A DNA stretch of 64,000 nt from Monosiga brevicollis MX1 (Eukaryota > Opisthokonta > Choanoflagellata > Craspedida > Salpingoecidae): assembly GCF_000002865.3 (NCBI RefSeq), contig NW_001865076.1, forward strand, positions 17,077 to 81,076, read 5' to 3'. Shown piece by piece: positions 1 through 64,000 of this stretch (its first letter is position 1; each line of letters opens with the position of its first letter). Under the pieces are notes generated by a model, which saw nothing but the letters and a program-made list of their open reading frames with translations, was not told the DNA's origin and searched no databases. The position numbers were made by a program, and so were the translations under genes.

Positions 1-3000
1 TCGGCCGAATATTGGCGCGACGTTGTGCCGATTCGGTGGCGTAGCCGCAGCAGATACCGTGGCTTCAGAGCGAGTGGTAGCAGTAGCGGCAACGGTGGCG
101 GTGCGCGTGCCACTTGATGCTGCTCGTTTTGCTGCGGGAAGAGGCGACTCTGCTGCTTGCGCCGCTGTTGAAGAAGCAGCAGCTATGCACGTGACATCCG
201 ATGCCGTTCGCTTGGATGTTGAGGGAGCAGGGCTGGTAGCAATGCCGTTGCCATCGTCGTCATAATCGTCAGACCCAGGGGCACATGTACTTTCAGCAGC
301 CAGCGGCACTCGCTTACGCCGCAGTGTACCCGAGGCTGAGCTTGCAGCCGATCGCGCCGGAGAGGAGGTTGAACCCGAGGCCGATGGTACTGGCACGCAA
401 ATGATCGAGGCCGACGGGGTTGGCGTGTGTTTCGTGGGGGTTGGCTGTGCTGCTGACTGCATGACTGGCTGTGGCGTGCTCTCGCCCTCTGCCAACTTGG
501 TTTGCACCGGGCCACGCGCCTCTTGCTGTAAAGGCGCCTCGTCATCAGCATCAGAGACCATGGGTGAAGCTGGCACCGACATGGATGCTGTAGCTGCCTC
601 ATCAATCCAAGCAGCACTCGTCTGCATCTGTGGCACGGCAGCATCCGTCATTGGCCCTGCATTTGTCGCCACCACAGCCGTGTCCTGGGCACGTGGAGTG
701 CTTCTGCTCGACTGCGCCGCAACGGCAGCTCGTCCTGAAGACGCTGCCGTTTCGACGTTTGATGCTGAAGCTACATCCAAAGCGGACTCTGGCCCGATCG
801 ATTCTTTTTCCTCGAGCCGTGCTGCAGGTGGCTCAGACAACACATCTTCCTCCTCCGCCATCGCCTCGGGCTCTGCTTCCACATGCGCCACACTCAACGC
901 TTGGGCAGCGCGCTGCTGGCGCGCAGCTCTTGCTGGCTCCAGGCGCTGTGCTGTTCCTGCGCACACGTCACAAAGCGGCTGGCCGGCAGCAAAGCATGTC
1001 GCGGCGCGGGGATCTAGCAACTTGCCGAGCGCCCAGCTGCGGCACGCACTGCCCTCGACAAACTTTTCCATGCCTGGTGCTGGCCCACGTCTCACTGGTA
1101 GCCACAGCTCGGCAGTTCCACCCTGTTTATCGCGACCAGCCCGACCAAAGGCCTAGCCCAAGCACATGTACACCATCAGCAAAACCAATTATTTTCAAAT
1201 CCATCAAGTCACACGACCGCTTGAGCAACAACGTACCTGGGCCAGCGTATAGACGTTGTAGCCGTTGCCATACCACAGCACGTGGCGAATGGTGAGCAAA
1301 TCCACACCCGTGCTGAGGCAGCTGGTGGCCACAATGACGTCGCATTCACCCCGTTGCCACTGTGCCACATGGTCCTTTTGCGCCTTCTCCTCCAGGTCGG
1401 TGTAGTAGGGCAAGGCCATGTAGCCGTATGCGTGCAGCTGGTCACACAGCAGCTTCACCTCGTTCACGGTGTCACAAAAGACCATCATGTGCACACGCTC
1501 CCCATTCGCCTGACGCATCATCCGCTGCGTGTCCACAATGGCTTGCACATGCGACAAAAAGTTTAGCTGGTTTCCGTGAAGCACACGCAGCTGCAGATCG
1601 CGACGCATCGTCTCCAAACGGTACACCTTGCCCCCGACTTGCTGCCCCAGCTTTCGAAACAGATGCTCCTGGTCCCCGATGCAAAGTGTGCCCGTCAACG
1701 CCACGCGTTTGATGTTGGTCCATCCGCCAGAACCCACACTGGCTGCGACTTCGTCCATCACATCTCGGTAGCTGGCATCTGAGATGAGGGTGTGCGCCTC
1801 GTCCATCACCACGGTGCGGATGCGCTGAAAGCAGACCTTCCCGTGTAGGGATTCAGATCCCACGCGGACAAACATGTCGCTCGTAACGATGAGCACGTCC
1901 AGGCCATCTGCCACCTGTGTAGAGGGACCAAGCCATCGCTGGGCACTGTGACCTGCGCCTTGAAATCGCCGCAATAAATCGTTGGCCACGGCCACAAACG
2001 GCACAATCCACAGCAGCGTACAAGCATGCGGGCGACAGCCCAGCTTGGGCAGGGTACAAAATGTTTTACCCATGCCTGTCGGTGCAACAACAATTAGCCA
2101 TCCATCTTCCGGCCGGTGCTGGTCAATGGCCACAGCCAGGTCCAACTGTTCTTGGCTGTTGAAACTGTGGCCCCACGAGATGCTTGCCTGCTTGGCCAGC
2201 TGGGTCATGTAGGGTACGTCATGCTCGGCCCTCGTGTTCATGATGATACGCCCGTTTGCCTCGGGCGAGAGGTCAGTCACCGGGTTCCAGCTGATGGGAT
2301 AGCGAGCTTCCAATGCTTCTTGGTTCGCGGTCAACTCGGCTATGCTGCGCTTGCGATCTAGTCCAAACAAAGCATGCCATTTTTGCGAGGCCACTTGATG
2401 CATCAGTCGCGACGACATTTTGGTTTGCACATGGTCACTGGCTGTGCGCGCATAGGCCCGCTGGGCCGTGCCCCCAGAGTGTTGAGCTTGAGTGTGGATC
2501 AGGCTGCCCAGGGCGCCGGTCGTCTCGGCCGACAGTCGGTTGATCACAAACGTCGTCATCCAGAAGGTTGCGGCGTGTCGCCACGTGGCCACTCCCAGCT
2601 TTGGCCGATGCAGGTACGTGGTCATTTGTCGACGAAATGCCGCATAAATGGTGGCTGGGCTGACCATCGTCTGCAGGGGCGCAATGTTGAAGAGCAGGTG
2701 GCTGTTGTTGTAGTGGTTTCGAGCGTCCCGAACCTCGCGTCGCAGAGTCATCGTCTCGTTGTGGCTCATGTAGTCGAGCAAATCTTCGTCGTCCTGCTCG
2801 GCATTGTAAATGCCATTCTCGTCGTCCAGCCTGCCCCGCTTTTGCAGCATGTGCTCCAGAGGCTTGCACAGCAGTAAATACATGAATATCAGCGTGCTGA
2901 TTTCCTAATCCATGTATAGAAAAATATGCTGTTCGTTCAGGGATAGCCAGTAGGTCTTGCTCAAGCGGGTCAATATGGAGAGCTGCTTCTCGGCAAAAGA

Positions 3001-3311
3001 CGCGGCTCGTTGCCGGCCCACGCCGTTTTTGTAGGACAGCCCTTGAGAGGCTCGTGGCGGCAAACCTAGATCCAGGCATGCATGCGTGAGTGGCGTCCAT
3101 CAGCACCAGCGGGCACAAAAAAAAAAAAAAAAAAAGCCCGCCTGATTCCAATCGTACCTCCGGCAATGTGCGTGTAGGTGAGTGCTAGCTCGTTGAACCT
3201 GCACACATATAAAAGCCATGTCCGCACCCTGTCCTCGAACCCATGCTCTGTACTTGTAAACTGGCCACGAAAAGGGGCTGGCGTGCCAATGTTGAGAATG
3301 TTTTTGATCAA
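1..3311 (-). CDS. RecQ-type helicase with tyrosine-recombinase-like N-terminal region (partial, one in-frame TAG)
   Basis: Exons as read: 3311-3159 (5' limit unsure), 3065-1237, 1152 to beyond base 1. The junction at 1237/1152 rebuilds helicase motif VI, QAFGRAGRD. Seen in order: Walker A APTGMGKTF, DEAH as MDEAH, LTGT, ATSCLSTGVDL, motif VI, then a cysteine cluster CRSW...CDVC like the RecQ zinc site, then a long Ser/Ala/Thr-rich tail still open at base 1. Upstream of the helicase, WRHAATFW followed about 30 residues later by QHSGGTAQRAYAR resembles the R..RH...H(S)...T..Y end of tyrosine recombinases. Fungal multicopy, often subtelomeric RecQ-like proteins have a comparable layout (family knowledge). 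The stretch around IAGGLPPRAS and FMYLLLCKPLE also fits that family. A TAG at 2907-2905 interrupts this otherwise continuous homologous stretch, and I see no donor site to splice it out. The gene is therefore either a recent pseudogene or starts at the ATG at 2883. The helicase identity is firm; the recombinase-like region is an inference. Confidence 0.8.
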
Positions 3312-3719
3312 ACGAAGCAGGATTTGGGCAGTATTTTACGCCATTGTGTATTCAGCAGCGGTTGCAGCCATCAATGATGGACTGGCCTACCAGTACCAGT
3401 AGGGTGCCGCGTCGAGAGGTAATTATTTACAAAGAAACAAGCATGCTCAAAACCAGGGTAGGCATGTGGCACAATTTGAGCCAGCCGCTCAAGCCAACCA
3501 CAGCCATTTGGCAGGCAAAGACCCCCCCTCCCCCCACGCGCGCCCAGCAGATCCCTGTCATTGCTAGCTGGCGAGCATCCCAACTTCTTGACACGCATTG
3601 ACTTAGGCTGGTAGTTGGTATCAATTATAATCCGACCATTCAAACAAGCATGACCAAATGATGGCCCGATCGAGCGTCACATGCAACTACAGCCCAGCGT
3701 CAACCCACAGTCTTAATAG
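3312..3719. other. Intergenic, no gene seen
   Basis: About 400 bases between the 5' side of the helicase gene and the stop of the nuclease-kinase gene. The helicase start exon is not settled and could extend in here. I see no other coding signal, only a short C-run near 3525. Confidence 0.5.
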
Positions 3720-6341
3720 TCACGTGCTGGTTTTGCCCTCTTCAATCGAATTGAGCTGGCAAGGAGACAAATCATTGAACAGACTTTGCGAAGAATGAGC
3801 AGAAGTGCTAGTGCTCGAGGTTGCGCGAGCAGAAGTGCTAGTGCTCGAGGTTGCGCGAGCAGAAGTGCTAGTGCTCGAGGTTGCGCGAGCAGAAGTGCTA
3901 GTGCTCGAGGTTGCGCGAGCAGAAGTGCTAGTGTTCGAGTTTGAGCGAGGTTTGCAGCGCGGTGGACTACCAGACGCCGCGAAGGCCATCTTCACCTCTT
4001 CGAGGCCAGTACACTCATTGCACAATTTGATCGCATTATTGAATTGCAACTTCTCCAACGCCTTGACCAATTTCGCACGGGCACCATTTGCCACAAGAAT
4101 GCTCTCAGCCACGCGAGCCAATGCATAGCCATCATGAGACTTTTGTAGCGGCAGATTTTGCCGAGCTTTGGGGTGACGGAACTTCTTGAGACTGCCTGCG
4201 CAGTTGTAACCAGACACATACTGTTCGCCTTCATTCCGACTCAAGTCAAAGTCAATCAGGAAAGCCACCGGCTCCTCTGCTGTCGCTTCTTCAGTTGCCG
4301 CATTTGCTTCCGCTGTAGGCGCTGGCGCCGCTGAGGCCGCGTCCATTGAGGCTGCTTTCACTGAGGGCTTTCTCTCTTCTTGCGAAGGCGCTCGGCTTGG
4401 GGATGGCGTTTTATCCTCGTCGTTGGTTTGATCTTCCATCTTCCAGCCTGGCGGCTTGGTCATCCAATCCTCCAGCTGCCAGCTGTTGCAAAAAAGTATG
4501 TTGCGGAGCAAGATGTCGCCGTGCACAATGCCAAAATTGTGCAACGCTTGCACCTGCTCAACAACGCTGGCCAGCTGTTTGTGCGCATTGCGGCCGCATG
4601 GAGCTGTCTTCACCCGCGGGTATCGGAGGAGCTTCACACCCTCCGCGAGGGTGTCCACCACCCACGCCTTGTAAAACGTGCCAGTCTTTTCCAACGCGCC
4701 AAGCGCTTCCAGCACCTCGAACGGCGGCTCGCGAACATCAGTGGGAGCAATCTGATACAAACATGTGCTCAAAGCCCCAGATCGGCGACCCCAGTAGTCG
4801 TAGTGCTTGATGACCCACGACTCCGACTGACGTTCGTAAACCTGCACGTTGGGCCCGTACGCGGCGCTACATGTCCAACCCTTCATGCCCCGATCCGGGC
4901 AGGGAAAGGGCTCGCAGTCGGATGGCAGCTGAAACTTGTTGCCACGACGGGCTTCGATGATACCAGGCAGGCGATTCGTGACAAAATCCTTGCAGGCTGT
5001 CAAAAGCGCCCAGACAGCCCGCTGGTCGTTGGCGTCGGTCGAAATTTTGGCGGATCCAAGTCGAAGAAAGGCCAGAAAGTATGTCTTATTTGCTTCGCGC
5101 AAGTCAAACATGTCTGCGACCACCTCAACCTCCTTTGGGCGCGTCACGTGCAGGACCAGATAGGCGGTCACAATGTCCTTACACACGTTGATGTTGGTGA
5201 GAGGATAGAACAGGTGTTGCCTTTCCTGTCGCATATCGTATTTCGTCGGCAGGATGCCAAGCCGCACAACCTCGTTGCCCACTTGGCCACCAAAGTTGTC
5301 AAAGTGCTTGCGTTCCATTTTGCACTCGCCCATGACGACCGGATGCCACTGGGAGTCAACTCCCACCCAGTCAGCGTGCGTGGCGCCGCTGCCGATTGAT
5401 GCCTGGTGTGAAAAGCGCACGACCTTCCTGACTGGTTCCTGCTCAGGGCTGACTACAGTCGTGACAAAGTGCTCGTGCAAAGCCGGTGTAATAACCGTCG
5501 AGAAGTAAGGCTCGTGCCTCAGGGTCGCGTGCACGTGGCTGAGGCACGAATATGCGGATATCAAATCGGTATGGATGCCTTCTTGAGGCAGAACGACATC
5601 AGGAGACAACAGCGCTTCAGCTTGCTGAACGATCTCAAGGGCCAAGTAATGAGAGCTCGGAGGCAGCACCACAATGCCAAAGATCTTGTCATTGCTGTTG
5701 ATGTCACTAATCCTTGGAGTCTCGGAAGGTGGCTTCTCAGGCAAATAGCCTGCTGCCTCACTTGGAGACGCCTTTCGAACCCAAGTGTGCCCTGAAAAAA
5801 TCAATATAAGTAACAAAAAACATTGACAGTGGTCAATTAGAGCATCCAGAGGGCACAGACGGGCAGGCGGGGCAGTCTGTCGACTTTCAAGCCCGAGCGA
5901 AGCTTTACCTGTAATGGACAGATAGGTCTGAAGAAAGTCACTGTTGACTAGGTGATGCTGGTATCGATAGCACAGTAGAGAAAATTGGTCGGTTGACATG
6001 GTTGCTAGACGATCCAACAGGTTATGGCCTCGAGGAACCTCGAAATGGTTCTCAAGGAAAGTACACTGACAAGCACGCCGACACCGACAAGTGAGAAGAG
6101 GCATTGCACCATCCTTCATCCCAGACAATTGCATTGTTGCACAGCGGGTGAGTGAGGGAGAGAGGTCGGGTATTGATGCACCAACCACTTCATTCAGCTT
6201 CTCCTTGCGCTCACGCTCCTCCTTCTCCTTGCGCTCATGCTCCTCACGCTCCTGTTTGCATATCTGCACGATAGTGCTCTCGTCGAAATTCAAATCCCGG
6301 AGCTGCCGCGCAAGTGCAACCACGTCCAGACCCACACTCAT
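3720..6341 (-). CDS. Crinkler-like PD-(D/E)XK nuclease plus protein kinase fusion
   Basis: Two exons, 6341-5909 and 5791-3720, give about 834 residues. The 117-base intron has a good donor (GTAAAGC) and a T-rich CAG acceptor, is a multiple of three and has no stop, so retention would add 39 residues. The N-terminus is a charged Glu/Lys/Arg coiled coil (about residues 30-50). Residues about 283-302 read ADWVGV...VVMGECKM, the D...ExK pattern of restriction-like nucleases (D285, E300, K302). A kinase-like domain follows: VIKHY near 473, HGD with downstream N (IVHGDILLRNILF, about 567-579), then DFD in FLIDFDLSRN near 658. A disordered insert of about 75 residues lies between HGD and DFD. A nuclease-kinase pair is the hallmark of Crinkler-type effectors and their relatives, and the HGD...DFDLS style recalls FunK1-like kinases (established knowledge). 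I see no signal peptide, so an intracellular protein is likely. The C-terminus is a Ser/Thr/Ala-rich minisatellite. It looks whole. The function is inferred. Confidence 0.8.
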   Translation of the reverse strand: MSVGLDVVALARQLRDLNFDESTIVQICKQEREEHERKEKEERERKEKLNEVVGASIPDLSPSLTRCATMQLSGMKDGAMPLLTCRCRRACQCTFLENHFEVPRGHNLLDRLATMSTDQFSLLCYRYQHHLVNSDFLQTYLSITGKASLGLESRQTAPPARLCPLDALIDHCQCFLLLILIFSGHTWVRKASPSEAAGYLPEKPPSETPRISDINSNDKIFGIVVLPPSSHYLALEIVQQAEALLSPDVVLPQEGIHTDLISAYSCLSHVHATLRHEPYFSTVITPALHEHFVTTVVSPEQEPVRKVVRFSHQASIGSGATHADWVGVDSQWHPVVMGECKMERKHFDNFGGQVGNEVVRLGILPTKYDMRQERQHLFYPLTNINVCKDIVTAYLVLHVTRPKEVEVVADMFDLREANKTYFLAFLRLGSAKISTDANDQRAVWALLTACKDFVTNRLPGIIEARRGNKFQLPSDCEPFPCPDRGMKGWTCSAAYGPNVQVYERQSESWVIKHYDYWGRRSGALSTCLYQIAPTDVREPPFEVLEALGALEKTGTFYKAWVVDTLAEGVKLLRYPRVKTAPCGRNAHKQLASVVEQVQALHNFGIVHGDILLRNILFCNSWQLEDWMTKPPGWKMEDQTNDEDKTPSPSRAPSQEERKPSVKAASMDAASAAPAPTAEANAATEEATAEEPVAFLIDFDLSRNEGEQYVSGYNCAGSLKKFRHPKARQNLPLQKSHDGYALARVAESILVANGARAKLVKALEKLQFNNAIKLCNECTGLEEVKMAFAASGSPPRCKPRSNSNTSTSARATSSTSTSARATSSTSTSARATSSTSTSARATSSTSTSAHSSQSLFNDLSPCQLNSIEEGKTST
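3801..3950 (-). repeat. 30-bp minisatellite inside the nuclease-kinase C-terminus
   Basis: Four identical 30-base units (3801-3830, 3831-3860, 3861-3890, 3891-3920) and a diverged fifth (3921-3950). Read on the minus strand, each unit encodes ARATSSTSTS. The period is a multiple of three, so copy-number change keeps the reading frame. Confidence 0.97.
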
Positions 6342-7668
6342 GCTTGTGCGTCACGCGTTCGGCACAACAAGCGGACCCACGGCCAATCGAGCGGCGATCG
6401 AGTTGGGAGAACGTGCAAAGAAAGACGAAGAAGAAAGAAAGAAAAAAAAACGGTGATAATGAGTCGAAGAAAGAAAAGAAAAAAAAGGTGACAATGATCA
6501 AAAGCAAAGCGAAAGAAGAAAAATGCTCCATCAGCATCGGCTGTACTTCCAAACCTCAGTATTGGATCTAAAAATAGAACAATTGGTGGCTATTTTGCTT
6601 TTTTTTGAGAGACATGGAAAGGAATGGAGAGCGGAGAAGAGAGTTGGCGGGATCGAAGAAATCTCAGGGTTGCAGAAAGAGGGATAAACAGAGGTACAGC
6701 GAGATGGAGATACAAAAGGCAGAGATTAGTGAGCGTCGAGATTGAAATGCAGTTGCTGTCTTGCTCAATCAATGCCGTTCTGCCTTATGCGCATCCTGTC
6801 AACTTTGAGTTGGCGTTGGACGGCTTCTGTCTTTACCCTAACCCCAAGCTCTTTGATTTACACAAGCATCTCGCCTTTCCTTGGCCATGAAGCACGTGAT
6901 TGATGGATCTCATCAGGGGGGCAAATTATACCGCCATGTAATTACGTGCGTATAATTAAATTGATGATGAGCGCCATCATTGTTTGCAGCGCCCTGCTTT
7001 GACTTCTCGGCCGTAAACGCCACAACAAGAACTCGGGCAAACACTCGTTTCGATTCTTGGAAGATAGTACATGAGCTCTTATGGTCACTGTCCTGTCCTG
7101 TGTCTTGGCTGTCGTTTGCCCTTTATCATCAGACCAACGTCTGATGATGCCTTTGGACTATGTTATTGTATGCATTGAGCTGTATCTGCTCGCGATAGCA
7201 AGTGCTGCTTTGACATTGAACAGTCCAGCGTTTTGATTAATCGACAAGGAACAGGAGTGTTGTTTAGCCATTGCAGTGTTGCTTCCGCGGCACCATGGCT
7301 ACTTGACGAGCGGGTACGTGTGGGGCGAGCGTAGCTGCGCGGTTTTTGACGAAGCGCGCACGCGTAAGCTGCAGCGCTGGCTGTAACATGCTTGTGTTGG
7401 GGTGGGGTAGGGAGCTGACGAATGCAATGGACACGGGGGCAAACTGGTCAAGAGACTCTAGCAGAGGTGATGGCATTGGTGTGCATTTTTCATACTCGAT
7501 CGTCATGTGCGTGATACCTGAGAGTATTCAATTTTATTTTTTTATCTGCATGCAACACTGCTGCGATTGTCATGGCAGCCTGATACCATTCTTTGTCTGT
7601 CATGTTTGACGTGCAAACAGCAGTCATTGCCATATCCATCAAGGCATCCAAGAACCTGCCACTCAGAT
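6342..7668. other. Intergenic, no gene recognised
   Basis: Base composition is lower in GC than in the neighbours. There is an A/G-rich patch at about 6420-6510, directly upstream of the nuclease-kinase start, that may belong to its promoter. The short open frames here have no recognisable motif, splice context or neighbour continuity. Confidence 0.45.
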
Positions 7669-7830
7669 CTAGGCGTCCAACAACGCTGCGACGCTCAGTT
7701 CTTGCAGTGCACAATCTTGAAAAGCGTCTGGCTCCACGCGCCAGCCAACCCCAAATAAGACTGCAATCAAAGCCTTGAAATGATGCTTCTGCTCAGCTGA
7801 GATAAGAGCTTGCACTAAACCATTCATTGT
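7669..7830 (-). pseudogene. Relic of an ankyrin-gene 3' end
   Basis: The minus strand reads VQALISAEQ... then VGWRVEPDAF. This aligns residue for residue with the C-terminal exon of the intact ankyrin gene next door (VQGLIHAEQ..., [10 protein letters not shown]). I could not find matching ankyrin exons immediately upstream, and the frame closes soon after. It is best read as a duplicated or left-over 3' end; a live gene with an unseen 5' part is less likely. Confidence 0.55.
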
Positions 7831-8758
7831 ACTGTGAACAATGCAAGAAACGAACCATACAACACAAAAGGATACGGTGTCAAGGGATGTTCCTACCCTC
7901 CGGATCACTGCTGTGGAAGAAGCCAGGCCGACAACTGGCGCAGGGCAGATTGATAACCAGCTGACGATCAAGCAAGTAAAGTTACATGAGATAAGAAGCA
8001 TAAAAAGACGGCTGAGTGATCATGGCGTAATTTGAGTCGTGACTCTTACGCTCCGACTAAGATTGAATGAGACTTGACGATCTCACCTTCTGAAATCGAG
8101 CTTTGATATGATCTGGGCCGGTGGCTGGCACAAAGCATCTTCAAAACCAGTTCATTTCATCGAGTCAAGAAGCGTGAGAGTGTAAAGAGATCTCGATTGA
8201 TCCGACGCCTGTTTAGACGACAGCCAAGTGAACTCTCATTCTTCTACAGCGGCAGTCAACTTAGAGGAGATATATACGGGAAAGGTACAAAGTAAAATGA
8301 CACTTCCGGTCTACCGGACGGTACTCATGTCTCGATGGCGGGAACAATCACAATGTTTCACATGGCTCCTTGACGAGCACCGTGAAGGATAATCAAACAT
8401 CATTGCCAAAACTGGCGTCTTCCAGTGCTCCAATAGCTTCTGGACATGCGTCTAAGCTTGTAGTCCAATACATAACGGTGCTTCTTGTGCTTCTTGTCTT
8501 TTTGTGCTCGCAGTTACTCCGCTTACCCTCCGGCAAGCCGCCCACATCACCAGCTCGCGCAGCGGCGCAGCCGCCAATATTGAGACACCATGGCCATCAG
8601 TCGATGTCATGGGGAATGAAGACGGGGCTATTCTTCGCTCTTTTTTCGGTGGTTGTTGGACTGTTCTGCTTCAAACATTTGGCAAAGCTCACCCGGCCCA
8701 TTGACTTTATTTTTTGTTTGCACAGCGATCCACAAACCAACCCCAAGCGTCACGCATT
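7831..8758. other. Intergenic, possible further ankyrin debris
   Basis: No convincing gene. On the minus strand near 8525-8590 there is a short frame with ARAGDVGGLPE followed by a GTAAGC donor-like site, faintly like the first helix of an ankyrin repeat. It is too short to call. Confidence 0.35.
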
Positions 8759-10151
8759 TCAATTCGTAGATGCAGCTTGAGCGGCGGACGTTAGAGCGGC
8801 CACGCAGTCAACAAGGGTTTGTAGATCTTGGATGTTGAACAATTGAGGATCCACGCGCCAGCCGACGCTACAAAAAATAGCAACGGCGCACCGCCAGCGT
8901 CTGGCTTGCTCCGCATGAATCAAGCCTTGGACTGGCGCCACGTTGAAATTCGATGAGAACGACAAAGTGCGGACAATCACATGGAAATCGCGTTCGTACC
9001 ATCGGAATTTGAAGTTTGGTAGGAGCAAGGGGTGCGAATTACGTTCAATAGCACTGCAACCATCTATGAAGTGAAACAGATTCGTCGGTATGCAAGCTTG
9101 CCTCTGCAATCAGTACCGAAAATAAAAAAAAAGGCCCACCTCCAGCTCGATGTGAGCCTCGCGAAGGAGCAGATCCAAGGGTCGTACACCGTGCTGCCAC
9201 ACAGCAGGCCATCAGGTATTAACCGCAGGTGCTGCAGAATAGCAGATAAGGTACGGCATCGTGATAATTGGCTTACAAGATCTCTCGCATCTGGGTCGGC
9301 ACCGTGACTCAAAAGCTGCTGGGCAACCTTTCGGCTGGCCGAGAAGGCGTTGCAGGCTGCATGGAGTGGCGTGTTGCCGCGCTATATACAATCAACTTTC
9401 AGAAACATGAGGCACGTGTTCTTTTTTTTTTTTTCTTTTTTTCTTTTTTTGTGGAGGGGGAGGGGGACAAACTGGAGAAACGGCCATTGAAAGCCGCTTG
9501 AGTGTGCGAGGGAGGCAGAAGCGCGATGGCAAGGGATGGGGTAGCGTCCAGAATGAAGTCACAACATCGGAAAAGGGAAGCAGGCTCAAGATAGAACGAA
9601 ACAGAGCGGGGTGCAGGGAGCACCTACAAAACGCGGACGCAAAATGGGGAAGAAAAGGGATGGCGGGAAGGAAGAAGAGGAGCAGGAGGCAGAATGGATG
9701 CGAACGCTGGGCAGGGTGTAGAGGAGCGAGAGACGGAGCAAAGGCGACGAGCAGCGGGAGCAGGAGCAGCAGCCAGAAGAAAGAAAGAAGAAGGAGGTAC
9801 TGTACTGACGTTGTCTCTGGCTTTAGCATCAACACCGTGCTTCAACAGCATCTCCACCACCGTAGCATGACCCTTGAAGCAAGCCCTGTGCAGTGGTGTA
9901 ATGCCAAGCTGTGGGATGATGCCAGCATTTTACACAGATACATCATCAGCATCATCATGATGTGGTCCCAAAACACGGGGGGTCAAGGGGGGAAAGAGAG
10001 AGGTACTGCACTAACGTTGTCCTTGGCTTTAGCATCAGCACCGTGCTGCAACAATATCTCCACCACCTTGACATGACCGTTAATGCAGGCCAAGTGCAGT
10101 GGTGTATCACCATGCTGTGGGATGATGCATCAGCATTTTGCACAGGCCCAG

Positions 10152-10193
<42 letters not shown>

Positions 10194-10570
10194 GTGGGAC
10201 AGTTGTATCATCATCGGGGAAGCAAGGGGGGAAGGGCGGCACTGTACTGACGTTGCTCTTGGCTTCAGCATCAGCACCGTGTTGCAACAGCATCTCCACC
10301 ACCTTGACATGGCCCTTCATGCAGGCCATGTGCAGTGGTAGAAGGCCCCACTGCGTGATGATGCATACATACAGAGTACATGCCATTGTATATGCCCCAT
10401 GTTCTACCAAAGTGGAATCAACATCATTTCCAACAGCACATACGTACCATATCTTTGTATTGGGCAGCTTCTTGAATGCGATGTTGGTTCCAACTGGTCA
10501 GCAGCTGCAGCGCCTCTTGTGGGTCTGACGAAAAACATGCCTTGTGCAGCTGCTTTCCATCAGCACTCAT
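8759..10570 (-). CDS. Ankyrin-repeat protein built from 99-nt exons
   Basis: Seven exons, all in phase 0: 10570-10448 (starts [13 protein letters not shown]), 10350-10252, 10114-10016, 9908-9810, 9381-9277, 9193-9140, 9103-8759 (TGA). Exons 2-4 are each exactly 99 nt, 33 codons, one ankyrin repeat (TPLH.AC..GH...VVEMLL.HGADA.A). Exon 5 is a 35-codon repeat, exon 6 half a repeat. The last exon carries a non-ankyrin tail shared with the relic at 7.7 kb. There is no signal peptide or membrane segment, so it is probably a cytosolic protein-binding scaffold. Exons 2-4 and the first bases of their introns (GTYAGTRCAGT) are nearly the same, indicating duplication of exon-plus-intron units. The length is about 310 residues. 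Partner and function are unknown. Confidence 0.85.
10152..10193. repeat. (CAT)14 microsatellite in an ankyrin-gene intron
   Basis: Fourteen uninterrupted CAT triplets in the intron between the second and third ankyrin exons (minus strand ATG units). It is placed in the intron by the exon model. Confidence 0.95.
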
Positions 10571-11154
10571 GGTAACGGTATCTCTCTGTCAGCACCGCCC
10601 TATCCGCCACCAATTTCATGAGCCCCCTCCAAGCACAACTCGTCTGGCAACCCCAAAATTCGGGGTGGGACGCGCAGCTTCCGAAACGGCAGCCAGTCAG
10701 CGGGCTTGCTCGCCCCTTTTGGTGGGCCAAACGACTCACGTCTGGTCAACTCTTCTCTGTGAAAGTTGCGAGTACAGATGGACTCGTTTGCCCAAGCACA
10801 CGCAAACGGCTCTGAGGCGCGATTAGAGGCAACGACACCACGGGTCAGAAGAACAAGGGCAGCGATGCTCTCAACCCCCGTCGATCGAGAGTCCAGTACC
10901 AAGCACAAGCAATCAGTCACCACAAACAAAGCAGAATACGTCGAGTAGCCCGCTGATGCCAATGTCGACACCGATGCCAAACAGCGATAGGGGGTAGCAG
11001 GGAAGAAGAAGGAAAGTGCAGTCAAGACATGTGAATTTTTTTTATTTTTTATTTTTTTTTCTCTTCTTTTGAGAAGAAAAGTAAGGTCTCAATTGTTCAC
11101 ATGTCAACAGGTGAATCCGCGAAACACCAACCAAGAAAAAACAGGAATAACGAT
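10571..11154. other. Intergenic between ankyrin and FG-GAP genes
   Basis: About 580 bases that must hold the ankyrin promoter and the 3' flank of the minus-strand FG-GAP gene. A T-rich run lies at 11037-11060. No coding signal. Confidence 0.45.
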
Positions 11155-12471
11155 TTAAAGACGCCGAAGAACCTCAATCAAGTGAGTGTTGGCAGGGTAC
11201 CAAGCAATCTTATTGTCACCAGAGCTGGCGCTGAGCACGTCCATGTCACCATCGCCGTCGAGATCGGCTGCGCGAACAAAAGTCACGACGTTGGCTGCAG
11301 TCGAGATGATGATTTCGACAGAGAAAGTGCCGTCGCCCTCGTTTCGAAACCATGCAACTTTGTTATCAGCACTGCTACCGCTGATCACATCCACATGACC
11401 GTCTCGGTCAAGGTCGGCAGCGTAGACCGAAACGGCTTGGCTCGCAGTGTTCGTGATGATCTTGGGCGGAGAGAAGGAACCGTTTCCATGGTTTTGGTAC
11501 CAAGCGATCGTGTTGTCAGCAAGGCTGCTGCTCAGGACATCTGGATGCCCATCGCCATCAAGGTCGGCTGCATAGACCGAGGTTGCCCCGTCTGCGTTGG
11601 AAGTGATGACGGATCGGGCCGAGAAGGCGCCATTACCCAAGTTACGATACCAAGCAATGGTATCGTCCTCAAAGCTGGCGCTGAGCACGTCGACACGGCC
11701 ATCGCGGTCAAGATCAGCAGCAAACACCGAGCGCGCACCGTCGGCAGCCGCAGTGATTACTTTTTGATCAGAAAAGGTGCCGTTGCCAGTATTGTGGTAC
11801 CATGCCACTTTGTCATCGCCATAACTGGCACTCAGAACATCCATCTTGCCGTCGTTGTCTAGATCCACGGCAAACACCGAGGCCGCTCGGGCAGCATTGG
11901 CCGTGATGACTGCTTGATGTTGCGCAAAGGAACCATTGGCTTGATTGCGATACCAAACGATTGTGTTGTCAACGGCGTTGGCACTGAGGATATCCAGCCA
12001 GCCGTCGTTGTCCAGATCAGCTGCATAGATGGAAAACGCGTGTTTGGCTGTGGTGCTGATGATGTTCTCTGCAGAGAATGTGCCATCGCCAGTGTTGCGA
12101 TACCAGGCCACCTTGTCATCATTGGCGCTGGAGCTGATGACATCCAGTTGACCGTCACCATCAAGATCCGCCACGGCGACTGCGGTTGCAAACGCCGCGC
12201 CAGTCGTGATGATTTTGCTTTCAAACTGAGGCAGATACAGTTCTGGGCTCAATCGCACGAGGGATCGCAACACCGTGGCAAGATCTGCCACATCAACGCC
12301 GTTGACCACCACGCGGTTTGAGGCGTTGAGAAAGAGCGTGCCACTGCCGTCCACCGTGATCGATGGCTTGCTATCAGCCGTGACCAACGTGAGGAGCAAG
12401 CAGCACAGTCCCACCACCCATGGCAGGCAAGCACCTTGCATCCACCGATCTTGCACTCGCCAACGGCACAT
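11155..12471 (-). CDS. Secreted seven-repeat FG-GAP/VCBS protein
   Basis: A single exon of 438 codons starting at MCRWRVQDRWMQ. An earlier in-frame ATG at 12744 is rejected because it would translate low-complexity promoter DNA. A hydrophobic segment (WVVGLCCLLLTLVTA, about 16-30) is a signal peptide. After an Ser/Val-rich spacer there are seven repeats of about 47 residues, each with a calcium-loop core such as AADLDGDG..DVLSA followed by IAWYRN.G.G.FS. This is the FG-GAP/VCBS motif of integrin-alpha-type propellers, with Ca2+ ligands at DxDxDG (family knowledge). There is no transmembrane segment or anchor, so it is probably secreted as a seven-bladed propeller. It is divergent from, and paralogous to, the plus-strand gene at 12743. 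The ligand is unknown. Confidence 0.93.
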   Translation of the reverse strand: MCRWRVQDRWMQGACLPWVVGLCCLLLTLVTADSKPSITVDGSGTLFLNASNRVVVNGVDVADLATVLRSLVRLSPELYLPQFESKIITTGAAFATAVAVADLDGDGQLDVISSSANDDKVAWYRNTGDGTFSAENIISTTAKHAFSIYAADLDNDGWLDILSANAVDNTIVWYRNQANGSFAQHQAVITANAARAASVFAVDLDNDGKMDVLSASYGDDKVAWYHNTGNGTFSDQKVITAAADGARSVFAADLDRDGRVDVLSASFEDDTIAWYRNLGNGAFSARSVITSNADGATSVYAADLDGDGHPDVLSSSLADNTIAWYQNHGNGSFSPPKIITNTASQAVSVYAADLDRDGHVDVISGSSADNKVAWFRNEGDGTFSVEIIISTAANVVTFVRAADLDGDGDMDVLSASSGDNKIAWYPANTHLIEVLRRL

Positions 12472-12742
12472 CTTCTCCCTTTTCTTGAGACAGAAGCAAA
12501 AATCGACCCCGGTCTCGTCCTCTGACACCCCGCACACACGCGCGCGCACCCTACCCCCCGCCCCCGGCCCCGCCCCCCTGAAAAAAAAAATAAAATAAAT
12601 AAAAACAACACACAGAGAGGCAGTGCAAGTCAAACGGAGCTTCTCCCTGATAAAGTCGTCTAACAAACGAGGAAAGAACAAATGGGAGCGGAGGGGAAGT
12701 ATTTTACTTCTATTCCATTTTTTTTTTTTTTTTTGTTGGAGC
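12472..12742. promoter_or_regulatory. Shared promoter of the divergent FG-GAP pair
   Basis: The two start codons face away from each other with 271 bases between them, so both promoters must lie here or inside the genes. The segment carries a C-rich/A-rich block at about 12545-12605 and a T-run ending at 12734. No specific factor site is claimed. Confidence 0.5.
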
Positions 12743-14020
12743 ATGGGTCGCGTCTGCTCCTGCTTCTGGCTGTTCGCGGGCAGCGCCCTCCTGGTTTACT
12801 GGGCCGCGGTGGCGAGCGGCGTTGAGACGTCCATCACGGTTGATGCGAGTGGGGACCTTTATATCAATGCTAGCAATCGTGTTGTCGTCAACAATGTGGA
12901 TCTGCTGGCCGCGCTAAGGACGCTGGCCAGAGCGGTTGTTCCGCGCAGGCCCGAGCTGGTGATGCAACCGCTGGAGAGCCACGACATTACCGCCGATGCC
13001 GATGGGGCCGTGTCGGTGTACGCAGCTGACTTGGATAATGACGGTGACAACGATGTTCTTAGCGCCAGTGTCAATGACAACAAAGTTGCGTGGTATCGCA
13101 ACAACGGCGACGGCACCTTTTCCAACCAGCTCATCATCACCACAGACGCCACTTATGCATGGTCGGTGAACGCAGCAGACCTGAACAACGACGGCAATCT
13201 CGACGTCCTCAGCACGAGCGCCCGTGACGGCAAGGTGGCATGGTACCGCAACAACGGCGATGGCACCTTTTCCACTCAGCTTGTGATTACCACGGATGCC
13301 GATGGGGCCGTGTCCGTGTGCGCTGCCGATCTGGACGACGATGGCGACCTCGACGTCCTCAGCGCCAGTGCTTACGACAACAAGATTGCTTGGTATCAGA
13401 ATAACGGTAATAGTACCTTCTCCAGCCAGATTGTCATTGCGATTGCGGATCATGCGCGCTCGGTATACGCCGCCGACTTGGACAATGACGGAGATTTCGA
13501 CGTCATCAGCGCCAGCGCGTACGACGACAGGATTGCGTGGTACCGCAACGACGGCAACGGCACCTTTTCCCCCCAGATCCTCATCAGCGCCAGCGCCGAC
13601 TATGCGTGGTCCGTCTACGCCGCAGATTTGGACAAGGATGGCGACCTTGATGTTCTGAGCGCCAGCATGTACGATGATAAGATTGCATGGTACCGCAATA
13701 ATGGCAACGGCACATTCTCTGCACAAATTGTTGTCACCACGAACGCCTCTGGTGCAAACTCGGTGTATGCAGCAGATCTAGATAAAGACGGGTACCTGGA
13801 TATCCTTAGCGCAAGCATTTCCGACGATAAGGTTGCTTGGTACCGCAACAACGGCAACGGCATGTTTTCTACCCAGATCGTCATCACCACGGCCGCCCCA
13901 TTTGCGCGTTCAGTGTACGCCGCAGATCTGGACAATGACGGCCATCTCGACGTCCTCAGCGCCAACCTGGACGGCAATGTCATGTGGTACCGCAATCAGC
14001 TTCTTCAAAACCTCGGCTAG
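12743..14020 (+). CDS. Secreted seven-repeat FG-GAP/VCBS protein (paralogue)
   Basis: A single exon, 425 residues, starting MGRVCSCFWLFAGSALL, a signal peptide. It has the same order as its divergent neighbour: signal peptide, a leader with ITVDASGDLYINASNRVVV (the neighbour has a matching ITVDGSGTLFLNASNRVVV), then seven repeats with YAADLDNDGD-type calcium loops and KVAWYRNNGDGTFS strands. It ends at NQLLQNLG with no membrane anchor. Shared leader, repeat number and intron absence point to an inverted duplication that made the pair. Codon use and GC content match the surroundings, so recent transfer is not suggested. It is probably extracellular and calcium-binding; a role in adhesion or matrix is an inference only. 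Confidence 0.93.
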   Translation: MGRVCSCFWLFAGSALLVYWAAVASGVETSITVDASGDLYINASNRVVVNNVDLLAALRTLARAVVPRRPELVMQPLESHDITADADGAVSVYAADLDNDGDNDVLSASVNDNKVAWYRNNGDGTFSNQLIITTDATYAWSVNAADLNNDGNLDVLSTSARDGKVAWYRNNGDGTFSTQLVITTDADGAVSVCAADLDDDGDLDVLSASAYDNKIAWYQNNGNSTFSSQIVIAIADHARSVYAADLDNDGDFDVISASAYDDRIAWYRNDGNGTFSPQILISASADYAWSVYAADLDKDGDLDVLSASMYDDKIAWYRNNGNGTFSAQIVVTTNASGANSVYAADLDKDGYLDILSASISDDKVAWYRNNGNGMFSTQIVITTAAPFARSVYAADLDNDGHLDVLSANLDGNVMWYRNQLLQNLG

Positions 14021-14441
14021 TTCAGGGACTGTGCCCGCGCCGGTGAGTATAAAGATAAAGAACCTAAGTGCTTTAAAAGCCAGTGTATTGGCAATCATCG
14101 GGCTTGAATGGTCTGTTTTGATTTTATTTTGTTTTTCCTTGGGGGGATGGGGGGCTTCATTCAACGCGGAAGCCATAATATTTGCATGGGCTGGCTAGGC
14201 CTCGAATGGGCATGAAATTTCGCCTGGCTTGATCCCACTTGTGAACGATGGGCCTTGGCAACCAGACGCGCCACGCGACTGGGAATGCCTACTTGCCGCG
14301 TGCTCGATCGCAAATTTAATGAGTCAATGAGTCAGTTTGGAATAAATTCAAATCGAGATTCGGGATAAAGAGGAGAAGTCACACAAGGTTGGGTAGCCTA
14401 GGCCTGTCACACACACTCTCTCTCTCTCTATCTCTCGCTCG
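14021..14441. other. Intergenic between convergent genes
   Basis: The 3' flanks of the plus-strand FG-GAP gene and the minus-strand secreted-protein gene meet here. There is a short CT run near 14415. Nothing else seen. Confidence 0.5.
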
Positions 14442-15787
14442 CTACTGCTGACTATTTGCAAGGCTACTCCGCAGCTCAGCAGGGCTCTGGTGGACGAAAA
14501 AGCTAAAGTGAAAGGCTCCATGGGAGAGATCCAGGTGGGCCAAGCCCTCTGATTGACCCTTTTCCAAAGCGTCATGCATGGTTTCAGGATTCATGGAATA
14601 GATCCGTGGGGAAGGCAAATTCTGCTTGTGGATATGTTCTTCAATGATGGCAGCATACTCGGCCCAGCTGTGATCGGAATCGCCCGCTCGACGCTCGAAC
14701 CAGCTCTTGCGGGGGGCACACAAAAACCACATGTCCACATAGCCCTCCTGCACTGCGTCATCGTATTGGTTCAGCAAGCCACTAAGAGGAAGGATGAGGG
14801 CCGCGGCTGCCCGGAGGTTTTTATCTTCCGCCAAGGCCCGGGGTCCGACAAGACGCATGAGCATCTTGGGTTTCATATTGGCGACGCAATCACGCGTGGA
14901 CGTGCTAGGTGGCCCCCGCTCCGACATTGCTGGTTTGGCATGCGTCAGGGGCGGGAGCCCAAATGGCTTGGTCAGGAAGCTTGGATCATAAGGCTTCCTG
15001 TCGATGGGGAAATCGGTCAGGTTGGCCGCGGCCACGACGTGCAGCTGGTGCTCATCAACCATGCTCATGATGGCCTCCAGGGCCGGCACACCAGTGTGGG
15101 CGAATGGACCAGCCCGTTCATCGTACACGGAGGGGGCATTTTCCACATAGTAGCGATTGATGCCTGCAAAATTGAGCATGACAAGGGCCAAGGCCCGACG
15201 CTGCCAGCGCGGAACATCCGTCACGTGGACATAGAGCTCAGCTGCAGCGTTTGCGTTCTAAATTGTGTGGAACGGAGGCCAGGGTAAGCAACGGCAACAG
15301 GTCCCAAAGCCTTGCAAACAGGACGCAAGGATGCAAAAAGGTGGCCCTACCTGCATTTGACGGGGGTTGCAATTACTGTAACCCTGTGAAGCAGAGGGTG
15401 ATGGTGGATCAAGACCACAGCACATAAGGCGAGCCTGCACTGCAGATGCTGCTGTCACAGGGTGGCGGTGGGGGGGCGACATACCGAATCAAAGCCAAAT
15501 TGATACTGGATCATGCGATTGGAGACTGTGTCTCGATTTGACTCTAAAAAGTCCAGGTACGTCTTGATGACATCGGTTGCTGTGCACAGGAATGGACAAG
15601 GTTTCAGCGGCGGTGTGAGCACTTGAAGCGCACGCTTTCGTTTCCTCTTTATGTTATATGTTCATGCGCTGCGCACGCACCGATAGAGTCTGGATCGCGG
15701 TTGCGATAAAAGAGTGCTTCGGCAGTTGAGAGATGATAAATGTGATGTGTGCCGCACGCGTAAATAATCTAGAGTCGAGCAAAGAAA

Positions 15788-15830
<43 letters not shown>

Positions 15831-17400
15831 ATGATATTGCTTCCGGCAGCTCGGAGAGTTGGATGGCAGCAGAACATGTTTTACGAACCGACATGGCAAC
15901 AGACCACTCCTCTTTGGCGGAACGGGCCAGAGGGTCGAATTCAAAATGGCCGGTTGGGCAAACTCGGCAGCGCTCGCAGAGGCCAGTGCGGTCAAAAATG
16001 GAAATGTGAGGTTCAGCGACAGCTTCCTCGATAAGGTCTAGCAAATCAAACGGGAAAATTTGAGACAAGCACAACCCGAGCCAGTGAAAAAAACATGCAA
16101 GGAGCCCCCGCTGGCACAGGATTGGTGAGAGGGAAACAAAAAAAAAAGGTACTACCAAACCTACCGCCATACTGGGGGAGCTTGGCGAAACGATTCTGGG
16201 TGTCCTCCCTGAGCATGTACCCATACTCGGGTCTTGGGGAAATCGACAGGTCGGCTTGGCGAATAAACACTTTGATTAGGGCAGAGTCAACATCCGCACA
16301 TGGTCAACATCCGCCCCCATGTGCAGATGTGATTGAAAGGGGAAAGTGGTGAAGATCAGGTGAGCACGGACTCGCACATTCAGGCGTGAGGTGAACCAAA
16401 CACCAAAATGACGTACGGTGCTCCTTGAATTCAAGCTGGCGCCACTGATCCGATAGAATTTCGCTCAGGCGGGATGTCTAGGCGCGTGGAAAGCACGTAC
16501 CAGCTCGTGAATTTTAGTGTCCACGGACAAGTAAGCATGAGACATGGCTGCAGGGGCCTACCTCCCAGACGCGGGGAGCGATTTGCAAAGGGTAGCCTGG
16601 TAGATCGGCAGGTGGGTTTGTGATGGCTTCAAACAGCTTTTTGGCCATTTGATCCTCTAAGGCAAGGCAGTGGGTGGACCAAGCGGGGCGCTTCAGCGCA
16701 AGGGGGGGGAGGGGAGGAGAGTGCCCAGGCAAGCAAGGGCCAAGGAGAGGACTTGATGCAACATGGACACTCACCAACGCGAAGCTCACGATCGGCAACA
16801 ATCACGTATCGGATGGGCTCGGTGTACTGCAACAGCCAGAAGCAAAAAGGGGTTCAAGCCCACGAACCATGAGGTGCGATGCCCTTTGCACCAACCACCA
16901 ACCACCGGCCCCCACCACGTGCCACTCTTTGTCTCTTGGCCACTTGAAAAAGAAAAAAAAAAAAAACGCCATCTGACGCGATGCCGTACCTGCATGCCGA
17001 TGGAACGCTCGTGGGTGTAGCCGATGATATTGTTGTACAGGAGGACGGTGGTACGGGGGCGTGTGTTGAGAAGGGTCATGATGGCTTCCTTTTCCACCTC
17101 ATGGAGCAAAACGTCGGCAAAGGGGATCACAAGGTGAAAGTGGCAGACGCCGCGCTGCGCGGCCCATTCGGGCATCGACTTGTTGGTGGGTGACAAGGTC
17201 TGACGACTATCCAACACCACCGCGAGGTTGCAGGGTGCAAGGCCATCCTGACTAAGCGGCGAGGTCAAAATCCGATCCGGCCGCTCAAAGGGCGCACTCG
17301 GGGCCCAATCGGCCGGCTGCAGATACGCCAGCGCCGACGGCCAGGCCACGCCCAGCCCGAGCACCAAGAGACGCAAGCACCACACGCCCCTCGTCATCAT
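14442..17400 (-). CDS. Unrecognised secreted or lumenal 634-residue protein
   Basis: Ten exons whose phases all agree: 17400-16990, 16826-16775, 16656-16562, 16477-16417, 16269-16165, 16037-15889, 15768-15681, 15579-15485, 15383-15351, 15257-14442. The protein starts MMTRGVWCLRLLVLGLG with an Ala-rich cleavage region (PSALA), a clear signal peptide. No later membrane segment is seen. A small cysteine group (CERCRVCPTG, about residue 260) and YACGTHHIYHL may be structural or metal-binding. The final 271-residue exon is rich in Ala/Leu helices and ends FFVHQSPAELRSSLANSQQ. I do not recognise a family; glycan-active or receptor-like roles cannot be judged by eye. The donors at 15888 (GTTCGT) and the acceptor at 16270 are weaker than the rest. 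Confidence 0.75.
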
Positions 17401-18642
17401 CTCGATAATCTTCTGCAAAATGTCCATCACATCTATACAGTAACACAACCTTATTTAGCTTGATATCTGCAACAACCTGCATTTAGAAGACTCAAAGCCA
17501 TCCGTCAGCAAAAGATGACGGATCTGCTTTTGCATATAAATGTGTGCATGTGTGCAAGCCACCCACACAATAACGTTAACCTTACTAACCTTACTAACCT
17601 TAACCTTTTAACGTTGGTCCCACCTGTCATGTCATGTGTGATCGCTACGACATAAAAATGCTGACAACCTTGAATAAACATCTGACAATGAGATGTTGAA
17701 AACATGTGTTTGATTTTTGTGGTGCTCCTGCTGCTCCTCCTCCTGCTCCTCCTGAAGCTCTGTTGAAGCTGTTGAAGCTGTTGAAGCTGCTGAAGCTGCT
17801 CGCTGTTGAAGCTGCTGAAGTTGTTGAGGCTGCTGAAGCTGCTGAAGCTAATCGCTGTTGAAGCCAGATGTCTCTTAGCCCCCGCCCCGCTCTTCAAGCA
17901 TGCGCATGATGCTGGTCCACAAACCTGATCCAGTTTACTGGAACATTTCGTCTTCGGTAACACCATATAATTCTACGTCTACTTACACAGAGCTCATCAT
18001 TCAACCTACAATAAGTATCATTTTCTCTACAATAACCTCAATAGAGTCCTCTTGTCCAAAATTGGCGCTGAGAGCATAATTTTGAACTTTTTCGTTCCGC
18101 CCCCTCTCTCTCTCTCTCTCAATCTCTCTCTCGACGATCTCGCTCGACGATCTCTTTTTCTCTCTCGATCTCGTCTGCGCTGCGATCGGGGGTTCAAGCT
18201 GCGGCCCCCTACCCCAGTTTTCTCGTGCTGAGTGCCATGTACATGCCCGCTCCTCTCTCTCCTGTGTGCCATCTTACTCCTCCTCCTCACTTCGCTCGTG
18301 TATGGCCTCACTCTCTTTCGATCTCACACTCTCGTGCGCGCATGCCCTCTCCTCAGTTTCCTCCTGTTGAGTGCCCTCTAGCTCCTTCTTCCTCGCTTTC
18401 CTCTTGCCTCGAGCTTCATCTGGCGCAGCTCCGAGTAGCCTGGTTCTGCTCAGCCTCCGTCTGCCTTTTTCCCAAGTGCCCCCACTCCACGCAAGTGCAG
18501 AAAACAAGACTGAAGCCTCGCCGCAAAGTGGACCCCATGGCCGGCTGGTTTGGACGGTTAGGATAAATGGATGGGGCAGTGCTGTTTGCCGCGAGATCTC
18601 AACTAGTGGGCTTGTCTTGTGCCCAGGCTGGCACATCTCACC
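17401..18642. other. Repeat-rich intergenic region
   Basis: It contains degenerate CTAACCTTA units near 17575-17615, Glu/Leu-codon-like triplet repeats at 17725-17868, CT-rich DNA at 18100-18190, and the presumed promoter of the plus-strand ankyrin gene. No gene is supported; long open frames here are low complexity. Confidence 0.5.
17725..17868. repeat. Imperfect GTTGAAGCT / GCTGAAGCT tandem repeat
   Basis: A run of 9-base units GTTGAAGCT and GCTGAAGCT with CTGCTCCTC variants on the left. Not obviously coding in either direction. Confidence 0.85.
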
Positions 18643-19637
18643 ATGGTCACGGTGTTCCGCAGCCCGGCTCGCCGCCAGAACGAAGCAGCCACCACGAACC
18701 AGGATGGCTTGGACTTGTTTGCCGCCTGTCAGGCTGAGGACTCTCAACCCGCCATGTCCCTGCTGACCAACTGGTCTGATGAGCAGATTGCAGCCGCCGT
18801 AAAGTACAGGAATTCGGTGAGTGACGGCAAATCGATGTTGATGCGAAAGCCAAGGATATCGTACGTCTCGCCGTCAGGTTGGAAAAGATTTTGCCTAGCT
18901 CATGGCACCCGCCACGGCTACGGATAGACTGATTGGACAGCTTTGCGCTGGGCCTGCTGCAAGGGTCATGTCGACGTGGCTCGCATCCTGCTGGCATTTC
19001 AAGGGGCCCGGGAAGACTTTGATTCAATCTATGTCCGTACAGGCTTGCACGTCTCAAAATGGACGCCCTTCCTCTCATCCCCGACCGACTCCCTCCCCCT
19101 TTAAATCACGATGGTCGGTTGTCACCATGCCCATGCTCATGCTTGTGGCTATGTAACCGATAGGGAACAGACTCGCTGCTGCATCGGGCATGCAGCGCCG
19201 GCCACGTCGGCATCGTGCGCTTGCTCCTTGCCCGCGACGATGTTGATGTGAACGCCGAGGATATCGTACGTCTCGCCGTCACCGTCCCTGCGTCGTCTGC
19301 TTGCTGTTGGGCTTTCATCTTTCCCTCGTCTTTTCGCCGCGGCTGACGCTGGGACGGCCCCCTAGTATCGCAACACACCCTTGCATATCGCCTGCACCCA
19401 CGGTAACCTTGACATTGTGCGCCTGCTCCTTGAGAACACGGGCTTGAACACAGAGCCCAAAAACCAGGTATGGGCGCCGCAAGGCAGGACCCCCGCGCCT
19501 TGCACCACCACTGACATCGGCACCATGCTTAGGGCGGCCGGACCCCCCTCGATGTGGCCACCTCAAACCTCTTCCTCTCATGGCCGCGACTCATGCACGA
19601 GCGATCCCTGCATACCAAACCACGCTTGAGTGTCCTG
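18643..19637 (+). CDS. Second ankyrin-repeat protein (3' end unresolved)
   Basis: Exons 18643-18816, 18928-19032, 19164-19265, 19366-19467, 19533-19637, all phase 0, lengths 174, 105, 102, 102 and 105. The start exon (MVTVFRSPARRQ...DLFAACQAEDS) resembles the first exon of the ankyrin gene at 10.5 kb in length and pattern. Exons 2-5 carry one repeat each: LRWACCKGHVDVARILL, LLHRACSAGHVGIVRLLL, TPLHIACTHGNLDIVRLLL, TPLDVATSN. A further exon probably lies at about 19690-19815 (frame with PPSVVELLNQWPDVNP), but I cannot join it in phase. It is a cytosolic scaffold by family; the partner is unknown. It has the same exon-per-repeat design as the minus-strand gene but more diverged repeats. Confidence 0.75.
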
Positions 19638-20130
19638 GTGAGTGTTGGCTGGCATCAAGAGCCGCAACTGTTTTCCCAAGAAGTTCTGTCATCTCTCTGC
19701 CGCCATCCGTTGTGGAACTCCTGAATCAATGGCCAGACGTCAACCCCGTGCCCCTTTACCCTTGTCCTCAACCCTCGTCAAACTTGACTCTGTTTGCAAA
19801 CGCATTAAAGAAGGTAAGAAAGACCATGGAAATCATCGTAATGACAACTAGATCAGGTGCTGGCAACACCAAGAATTTGCAACTTTGGTCAATTATGCAT
19901 TTCTATACACGGATGAAGTCTGGATGGGGTCGTGCCGAAGATGCAACCCAAAAGCTTGAGCCCTCCAAAACGCCCTATCAGGCCTATCAGGCTCGCAGCT
20001 ACAAGCGCAGGCACTGGCATCGCGACAAATAACATTAATACTTCTCTTAAAACCTCAGATTAGCTTGCTATGTTCATTCATGTGCGGGCATTTTCGGTCA
20101 GAAATATCGGGACATCTTGGTGCAGAAAAG

Positions 20131-23100
20131 CTAGGCCATCGAGGAAGCGTTCAGCGATCCTTGCAGAGGCTTGACCAAGTCTTTGTCGTCCTTGCCCAGA
20201 GGCTCCTGTTGACACAACCAAGAAAACGGTCAGCAAGCACAAACACCTTGGTCGCATACCCACCGCTACGAAGACAACCCCCAACGAGGATGGGTCACTC
20301 TAAGACCTACGCCATAGAGGTTCTCAAGAACGTTGGTCAAGACGTCGTCCAGTGTCTTGGGTGTCGGCCGAATGCTGGGAGTCGCTTTCCAGCATTGCTT
20401 CATAACCTGCCCGAGCAAAACCATGCCCCATGAGCATGCGACTTCCGCTGTAAACTATACTCGGCCCCGCAACTTACCCTGTAGACTTGATGAGGGCAGT
20501 CATCAGGCTGCAGGAGCAATGCAGACTGCTTTGTGACAATCTGAGCAATTTCCGCGTGCGCATAGCCGGGCCAGGGGCGACGCCCATACGTGAAGAGCTC
20601 TACAGAAAAAGCACCGGATGCACGCCGCAATGAATGAGCATCACACGCGCGCATGTTCAATGACCAAGCAGCTTACTGCCACTTCAACGTACCCCATAAC
20701 AGAACCCCAAAACTGTAGATATCACTCTTGACGCTCGGCCTATGCACAGTCAAACCCGGAATTTAAAAAAAAATCGCCATGAGCCCCCATACACGTCCTC
20801 GAGGCCCAGAGCACTAGCAAGCCACGCACTGGTTGTCCGTGATGACTTCAGGTGCCTACGATGAGCAAAAATACATGGCAAACGTGACCAGCTCTTTGTG
20901 AGAGGGAGGCGCGCGTGTGTGTGCGGGCTTTTACAAGGTGCAAAATATGCTTCGACCCAACGCACCATCCAACGAATTGGCAGCGATTCGACGTCACGAG
21001 CCATGCTCTCTGGTGTGTTGGCAGCTTCGACCAAGCGAGCATCGCCAAAGCCTCCCAGCACCGCGCTTCCGTGTAGCGCAATGTACACACTGTCGGCTTG
21101 AATGTCTGTCAAGACGCCGAGCGGCACCCCCAGACGGATGAGAATGAAGGAAGACGGAAAAAATATGATGCAAGCAAGGACTCCGGCTGAACAACATACT
21201 ATTATGAATGACGCCTTTCTCTTCGAGAAAAGAGAGCGCGTCAACCACGTCCAAAGCATACTCGAGCAGCTGGCACTCGGTCACGCTCGAGGGGCAATCA
21301 GGCGTGGGTCGGTTGCTTCGAAGGAATGTTGACAATGAAGATCGCACCGGTTCAACAATGACAATCCATGACTCGAGATTGAAGCTGGTGCCGACCAGGC
21401 CAATCAAGCTTTCGTGACTCAGCTTGACGAGCATTTGAGCATCTTTGACCATGGCCTAACCCGCCACAAACCATTGTTGTGCAATGGCGATCAGCACACA
21501 CACGCAATCAGCCCGTTGGAGATGGCAAGCGGATGAGGCCTGAACGCACCAATTTGACAGACTCATCTGCCGGCTGAGCCAGTACAAAGCAGCTAAAGAC
21601 GTCCTGGGAAACGCTAGGATCGTCAAGTTCGTAATCAGCCACAGCGACGCGCGTCTCCTGATCGCTGGCAGCTGCCAAAAAGCAGCGGTGAAGCTTGATC
21701 TGCCCGAGCTCGCACACGGTCGTGGTGTCAATCGCAATGCGACCGCGCGAAACTTCCCAGTCCTTGAAGCAGTCTACAGTGGCAGTCCGACCAGAACAAA
21801 AAAGCAAAAAGCACCATCAAGGCTCATGGTGACGCAACGGGGAACAACCCACACCAGGTGACGAAGTTTGACTACAAACCGAGATCAACAGCAGGCACGT
21901 TGGACTCGCCCTTGCGGGTTGAATAGCGTCGAGCAAACAGGAACAACAACACAATCACCACGCACACGGCCACCACCACAACCACAAGACTCGAGATACG
22001 CAGAGCAGTTGCTCTATCTTCCCCAGTTGCCGCGTTCGTGTCAATGGTCGTCGTCGGCTCGGGTGACGGTGAAATGCGGGCAAAGGAGAGCTGAGTGCCA
22101 TCACTATGTGCGTCAAGAGGATGGCAAACGGATACAGTCATGGGGTGTCAGCATGATCCCAAGCCAGAGCAGTGCGGTGCGGACACCTTTGGCCACCTTG
22201 TTGGACCCGACGCGAGCAAGACTCAAAGGAGGGCATGGGTCAACTGCTGCAAAGAATCGACCCACCTCCAAGGACCAGTGCCATGCACATTTATGAAACG
22301 AGCAAAGGCTGTGTAGCCTGGGTCGAGGTCTTGAAGCACAAAGTTCACCGCGTGATCTGCAAGCGGATTGCTCAGAGGCACTTTGCGTTCAAGAACGGCG
22401 ATTCGACTGTCCGTCGAGTTGATCCAAATCCTAAGTCATCAAAACATTGACCACAACGGCAATGAGAGACGAGCCGGAGAAAGCCCGGAGCCAATCTTGC
22501 GGCAATGAGGAGAGAAGGAGAAGAAACACAAAAAAAGGACGGGTGGGACGCACTCGATAGCAACCACACTAGGATCGTCCACCCCTGGCCATTCGACGTC
22601 GATGCCAGCTTCACCAGCAAAAAATGATAGTTTGGGGGCTACAGTGGGAGCTGATATCGGGTACAGGTGAAGCATGAACGCAGATCATGAGAAGCTGGTC
22701 TGCGAGCAAGCGAATAGACGAGGCACCTCGGGGTCGTGAAGCCACATGGGCCTCAGCACGGATATCAGTACCTGTGGAAGGAAGAAAGTAGGTACCAACA
22801 CTGCCAAACGGTCCCACCCCGCCCATGGACTCTAGGGCCGCGGTGATCCGCAGGCTGGAGTCGGTGGGCAACTGGCAAACGAGATCGGAAAAGTAAAAGA
22901 CGAGGTTCGCAACGTTGGTAGAGCTGTTAACGGTGACCCGAGGCGAGTAGGCGGCGCCTTCGACGAGCAACGTGTCGTTTGTGGTGCTACGGAAACAAAA
23001 GCACAAGGTCGACAGGAGAGGTACGTGAAAATTGGCATCGAGACAGACTGGCAAAATAAAAAAAGAGACCAACCCTACTACGTGCAAAAGGGAAAGCGCT

Positions 23101-26022
23101 CGTACCTGTAGGCGCGCACGCGTACGCCCAGCGGCTCGCCGCGCCACACTTGTGCGGTCATGTTGAAGAGGGAGACGTTGAGACATCCCAATTGAGCAGA
23201 AGGAGCCAAGACAAGCGAGTGGGGTGGGTGCACCGGGGCTATTCGGCAAAGATATGGAGTAGGGGTTGGTGCCAGCAAAGATCAGCTGTCTCATGAGAGT
23301 GAGGGCATGGGAAGACATGACACGCCTGCTGCACTTACGCAAGCCTACAACATGAAAGATCAGAGGGGCGCTGGCCCGAGGCAAACACGTGGACGTTGTC
23401 TCGATGACATGACACATGGTCATGGAATGGGGATACAGACCCACGAGCGTAAAGCTGATGGTACTGCCCGTGCCCGTGGCCACCAGCTGGAGAATCAGGG
23501 ACATGCGCCCAACACCCAGAGTAAGAAGAAAGCAAAAAGAGACCTCTCGATAGGGAACTTGCAGCCAGCTTACGTTGATTGTTTGGCAACGTGAGGCGGG
23601 CGGAGCGCAGTTGTAGCAGGTGAGGTTCACACGACGAGCGCCTGCAGCAATCTGGAAGCGCTCGCCAACGGGGAACCACAGGTCGGCAGCCACCGTCACA
23701 TTGCCATACGGCATGTCAGGAAAGGCCTGGATCGTGGGTTTGAGATTCTCGATGAAAATACTGGGTATGAGCTGAAGCTGAGTGATCATGCGAAGGATCG
23801 CTGTGGGGATGTATTCGACAGGAGTGCCCTCGAGTCGAGGCGTGACTCCCAGACAGACATCCTGGGCGGCTAAATAAAACATGTGCACAAGGAAGGCATG
23901 CATTCGTGAGACATCCAGTGTGGTCCCCGCTTTAAGAAATCCCAAGTATCCATCCCCGCTTGACAGGCAGAACAAAGCACGAACAGCAGGTAAACTTGAG
24001 GTCGATGGAGCCGATCGGGGACCCAGTCACATCAAACTTGGTCCAAGGCGTTTGGGTCGTGATGGACTCAAACCCATTCAAGTTGACCGTCTATAGAGTG
24101 GTGCGAAGCGCATTTGTTGACGCGTTGACCAAAAAAACCGGCTGGGCCCCGCACCATAGCAAGAGGGATCACCCTGATCAAAGGGTCAGAGCCAGACCAG
24201 TCGTATCCTACCTCGCGAAACATGGTCACGAGAGCACTGCCACCCATGGCGGCATTGGCCTCGCTCGTGTTGTGCTGGATGCGCCGCATGCCCCCGCCAC
24301 GCTGGAAAACGGCGATGGATGGCTGATACTGACTCCATATGGCATCGTAAATGTCTGTCGGGTCCGAAGGAAGCAGAAGGTATGAATGCCATAGATCCGC
24401 GCGAAGATGGTTACACACGCAAAGATAGTCACACAGAGTCAGGCAAACCATGAGTCTGAAGGATCAAATGGCTTACCGCCACGTTTCGTTTTTACCGTTT
24501 CGCTCATGTCCATGATGCTAAAACCATTGGTAGCAGCAAACTGGGAAGAAATCCAATAGCCGATGGGACGACAGCCCACGGGGTGGATGTCGGAGATGAG
24601 GCGATAAGGGATGAGAAACTCGCTAGCGGATTGGGGTGGTGCGAGTATATTGGCCGTGGGCTGGTAGGCACCGGTGGGCTGCACGGGGATGATCGTGGTG
24701 CAATCTGAATTTGAATGAACACGATCAAAGACGACAAAAAAAAAAAAAAAGGTGACAGCAGATGAGCTTGGGCTTGCTTTTTGACCGTCGTGGCGCCGCA
24801 AGAGCGCCTCACTCACCGACTTGCAGACAGGGACGGAAGGCGGCGCCTGGGTACCGTGAACTATTTGTGACGCAGCCACATGCGTCTGCCCACTCTGCTC
24901 CACCTGCAATGTAACAGCCAGCCTGTCCGGGAAAGTCAGTCTCACTGGTTCCAACGGTGCATCCCTGTGTCAGTGCATACGTGAGGACTGGAGACAGGCT
25001 GAACACAGGCTCGGCCGAGAGCTTTCACAAATTGGAGGCGCTTGTTACGAGATGAAGCCGGGGTGAAGACGACGGACCTGTACCGGGACGCTGGTTTCAC
25101 CGGATATGGCGGTACTGGAGCAAGAGCAGGCATCTCTCGGGATGCACATGTTGATGAGCGGCTCAAAATAGCAGCTGCTGGAGGCCCCGCCACAGTTGGG
25201 TGCTGAGTAGAGGGAGCACACGGGTTTGGCATTTTTGTCGTGGCATATACCCAGCTCGTGATCATAGGTACAAGCGTCCCCGGGACAGGAAGTGGGACTT
25301 TGCTTGGTCCAGTGATCGCAAGGCACGGTTCCCACAGAGCAATTGGCAATGCCATCGACAAAAGAGCAAGAGTCGAAGACAGCAAAAGAGTTGGTTGTAT
25401 CCTCTACGAAAGTCACGCATTGCCCCAGCTGGAGAGGGCATGGGGTCCGCATTCAGCATGTGTACGAGAGAAGCAGGGCCAAGTCCTGTGTTGGGGTCTT
25501 CCGGCACACGAGCAGGGTGGCCGAGATGGCGGGTGCGCAACGAACCTCGAGGACCCTCGCTTCAACGGGATGGATGTTGAAGGCGTTGATGCAGGTGGGT
25601 TCCGAGTGCAAGGTCATGTCAAATTCGAAGGACACGATCGTGGTACGACCATTGCGCAGGCGCACGGAGAAGCTGGTATCGTAGGCGTCATCGGGGTCTT
25701 CGGTGGCGAGAGCCACGCAACTGGAACCCTCGTTATCGAAGCGCACCTCCTTGCACTGGGCGGCACTAGGCAGAACTTCGCAATAGTGCGTATTCCAGAC
25801 GCAGAGCCAAAAGGTCGGTGTGTGATCGCAGATACCACAGGTGACGGCACAAGAATTGGCAAAAGTTTGGTTTGCGCAAAGGCCAGAAGCTTTGCCAATG
25901 GCACACAAAACAGGGCTAACATCGACGCAGTAGTCGGCGTAGACTTGCGACGCTTGAAACAGGAGGCATGCCAGAACAATCCAACTGGCGAGTCTGCGAT
26001 GGCAAGACGTGCCTCGCGACAT
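20131..26022 (-). CDS. Receptor with ShKT domain, FN3-like region and catalytically dead tyrosine-kinase-like domain
   Basis: Twenty-one exons, phases consistent throughout: 26022-25510, 25428-25078, 24964-24817, 24704-24477, 24354-24212, 24090-23985, 23929-23574, 23486-23339, 23238-23106, 22986-22772, 22638-22554, 22430-22289, 22090-21880, 21773-21550, 21455-21200, 21105-20966, 20855-20830, 20739-20693, 20599-20478, 20406-20311, 20205-20131; 1254 residues. Signal peptide 1-29; six-cysteine ShKT domain 32-65; a long Cys-containing ectodomain; FN3-like stretch about 782-856 ending DLDPGYTAFARFIN; one membrane helix about 890-908; a stop-transfer RRYSTRK; kinase fold about 940-1230. The fold is clear from PIRWMAPE, SDIYSFGVLLWE and PGYAHAEI. 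The catalytic residues are gone: VAVA for VAIK (A972), HNN for HRD (N1087), S1092 for the loop Asn, GFG for DFG (G1105), and no glycine loop. So it is a membrane pseudokinase. Confidence 0.9.
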
Positions 26023-26461
26023 CCTGACGGTGGACCCAGCGGACAGCAGGTGTCGAAAAGGCCGTCGAGTGGTTGACGAGCCAACCTCCTGCAAACGAGC
26101 CGAGAAGTCGACGAGACAAGCCAGACAAGATGTCGTCAGCCATGGGAGACCAGCGCCACAGCACGGTCATGAGCGACAGTGACGAGCAAACCGGCTACCA
26201 CGCCAGATACCACCACCCCGCCTTGACCCTGACGCTGACACTGACACTGGCCCTTTTTCCCCATGTCTGCCACCCCCCTCGCGCACCCCACGCGGCCAAC
26301 AACGCCCGAAAGCCCAGCGAGCCGACTCGGTTGGCAGGGCCAGCACAAACCCCCCGCGAGCCACAAACCGCAGCGCCCACGTACCCAATCAGTCAATTCA
26401 CCACCACCACCGCCACCACCGCTGCCGTATCCTCACAGCAAAGCAGAGAAAAATCGTGTCT

Positions 26462-26815
<354 letters not shown>

Positions 26816-27049
26816 AGTGCTTCACAGGCTCCTTCTCGCCCTCACGCTGCCCCTCTGCTCATCCGTCTACGCGCCGGGCATCCCCGCCTTCGCCCCTTCT
26901 TTGCCTCGCCACAGCCCTGCAAATCTCACTTGGGACAGTTGCAGACCCCCAACAGCAAGGTGGACCTGACGGATGACGTTGTCCAAGCCACACATGTTTA
27001 CACTATAAAAGCTTTAGCTTTGATGCCAGAGGGCACAGGATTGGCACAG

Positions 27050-27433
27050 GATTGGGGGTCTCGATACTGACCATCGCGCCCTCACCCAACACCGAACAAA
27101 ACGCCAACGCCAAAGCCTTTTCAAGCTCCGAGCCGGTCGGTGATGTGCTGGATACTCGACTGTACGTAACATTAAAGTTTGTTGCCACCATGTTCTGACC
27201 TCTTGCTGCTGAGTGTAGGAAAGGACCCAAGAGCTGGGAAGGGCATGACGAGCAAGTCAGTGTGTTGGGGCTGTTGGCAAGTCTTGGCACTGTTCCATTT
27301 TTTTTTTCCTATCACCCTCTTGCAGTGTGCTGCCAACCCAACACTCTCCTATGCTCGCCTGCTGATTCAGAACAAGATGAGGATGCAGGCACAGCGGAGA
27401 CATGACCGCGTTTTTAATAACAACATGAATTAA
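27050..27433 (+). CDS. 3' end of an unidentified plus-strand gene
   Basis: Three exons that join in phase: 27050-27161, 27219-27255 and 27326-27433 (TAA). The encoded tail reads LKGPKSWEGHDEQCAANP, then a basic helix LLIQNKMRMQAQRRHDRVF. The acceptor at 27049 has an alternative at 27039. The 5' exons must lie in or left of the CT repeat and gap, and I cannot place them. Family unknown. The stop is only 23 bases from the stop of the convergent oxygenase gene. Confidence 0.55.
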
Positions 27434-27456
27434 CCATGAAAGCGTGCATAGGACGA

Positions 27457-29081
27457 TTAGAAAGGACGTCGCGACTTGAGCTCGGCCACAAAGTCAGCCA
27501 GCGCCTGATTTTGTAACAAGGCCTTGACGTGCGCCCGGTGCAAGGCCAGCGCTTTGCGAAGGTCGGCCGAATCTGCGCCAAAACATGCCCGCAAACTCTC
27601 TTCATATACTGGGATAGCGGAGCGAGACATCAAGAGGAGAAAAAAAGAGGGGGTCAAACATGGTCAGCACGCATGCGCGGAATAAGACTCGGTCAAGCTT
27701 GGCCGATACATACAATCACTGTAAACGGCGCGTGACACGCTACGCTGAAGAGGCGAGCCGGTCAGAAGTGGAATGGCATCGGGATTGAGGTGCTTGACCT
27801 TGAGATGCACAACATCGTCCGTGTTGGTCGCCTCACCATCCAGCCACAGCGTGAAGACCATTCGCCTTTGCACCGCAGGTATCACTGTGTTTGGCCCGCA
27901 TCCCAACAATGAGCATGGTGACCATCACAGAAGAGCGTGCGCGCGCACGCTCTGGAGAAAAAGGTTGCGGAATCCGACACCTCGCCTCCAGCAGCCATGA
28001 ACAAACAGAAACGGCGCAAGACGAGTCGTACCCTTGTGCAAAAGCTCATCAGCTAAAAACAGAAGGACGCGGTTCATGCGAGGCTCGATGCGTGTTGGTT
28101 CACCCAAAAACGGGAGCAGCTCTAGCTCACCACCATCCCCTACGCGAAGATGTGCAAGACACGCAAGGCGCTTGATTCAGAAGTGACGCCTGTGTGTATA
28201 CAAACACGTATAGCGACGCCCCTCTTGAAAAGACCTGTTTAAAGAAACATGGCAAGACAGCCGCGGCGCGGGACGGAGGAAGGTGGCCAACAAACCAGGA
28301 GCCCAGTCAGGGTTGAGGTAGGTTAAGATGGTCAAGCGGCGTGCATTGGGCCGACTTGGGTTGTCATAATGCCAGGGAAACGCACCGCCCCCTAGTTGCG
28401 TGTGTCCAAAAAAAAAAAAAAACGGGCGGCACTGATTAGCTGTGGGCTAGGCCAGACCAGGCAAAAGTCAACTGCGTGTTGTTTTTGTTTTTTTCTTCGC
28501 TTGTCTGCCAGGCGCACGCACCTTCGTTAAACTGGAGTTTGACAGTGCGAGATTGGCGACCGGCGGGCACAAGCTTGAGGGCGGGCAAGCGTTGCGCCAA
28601 CGCCGTTTGGAAGGCATCGGCATTATCTAGAAAATCGGCAAAGAGGGGGCACAAGGCCTGGGCCGTCTTGTCATGCATGTCCGCTTCAAACACGTGTGGC
28701 TTGGTCAAAACCAAGGGGCCCTAGTCATCATTGACCCACGGCAAAAGGTTCGAGTGAGCTGCCGAGGCTCAAGACGACGCGCGCGCATGTCAAAGGATAT
28801 GCAGCGCGGTCGTGTTACGGGAAAGACAAAACAGCCAGGGTTTGGAGCAAGAGAGACAAGAAGGTGTTGGCACGTGTTCTTTGGGGGCGTACAGCAGAAG
28901 TTGCGAGCGAGACGCGGTTGGGGGCGAGGCCGTCGACCTTGTGGAGGGCCAAAATCGCATCGCGCATGGCTTGCGCGTATTCAGCAGGCCAAAAATCGTC
29001 GATAATCACGTAGCCATTGTTCTGCAAAGCGTCCACCCGGGCCGCCGTCAACTGCGCCTCGACCAGCTCAGCCGTGGCCAT
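27457..29081 (-). CDS. 2-oxoglutarate/Fe(II)-dependent oxygenase (prolyl-hydroxylase-like)
   Basis: Six exons in agreeing phase: 29081-28893, 28720-28522, 28391-28296, 28139-28032, 27884-27714, 27608-27457; 304 residues. The N-terminal helix region YVIIDDFWPAEYAQAMRD is typical of the family. The double-stranded beta helix carries the iron ligands: HYD (H137, D139 in FPWHYDN) and distal H196 (ELLHKVIPAVQRRMVFTLW), with R204/R205 placed to bind 2-oxoglutarate. LTILTYLNPDW and GGELELLPF are the usual strands between. It should hydroxylate a protein or small-molecule substrate using O2 and 2-oxoglutarate; the substrate is unknown. An upstream in-frame ATG at 29171 would add an Arg/Ala-rich, acid-poor leader that could be a mitochondrial signal. 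All catalytic residues are present. Confidence 0.9.
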
Positions 29082-29358
29082 CCTGGTCCATCGACTGCTC
29101 CCAAAATTGCCGCGAGCACGAGCCGAGCCAGCACCAGCACGGAGTAAGCCACATGCGCGCAACGCGCTCATACCAGAGCAGCAACTGCTGTCCACCACCA
29201 CGAACGCGTTTCCCCTGACCCACCACCGTACCACTCACTCGTCTCCGTAATGTGTCGCCCTCGCCCTCGCCCTCGTTCTCTATCGTCCGCCTCGTGTTCG
29301 TTGCTCGTGTTCGTTGATATGATCTCTAGAGCAGACCTCACATACGCGAAAGACGAAA

Positions 29359-29642
<284 letters not shown>

Positions 29643-29825
29643 ACACACACACAGAGGCACAAAGAGAGCGAAACGATACAACTACCACTTGTAAGAGAGA
29701 GAAAAAGAGAGAGAGAGGTTTGAGAGCTGAAGGAAGACACATGGGGTTAGGGGTAGCTGATTCGTTTTATATCGCTGTTATGGATGAATGTCGACCTGAA
29801 TGGAATGGTGATGCATCAACCCCAG

Positions 29826-30096
29826 GATGGCAGTACACCATTGCACCAGGCCTGCCAACACGGATATGTGGAGGTGGTGTGGATGCTGTTGAAGCACGGC
29901 GCTGATGCTAAAGCCAGAGGCCACTGCCAATGATTTATCTCAAACATAGTCTTATCCTAATCTGGTGCCACCATGATGTTGGTGCACCAATCGACAGCTT
30001 GGCAGTGCACCGCTCCACTATGCCTGCCAAAACGGTCGTATCAAGGTGGTGGAGATGCTGTAAAAGCACGGCGTGGCTGCCAAAGCCACGAACAGC
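29826..30096 (+). pseudogene. Two decayed 99-nt ankyrin exons
   Basis: Block 29826-29924 follows a CCCAG acceptor and reads GSTPLHQACQHGYVEVVWML with LKHGADAKA; its donor is lost (CAC then TGCC). Block 29998-30096 is again exactly 99 nt between ACAG and GTCAGT and reads PLHYACQNGRIKVVEML, then a TAA in place of a Leu codon. Both are close in sequence to the exons of the ankyrin gene at 9-10 kb, about 20 kb away. No start exon or tail is seen nearby, so these are stray exon copies. Confidence 0.8.
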
Positions 30097-31717
30097 GTCA
30101 GTCTTTTTCCCGCCCTGACTGTAATGTCACACGAGCGGTATGAGCCCAACGGTGCCGTTATCTTGCTGCAGACACGTGATTACATTGTTTGACGACACTT
30201 GTTGAATCTGCCCAGAGATGGCGCATCATCATGTGTACCTTGAGAGATAATCTCACTTCACTTGATACTCACTGCTTGTGTGCCACCAGTGGCCATGAGC
30301 GACGCGCAGCTCTGCGTTAGCGGCATTGACGACCTCGGCATCAAAATTATCAGAAAATCGAGCCAAAATCAAGCAAAATCTCAAACACATACCACATCTC
30401 TATCAAACTCTAAAGTAATTCACACTTTATTAACAGCAAGATAAACAACCCCCCTCAAAGTTATATTAAAAGTGTGTCAATGTTATGCTTCTGGTCCTAC
30501 TGGCGCGCGCCCTCCATCCGCAGCAAGAAGACGATAGTGCAGATGGCAGCGGCAGTGCTGGTAGTGGCGGTGGCAGTGGGAACGCCTGGCCACGGGATGC
30601 GCAGTCCGGTTGACGATCTTTGCATGGCTGTTGGAGCGCCTGGGTGTGCGAAGAGAAGAGCAACACGCCTGGGCTATTTGAACCACTGACTTGTGCCTTG
30701 ATGACGACGAAAACGAGCTCATTCGCAATTCCTTTTATTGTTTGTTGTTGTTGTTGCTCCGCCTCCTCTTGTTTTATTCAAATCGAGAATCTCTGGTTTC
30801 CGCAGGGAATCTTCATTTTGATGGTTTGTAAGATTCACAGCATCTCTTGTGTGCTGATCTTCTCTCTCTGTCTCTCTCTGTCTCTCTCTCTCGGTGTTGC
30901 ACTTGGCGCCACTTTTTATGGGTTAAACACGTCGTTCAAGTGTGAGAAACTCAAGGCCGTCTCCACGACAACACGACAGACAGGTGTGGTGGCATTTCCG
31001 GGCCACTGTCGTCTGCAAATGGCAGCCGGGATACGAGGATAGCCCTGCCCCATCAACGCTGGCGAGCTGGCTGCCTCAAAACGTCACAGGACACGTGATC
31101 TTCTGCCGTTCAAGGCCTTGAACCCGCCCCCTGGATTCCCGACTTGATCCAACTCTGCGAGGTGCGACCGTGCTTCAAGTCGTAGCCGTGCGCGCCGTGC
31201 ACACTGGTGAGTAAAAAGAAGGAGACGGAGGAGAAGGAGAGAGGAGGAGAGAGGAGGAGGAGGTGGTGGTGGTGGGAGAGTGAGACGGAAAGATGCATTT
31301 GAGGGGGCCAGAGTGCACCGCCGGGACTTTGCCCATTGACCATCGCCTCGTGGCCCAGGATCAGCTAGCTAATAATTGGACCTGTGCGGCTTGATGATAC
31401 AGGCTCACAGACGGAGAGGACGTGTGTGTGTGGGTGCAAGTGCAGATACATTTTAGACTGCCGTTTGCTCTTTCAGTGACGCGCTTGCGCGATTCACAGA
31501 TCTCCACAGGGGTTTGGGCCTCAAGGATCGGCACCAAACGTCGACGGTTCGGTGCAAAGTCGCCGTCTGTGTGAATTGTTACGTTGTGTCGACTCTTCCT
31601 TGCCCCCGCCTTGGCGCCTGGAGACAGGTCCCATCCTGTTGTGCGCGCGTGCGCGCCGGCCATTGCGCGCTTCTGCTGCATCCACCGGCTGGCTCCGCCG
31701 AGCCCGAATGCACCACC
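30097..31717. other. Intergenic, no gene recognised
   Basis: A 1.6-kb stretch between the ankyrin relic and the diacylglycerol kinase start. It has GA/GGA-rich DNA at 31200-31275 and a CT run near 30860-30895. Open frames are short and featureless. The last part should contain the kinase promoter and 5' leader. Confidence 0.5.
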
Positions 31718-32025
31718 ATGGCCGATCGACCCGTCTCGCCCCGCTCTCGCCGGCGCAAGGCGCGCAACTCGGCCGCCCAAGAAAGCGAGCTGTCCATGTT
31801 TGCAGGTCAATCCCGCGTCAAAGCTTTGGACAAACCCGACCTCCTTCTCAGCCCATAGATCTCACCATCCATCCTTTTCTGTTTGGGCACTCAGACGAGG
31901 CCGCTTCCTCCTCGGGTACCCCTGTCCCCCTCGATGAGAAGAAACCCCTTCACGATTGGGATGTGCGTGTAACACGGCACCCCTCCCCTGATCTTCTGGG
32001 CACCTCGCTTATGAGTTTGGTATTC

Positions 32026-32060
<35 letters not shown>

Positions 32061-35000
32061 GCCTCGCCTTCCTCGCCGACCTTGTTTGCTTGCGCACGCG
32101 CCATGCAGCCCTCAACAGCACAGCCGATGACCCATCTATGGACTCGAATTGACGGCGGCAAGCTCCTGCGCCGGCGTCGAGGTGAGCTGCCGCCCCCCCT
32201 CTTTTGCTTCTGGCCACTTGCCCTGGCCGTCTGGTTCCGGCCCGTTGCGCGCCCAGGCGATCCTGCCTGCATTCAATCTCCCGTCTCCAATCCATCATCG
32301 CAGGCTATTCGTGTTCGGTGTGCCGCCTCTGGGTTGATGATGGCCAGGACATGTCGCGATATCGCGCTTGCCGTCCTACTTTCACACGCGATGCACACCT
32401 AATCGACGAGGAATCGGTATTGATTCGCACTCCCACGCCACCCCGACCACTGCCGTTAGGCTTGTCGCGCACATGAACGTCACAGTTACCTGCACCTGCA
32501 TCATTGTTTGGTTTTCTCTTTGCAGTCCACCAGCAAACACCATTGGATCTCGGGCGTTTTTGACAAGAGCAAAGTCTGCTTTCGGTGCACGCGTCCGGTA
32601 AGACTTGCTTCTCCGCCCCTCCGCGACTTCTTCTCAGCATGGAGCATTGCACTCAGTCTCCTTCCCTACCTCTGAATACGATCTTATCCATCTGCATGTC
32701 AGCTCGGTGTCAAAGCGCTTAGCTTGCAGGCACGCGCCTATCGCTGCTCGCTGTGCAAACGCTACATTCATCTGGATTGCCTCAAGAACCAGTTTGATGT
32801 GTGGGGCACCTGCGATCTTGGCGAGTTTGCTCCCATCACCTTGGGCCCTGAGGAGATTTGTCTTCAGCCTCTCCTCTCCGATGTTGTCAAACCGGGTGTT
32901 GCCGGCGTGTGCTTGACGGCCGACGACATTGACATGATTACAAGCTCGGGCCACAGCGGGTAAGCGTTCCCTACACCATGCCTCCACCCAGTTCTACGCA
33001 GCAGTTTTGCTGTCGTTGGCGCAGCTCTTTCCGGACACAAGACAGTGTTTCGTACTTAGCTCAGCTTCCCTGGCTCGCAGACTTCGCAAAGCCAGTCTGG
33101 ATGCCAACCTCCAACATCGTGCATCCACCGGTTACTTGTTTGGTACGTCTCCACCATCTCGTTCCATAGCGGCGGGGCAGCCAGAGCTGATTTGCGCATT
33201 GTGCTTCCGTGCCCGTTAGAGCGCACTAGCCCCATGGGTCGAGGGTCAGATTTTGAGCTCGGTCGACGCGTCTCGCCCATTCGCTCGCGCCAGGAATCAG
33301 ACGGCTCACTCACGGCACCGGACGACGAGGATGCTGTGTTTGCGGGCTTCAACGTGAACCGCCTCTCCGACTCTCAACAGTCAGTGCCTGGTCACGTGAA
33401 GCGTATCAAAAGCCTCCTGTTGTTTGCTCAAGCCACTGCCGCCATCATTGACACCGGCCCCTGCATTTGCCGCCCCACCCCACCCTCTGCTGCAGACAAG
33501 AGTTTCGGGCGAGCATGCGCCGTGCTTCAGCCCGCAAGGCCACAGCACATCGCAGGGCACACATGCAGGCGGCTCGCGCCTTGGAAGCGGCAGATCGTGC
33601 AGACTACCAGTTTCACATTCAGCCTCGGCCGGTTGGTTCATCTCTCCTGGCCGCCTGTTCTTGCATATACCCACGGCCACTTTTCACCATGATTATCCGT
33701 CCCTCTACGTCTCTCTTCTCCAGGAAACGTTCCCTCTTCTGGTCCTGGTCAACCCCAAATCTGGCGGTAATCAGGGTGCCAAGCTTTTGCATTCCTTTCT
33801 CTACTACCTCAATCCTCGACAGGTGTACAACCTCATGGCCACAGATCCCGATACTGGCAAGGTGCAGGGGCCCGGGCCGGCGTTGGACCGCTTCAAGGTG
33901 GGCCCTGGGCAGTGTAGCCTCGTGACGTGATTGGAAATAGCTGCTGCCCCGTCCCCCTTGCCTCAATTATCTTGAGCAGGCGGCACTGAACAGTCTCACC
34001 ATTGGTTGCATCTTAGAACGTTCCCAATTTGCGGATCCTAGTGTGCGGCGGTGACGGCACCGTGGGCTGGGTTTTGGCTGAACTTGACGCAAGGGGCATG
34101 GACAAAGACAGTGAGTTGGAGCAGATCGATATCAGATCCCCTGGCTTGGCCAACTTCCTTTCTGGCTCTCATGTGAGGTTTCACATCGTGTGTTACACCT
34201 GCGCGCAGAAATTGGGGTCGGAACTATTCCCTTGGGCACGGGCAACGACCTCGCTCGTTTTCTCAAGATGGGCGGCGGATATGAGGGGGAGTCAACCAAG
34301 AAGCTGCTTCACTGGATCATGGGCTCACTTGTCATGCAGCTGGACCGATGGTCCTTGACCTATCGACTGCGCGATCCTGCCCCAACAGCGGGCCTCAGTG
34401 ACATACCGGTCGCCGTGGAGCTCCCGCTGATCGTTGTCAATAATTACTTTAGTTTTGGCTCGGATGCTTTTGCCACCCTCAGCTTCCATTTGGCCCGGGA
34501 ACGCGACCCGGCCAAGTTCAATTCACGCATTCACAACAAAGCCTACTATGGCTTTCAAGGGGCCAAGGACATTTTCCGGCATCGCTACAAGGATCTCTGC
34601 GAGACTTTGGAACTGGAGGTGCGCCCACTGTGTTGTGGGATTCAAAGGCTGCCAGCTTTTCTCGCTTGCCCTCAGGCCGATAAGATACCCCAACTTGTGC
34701 TTACATTGCTCACCTGTTGCGCAATTAGTTTGACGGGCGTGACGTGACCCAAACCGTTCGGCGACAGGCCTTTGAAGCCATTGCCTTTCTCAACATTGCT
34801 TCCTACGCAGCCGGCACGCGACCGTGGGGCACCAAAAATGCCGTCGATGGATTTGACGCACCCAGTTCCGAAGACCAGAAGCTTGAGGTTGTTGGCTTTC
34901 AATCAGCGCTGGCCTTGGCCAAGGGCGTCATGCGCATTGGGCATGCAGCCCGTCTTGCCCAATGCCGGAGCGCAAAAATCACGTTTCACGTCGAGACACC

Positions 35001-37043
35001 CGTTCAGGTATGTATCATCGATGAGCCGTGGTCAGAGCACACGTCAGACCAATGAAACCCAACTTGCCACCAGGCTGGAAATATTGCGGCGCATCCAACC
35101 CCGTTTCTCAACTCTGCGTTGCCATCAACACTCAGGTGGACGGTGAGCCCGTCATGTTGGCGCCGGGCGAGGTTGTCATTTCTTTTAAAAATCAAGCCAC
35201 ACTGCTGTGCCGGTGAGTTGTGATGCCGTTCGCCTTGGCCCACCCCGCATATTTTGACTCGGTGCCTTGCTAATACTTTATGTCTGCCTGTGGACCAAAT
35301 TGTGTGATAGGCCCAAGGGCCGCTTTCGTCGTGACTTTCAAGAAGGCTCGCGGCCGGCAGCGTTCCCCTTGACCAACGCGGTCGAGGCCGAGGTGGCGGA
35401 AGATCGTCGGCGCGAGTCTGATGAGGAGGATGACGACATGGATAGTGATGGTGACACGGAGCAGGTCGTTGCCGTGGCGGGGGCTGCCAGTCCTTCTCTC
35501 ATTGTGCGCGACGTCGAGGCTGCCGAGGCCGCCGCGGAGAGTGACAACATGTCTGGTTTGGCTGGTATGTTGTTCAAGCTGGTGTTTTTTTTTGACTTGT
35601 GTTCACTTGATTCCGACATTTCCGTTTTTTTTTGTTTGATTTCTTTTTCTCATGCGAGTGCATGTTTCACACGCGCCCCCCCAACCATTGTGTTCCATAG
35701 ACAATGCGGCCATGGCTGAGGTGGAGGCGCTGATGGAAGGCGAAATTGAAACACATCGCCACCAGCCCGATCACCTCTTGCCACCGGAGCCGGCTCACCG
35801 TGTAATACTGCCCGTCTTTCTGGTATGATTCGCGATGGAGCACGCAACGCCAGCAATCTGCTCGCGGCTGGTGGAGAATTCACAACTCCGCCGTGTTCTT
35901 GCTGGATGCAACAGGTTCCTTTGGATTCAAGCTCGGGGCGCTCGCGTCACCCAGTGCTGATTGGCACCATCAGTGTGGGCACTCGGCTTTTGCTCGAAGA
36001 CTTGCGCATTGAGTTGGCGCAGCACCTGAATCTTCCCTTTACTCGTTCGATGGGGTGGCGCTTTCTTCGTTTCATCTCCAACGAGCATGGCGAGGGCAGT
36101 TATGTCTCGGTAAGCTGTGTGAGAGAGTATCATCGCATTGTCGTGGCAAAAGCACGAGGCGGCCGTGACCACATGATCCCAATTTGGCGCACGCGGTGCG
36201 GTGCATAGGTGCGACACCAAGAGGAAGCCGAGATGACAGTGGCTGATTTGGCCAATGGCAGTGATGATGCCCAGCAGATTGACATTTGTAACCGACAAAA
36301 GCCAGCCCCGGTGCGTATTTAGGCGTGTGCGGCGTGTCCTGCCATCGTACGCGGATAACCACACGGTTCTGTGTCTTCTCTTCGATTTATGTCTGATGGC
36401 GCTGGTGATGTAGGAGCTGGATGGGCTCTTCCAGGCAACCATAGCCGGTGATCTAGCAACGGCACGAAATATGGTGTCGGCCGACCCTCAACTCTTGAGT
36501 AGAACCGATGCCACGGGTGCGATAGTTGTGAAGCACAGGCTCGCTGTCAGCGTTTAACTCGTTTTTCTCGTTGCCCCCCAGCTCACGTGGTTTTCGTGCA
36601 CATACAATGGCATGCAGGCACCACGGCCATTCATGTGGCGGCTCGCGAGAACCGCGCAGAAACGTTGCTGTTCTTTCTGGACCAGCAGGACGCACAGCTT
36701 GCGCAGTTGGTGGACGTGGCAGGGCGCACACCATTGCATTACGCCGCAGAGGCGGGTCATGAACAAGTGTGCACCGCTCTCTTGGCCCATGGCTGTCCCA
36801 GCAACATACTCGACCGAGCAGGGCAGACCCCACTTGATCTTGCGCGCCTGGCGAATCATCATCATCTCATTGCCCTTCTTGGTATGTTTCAAAGCTTGAT
36901 TCTCACGTCAAGCTGTCGACGACTGTGCCCCGCCATCGGCAAATATTCACGCTGTTGGGTGTCTTGTAATGTGATCGACCGTGATGCAAATTTTAGGCGA
37001 TGCAGAGGACCTGCCTGGCGCGGATGGCCAGTCATATGTTTGA
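31718..37043 (+). CDS. Diacylglycerol kinase, type-IV-like (DGK zeta/iota layout)
   Basis: Twenty-one exons in agreeing phase: 31718-31805, 31895-31962, 32109-32181, 32304-32416, 32526-32597, 32703-32959, 33081-33142, 33220-33379, 33496-33631, 33724-33897, 34017-34110, 34209-34618, 34729-35007, 35136-35212, 35311-35564, 35701-35822, 35915-36109, 36209-36310, 36414-36516, 36618-36881, 36997-37043; 1049 residues. It phosphorylates diacylglycerol to phosphatidic acid. In order: a Cys-rich C1-like segment (YSCSVCRLW), a second C1 from HHWISGVF (about 119) through [12 protein letters not shown], a basic MARCKS-like stretch (about 300-343), catalytic domain [10 protein letters not shown] (about 348) with GGDGT (412-416) and PLGTGNDLA, accessory domain FDGRDV, an acidic linker, three or so ankyrin repeats (about 947-1034), and C-terminal QSYV, a class-I PDZ ligand pattern. 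This order matches animal DGK zeta/iota (family knowledge). The first C1 is the least certain part. Confidence 0.95.
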
Positions 37044-37290
37044 GTCTGTTTTGAGTGTTTTCTTTTCCGTGTGATCCGCATCACAGAGTGTCTTATTTCG
37101 AGTGAATTTACTGGCGGCCACAAAAGTCAGCGGCAATGGTTCCCGCACGTACGGGCAAGGGATCATCTGACTTGGGATCTGACGCGAGGAATGGCGGTCT
37201 TTGTTTTGAGACTAATTGCGAGCACTAGCCTGGCGCGGGTACTGGTCGACGAATGCGGTGCTGTGAATCGCCGTACTGATCTTGTGAAAT

Positions 37291-40200
37291 TTAGCACGTT
37301 GTGTGTTGGTGCCGCGAAGGTTTGTGCCTACCACAGCGTGTCCAGTGAAGGGTCAATCGCAAGTCATCAAAAAAAGCAGATTGAAGGCGGATCATAATTC
37401 CTGTACTCCTAGACAAACAAGTGGAAACGCAGTGGTTACCTTGGAGATTGCAGCCAGAGAGATCACACTCGCTGAGATCTGACCCAGCCAGGTTGCAAGA
37501 GCTGCAACAAATTTGCGATGAGATGATGGGCTGTCATCAAGCTTGATGGTGATTGGTGCGCGTGCGCGTATGCTAGTTAAGGATGGACCAAACAGACAGA
37601 CCGAAGATTGCAATTGCGCAAGGAAGCGCCCTTGAAGCTGGCCACGCGCATGTTTGCGTCTTCAAAGTTGGAGTCTTCAAAGTCGCATCCTCGGCATGAG
37701 GCACCCTAAACCCAACCCAGTCGTGTGTTGCCAGTCAGTTCAACCACGCCTTGAGAGGGGGCGCGACACCCATGCCTAAATAAAGTAGGTAGCTTGATTG
37801 GGCACGAACCTCAAAACTACACCGTGGCAGGATTCGGGAGGGATCATGAAAGGTGCCGTTGATGACGGAAGCGTTGTCAAGGATGGTGCGGGAAAAGTTG
37901 CAGCCGCGCAAGTCACAGTTGTCCAATCGCGCGTTCTAGAAACAGCAGGGGTTGATATGCGATATTTGTTCAAGAGGCAAGGTGGCTGTGGGCGATGCTC
38001 AAATAAACACAAGCATAAAGACGGCCTTCTGCCGAGACAAGATCCAACCTTGAGGGATGCCCCTTCAAAGTTGCAGCCCTGAAGCTGAGAGTTGCTCAGG
38101 TCGCAATCATTGAGGTTGGCAAACCGAAAGTTGATGTTGCGCAAGTCCATCTGAGGCAGAAGGGAGCAGGCACAGACCGTAGGGGTGATGGGGGTGAGAA
38201 AAGTGAGGGCACCACTGTCTGGGGCAAGCATCAATGCTAAACATATTACGCCGGGAAGACATGGCGGGCAGCCAACCTTGGAAAGGTCAGAGCCTTCAAA
38301 GTTGAGGCCCTGGGCTCGCAGTGCTTCCTGAGAAGGGGCCACGAGCAGCATGCGTGCCTGGCAGTGCGAAACAGCTGTGAGGCAGAGCGGCATGCAGCGC
38401 AGTCGCGCTCCAAGACATGCGGGACCCGGCTTTCTGGCACCGACCAGTTCGCCGCGGCGAATCGGGGGCTGCTCCTGGTCCTGGATAGCCTCTTCGCGAG
38501 CCAGGGGTTCAAGAATATCAATGGCTGCCCAGAGACCAAAAAAGTGGGCTTCGGCGAGCACCCCTGCGTTCACAGGGCGCCGCAGGCAACATTGTTAAGA
38601 AGACGGCGTGCCTCGAGACTGGGGGCGAGGTCAGTTGGAGTCAAGCCCTACCGCGACGGCTCAGGCCGGGGTCGAGTGTGAGGACACCATCTCGCATAAA
38701 GCCCAGCAAGGGCTCAAAGTATCGGGGGTTACGGTCGAGCAGATGGCATCCATTGTCATCCATCGTGCTGCACATTGTCGGTTCGTGAGCGCGAGGCTCT
38801 GATGCTGGGGCATTCGCGAAAAACGAAGCAGGGACACGGGCGCGTGCGGTGTACGGTGTCCGGACCTTTCCCAGTGATCCGACAGAAACATGGTGGCCAG
38901 CATGGAGTCTTCCCAACGGGTGAGGGTCTCGAGGGTTGTTTGGAAGATGCGTCCTCCGACGTTAAGCTTGATCCATTGCTGACGGCCTGTACGGGAGCGT
39001 TTAAAGTCATGTTATATCGAATAGAAGTTGCACCGAAACATCAAACCATCCCGAGCGAAAGATGGCATACCTGCCGAGCTGGTGCGTGGGCCATCGGGCA
39101 TGGCCACGGTGTTGCTGGCAAGCGAGTCGAGGGATGTGAGGGAGGTCCAGCGTCCGGCTTTGCGAAAACTTTCTCCCTCGGTGACGACAAGGGTGTCCTC
39201 GTCCCTGATTGAGGTAAGCATGTGCGAATGGATGAGCAGGGCGATCAAGTCGAGCCACGGAGAATGTGTGGCGGCACGAAAAGGGCACATGGGCATGTCG
39301 TTCAAGGACCGAAAAAAAACAAAAGCAATACAATCGTTCATGGCGGGTTCTGGCGAAGCATGGCGGGTCAGGGCACAAAGGCCGAGGCAGTCGAACCTGA
39401 GACAGGCAAGATCTTGAACGTGGGTACCATTGAGGAGGTAGATACGCTTGGCGTGGCATTGGAGCTGGCGCGAGGCAATGGCCAGGAGTTCGGGCAGGGT
39501 GTGGGGCAGGGGCACGAGGGCTGTGCGGTGGCGGTGGCGATTGAGGAGCAAGGAGACACGGGGAGCCACGGTGGGATTTGGCGTCAGGGCAGAGAGGGCA
39601 GGGGCATCGGCATCTGGTCGCTGAGAGTTGAGGCTGAGGTCAGAGTCTGCGGCGGCGTCGTTGTCTAAATGGGCAGACAGGCCGTAAATGTGGAGTACCT
39701 CCTGCACTTCGACCTGGGAAAGAGCGGCGGTAGGGGCTTCACAATCTGGTTCGGGGGTGGCGTTGGGCACCGAGTCGGAAGAAGGTGAGATCTCAGGGCC
39801 ACTGTTGTCGTGCGGGCCGGCTGGCTCGAGGTCATGGTCATGTTGATCAGTGTCATGGGCCGTGGGGTGCTGGGGGGTGGGCGATGCGCGAGCAGGGGGC
39901 TCGGGGCGGCGGGTCTCATGCAGGGCATCGACATGGGCACCGGCTTTGGCAAGCGCATGGAGGAGGGAGGCCTCATGATCGGCTGGGGGTGGCGGAGATG
40001 AGGCTGTGGTCTGGGGCGGGGTGTGGGAAAGGGTTTGAACGTAGGCCAGAGCATCGTCGACGGTCATGTCACCGCACTTGACTTGACGGAAGACGCGCAG
40101 TTGTTCATCGTTGGTCAGATGTTTGACGGGGGCGTTGACGGGTGGTGGGCCCATGGGGTGCGAGCGCGTGGATGCATCCGGGGCGGTGGTTTTAGGTTTG

Positions 40201-40822
40201 GCCGCTGGTTTTGGAGGGACGGCGGGCGCTAGTGTTGGATTGCCCTGACCGGCGGTGGTGGCGGTATTGCTGGCAGAGTTGTTGATGTTGGTGTTGGTGT
40301 TGGCGTTGGTGGTCTTGGTGGTCTTGGTGGTGGTATGGCTTTCGGTGGCAGGGGTCGCGGTCTGGGCAGGTGGGGGAGGGGAGGCTGGGAGTTCGGGCTG
40401 AGAGTTGCTGCGGCCTCGGTTGACGGCCAGGACCTCGGCAACAGCATCGTCAACGGAGATGTTGCCGGCCTTGACGCGATTCATGACTTCAATCAGTTCC
40501 TCGCTGGAGAGGTGCAGCTCGCTGGCCTGCGCAGCGTCGGGCAGGGATGCGAGATGATGAGCGAGATCCCGAGGAGGCACCGTGGTTTGCGTTTAGAGCC
40601 GCGCGCCCAAGAGCCCACACATGGCGAGGGCCAGGCACCAAACAGCGACGCCAGTAGAAAGGCAAGGCTCGGGCTTACCTTGAGAGCGCCGAGCAGATCG
40701 CTGGGCACGAGCGCCGGTTGTGAGGGCTCTGGCGTTGCAGAGGCCACGGGGGGCGGTGCAGTGCCATGACGTCGGCGCAGCTCATCCAATGACGGCGGCA
40801 CCTCGGGCTGGCGTGCAGCCAT
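37291..40822 (-). CDS. KCTD9: KCTD9-like BTB/pentapeptide protein with long N-terminal extension
   Basis: Exons 40822-40679, 40526-39397, 39204-39071, 38986-38866, 38767-38652, 38563-38441, 38374-38277, 38150-38049, 37935-37810, 37705-37602, 37501-37440; phases agree. The 3' end is unsure: reading on unspliced gives a stop at 37291, or a last exon is missed. The N-terminal ~370 residues are disordered but hold two copies of a short motif (VKAGNISVDDAVAEV, VKCGDMTVDDALAYV). Then follow a KHA-type ubiquitin-like domain (RVSLLLNRHRHRTALV ... IRDEDTLVVTEGE pattern), a KCTD-type BTB (LNVGGRIFQTTLETL, LLDRNPRYFEPLLGF, GVLAEAHFFGL), and pentapeptide repeats (GLNFEGSDLSK, MDLRNINFRFANL, CDLSNSQLQGCNF). 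Domain order and motifs match animal KCTD9, a presumed cullin-3 adaptor. It is therefore likely part of an E3 ubiquitin ligase. Confidence 0.92.
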
Positions 40823-40917
40823 GGTCCAATCACCACAAACAGAAGGTCCTGGCAGCTCGCGTGCTCCCTCATCAATCCATCGACGGCACGGCACGGCTGG
40901 CTGCCACCTGGTGGAGC

Positions 40918-40931
40918 AGAGAGAGAGAGAG

Positions 40932-40989
<58 letters not shown>

Positions 40990-41075
40990 TGAGAGAGAGA
41001 GCGAGAGAGAGTGAGTGAGTGAGAGAGAAAGTAAGTGTTAGAGACAGAGAGAGAGGGGATTTTCTAAGAGAGAGA
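40918..41075. repeat. (GA)n microsatellite
   Basis: GA dinucleotides with A and T interruptions, about 100-150 bases upstream of the KCTD9-like start codon. It sits in that gene's 5' leader or promoter. Confidence 0.93.
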
Positions 41076-41804
41076 GAATCAGAGAGGCATACCTTGAAGG
41101 CGACAGAGAGGAAGCGTTGCGAGCGAGGTAAAGAAGAGCTTGAGGAAGACGAGAGAAGAGAATAAGAGAGATGAAGGGATCCAGTGTTTCATTCAGAGAG
41201 TCGTAAAGAGATACACAGCCATTCAGAGCGAACGAGAGAGAACTGCTACGTCCTCTGCAAAGTTGTCCGCAGAATAGGATGTCATGCACTTTTTCTAGCT
41301 TGAGCTTTGTGCAGTTGGTTTGTGAGTTATTGAAGATTTAGTTGATTATGAACAGTACTCTGTAATAGGTTTGTGTTGGTAGTATGTGAGTTGGTGTCGG
41401 AAGCTTCATACGGTGCGAAGAAAATGGCCGTGTGAGCGACGACTTGAGCTCAGTCATATGGAGCCGGTCAGACCGCGTTGATGGTGCGGACCGCGAGCGT
41501 GCGGGCGAAACCTCGCGCGCATCATCCACAGGGGAGCGCTGCCGAAATCGGGGTCGACGCCAACCTTGGCCATGACAATTTTTATCTGACAAAGTGAGGG
41601 TAAAAAAACAATCGAGTTTAGAGGGTCTGAACGAATCTCAATCACTGGAAGACGGTCTTTTACTCGCTCCAGCCATTCAAATCCTCTCTCTACCTTCAAA
41701 GCTACAACGCCAAGAACCAAAGAGAGGGAATCCAGCTCAACTGGCCGCTACCACACGTACATGCCCCTCTGTACCAAACGCCCACTGACTGACTGATTGA
41801 TGAC

Positions 41805-41840
<36 letters not shown>

Positions 41841-43372
41841 TGGTGAAAGGGGCGGAACCCACTGATTCAAGTGGTTGAAACGGCAGCGGGGGCGGGTGTC
41901 TGTGCTCGTCCCGGCTGCTGGTTCATCAGGGCAAGACATCACAAGGGGAGCAGCCGCGTTGGCGATCCATCGCTTCATCCATCTGCCATAGACGGGCCAG
42001 GCCGCCCGCACACAAAGGTGCTTCATCTGGCCCTTTGAACCATTGAGTGCTTAACTTGGAAGTCTTATCAACATCGAGCTCTTCTCTCTGAATTGCCTTA
42101 CTTTTCCCAGCTTAAACTCTGTGGACAACCTCTCCTTCTCTCACACTCTCTGGCTCTTGTTTCTTTTGTTCAGCCCCCGAAATCTTTTGTTCCCCCTTGT
42201 TCCACCCCCGCTCCCTCCCCTCCCCCTCTCCTCTCTACCCTTCTCCCCACCTTCACCCCCATCTCTCCTTTCCCCTTCAACTCCCCACTACCCCCCACCC
42301 CCCGGCACCAACATCCCTCTGATAAAACCACCTCCCCCACCCCCTCCCTCTCACCCGTGCCGAGCCAGAACCAGCTGCCTCTCTCCCTGCCGGCACCAGC
42401 AGTTTTAGAGTGCCAAGGTAGACCTCCGCTCCGCTCCTCCGCTGCTTCCTCCGGCTGCCGCTGGCTCTGTCGCTGCGGTCATTGCGTTGCGTGCCCTTGA
42501 TGATGAATGCAACTGACTCCCGAAACAAGTGACTCAAACTTGTGGCTGCCTTTGAATGCAATCATTGCGCCCGGGGACCACGTCGCTTTGCCTTGAGAGA
42601 GAGGGAGAGAGAGTGAGAGAGAGATCGTGACGATGCCACATCAGGCACTTTACTTCACCACCCGGTCACTGCCCTTTTTGTGCATCTGATGCGATCGCTT
42701 CACACACACTCACACTCACACACACACACGCACCAGTCGCCGTGCGGTGGGAGACTTGAACCCAGTGTCTTGTCGTGGACCCGTGTTGTATACCTGGTGC
42801 TGGTGCCTGTGTGGGCTGACGCGTCTGCCCGTCGGTGCTCTCCTGTCCTGTGTCCGGGCTTGAATGCATTTTTTTTTCTCTGCTTCGATCCATTGCGTCC
42901 GGCAGCTTCCTCTCCTTCCCACTCTACCTCCCTCCCTCTCTGGTTCGTCGTCGACGCATGGATGCCATCGGTTGATATCATGCACCGCCGTTTTTTTTTT
43001 GTCTTGTGTTTTTGTTGTTTCCGGTTGCTCGCTCGACCCGCACAACACAAGCGTTACCTCTGCCACTTTCCCACAAAGTCTTTGTGTTTCTCTCCTTCTC
43101 CGCGGTGGTGGTCGTTCATGGTCTCAAAGCACACCGGCGTCCTTGAGTCTCTTGTTGTTTTTTTTTCCCCACTTTTGCCAGACCTGTCCAGTGCTTCCTT
43201 TCTCCCCTCTTCTCATGCGACCTGCCACATTCCACCCTGACGTGCTGTTTATTCTTCTTGGCAGTCTATTTTTCGTCTTACTCCGCCTCCCTGTTGACCA
43301 TCACGATTCCTTTTCTCATCATGCCCGGCTCGTTCAATTTCTTGTAGGGTTTGTTTTTCCTGTTTCTTTTCA
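41076..43372. other. Long intergenic/5'-leader region before Rac
   Basis: A (CA)n run at about 41803-41839, a C/T-rich tract at 42160-42420 and a (GA)n patch near 42595-42625. The sequence TTTCTTTTCAG ending at 43373 is a strong acceptor just before the Rac start, so the end of this region is probably a 5'-UTR intron. No other gene seen. Confidence 0.55.
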
Positions 43373-43390
43373 GGATCAGAAATCAGCAAG

Positions 43391-44103
43391 ATGCAAGCCA
43401 TCAAGTGTGTGGTTGTCGGTGACGGCGCCGTCGGTAAGACGTGCCTGCTCATCTCGTACACGACCAACGCCTTCCCCGGCGAGTACATCCCTACCGTCTT
43501 TGACAACTACTCGGCCAACGTCATGGTCGATGGCAAGCCCATCAACCTTGGCCTCTGGGATACCGCCGGTCAGGAGGATTACGATCGCCTCCGCCCCCTC
43601 TCCTACCCCCAGACGGACGTTTTCCTCATTTGCTTCTCCGTCATCAGCCCCGCCTCCTTTGAGAACGTTCGCGCAAAGGTGGGTCGTCTGGATTCTCTCT
43701 TGCTCTCATCATGTCTCGTCCGAGCATGGCCGCGCCATCAGTCCAGCTGGCGTGGTGCTGCCTACCGCGCTCTTCGCCACTCACCTCTGCATATCCATCC
43801 AATCCTTTGCAGTGGTACCCCGAGGTCAGCCATCACTGCCCCCAGACCCCCATCATTCTTGTTGGTACCAAGCTCGATCTGCGCGATGATAAGGATGCTA
43901 TTGAGAAGCTCCGTGAGAAGAAGCTCCAGCCCCTGACCTACCCCCAGGGTCTTCAGATGGCCAAGGAGATCAATGCTGTCAAGTACCTCGAGTGCTCAGC
44001 CCTCACCCAGAAGGGCCTCAAGACGGTCTTTGATGAGGCCATTCGTGCCGTCCTTAGCCCGCCCAAGATCACCAAGAAGCGTTCGGGATGCATGATCCTC
44101 TAA
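43391..44103 (+). CDS. RAC1: Rac-family small GTPase
   Basis: Two exons, 43391-43678 and 43813-44103, 192 residues, the length of animal Rac1. It has all G-box motifs: GDGAVGKTC (P-loop), switch [19 protein letters not shown] (switch II, Gln61 present), TKLDL (TKxD) and [20 protein letters not shown] and [15 protein letters not shown] are Rac rather than Cdc42 or Rho signatures. It ends [12 protein letters not shown]; the CaaX box ending in Leu predicts geranylgeranylation, and the preceding basic patch is shorter than in Rac1. It acts at membranes on actin, with PAK- and WAVE-type effectors by family knowledge. The start at 43391 is fixed by the protein N-terminus; a leader intron ends at 43373. 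Confidence 0.98.
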
Positions 44104-44766
44104 TCGACCTGCCCTGTTACTTGTCGTTCATGCCCCCTCCCCTTTTGTTTTTCGTGTTCTTCCTTTCATGACTGGCTTCCGTTGCTGTGTCGTTTTCTCG
44201 GAAAGTCGTTCCTTCGCTACTCGCATCCCACTCCTTCTTTCTTACAGCCAGTTCTTGTCTTGTGGCTCCATGCTTTCTGTGTATGGTTTGTTTGTTTTTC
44301 TTTTTCTTCTTTTTTTTTGCATGGTCCACGGCAAAAAAAAAAATGCCCAACTTAAACGTGTCTGCGGTGCAGCACCCTGGCACGACGGCTTGATCCCTTG
44401 ATCACCGGTCAACACACTGATGTCTTTCTTGCTTCTCGGATGCTCCTGAGCAATCGTCTTAGGTCTCGCGACGAAGAGTCTCGTGTGTTTTTACTTTCCC
44501 CTTCATCGCTTATTCCTCTCCGCCCCTCTTGTATTGCTCTTGTGTGTTACTCTTTTTGTGCTCGTGGATTGGAATCAAACCGTCAAAATGCCAGCGCGCT
44601 CTGTCAAATTTGTCACAACTCAGGCGAGCGGGGACTTTGCACGCAAACAGATACGAAGAAAAAAAAAGACAAATCAGGGCTCAAATCAGGGTTCCTCACA
44701 CTGCCTTGATACATGAGGCAGATCAAACCACCAAAAAACTACCCACATCTACTCGTTTCACCCACG
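44104..44766. other. Intergenic between convergent Rac and RFX genes
   Basis: 3' flanks of both genes; T-rich near 44290-44320 and an A-run at 44332-44343. No coding signal. Confidence 0.55.
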
Positions 44767-47700
44767 TTATGCATTGTACCCGTAGTCCTGAGGAGTGTTG
44801 AGCAGCATCGTGTGGTCCAGACTTTCATCTCCACTTGGTCGGCTCACATCTCCACCAGCCCCGCCCTTCATAAACACACCCGGGGGTGTAGAGGGTGTTT
44901 GTAGGCCGGCGGCCGCAGCTGCAGCTGCGGCTGCGGCAGCCGCCGATGCGCTACCGGTGCTTGAAGTTGTGGCTCCAGCACTGCCGATGGCACCGTACGT
45001 GCTCTTGCCCAAAAACTCTGGACTCAGAACAAGGAGGCCCTGCGAGGTGGGGGTGAAAGAGAACGACCGAGGGTGATTCCATGAGACGATGGGTCCTCAC
45101 TCCTCCTTTCCGCATGTTAGCCAGAGACAAGCAAACCAACTCACCTCCTCGCCGAGCCTCTCGACCAGCCAGATGAGCAGCTCGTCCATGAGGAGTCGCA
45201 GCAGGTTGAACGAGCCAAATGAGAGAGCTGAGCGTAGCGTTAGATCGCGGATCACCAGGCCGCTGAAAAAGCCCCAGCGCAACATGAATTGCTTGCCCTA
45301 TTATATTCCGAAAGACAAGCGCCGAGAATGGTCATCCCACCACCCGAGACGGTCAAGCCTGAACCAGGCACAAAAGTGGCTTTTGAAATTCAAGCACGCA
45401 TGACAACATACCCGAGCCGTTGGATGCACAGCGCCCGCGACAAAATCACGCAGCTTGTGCTGAACCAAGGCTGCCCACACTTGAAGTGATTCCTAGAACA
45501 CGCACAGCAGAGAACCAACCGTGACGAGGCCGCCAAAGCTTGCCATGGAAAAACAGAAAAAAAAAAGAAAAAAAAAGAAAAAAAAAAAAAAAAAAAAAAA
45601 AAAGGCGCAGCAGTTGTTTCCAACAACACGAGTGCAGCATACCTCATTCTCCAAGAGCGACAGCACCTCGGATACAATCAGGCTGACCGTGGCCTCTTGG
45701 CATTCACAGGTCATGGCCAGTTGCGACTATTGGGCCAACAGGCACGGGGGAACCAAACGGGTCAGACGAAGAGCATGCCACACAACATATGGCCGGGAAA
45801 GATGGTTGATGTTGACATAACCACGGGCTGAGCTCGTCGACCAATGGAAAGATGAACTGACATGCAGTGCCAAAACGTCAAGAGAAGAGAGATCTTGCAG
45901 CATCTGATACATCTGCAGCAACAAAGCACATCATCACCAGTTGAATGAGCTTGTGAAAAAGCCGAACCACAAGACACGAGGTTGGAACGCCAAGGTGAGG
46001 CGACTGCACAAACCTGGTCTGAAGAGTCAAAGATGGCCGAAACAGCCTGTGCATGACAAAAAGAGCGCAAAAGGAGGAGGGGGTTTGAAACGTGAGCACG
46101 AGATAACAGAGCCAGTTGCAGGGCAGAAGCGATGATGACAAAAGCGAACAAACAAAAAGCCTAAAAAAAAAAAAAGGAAAGAAAAAAAAAGGGAAAGAAA
46201 AAAAAAGGGAAAGAAAAAAAAAAAAAAAAAAAAAAAGAAGGCCAATTGCAACGCACGCCAGCCAAGTGATTGAGAGAGGTGAAGCGTCGAAGGCGTAGGG
46301 CCAGCGTGTGATACTTTTCCAACCGCGCATCCACCAGCTTGAGATTGAGGCCATCCATGGCCGTCTGCAAAAGGGAAGGGGGGAGAGTTTGGAGGGGCCA
46401 AAATGTGAGAAGTTGACGAAGCAGGCACGATATGCGAGTCAAATGAAAGCCAACAGACGGGTGACGACGGACCCGAAGCCAAACGTCAATGCACTTGGCG
46501 AAAAAGCGAAGTTCCTTCAGCAATTCTTCGGGCAAGGGCTTGAGCACGTCACGGATAATGGCCTAGGCATGACAGCGACATGATCGTGTTATGACTCGGC
46601 CACGAGCAACAGCAGGCATGGGGAAGCGAGCGAGGCGGGGGCTGTGGCATTACCTGCTGAAGTGCTTGAATGAAGATATCGTCAGCTTGTAGAACGTTTT
46701 GTACGCCGGCAGGTGAAGCCAGAATGGTCTTGAAATGGACGGCAATGGTGCCCCAAAATTGGTTCCACTGTTCCTGGATGGCTTGAAAGTCGCCGGCAAT
46801 GACAGTCTGCAAGACCTTGGCACAGTGCGCATGGTAGGGCTTGCTGAAATCGTTGGCACCATCGATGCCTGCAAAGAAAGAGGTCAAGGTAGTGGGGAAA
46901 AGGAGCATGTCGTGTGAGGACCACCAAGCCACCAGGTTTGCAGAAGCGCCGCTTATTTCAAGCATCAAACGGGTAGGGGACAATGGGCGGGAAGCGGATG
47001 GGGATTGCGACCTTGGGCTTGGAGTGAGGGAAAAGGCGGCAGGGTTACGCGAGCAAAAACGCCGGCAAATTTGCCCGGGGAGGAAGCCTCGGCGTTACGC
47101 GGGCTGGAAGGAGCCTCGGCTTTACTGCTAGGACCAGCGGCATCTCGAGCTTTGCTGGCACGCGTGCTGGATTTGCGCTTGGTAGTGGTTGGAGCTGGTG
47201 TGCCTGTGTTAGAGTTTGATTCATCCTGCAAAGGTGCGGGCAGGGGGTGGACCCATTTCGGAGCCCCCTCAAAGGGTAAGCAGGGCTTCTTCGAGTACCA
47301 ATACCATGCGTGTTCAGACGAGAAGACGAATGGTGACTGAAAAAAAAAAAAAAAAAAAGGAAGGGCCTGACCTTTGTTTTCCGGGTTTTGGTGTGAGCGC
47401 CACCGATTTGTGTGGGGTCAAAATCGAGCTTGGTTGACTCTTTCAAGCGGATGCCGTAGTAATGGTATTTGCTGTTGCCTCGCGTCCCGAGGCGGCGGGT
47501 CTAGGCGCAAGCATCAGGCTGAGTGCGCAGCGTGCTTTGGGATCTGCGCACTGAAACGGCGGTTGGTGTGCAAACAGCTTGTCAAGACTGACCTTGAGGT
47601 TTGGGAAGACGCTGCGAATGAGCTTGCCAAAACTTGCTTGGTTGACGGGCTCTTGGTTGAGCTGAGGAGCAAGGTATATTGAATTGGGGCAAAGCAGGTG

Positions 47701-48450
47701 CATTGAAAACTCGTGAAGTGAGGTACCAGCAACGTTGTGGGTGTGTGTGTGAGGGAAGAAAGGGTCGGGGTGTGAACGTGAATGAAGACTTTCTTGGCAC
47801 TCGGGGCACGAACCGTTTTGCAATGCTCAATGTAATGAGCAAAGAGGGGTTCGCGGCCAAGGGAGGTGTCATCGCAAGCTTCAAAGTTCTCGTGAAGCCA
47901 GACGACGGTGGCTGGCGAGGTGCGGCTGATGTTGTGTGAATAAGGGTTGCTCTAAATGGGTGCGGGCCGGGCAGACGAGAGGGAGAGGAACGAGGGGGAA
48001 TAAAAGCGCGGGTAAGGACGGGATAAGAAGTAGTCTATGCAGATAAGGGGGGGTTGAGTATGTCTACTCAGAGGGTTGCACGCATGTGCGCGCGTTTGTG
48101 GATGTGTGTGTACGCACGAGCATGCGGCCGGGAGCGGCCACCATGGCTGGGGGCATGGTGGTGCCGCGATAGGGCATGCCGTAGGGGGCGGTCACGTAGC
48201 CACCCCCGTACGGGGGGCGAGTGTAACCGTAGGAGGTGGGCATGTAGGAGACTATGGGGGCTTTGCTGGTGGGTTGACCCATCGGTGCCTGGCTCATGGG
48301 GGGAGCTGCAGAGGGAGCGATGGGGCGCCCCCCCATGGTGGCTCCGGGTGCCATGCTATTGGCGGGGAGGGGCTGGGCCATGCTGCGCGGCGGAGGATGC
48401 CCGGCGCCAGTGCTGGCAACACCACCGGCGGGTGGCTGTGGCGTTGCCAT
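44767..48450 (-). CDS. RFX-family winged-helix transcription factor
   Basis: Exons: 48450-48118, 47951-47814, 47661-47593, 47500-47372, 47225-47049, 46868-46654, 46562-46473, 46364-46257, 46046-46014, 45912-45862, 45726-45643, 45492-45412, 45297-45145, 45039-44767. Phases agree except between 47049 and 46868, where a small exon or another donor is missing. The Pro/Met/Tyr-rich N-terminus is followed by the RFX DNA-binding domain, split over three exons: VVWLHENFEACDDTSL, HYIEHCKT, then NQASFGKLIRSVFPNL, then TRRLGTRGNSKYHYYGIRL. The conserved B/C/dimerisation region follows, with RRFTSLNHLA and GLVIRDLTLRSALSFGSF. A polyalanine run (12 Ala) and NTPQDYGYNA end the protein. RFX proteins bind X-box sites and drive ciliary genes in animals (established knowledge); regulation of the flagellum here is an inference. 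Confidence 0.93.
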
Positions 48451-49336
48451 GTTACTCTGGATGTGAAATGAGCGGCACTCAAGCAGCCAAAAGCATCGGA
48501 TGCTCCAAGAGGCGAGGGGGTTCAAGGTGGGCTGCGCGTTGGCACAAAGGCCTCGCTCGACTCGCCTCCACGCCGCTGTAGCGATGCAGAAGCGCCCTTG
48601 CGCCGATTAAGGTATTGCCAACCGTCAGGATCCGAACGCAATCGAACCAGGATCCCACGACGTCTTCCTGGAACGGATCCCTGCGCAGGGTTCCGCTTGG
48701 TCAAAGTGCGTGTTCGACGAGAGAAACCAAGAGACGTGTCTGCGATGAACGGCGCCGTTCCAATAACAACAACAACAACAACAGGATGAGCGGTTGTCAA
48801 AGCGAATCCAAGGGTAAGCAGAGCTAATCAGCGCATGCACACGGGGTACACAACGGGTCCAAGTGCCTGCCAGAGAGCGTGCGTGACCCGAAAAAAAAAA
48901 AAAAAAAAAAAAAAAAGAGAGAGAGAGAAAAAAAGAAGAAGAAGAGGGGCGGCGGGAAGCAGAGTGGCCTTGTCACGATGCACAAGACAACGAGTGTATC
49001 GGGGCATGGCGAGCAAGGGAGGGGTAGAGGTGGTCTGTCAAGCAGAACGAGCAACCGAGTTGCGATGCCATCTGCCCTTCTGCCCCATCGATGCGATTCA
49101 AGGCTTGCCCCCCCGCCAGTCTCGTTTCACGCCCCACGCTCCCAACTCAAACCACAGCCACAGCCAGCACCAGAAGCATGCCAAGCAACCTTGTACACAG
49201 ATCCCATTGAACAGGCACGGCAAGCCGTGTCACCACCACCGCCAGCACGGCAGCGCTGCCATATCTCCTGCCTTCATCCCGTCCGCAATCACTTACCCGT
49301 TACACACACACACTTGAACGGAAAAAAAAAAATTCA
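48451..49336. other. Upstream region of the RFX gene
   Basis: The minus-strand frame at about 48530-48700 (DPDGWQYLNRRKG) could be an RFX leader or N-terminal exon, but I cannot join it. There is an A-run at 48888-48916, an (AAC)n patch at 48767-48782, and then mixed sequence. No confirmed gene. Confidence 0.4.
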
Positions 49337-49376
49337 GAGAGAGAGAGAGAGAGGAGACAGATACAGAGACAGAGAC

Positions 49377-49407
<31 letters not shown>

Positions 49408-49413
49408 GACAGA

Positions 49414-49444
<31 letters not shown>

Positions 49445-49550
49445 AGTTTGAGAGAGAGAGAGAGACAGAGAGAGAGACAGAGAGAGACAGAGAGAGACAG
49501 AGACAGAGAGAGACAGAGAGAGACAGAGAGAGACAGAGAGAGACACGCAC
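49337..49550. repeat. (GA)n/(GACA) microsatellite
   Basis: GA dinucleotides interrupted regularly by AC, giving GAGACA units. Open frames on it are only Ser/Leu or Arg/Glu runs. Confidence 0.95.
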
Positions 49551-49728
49551 ACACACAAAGAAAACAGTCAAAAAAAAAACACAGAGAGTATTGGATAATG
49601 GTAAAATTAACGCAAGAATTAAGCTTGAAATACATAGGGAATCAGAGAGAGGGTGTCCGTTGGGATCTGTTGAGAGAGTGAAGCGTCAGCATGACGCAAA
49701 GGCGGACAAAGACGTCGTGTTCGCGTCG

Positions 49729-49772
49729 AGCGTGATGGCAGCGTGATGGCAGCGTAATGGCAGCGTGATGGC
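49729..49772. repeat. 11-bp tandem repeat AGCGTGATGGC x4
   Basis: Four units, at 49729, 49740, 49751 and 49762; the third has one A for G change. No gene is attached. Confidence 0.9.
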
Positions 49773-50510
49773 TGGAGCAGACGCTGCTGAAAGAAGACCA
49801 TGAGTCGTCACGTTCACAGCTACAGGGATCGAAGGATGGGTTTGCTACTGACAGGTCAGGGCCGACCCAGGGTGTCTGTGCCGGTATCGGACAAGTTTGG
49901 ATGAAGAGGTCCGCAAAAGTCCTTGGTCGCCAGACGCGTGGGAGGGTTGTGGCAGACCCGGGAAACATCACCTGCGTCTGTACACCCCCGACACAGGTAT
50001 ACACTCGCACCGATCCTCACACGCACCTTCATATGCGCGCACACACAACGCACTCAGCGGCGGTCCACCTGCGTATATTATGCTTGTATGGCCAGTTCGT
50101 CCCCTAAGGATCTCCAGCATGCACAAGGTGCTTTATTGCCTCGACGCAAACGCCAGAGGCATGTGCTGACTCGCTCGTTCTCTCTCGCCCAAGACTCTTC
50201 CCTCGCCTCTGCCACGCTTTGCCAGCAGGGGGATGCCACTGGTGCTCCCATAGCACCGTGCTTGCTGGCATTCTTGCTACGATTCGCGCCTGGTTTCCTC
50301 CCGCCTCGCTGGCCTCGCCCCCCAAACGGCTCAAATCCACTTGCACCTCACTTCAACCTTGATCAATGCCTCTTTTCCTCCTCCTTTGGCCCCCACCTTT
50401 GGCACCCAGTCTCGTCCGCTGCCCTGGGCGTGTGTCTCCTGCTGCTTGTGCCTTTAGCTCTCAAATGGGCGTATCCCTTGCCGTATCTCTCTCTTTCTCT
50501 CTGTATCTCG

Positions 50511-51045
<535 letters not shown>

Positions 51046-51538
51046 GAAGATTCCGATAGGGGACAGAAGATGAATCGTTATCCGATCATTTCTATTTCAG
51101 AATCAATTCAGATTTGAGCAAAATAAGAATCTTCCGATCAAACGGCAGCCCCGTCCCGCCCTGCAGTGGAACAAGAGAATGAGCTGCGTGCCTCTAAACC
51201 AAGCAGATCCACTGGCCGAGCGCCTGAACGGCCTTGAGATCAAGACCCGAGCACCGTTGTTTGAACCGACTCTCCGCTGTCTCTTTTGATAGTGACCGTT
51301 ATTTTTTTTTTCCTGTTTTTTCGTTTTTTTCAGTTTTTTTTTTCGTTTTTTTCCAGTGTTACGAGCAGAAAGAGCAAAAAACTGTTGCGAGCGACGCGAC
51401 GACCCGGAAGCAAGACTGGCGACGGTAGAGACAGCCCTCGAGACCACCGAACAAGGAACAACACCCTCCCCCGCGCCCCTTTGACGCACGCGGTGGCAGA
51501 GATGGGTTGAAGACCGGGCGGCAAGGACACAAAACGAG

Positions 51539-54227
51539 ATGGCGCGATCCGTGCCGCGACGTCGTGGCAACATGGGTCAATTTGCCCAGCAATCCACCTT
51601 GAGCGGTTGGCTCCAGCCGCCTGGCCCCCCGAGCAACTCGGCATCATCTGGCTCTTCCCTCCCCTCTTCTTCGACCTCTGCCGCCGCCGCTGCCGCCGCT
51701 GCTACCCCTGCTTCTCAAGCAGAGCGTGTCAGCAGGACCAAACCGCCGCTGCCTGCGGCACAGGAGGAGCCGGCTGAAAAGCGGGCTCGGCACGTTGCTT
51801 TCGAAGCATCCTCGCCTTCCTCGCTGACAGCGACCATCGATCCCAGTGCAAACACAGCTGCTTCCACCACACCCTCCCCGGTACTACTAGACACACCCTC
51901 GGTCTGCACGCCCGATAAACCCGAGCCTGCAATCCCACAGACCTTGAGCGACCCCACCCCCATCACGCTAGCCCCGCACCCGGCTCCTGCTTCGGCACCA
52001 CCGGCATCATCTGCATCCACACCCGCCAGCGAGTCCGCGACTCGGAATGTGCCCCCGAGCGCCAAACGAAAATATGCCCCCTTCAAGGTGCTCAACTGCC
52101 AGACCACCTTTTATCTGCACAGCGAACTGGGCCACGCGCAGGGTAGTCGGCCCGTGACCACCAACCTCTATCTATGCGCTCACCCAGCTGGGCCAGCGAG
52201 GACTAGCCGCAAGGTTGAGCTACGCCGCGTCACCAAACTTGCTGGATGCCAAACTTGGACCGTCAGCCAAAACCACGTCGAGCACGTCTTTGCCAAATTT
52301 CGACAAGAAGGCCGATGCACCATCCGCCTCCGCCAGCCACCCGTCGACCTAATCGTCTCCCACGCCAATCCCTCTGCCCTCTCGGGCTTTCTCGACTCTC
52401 TCTACGCGGTATGTACCTCCACCCGCGTCAACACCTGTACGCTCTCTCTCTGGCGAGCACACGGTTCGGCCCCGTCAGTATTTTGCCCCATCTTAATATA
52501 AACAACACTGCGCAGGTCCACACGGGCGATGAGGCGATTGACCTGCCCAGTCCCGGGCGCCTGAACGAACTGACCAAGGAAGGCAAGGTATGTCTCATCT
52601 TTGCTGTTGCGTTTTATTTTATTTTTATTTTTTCCTTTTTTTTAAAAATCCAACCCGGTCACGCCTCTTGTCGCTCTCTCATTATGTGAATCCTGTGTTT
52701 GTCACTTGACTCTGGCATGACCTCTTGCTCCAGGACACAGAGGCCATGGTCAAACGGCTGCGTGTAAGCCGCGGCCAAGACATACCACGCGTTCTACCCC
52801 CAAATCTACGATCGCTGCACTTGAGTGATCGGGCTCTGAGCAGGCCGCCAGCGCAGATCTTTCGTTGCGCCCACCTTTCGGTCTTGGATCTGAGTCAAAA
52901 TAAGCTGCAGGTCAGACTTGACCGCCCGTCCTACCGCCCTGCTCAAGACATGCATGCGTGCTGCCATAACGAACCCCTAAATGCACACAAACCTGTGGCC
53001 GCATATCCTGTTTTGGTTGCCTGACAGAAAGTACCACTCGAGTTGGAGCTATTACCAGAGCTTCGATCGCTCGACCTCAGTTCCAACGAGATAACGGCCT
53101 GGCCTGCCCACCTCGTGCTCCCAACCCTGCAAAGTTTGATGCTTAGTTCGAACAAGTACGATTTTCTTTTCTTTTCCTCTTCTTGTTGTCTCCGCTCGGC
53201 TTCCCTTGTGGTTCACCGCCGCTCACAATGGGAACCCTCGTGCGCTCGCAACTAGGCTGGAAACCCTGCCACGCTCGCTTGGACGCTTTACGAACCTTCA
53301 CACGCTGCATCTCGAACACAATCAACTGGGTTCCGTGCCCACCACCATCGGCCTCCTGCCTCACCTACGCAATCTCCAATTGCGTGGCAATCGCCTGGGC
53401 TGCTTGCCAGCAAGCTTTGCCAAGTTCCAAGGCACTCGCCGCCTCGCCCTCTTCTACGGCAGTGGTAAGGCACTGCATGGATTTCAGAAGGAAATACATT
53501 TGGCAGGAAAGCAAGATTCAGAAACGCCTCGTTTGTTTGAGCTTTGGTTGATATCTCAAGCCTTGAGATATCTCGCTGGTCCATGTGCCTGGCGATGGTG
53601 ATGTAGACAATCCCTGGCGAGCTGCTGATGAGGAGGTGCATATTTTGCCCGGAACGGTGCCCTCGCTTTTTGAGGTGCGTGTGCTTTGACGCGCGCGTGG
53701 GAGCTGCTGGCTCGCCCCCTTGAGCTCACACGACGTGATTTGCAGCTGGCAGCCCGAGTGGCCTTGCGGGCCGGGGTGTTCCGTAATCAGCGGCAACTCT
53801 TGCCCGACGCGTTTCGCAGGTTGGTGCTTCATTCATGCTTCACTGCTTGCAACCTGATCTGAGCGTTGCGATGATGCAAGGCTCATGCCGGGCTGCACGT
53901 CGGTTGTTTGCTATTTGGCTCGCAGGTACCTCCGACAGGCCAGTCGCTGCTCAGTGTGTGATCAGCCATTTGTCTTGGGGCACCAGGCATTTTGCTTGGC
54001 CCAGCCACTGGAGCAGGTGCGCTTATCCTTCCTGCCCACCCAGGTTTGCTTGTGGGCCCAGAACCATGCTCATGCAGACAGTGTCTTCGCCGGCCCTACG
54101 ACCTTAGATTGCCCAGCAATTTGTGCACCCTGCCGAAGTGCCTCTGATGTATCGGACTTGCAGCCTGCGCTGCACAGAGAGTGCGTTGGGGTGCCGCGCT
54201 GCGCCAGGACCAGGACCAGAGCAGTAA
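51539..54227 (+). CDS. LRR1: LRR1 (leucine-rich repeat protein 1, CUL2 substrate receptor)
   Basis: Nine exons, phases consistent: 51539-52408, 52516-52587, 52734-52910, 53028-53155, 53256-53464, 53607-53674, 53746-53819, 53926-54043, 54117-54227; 608 residues. After a Ser/Pro/Ala-rich N-terminus of ~175 residues the conserved LRR1 N-domain appears (HVEHVFAKFRQEGRCTIRL, then QPPVDLIVS). Leucine-rich repeats follow (RSLHLSDRAL, LSVLDLSQNKLQ, LRSLDLSSNEITAWP, HTLHLEHNQLGSVP, LRNLQLRGNRLGCLP), then the LRR1 tail with a CSVCDQPF cysteine pair and VPLMYRTCSLRC. Animal LRR1 brings CUL2 ligase to the CMG helicase at replication termination (established knowledge). The N-terminus contains QSTLSGWL, a PIP-box-like motif that could bind PCNA (inference). 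Start either 51539 or the ATG at 51572. Confidence 0.93.
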
Positions 54228-54552
54228 AGTCATCGCGCATCGCGGCTGAAATGACGATAGTAAGCCCTTTATCAATTTCAGTGCACCAGTATCGACAACA
54301 ACCACGACAGAACAATGTTTGAAAAAACCACAGCATGCATCGCAATGGAAAAAGGGAGGATATTGGAGTCAAAGTAGGAAGAGAGAGATGGCGGGTGGAA
54401 TGATGAGAACAAGAGGAGGGGGACAAGGAAAACAAACACAAACACAACGCACGGAGCCCAGAGGCCACCATCTTGTCACATCAAAAGAGGACACTGGTAC
54501 GGTGTCAGAAAGTGAGGACGGTGCTTAGGGCACCGCATGTGGTCTGCATATT
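54228..54552. other. Intergenic between convergent LRR1 and PKA-R genes
   Basis: About 325 bases of 3' flank for both genes. A/G-rich from 54350 to 54440. No coding signal. Confidence 0.6.
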
Positions 54553-55981
54553 TTAGGCGGAACCCGTAAACTTCTGGTAGTTCTCCATGTTACGGCGAAG
54601 AATGTCTTCAATGGGGCCAAGGACCCGCTCAAAGGTCTCGCGATCAAGCTTGACACATTTGACCTCACCCTTGGCAGTGACGGTGGCGTGGCGCTTGTTG
54701 TCCTTGAGCAGAGCAATCTCGCCAAAGTAATCGGCTGCACCCAGCTCGCCGACCTGACCAGACTCGCCCTTGTCGTTGCTCTGTGGGGCGTGGGGAAGCG
54801 GACATGGCGAGGCAGAGCACACGCCGATACAAGGAAAAGAGCCGGGGGAAACCATGAGGGGCAGAGGAGAAAAAAAAAGGCTGGGCTGGGGCTCGAAACG
54901 CACCTGTGTGACGACGGCAGTACCCTCGACAATGATGAAAAAGTCATCACCTTCGTCGCCCTGCTTGACAATGTTGGTTTCATCGGCAAAGGTGCAGGGT
55001 TCGAGGGCGTCGGCCACCTGGAGACGCTCGTACTTGTCGACGTCGGCCAGGATCTGGACCTTCTCGAGGAAGGTTTCGTACATTTTGCGCTTACGGATGG
55101 TGCTACCCATGAGGATGCGGCGGTATGTGTCCTGATCGAGGGCCCAGAGCTGGACGTCCGTCTTGGCCTTGACGGTGGCAGCACGAGGCTGGTTGTAGAT
55201 GAGGGCCAGCTCGCCAAAGCTGCCCCCGGTGGTGAGCTCGAGGACCATCTTGGACTCGTCGGCGCCGTCGTCCTTCTTCCAGACCTCGAGTTGTCCGGCA
55301 TCAACGACGTAAAAGTTGTCACCCTCATCGCCCTGGGTGATGATTTCGGTACCGGCCTGCTTCTTGATGAGGAACATGGCGTCGAGGACCTCGGTCAGCT
55401 CCTCGCTGTCGAGGTGCTGGAAGAGGACGTTGTCCGAGACGGCCTTTTGCAGGCGCAGCATGGTGGGGGCATCCTTGCGAATGACCTTGCGCTGGTAGTC
55501 CTCGACGTCGTCCTCCGTCATGACGCTGGCACTAATGGCGGCACGGCGCGAGCGGCCGCGGCTGATGGGTCCGGCATCGGCCTCTGTGTGTTGACAAAGT
55601 CGGGCGATGCCGCATGTGAGAGAGAGGTGTAGGAATATCAGAGGAGTCAACGAAGAGGCAAGCGATGTTGAGATGCAGGGTAGGAAAGAGGGGGTTGGTG
55701 AAAAAACAAAATTCTTCTTGTTGTCTTCACCAGGTCGAGATGGCGGTTTTGCTGGACGGGACGGGACAGGACAGGACAGAACAAGACAAACCTTCTTCTT
55801 CTTCTTCGTCGTCTTCGACGTTGGTGCCGCGCTCGCGCTGCAGCTGAATCATGTAGTTTTTGATAAAGTCAAGTTCATCATCGGGCTTGTCCACGCAGAG
55901 CTTCACGACAATGTCCTTGAGCAGAGATTCGACATTGTGCTCCTTGAGATAGGCTTGCAACTCTGCCTCGGTCTCAGCCAT
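54553..55981 (-). CDS. cAMP-dependent protein kinase type I regulatory subunit
   Basis: Three exons: 55981-55792, 55583-54904, 54780-54553; 365 residues, close to animal RI (about 380). The N-terminal dimerisation/docking helices ([33 protein letters not shown]) bind AKAPs by family. An acidic linker follows, then the inhibitor site RRAAIS at 76-81. Ala at the phospho-acceptor position makes it a type-I pseudosubstrate. Two cyclic-nucleotide domains follow, with phosphate-binding cassettes [16 protein letters not shown] and [16 protein letters not shown]. The second cassette keeps the Glu and Arg that contact cAMP but has DNKRH for the usual NRPRA. It holds the PKA catalytic subunit inactive until cAMP binds. 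Confidence 0.97.
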
Positions 55982-56611
55982 GGTGGTGGTTAAGGGGGGA
56001 GAAAAAAAAGCAAGAGAGGAATGGGGCTTGAGCGATCAAGGCCTTGAGAGTGAAGAGCAATGTCCTGTAAGCCAAGCAAGACAAGAGACAAGCAGGTCAG
56101 CAGACGAGGTTGGCAGCAGTTTTCGCGTTGGCAAGGCACCCCAAGACAAAGAAAATCAGCGTAAAAGGGAGAATAAAAAAAAAAAGAGAGAAGAACAACA
56201 GAAACAACACGATGTGTATGTGAGTGTGTGTATGTGAGTGTGCGAGTCAAAAGTGAGGAAAGCCCCGGGCATCGCATCAAAGCAATGGCAGAGCCGGGAG
56301 AATTGAACAAAGAGGAGGGATACGGGAAGAAACGAGATTGTACAGAGGGAGGGTTTAATCTGAAGCACTGCCAGCGAGCGACCTTGCGCTGGCACGCACG
56401 CATATGCACGCACACACGCACACACATGACAACGATAAAACAAAGAGAGCGCGCGAGAGCGAGAGAGAGCGGGTGGCAGGTGGCAACCATGCGCAGCTTG
56501 GAGATGAGGGCCTCAACCACCCAAAACATGGTCACGCATGGCCAACAACTTCATCCACGCCTTCTCATCACCCCCGATCAGCATCTGTGGGGTGTGCCCG
56601 TCTGTGTGCGC

Positions 56612-56649
<38 letters not shown>

Positions 56650-57077
56650 CCTCCGACAGACAGAGAGGCAGAGCGACAGAGCGACAGAACGACAGAGAGA
56701 CAGAGAGACAGAGCGACAGGGAGAGCGAGAGAGCGCGCGCACGAGCGAGAGATACAGCGGGACAGAGAGCGAGAGAGCGACAGAGAGCGACAGAGAGAGC
56801 GAGAGAGCGAGAGGGAGGAGGAGCACCAAGACGAAATCGATGGCAACTCTGCTTCAAATCGGGTCAACAGTCCCGGCCGAGGCAAAGTCCCACAAAGACA
56901 GCCACACACAGCAGGCACTGTGCAGGCACTGTGCAGTGGCATGCACTCACTCGCTCACTCACGCACTCAGACACACAGGTGAGAAAAGAAAAAGCAAAGC
57001 AGGCCCTGTGCAGTGTGTGCGCAGTGCCATGCCAGTGTACAGGAGTGCCAGCTTACTTGGACAATAAAAAGTGCTGC

Positions 57078-57173
<96 letters not shown>

Positions 57174-57321
57174 NNNNNNNNNNNNNNNNNNNNNNNNNNN
57201 NNNNNNNNNNNNNNNNNNNNNNNNNNNNNNNNNNNNNNNNNNNNNNNNNNNNNNNNNNNNNNNNNNNNNNNNNNNNNNNNNNNNNNNNNNNNNNNNNNNN
57301 NNNNNNNNNNNNNNNNNNNNN
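55982..57321. other. Repeat-rich intergenic region with 148-N gap
   Basis: A (TG)n run at about 56612-56648, GACA/GAGAGC repeats 56655-56816, (CT)n 57085-57173 running into N at 57174-57321. The gap is likely an unresolved repeat and hides the 5' part of the plus-strand gene that follows. A minus-strand frame near 56485-56530 (MFWVVEALISKLRMV) has no identified context. Confidence 0.6.
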
Positions 57322-57668
57322 TGATCAAGTGTTGCAGGATCGCGTGCGCTACACCAACATCCTGTATTCCCCCACCGTAAGCGCTGCACCTGCACCTGTG
57401 GAGCACCACAGCTTTGGATGAACAACTGTGATACAATCTCGCTGCACCTCATTATCCAAACTTGTCGCAGAACGCCGTGTTGCAAGTGGATCCCAGCATC
57501 CGCGTGCTGACTGTGTGGCGTGCCTACTACCTTCGCTGGCTGCGCGAGTTTGAGCCTCGCGAAAATGTGATTGATCGCGTGCGCGAACTGACTCGGGCCA
57601 AAGAAGCCCTCGAAGCGCAGCTTGCCGAGCTGCAGGCCTCTGGCGCAGCTGCCACCACCAGCGCCTAG
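57322..57668 (+). CDS. 3' end of an unidentified coiled-coil protein
   Basis: Two exons after the gap: 57322-57376 (DQVLQDRVRYTNILYSPT, donor GTAAGC) and 57471-57668 (TAG). The tail reads WRAYYLRWLREFEPRENV, then a heptad-like helix VRELTRAKEALEAQLAEL, then an Ala/Thr end. No signal or membrane segment in the visible part. Family not recognised; the rest lies in or left of the gap. Confidence 0.65.
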
Positions 57669-58236
57669 CCCGGAACCCACGAGTAATCCCGCTTGTTTGG
57701 ACAACAAACGGGCACGGTTTCATTTTGTGTTTTGTGCTGGGCACGAACCTCGCTCGTCCTTGTTGGCTGGCTCTCCTGGCCGAAAAAGAACCTCAATCCC
57801 AAAATAAATTGTAAGCACAAGCAGACCGAGTTGTCATTGTCAAGCTGCACATCGCAGACCCACGGTGAGACTCGGCAAACCACACACGGACAAAAGAAGA
57901 AAGACCTCAGAGCATGTTTCGCCGTTCTCTTTAATGAACCTTCTGCAGCGACAGTAGCCTGTGAAAAAGTTCGAGTTGTGCAAGTCGTACGAGTAGCAAA
58001 TGTCTTCACAGGGACCAGAAGCGTTGAAAATCTTTTCATCCTCAAATACATAGAGTGCCGTTTTGCTCTTGATATCGCTTGAGCCGCCAAGACATCGGCA
58101 TCATCAGCCATCCTGCCTGCTCGTCACTGCTCGTAACAAGCACCCCAAATGGCTGGCGTCGAGTCTGCTTCGAGACTTGAAGACTCGTGGAGACTCGGTA
58201 AATGCATCCAAAGTCACACTTTCACATCGAACGGAT
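57669..58236. other. Intergenic before DMAP1
   Basis: About 570 bases between the coiled-coil gene stop and the chosen DMAP1 start. The DMAP1 frame is open further upstream to about 58063, so the leader could be coding if an earlier ATG is used. No other gene supported. Confidence 0.45.
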
Positions 58237-61047
58237 ATGGCCGAGACGGAAAAAACGGAAAAAACGGCGGAAACGGCAGTCACGTCCGAGGCCGCTGGGC
58301 CGGTGGCGACAACGGCAATGGATGATAGCATGGATGGAGAGGCTGGCATGGTTGGCCGCGGGGAGGCGAATGCAGGTCTGGATGCGCAAATGGATGAGGC
58401 ATCTGATCTTCACGCGACAGAGGGGACGATCGACAAAGCGGTGTGCGGGGAGGAGGTTTTTACCTACACGCCCGACGGCGGCCGAACCGTCCATCCCCAG
58501 CAAGCCCTTTTAGAGATGCGGCGCCAAATGCAGCTTATTCAAGACCGGTCAGTCCCACGTTTTGAGATCCAGCCGGTTCTGCCCCTGGATGATGCGAGAC
58601 AGGGGTCTTGGGTTTTTTTGGGGGGAATTTTTTTTTTTTTGTTTTTTGTTTTTGCTCTTCCTGTGGATTTAACTGAGTTGGGCAGTTTGAGGTGCTTGGG
58701 CCAGCAAGTGTCTTGCTTGACCATGCTTGTTGTGCGTTTTCGTCAAATGGTGCACTCTCTTGTTCATGCTGATGAGGGCAAGGCGTCGCTCGCTACCAAA
58801 CGCGTGCCTCGGCTGAGACCAGCTTCAGCACACTCTGTCTGACTGAATCGTTCCACCCCTGCGCTTCCGTCCAGAGTATGTGTCATGCCAAGTAATGGCC
58901 TGTCGGCCTCGGCCATTGGCTCCTGGAAAACGACGCAAGCGCGCCGCTGGCGCATGCAGGGATTCAAAAATCCGGCGCGCGGGGTAGGCCGTGGTTTCTT
59001 CTGCTGTTTGCGCCTGAGCCTGTGTCACTCACACCTGATCGATTGGGGTCCGTTCAACAGGATGAGCTGATATTGTTCCACTGGCAAGTGCAGCCACGTC
59101 GCGAGGGTCGAGGCCGACGACGGGTTGGCCAGGACGCACTCCATGACGGTGGCCCCACATTGTCAGACCCCGAGGACGAGGAGCTCGATGGTGCCGAGGA
59201 GGATGATCTGGAACAGCCCGTGGTGGACGGTTATGCGTTTGCCGCCTTCAACCGCTCCCTTAAAATCCCCCATTTTACCACTGCCGACTATCAAGCTTGT
59301 CTCAAGGCCGAGGGCTGGAACGAGCGTGAAACGCGCCTTCTTTTCGAGCTGTATGTCCTCTCACCCCTGGCCCTCTTCCGAAACGCACATCACGACAAAA
59401 TTTCAGAACCCAGCATGTTAATCTCTCGCGCTTGAAAGCACCTGCTCACCAAGCCGTTTGCTTGTGGTTGCCAGCTGCCAACGCTACGACCGCCGGTTTG
59501 TGATCATTCAAGATCGCTACAACCATCAGCTCCGAGGTGTCAAATCTTTGGTGCGTCAATGCGAACACACTGTTTTTTGTTTTTGTTTTTGTGTTTTTCC
59601 CCTGTCTGTGCAGTCCTTTCTTCCCTGGATAAGAGTTGGTTCGCTTTGAAAGCGTTGCGGTGATTTTCATTTAAATTCACCTTGTCTCTTCAAAGACACT
59701 CGCCCCTCCCACCCCCCGCCTGTGTTCTTGTTTTCTTGTTCTGCTTCGCGTCGGTTCTTTATCTCATTCATCATTTCATGGGGCCGACATTAGCTCCCGG
59801 ATCGCACTCTAGAAGAGCTGAAGCACCGCTACTATAGCTGCGTCAACAAGCTCGCAATTCACCGTCAGCTGCCCGAAGATGATATTGAACGCATTTACAA
59901 GTGAGTCTCAACTTTGATGGCACTTTGAGGGCCAGCAGTGGAGGAAAATGTGTGATTGTCGTCCGAGCTGGTTGTGACATGCATGCCACGCCCTCTCCGT
60001 TCTTAGATACGATGTGGAACACGAGACGAGCCGCAAGGCTCAGCTGCGGCAGCTATTCAGCCGAACGTCCACACAAATCGCTGAAGAGGAGGCGGTACGG
60101 CGTGAGCTGGATGAGATTTATCAGCTCAAGGCCGAACTCGGTATCACCAAAACAGCACAAAGCCTGTTTCCTCCCAAACCCGTGGCGCCAACACCCGCCA
60201 CTGGACAAACCGCTGCCACGCCAGCTAGCGGGCGGACCGGCAAAGCCAAGGGCAGCAAAAAGGACAAGGCGAACAAGGCTAATGAAGCGCCCGTCACGCC
60301 CGGTGTTGCCCGTGGATCTGGCAAAGGCAAGGGCAAGGGCAAGGGCGCTGGCAAGGCCGCGGAAAAGAGTGCGGAAAAGGGCGCTGGCAAAGCTGCCGCT
60401 AAAGCTGCTGGCAAAGCTGCCAAAGGACTTGATAAGTCCGCTGACAAGGCTGCGACCAAGGCCTCGGACAAAGCCGCGGACAAAGCCGCCGCCAAGGCCG
60501 CCAAGGCGGCTGCGAAAGCAGCGGCCAAGGCCACGGGCAAGGCCGGCACTAAAGGCACACCACGTGGCATTGGCAGCAAAGCTGGCAGTGCAGCTGCCAC
60601 CAAGGCATCGACGCCGGCCACACCATCGACACCTGCCACACCAAAGCCCACTGGTCGTACCACAGCAACATCGGCCGCAGCTACACCGATTGGTTCTGCC
60701 CACACGGAATTAGTACGTCCCCTTGTCTTGTCGATGATGTTTTTTTTTTTCCTGGGAAGGGTTGACTTTTTATGGTGGCTTCTTGTTCTCTTTTCCATGT
60801 CTGTCTCACACAATGCGGCATGATGTTAGACGTCGAGCCGCCGGTCAACTGCTGCGGGCACTAAAGTGCCAGTTCGGCTACAAAGCGCTGCCATCAATAA
60901 GAGCTTTGGCAAGAACGTTGATCAAAAGATTCAACAGTTTGTCGAGAACAAACTGACCACGCTCAACCTTCGTACGTCGAGACATGTTGCCAGATGGGAT
61001 GCTCGTTCAAAGCACAAGTGCTTCTGAGATGTCGATTGGTCTTTCGT

Positions 61048-61094
<47 letters not shown>

Positions 61095-61629
61095 CACACC
61101 CAAGTTGGCTCGTTGGTTCGTCTCTGACCTTGTCTGTTGCCCATACCTGCCTGTTTCTGAGTAGAAAACGCCGTGCCCACCAGTAAGGTGGCTGCGCGCT
61201 ATGCAGAAGTGCGGAATGGATTGCTGGCGTTGGCCAACGTCACGAAAACCTATCAGCAAGCTAAATCACACTGCGAGCAACTCACGTCAGTTCGGAGTTG
61301 ATGAAGGAATGGTGTCACTTTTTACGCACAATTTTCACACCCTTGTTTTTTTGTTTGGTTTGTTCCGTCCGTCTTGCAGTGAGCGCGTGTACAAACTACT
61401 TCCCAAGTATGGCTTCAAAGTCCCGGTATGTGCGCGAGTGACGTTCCTGCAGCAGTGGATCTGGGTATCCGGCTGGTTCATTCATGAGTGAAACTGTGTG
61501 CGTTTCGATACATGTCAGCCGCGCAAATCTACTGGACAACAGCAACAGCAGCAAGGGGCCGCCAGTACCACGGCGTCCAGTGCAGAGGCCAATGGCGGAC
61601 CAGCGGCCAAACGTGTCAAAAATGCCTAA
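58237..61629 (+). CDS. DMAP1: DMAP1/SWC4 homologue (NuA4-SWR1 chromatin subunit) with H1-like insert
   Basis: Ten exons in agreeing phase: 58237-58547, 58875-58983, 59061-59350, 59475-59550, 59794-59900, 60007-60712, 60830-60971, 61165-61285, 61380-61425, 61519-61629; 672 residues (animal DMAP1 about 470). Family landmarks in order: RRWRMQGFKNPAR, LFHWQV, the SANT-like core DGYAFAAFNRSLKIPHF, GWNERETRLLFELCQRYDRRF, VIIQDRYNHQ, ELKHRYYSCVNKLA, then the basic coiled region EEEAVRRELDEIYQL, and the C-terminal SKVAARYAEVRNGLLAL. DMAP1 is a shared subunit of histone-acetyltransferase and H2A.Z-exchange complexes (established knowledge). A ~140-residue Lys/Ala/Gly-rich tract in exon 6 is unlike animal DMAP1. 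The start is one of several in-frame ATGs. Confidence 0.95.
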
Positions 61630-62780
61630 GCAGCAACTGCTTACTCTTCCACAGGCGTCCAGCTGTGCTGCGCCACTGTTTATTTGACTTGTGAACAACA
61701 TGAGACACTGTAAGATGGTCTTCCATCCAATGTGTTTTTTGTTTCTTGTCTTTCTTGTTTCGAACGAGGAACAAGAAATCCAATAGGGACCAAGTCGTTA
61801 TTTCTCATTCTCAACACACCACCCTGCAATCCCATCAGCGAGCTCGTCGTGTCACCCATACACCAACGCCATACCCCTCTCAATTGCTCAAATCTGCACC
61901 AGCTTAAAAGAGGCTGACGCCATGCTAGCCACACCTATGCAAACCCAACTCTGCCTGTCCCCTGTCTTGGGGCTCCCTGTCTTTCATGTTAAAAAGCTGC
62001 TTTCCACCGGTCTGTACCGCTGCTATGTTTAGCCACGCCACCTGTCTATGCCATGAAACAAGCAGCCCAAAACGCCCTCTTTCCCGGAGCCCCTTTTGCG
62101 CTCAACCAGCCGCGCGACACACGCCCGCCCACCCCAGTAACAGTAGCAGCCCTCTTTTTCCCAGCGCTCCCGTCTCCAGTCAATTATCGTGCATAATAAG
62201 TGATATTGAATTATTACAAGGCTTGGTTATGATGAATACATGCTATCCCCAATACCTGCCCACTGACAGGTACAATAGCAAAGAATGACCAGCCAGAGTA
62301 TGCTTGGTTCCCCTCCTCCTCTTATCTGCCTCAGCTCAGATTCAGAAAACAAGTTGGTGGAACACCTTTATTTTTTCCAAATAAAAAATGAACGAACCCT
62401 TGCCGCTTTTCTATTTCGTTCATGAGATGATTTCGGCGGGCATCGCTTGTGTCGATGTGGCAGCAGACCCATGACCGAGTTGAAAATGTGCAGGTAAAAC
62501 GCCGATTTGAGCGATATCGCATTGAATAAAGGAGAAGCGTTGAGGACATGGCTGTCGATCGAAAGGTGGTGCCCAGAAGGCATGGATTTGTGAACAAAGT
62601 TTTAAATCGAGCAGTAGGAGTGGGAGGGAAAAAAAAAAGGAAAAAAAGGGAAAAATAGGGAAAAAGGTGGCGGGACGGAAGATCAGAACTTAGAAAGAAA
62701 AACTAGTTAAGGGGCGAAGCTATGGGGAAAAAAACGAGGGGGCAGGGCGGAGTCTGGCAGGAATGGGTGCCGGCTATGGA
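61630..62780. other. Intergenic, no gene recognised
   Basis: 1.15 kb between the convergent DMAP1 and phosphatase-like genes. An A/G-rich stretch lies at 62625-62740. Open frames are short and featureless. Confidence 0.5.
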
Positions 62781-63979
62781 CTATAGTCGACCAGCACGGC
62801 GTCGTAGACCCCACCATGCCAAAGCCCCAAGGGACAGGAGGACGGCACCGGCACCGACCAAAAGCCAAGGTCTGCTAGAATCTGGGGGCACGGGCACGTC
62901 TTTGGCGGGGGAAGGTTCGTGATCTCGTGGTGGTGAGGCGCGGCGCGTGGGCGAGGCACGGGCTGCAGGTGATCCTGCCCGAGTTGAGGGTGTGCTGGCG
63001 AGAAGCGAGGTGCGGCGATTGCCATCTGTATTGCGTTCATCAACATCCATTTTGATGGTTTCGTTGGAGCCCGAGGCGGTGTGCCGAACAACCTGAGTGT
63101 AAACGGGAAAAACGAGCGCACGGAAAGGTGAGTATAGCGCGGCATACGAGCCAGGCAACAAGGATGGCCTTTGATTCGCCGCAAGTTGATGCGTTTTAGT
63201 CATGCCAAAGTATATTTGTGTAGGTTCATTCCGTGCCATATGCTGGTCGGTCGTCTTCATTGCCTGCCCCCATAGGTTTTGACATGGTGCCTGTTTCGAT
63301 CCTCCACAACCGCGTGCATGATGCATACCTGCCGCGCCTCGCCAGTCGTGAGGTGGGCGTAGCGACGATGGAGACAGGGAGACACGTCCAGGAACCAGGT
63401 CTGTAGGATTTGCAAGGGATCGCCGTGGGCCACAAGCACTACGATAGCGTTGTCATGTGTCTGTTCGCAGTGCTCGACCACTGCAGACATGCGGGTCACA
63501 ACACTACAGGGTTGGCAAGGCCAGTGCTTTGGTGAGACGGTTTTTAGATGCTCATCATTTCGAAACTGTGCCCTCTACAAGACAGCATGGATGACAGCGG
63601 AGTGGCGGCTGTACCTCTCCAGTGGTTCTACATCATATTGTGTGTGGCTGGCCGAATGAGCGTCATGCTCCCAAACGTCCTGCAGTGAGGTTTAATGGGA
63701 GGCGGGGATGAGAGGCAGAAAGCACTCGCAGGCGGTTGGCGCGATCGATGGTACATGTGGTCATGCCAAGAAGCGGAGGAGAGGAGGGTGATGGCATACC
63801 TCGTAATGTTGGCTGGGACCTAGGTCTAAAGTTCCAAAAAAGCGCTCCCTGTCGGGGGGGGGTGGAGGATCGAGAGGTCGACGGACAATCCAGAAGTTGA
63901 GCATCACATGATCAAGAGCGTTATATGGCGAATGCTTGCTTGGGCCGAAGAGGAAGCGCAATGGCTTTGTGTGGCTCAA
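62781..63979 (-). CDS. Tail-anchored histidine-phosphatase (PGAM-like) family protein, 5' end off window
   Basis: Exons seen: from about 63979 to 63800, 63679-63615, 63503-63329, 63092-62781 (TAG). Visible parts: RERFFGTLDLGPSQHYE and DVWEHD, the loop after the phosphohistidine in this family; VEPLESVVTRMSAVVEH, the family ES...R helix; and VVLVAHGDPLQILQT, with the second catalytic His. The N-terminal RHG motif would be upstream, outside the window. After the catalytic domain come ~60 disordered residues (Pro/Ser/Arg), then one hydrophobic helix WLLVGAGAVLLSLGALAWWG and a basic end RRRAGRL. That is the form of a C-terminal tail anchor for the ER or outer mitochondrial membrane. The substrate (sugar phosphate, phosphoprotein or nucleotide) cannot be told from this part. 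Confidence 0.82.
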
Positions 63980-64000
63980 GCAGTGAACACAATGGGAGGA

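What the first reader, a model, noticed from the sequence alone, without database searches (positions are those of the whole stretch)
20131..26022. Choanoflagellate-type receptor with an ShKT ectodomain and a fully inactivated tyrosine-kinase domain
The spliced model keeps the kinase fold (PIRWMAPE, SDIYSFGVLLWE, a C-lobe with PGYAHAEI) but has lost all catalytic positions at once: VAVA for VAIK, HNN for HRD, S for the loop Asn, GFG for DFG, and no glycine loop. The reading frame is intact over 21 exons, so this is not random decay. It suggests selection for a receptor pseudokinase acting as scaffold or allosteric partner, like HER3 or ROR/RYK in animals, but evolved separately. The ShKT plus FN3-like ectodomain adds to the novelty.
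Basis: partly seen in the sequence, partly recalled or inferred. Interest (0 to 1): 0.86.

Follow-up and report, generated by a model that had tools for sequence, protein, structure and literature searches.

The report
Choanoflagellate receptor with a dead kinase
This is a gene of the single-celled choanoflagellate Monosiga brevicollis for a cell-surface receptor whose inner kinase domain has lost its catalytic residues, so it probably works by binding partners; receptors of this kind were already suspected in this species, so it is an unusually complete new example and not a new kind of thing.

Summary
On the minus strand, 26022 to 20131, lies Monosiga brevicollis MONBRDRAFT_29807. My hand model has 21 exons, 1213 residues: signal peptide, ShK-like domain, Cys-rich ectodomain, transmembrane helix, kinase domain, short tail. 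The kinase domain matches Pfam at 1.4e-47 but lacks the beta3 Lys, alpha-C Glu (Asp), HRD Asp (HNN), loop Asn (Ser), DFG Asp (GFG) and two of three loop glycines; APE Glu, alpha-F Asp and alpha-I Arg remain. The model frame scores best in 21 of 21 exons, so decay is unlikely. Non-catalytic receptor signalling is the best reading; no partner is known. HER3-like phosphotyrosine scaffolding is weakened: no Tyr in the activation segment, one in the tail. No ectodomain relative was found; kinase kinship is unresolved. A 2013 paper already says that three of nine M. brevicollis RTKB kinases appear to lack catalytic residues (passage). No structure model was obtained. In passing: LRR receptors with tandem kinase-like units, the first inactive-looking in two of three.

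The parts
20131..26022 (-). whole gene, 21-exon hand model, 1213 aa; NCBI MONBRDRAFT_29807
25510..26022 (-). exon 1: signal peptide (by eye), then ShK-like six-Cys domain (aa 32-65); exon end uncertain (25546 in the automatic model, and the NCBI protein agrees with that)
   Evidence: no earlier Met in the open frame
25101..25428 (-). exon 2, Cys-rich ectodomain; downstream junction uncertain
23974..24987 (-). exons 3-6, ectodomain (24987-24817, 24704-24477, 24354-24212, 24090-23974)
   Evidence: NCBI protein differs at some junctions
22772..23861 (-). exons 7-10, ectodomain; junctions around 23440-23238 uncertain
22266..22638 (-). exons 11-12, FN3-like membrane-proximal segment (assigned by eye; no Pfam match)
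21880..22103 (-). exon 13, transmembrane helix (from aa 848, by eye) and juxtamembrane
21550..21773 (-). exon 14, kinase N-lobe: degenerate glycine loop, no beta3 Lys (VAVA or FSCF)
21200..21455 (-). exon 15, alpha-C (Asp for Glu) to the start of the catalytic loop (HN-)
20966..21105 (-). exon 16, rest of the catalytic loop (N..S) and GFG activation segment without Tyr, ending PIRWM
20311..20855 (-). exons 17-20, C-lobe: APE, SDIYSFGVLLWE, PGYAHAEI, CW..RP (20855-20830, 20739-20693, 20599-20478, 20406-20311)
20131..20205 (-). exon 21, end of the tail and stop

Best explanation
MONBRDRAFT_29807 encodes a single-pass receptor tyrosine pseudokinase. Shown from sequence: an open spliced frame, a likely signal peptide and transmembrane helix (by eye), a Cys-rich ectodomain with an ShK-like domain, and a kinase-type domain without the residues for ATP/Mg binding and phosphotransfer. 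Inferred: it signals without catalysis. The ectodomain binds a ligand or surface, and the retained kinase fold docks on and modulates an active M. brevicollis receptor kinase as co-receptor or allosteric partner, as FLOR-1 works with OLD-1 in C. elegans or HER3 with EGFR/HER2. Binding through the fold is more likely than phosphotyrosine docking, because few suitable tyrosines remain.
For: Gene and organism. Kinase domain E 1.4e-47; it lies with the tyrosine kinases, apart from the Ser/Thr and TKL rows, at 95/94. Of positions at least 90% conserved in 30 rows taken as active, this protein keeps 3 of 13 catalytic or nucleotide positions and 16 of 26 others (Fisher p 0.04). Codon scores favour the model frame over both others in 21 of 21 exons; in a neutral simulation (500 runs per setting, substitutions only) the 305-codon kinase stretch has no stop in 3.8% of runs at 80% residue identity and 0.2% at 52%. 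Precedents: FLOR-1 (PMC10523662, passages), HER3 (PMC3014569, passages; PMC13259870, sections 3 and 5).
Against: No partner, expression or localisation evidence. No ortholog, so no direct test of selection on the dead domain. The hand model was chosen to be open, and in 4 of 21 exons (2, 3, 19, 21) the absolute codon score is at or just below zero. The Fisher test is weak and depends on an uncertain N-lobe alignment. Retention does not clearly favour the C-lobe: non-catalytic conserved positions kept are 5 of 9 before the catalytic loop and 11 of 17 after it (my count). Motif loss does not always mean inactivity (PMC3014569, passages). No structure model was obtained.
Confidence: 0.6

Rival explanations
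1. Ligand-binding, adhesion or decoy receptor: the ectodomain does the work and the dead kinase domain is merely kept folded, or the receptor acts as a dominant-negative sink for ligand.
For: Large ectodomain with 11 N-glycosylation sequons and few cytoplasmic docking tyrosines.
Against: The kinase domain is still highly recognisable, more than an inert tail would need.
Confidence: 0.25
2. It descends from the first, inactive-looking kinase unit of LRR receptors with tandem kinase-like units, detached and given a new ectodomain.
For: Shares the loss of HRD Asp and DFG Asp (GFG) with P0002 KD1; groups with P0002 KD1 and C13 KD1 at 92/81, and with P0002 KD1 at 85/87 after the catalytic columns and C13 KD1 were left out.
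Against: treekit flags long branches meeting in both trees. With the two pseudokinase units left out the join to the LRR group is 62/58. By blastp LTK/ALK (136 bits) scores above P0057 (121) and P0002 KD1 (98.6); the LRR profile scores 149 bits with L035 but 136 without it, against 144 for ALK/ROS. It lacks the long juxtamembrane stretch of those receptors (by eye).
Confidence: 0.12
3. A decaying gene or a wrong gene model.
For: No ortholog found; ectodomain splice junctions differ between models; neither model is backed here by transcripts.
Against: Model frame best in 21 of 21 exons, and low chance of no stop under neutral drift; last 486 residues identical in my model and NCBI's.
Confidence: 0.05
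4. Unusual but active kinase or ATP binder, with catalysis rescued by other residues.
For: Some predicted pseudokinases show activity (PMC3014569, passages).
Against: Lys, HRD Asp, loop Asn and DFG Asp are all missing together.
Confidence: 0.03

Closest known systems
M. brevicollis RTKB kinases said to lack catalytic residues (3 of 9; PMC3584944, passages)
   Same: Same species; receptor kinases predicted inactive, proposed as pseudokinases or scaffolds.
   Different: Whether 29807 is one of the three could not be checked: a term search of that paper found no accession and Manning 2008 is not held.
HER3/ERBB3
   Same: Receptor pseudokinase; that the HRD Asp is the residue lost in HER3 is recalled, not from a call.
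   Different: HER3 lacks two of eleven catalytic residues (PMC3014569, passages); here nearly all are lost. HER3's phosphorylated tail recruits PI3K (PMC13259870, section 5); here the tail is short with one Tyr. No ErbB domain is found in the ectodomain.
C. elegans FLOR-1 (KIN-16 family; PMC10523662, passages)
   Same: Lineage-restricted receptor pseudokinase with glycine loop, HRD Asp, loop Asn and DFG Asp changed.
   Different: Has a known active partner (OLD-1) and keeps the beta3 Lys and alpha-C Glu; 29807 has no known partner and has lost both.
LRR receptors with tandem kinase-like units (P0002, P0032, M. brevicollis C13)
   Same: KD1 of P0002 shares GFG and the missing HRD Asp.
   Different: LRR-type ectodomain, two or three kinase-like units in one chain, and a last unit that looks active.
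LTK/ALK and ROS
   Same: Best single-domain blastp scores among the 44 other domains compared (136 and 125 bits).
   Different: Active kinases with other ectodomains; grouping not shown (p-AU 0.315).

Membership tests
Receptor tyrosine pseudokinase | signal peptide, single transmembrane helix, C-terminal tyrosine-kinase-type domain | tested here: met
   signal peptide and helix read by eye
Receptor tyrosine pseudokinase | loss of beta3 Lys, HRD Asp or DFG Asp | tested here: met
   all three lost
Receptor tyrosine pseudokinase | no phosphotransfer activity | not testable with these tools
   needs a biochemical assay
HER3 (ErbB family) | ErbB ectodomain (receptor L and furin-like domains; recalled) | tested here: not met
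   no such Pfam match
HER3 (ErbB family) | long tyrosine-bearing tail (recalled) | tested here: not met
   about 35 aa after the kinase match, with one Tyr
ROR/RYK/PTK7 | Frizzled/Kringle/Ig, WIF or Ig-repeat ectodomain (recalled) | tested here: not met
   no such Pfam match
M. brevicollis RTKC | kinase domain close to RTKC8 (PDB 8E4T) | tested here: inconclusive
   8E4T is the best hit for the C49 kinase but is not in the 60 rows shown for 29807 (of 1505 and 1393 matches); grouping with the C49 clade is not rejected (p-AU 0.268)
M. brevicollis RTKB | membership in the nine RTKB genes | not testable with these tools
   no RTKB sequence or accession at hand
LRR receptor with tandem kinase-like units | LRR ectodomain and more than one kinase-like unit | tested here: not met
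   one kinase domain, no LRR match
ShK domain protein | ShK match above Pfam's cut-off | tested here: inconclusive
   21.7 bits as fragment, 15.8 in the whole protein, cut-off 20.9

The most novel reading that the evidence does not exclude
Outside animals, in the choanoflagellate lineage, there is an old line of receptor pseudokinase domains without HRD Asp and DFG Asp. In LRR receptors (M. brevicollis C13; P0002, whose species is not given) it sits in one chain with an active-looking kinase, JAK-like; in 29807 it has become a free-standing receptor under a new ShK-containing ectodomain. This would be a HER3-like and JAK-like division of labour evolved outside animals.
Probability: 0.12. Interest if true: 0.65.

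Novelty: new member of a known kind. Interest (0 to 1): 0.34.

Why it matters
[quoted passage not shown] brevicollis has many tyrosine kinases (135 by PMC4054682, endnotes). A receptor with nearly every catalytic residue gone but an open frame gives a clean test of whether non-catalytic receptor signalling is older than, or arose in parallel to, the animal cases. The tandem receptors seen in passing raise the same question within one protein chain.

Tried and rejected
An automatic splice search, with the start fixed at 26022, found 19 exons and missed short C-lobe exons, though it reached the same stop; replaced by a hand model. The best own-genome kinase hits were looked at as possible sisters: the top one, C26, belongs to an SH2-containing cytoplasmic kinase (by eye). 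Trees and AU tests of four placements did not settle kinship. Rows dropped: P0032 KD2, C13 KD1, the Leishmania kinase, TNNI3K and the C46 C-lobe before the tree (31 of 36 rows used); eleven of the 36 rows, where nine new ones were added, and then P0002 KD1, C13 KD1 and TNNI3K from its tree (31 of 34 used). L035 on C56 was suspected as a pseudokinase because its match starts late, but it has Lys, Glu, HRD, N and DFG. dN/dS was not run, for lack of a close relative. Structure prediction was not obtained, so no fold search was made. What I say about print rests on the paper searches in the held open library only; Manning 2008 could not be read. Papers seen: passages of PMC8662651, PMC4054682 (and its endnotes in full), PMC3584944, PMC10263333, PMC3014569 and PMC10523662; outline and sections 3 and 5 of PMC13259870.
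Full report
Where it is. The window lies in a 39.5-Mb genome. The gene's protein is in NCBI as MONBRDRAFT_29807 of Monosiga brevicollis MX1. On the minus strand I put together 21 exons by hand, with GT-AG introns of 71-202 bp, from ATG 26022 to the stop at 20131, 1213 residues. An automatic search with the start fixed at 26022 reached the same stop with 19 exons. The NCBI model, 1103 residues, starts at my residue 136 and thus lacks the signal peptide and ShK domain; the last 486 residues are identical. In between, several ectodomain junctions differ, so the exon number and the ectodomain sequence are provisional. From the FN3-like segment to the stop the two models agree; both are predictions without transcripts.

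Domains. The kinase domain matches PK_Tyr_Ser-Thr at 1.4e-47, from profile position 36 on. The ShK-like domain has all six cysteines (by eye); as a fragment it passes Pfam's cut-off, in the whole protein it does not. A genome search for ShK scored 5 candidates and listed two matches over the cut-off, both on C38 and neither this gene. The FN3-like segment before the membrane is by eye only; Pfam has no match.

Dead kinase. In the alignments 29807 has no beta3 Lys, Asp for the alpha-C Glu, HNN for HRD, Ser for the loop Asn, GFG for DFG, and one of three loop glycines. APE Glu, alpha-F Asp and alpha-I Arg remain. The beta3 register is uncertain: VAVA is 34 residues before alpha-C and FSCF 17; the 31 rows with both Lys and Glu have 14-20. 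From the domain's N-terminal side VAVA fits by eye. Neither has a Lys. Of 17 M. brevicollis rows (picked mostly as good matches, so not a fair sample), two lack both the HRD Asp and the DFG Asp: 29807 and C13 KD1. A scan of all three minus-strand frames of 21950-20000 found no HRD-like, VAxK-like or glycine-loop motif, and one DLG at the end of the juxtamembrane exon.

Not decay. In 21 of 21 exons the model frame scores best for codon use, though in exons 2, 3, 19 and 21 its own mean is at or just below zero; over the whole coding sequence the sums are +100 against -369 and -397 for the other frames, where stop codons weigh heavily. The model was picked to be open, so this is supporting and not independent evidence. 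Neutral simulation of the 305-codon kinase stretch (substitutions only, 500 runs per setting) gave no stop in 22% of runs at 89% residue identity, 3.8% at 80% and 0.2% at 52%. Positions conserved in 30 rows taken as active are kept at 3 of 13 catalytic and 16 of 26 other sites (p 0.04), a modest contrast. This argues for a maintained folded protein, but it is no dN/dS test.

Kin. A search with the whole protein (the 8000 candidates sharing most words were scored) listed 31 proteins; apart from the gene itself none aligned over more than 20% of the query. A search with the kinase part (3538 candidates) listed 69. Own-genome searches with both ectodomain halves found only the gene itself (3 and 4 candidates scored). 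All these searches need shared words, so remote relatives may be missed. This agrees with the report that only 21% of receptor TKs are orthologous between M. brevicollis and S. rosetta (PMC4054682, endnotes). By blastp against 44 other domains the kinase is nearest to LTK/ALK (136 bits), ROS (125), own C26 (122), the unnamed LRR receptor P0057 (121) and lamprey Abl (120). Profiles give 149 bits for LRR receptors with L035, 144 for ALK/ROS, 136 for LRR receptors without L035 and 134 for Abl/Src-like. Trees and AU tests leave its place open.

Mechanism. A non-catalytic receptor is the best reading. HER3 and FLOR-1 are the working precedents: HER3 activates EGFR and is phosphorylated on its tail by it (PMC13259870); FLOR-1 acts downstream of the active OLD-1 and regulates its level at the membrane (PMC10523662, passages). 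In 29807 the activation segment has no Tyr; of nine cytoplasmic tyrosines one is juxtamembrane (871), seven lie inside the kinase domain and one (1188) in the tail. Docking through the fold is therefore likelier than phosphotyrosine scaffolding. An inert or decoy receptor remains a serious rival. The partner, ligand and effect are all inferred.

Known or new. PMC3584944 states that three of nine M. [quoted passage not shown] Eight human receptor tyrosine pseudokinases are reviewed in PMC13259870. So 29807 is a new, very complete member of a known kind. One paper in the held library has both 'ShKT' and 'receptor tyrosine kinase' (listing only, not read).

In passing: LRR receptors with tandem kinase-like units. 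P0032 (ENA, unnamed) has LRR and three kinase matches: KD1 (HRD, DLG), a degenerate KD2 (2.6e-17) and KD3 (HRD, DYG). P0002 (eukprot, species not given) has LRR, a sub-threshold LDLa match, and two detected kinase units, KD1 (HRN, GFG; it keeps Lys and Glu) and an active-looking KD3 (HRD, DYG); the stretch between may be a degenerate KD2, by eye only. M. brevicollis contig C13, about 68.5-73.9 kb, has in order an ectodomain frame similar to P0002 (31%, 4e-15 against a set of seven proteins), KD1 (HRC, GFS) and KD3 (VAVK, DFG; its HRD was not read across the introns). The gene was not spliced. Two paper searches with choanoflagellate and tandem-kinase terms showed no paper on such a receptor in the rows listed (20 of 129; 10 of 26).

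Noticed in passing
L047 (G000:C13:66000-75999), genome about 68540-73870, + strand: Unspliced receptor gene with an LRR/LDLa-like ectodomain (by eye; similar to P0002), a kinase unit that looks dead (HRC, GFS) and a last kinase unit with VAVK and DFG: a JAK-like tandem in a receptor, with counterparts P0002 and P0032.
   Followed up: partly
P0032 and P0002, whole proteins: KD1 keeps HRD and DLG in P0032 but is HRN/GFG in P0002, so the first unit may have been inactivated within this kind of receptor; orthology of the two units is not shown.
   Followed up: partly
window 26022-25618, - strand: The NCBI model of 29807 omits the first 135 residues of my model, which hold the signal peptide and ShK domain.
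   Followed up: yes
window about 26465-26815: Long CT repeats around a run of N upstream of the gene; the sequence there is incomplete.
   Followed up: no
window 19150-19640, + strand: Ankyrin-like exons (by eye) that converge tail to tail with this gene.
   Followed up: no
window 11158-12795, - strand: Open frame of 546 aa with eight FG-GAP-like stretches.
   Followed up: no
window 34115-34744 + and 43298-43933 +: A diacylglycerol kinase exon and a Ras-family GTPase exon, 8 to 17 kb from the receptor gene.
   Followed up: no
G000 contigs C7, C9, C12, C16, C28, C48 and others: Many kinase hits with similar long open frames of about 650-800 aa and a profile range of about 13-203; looks like a large expanded kinase family.
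   Followed up: no
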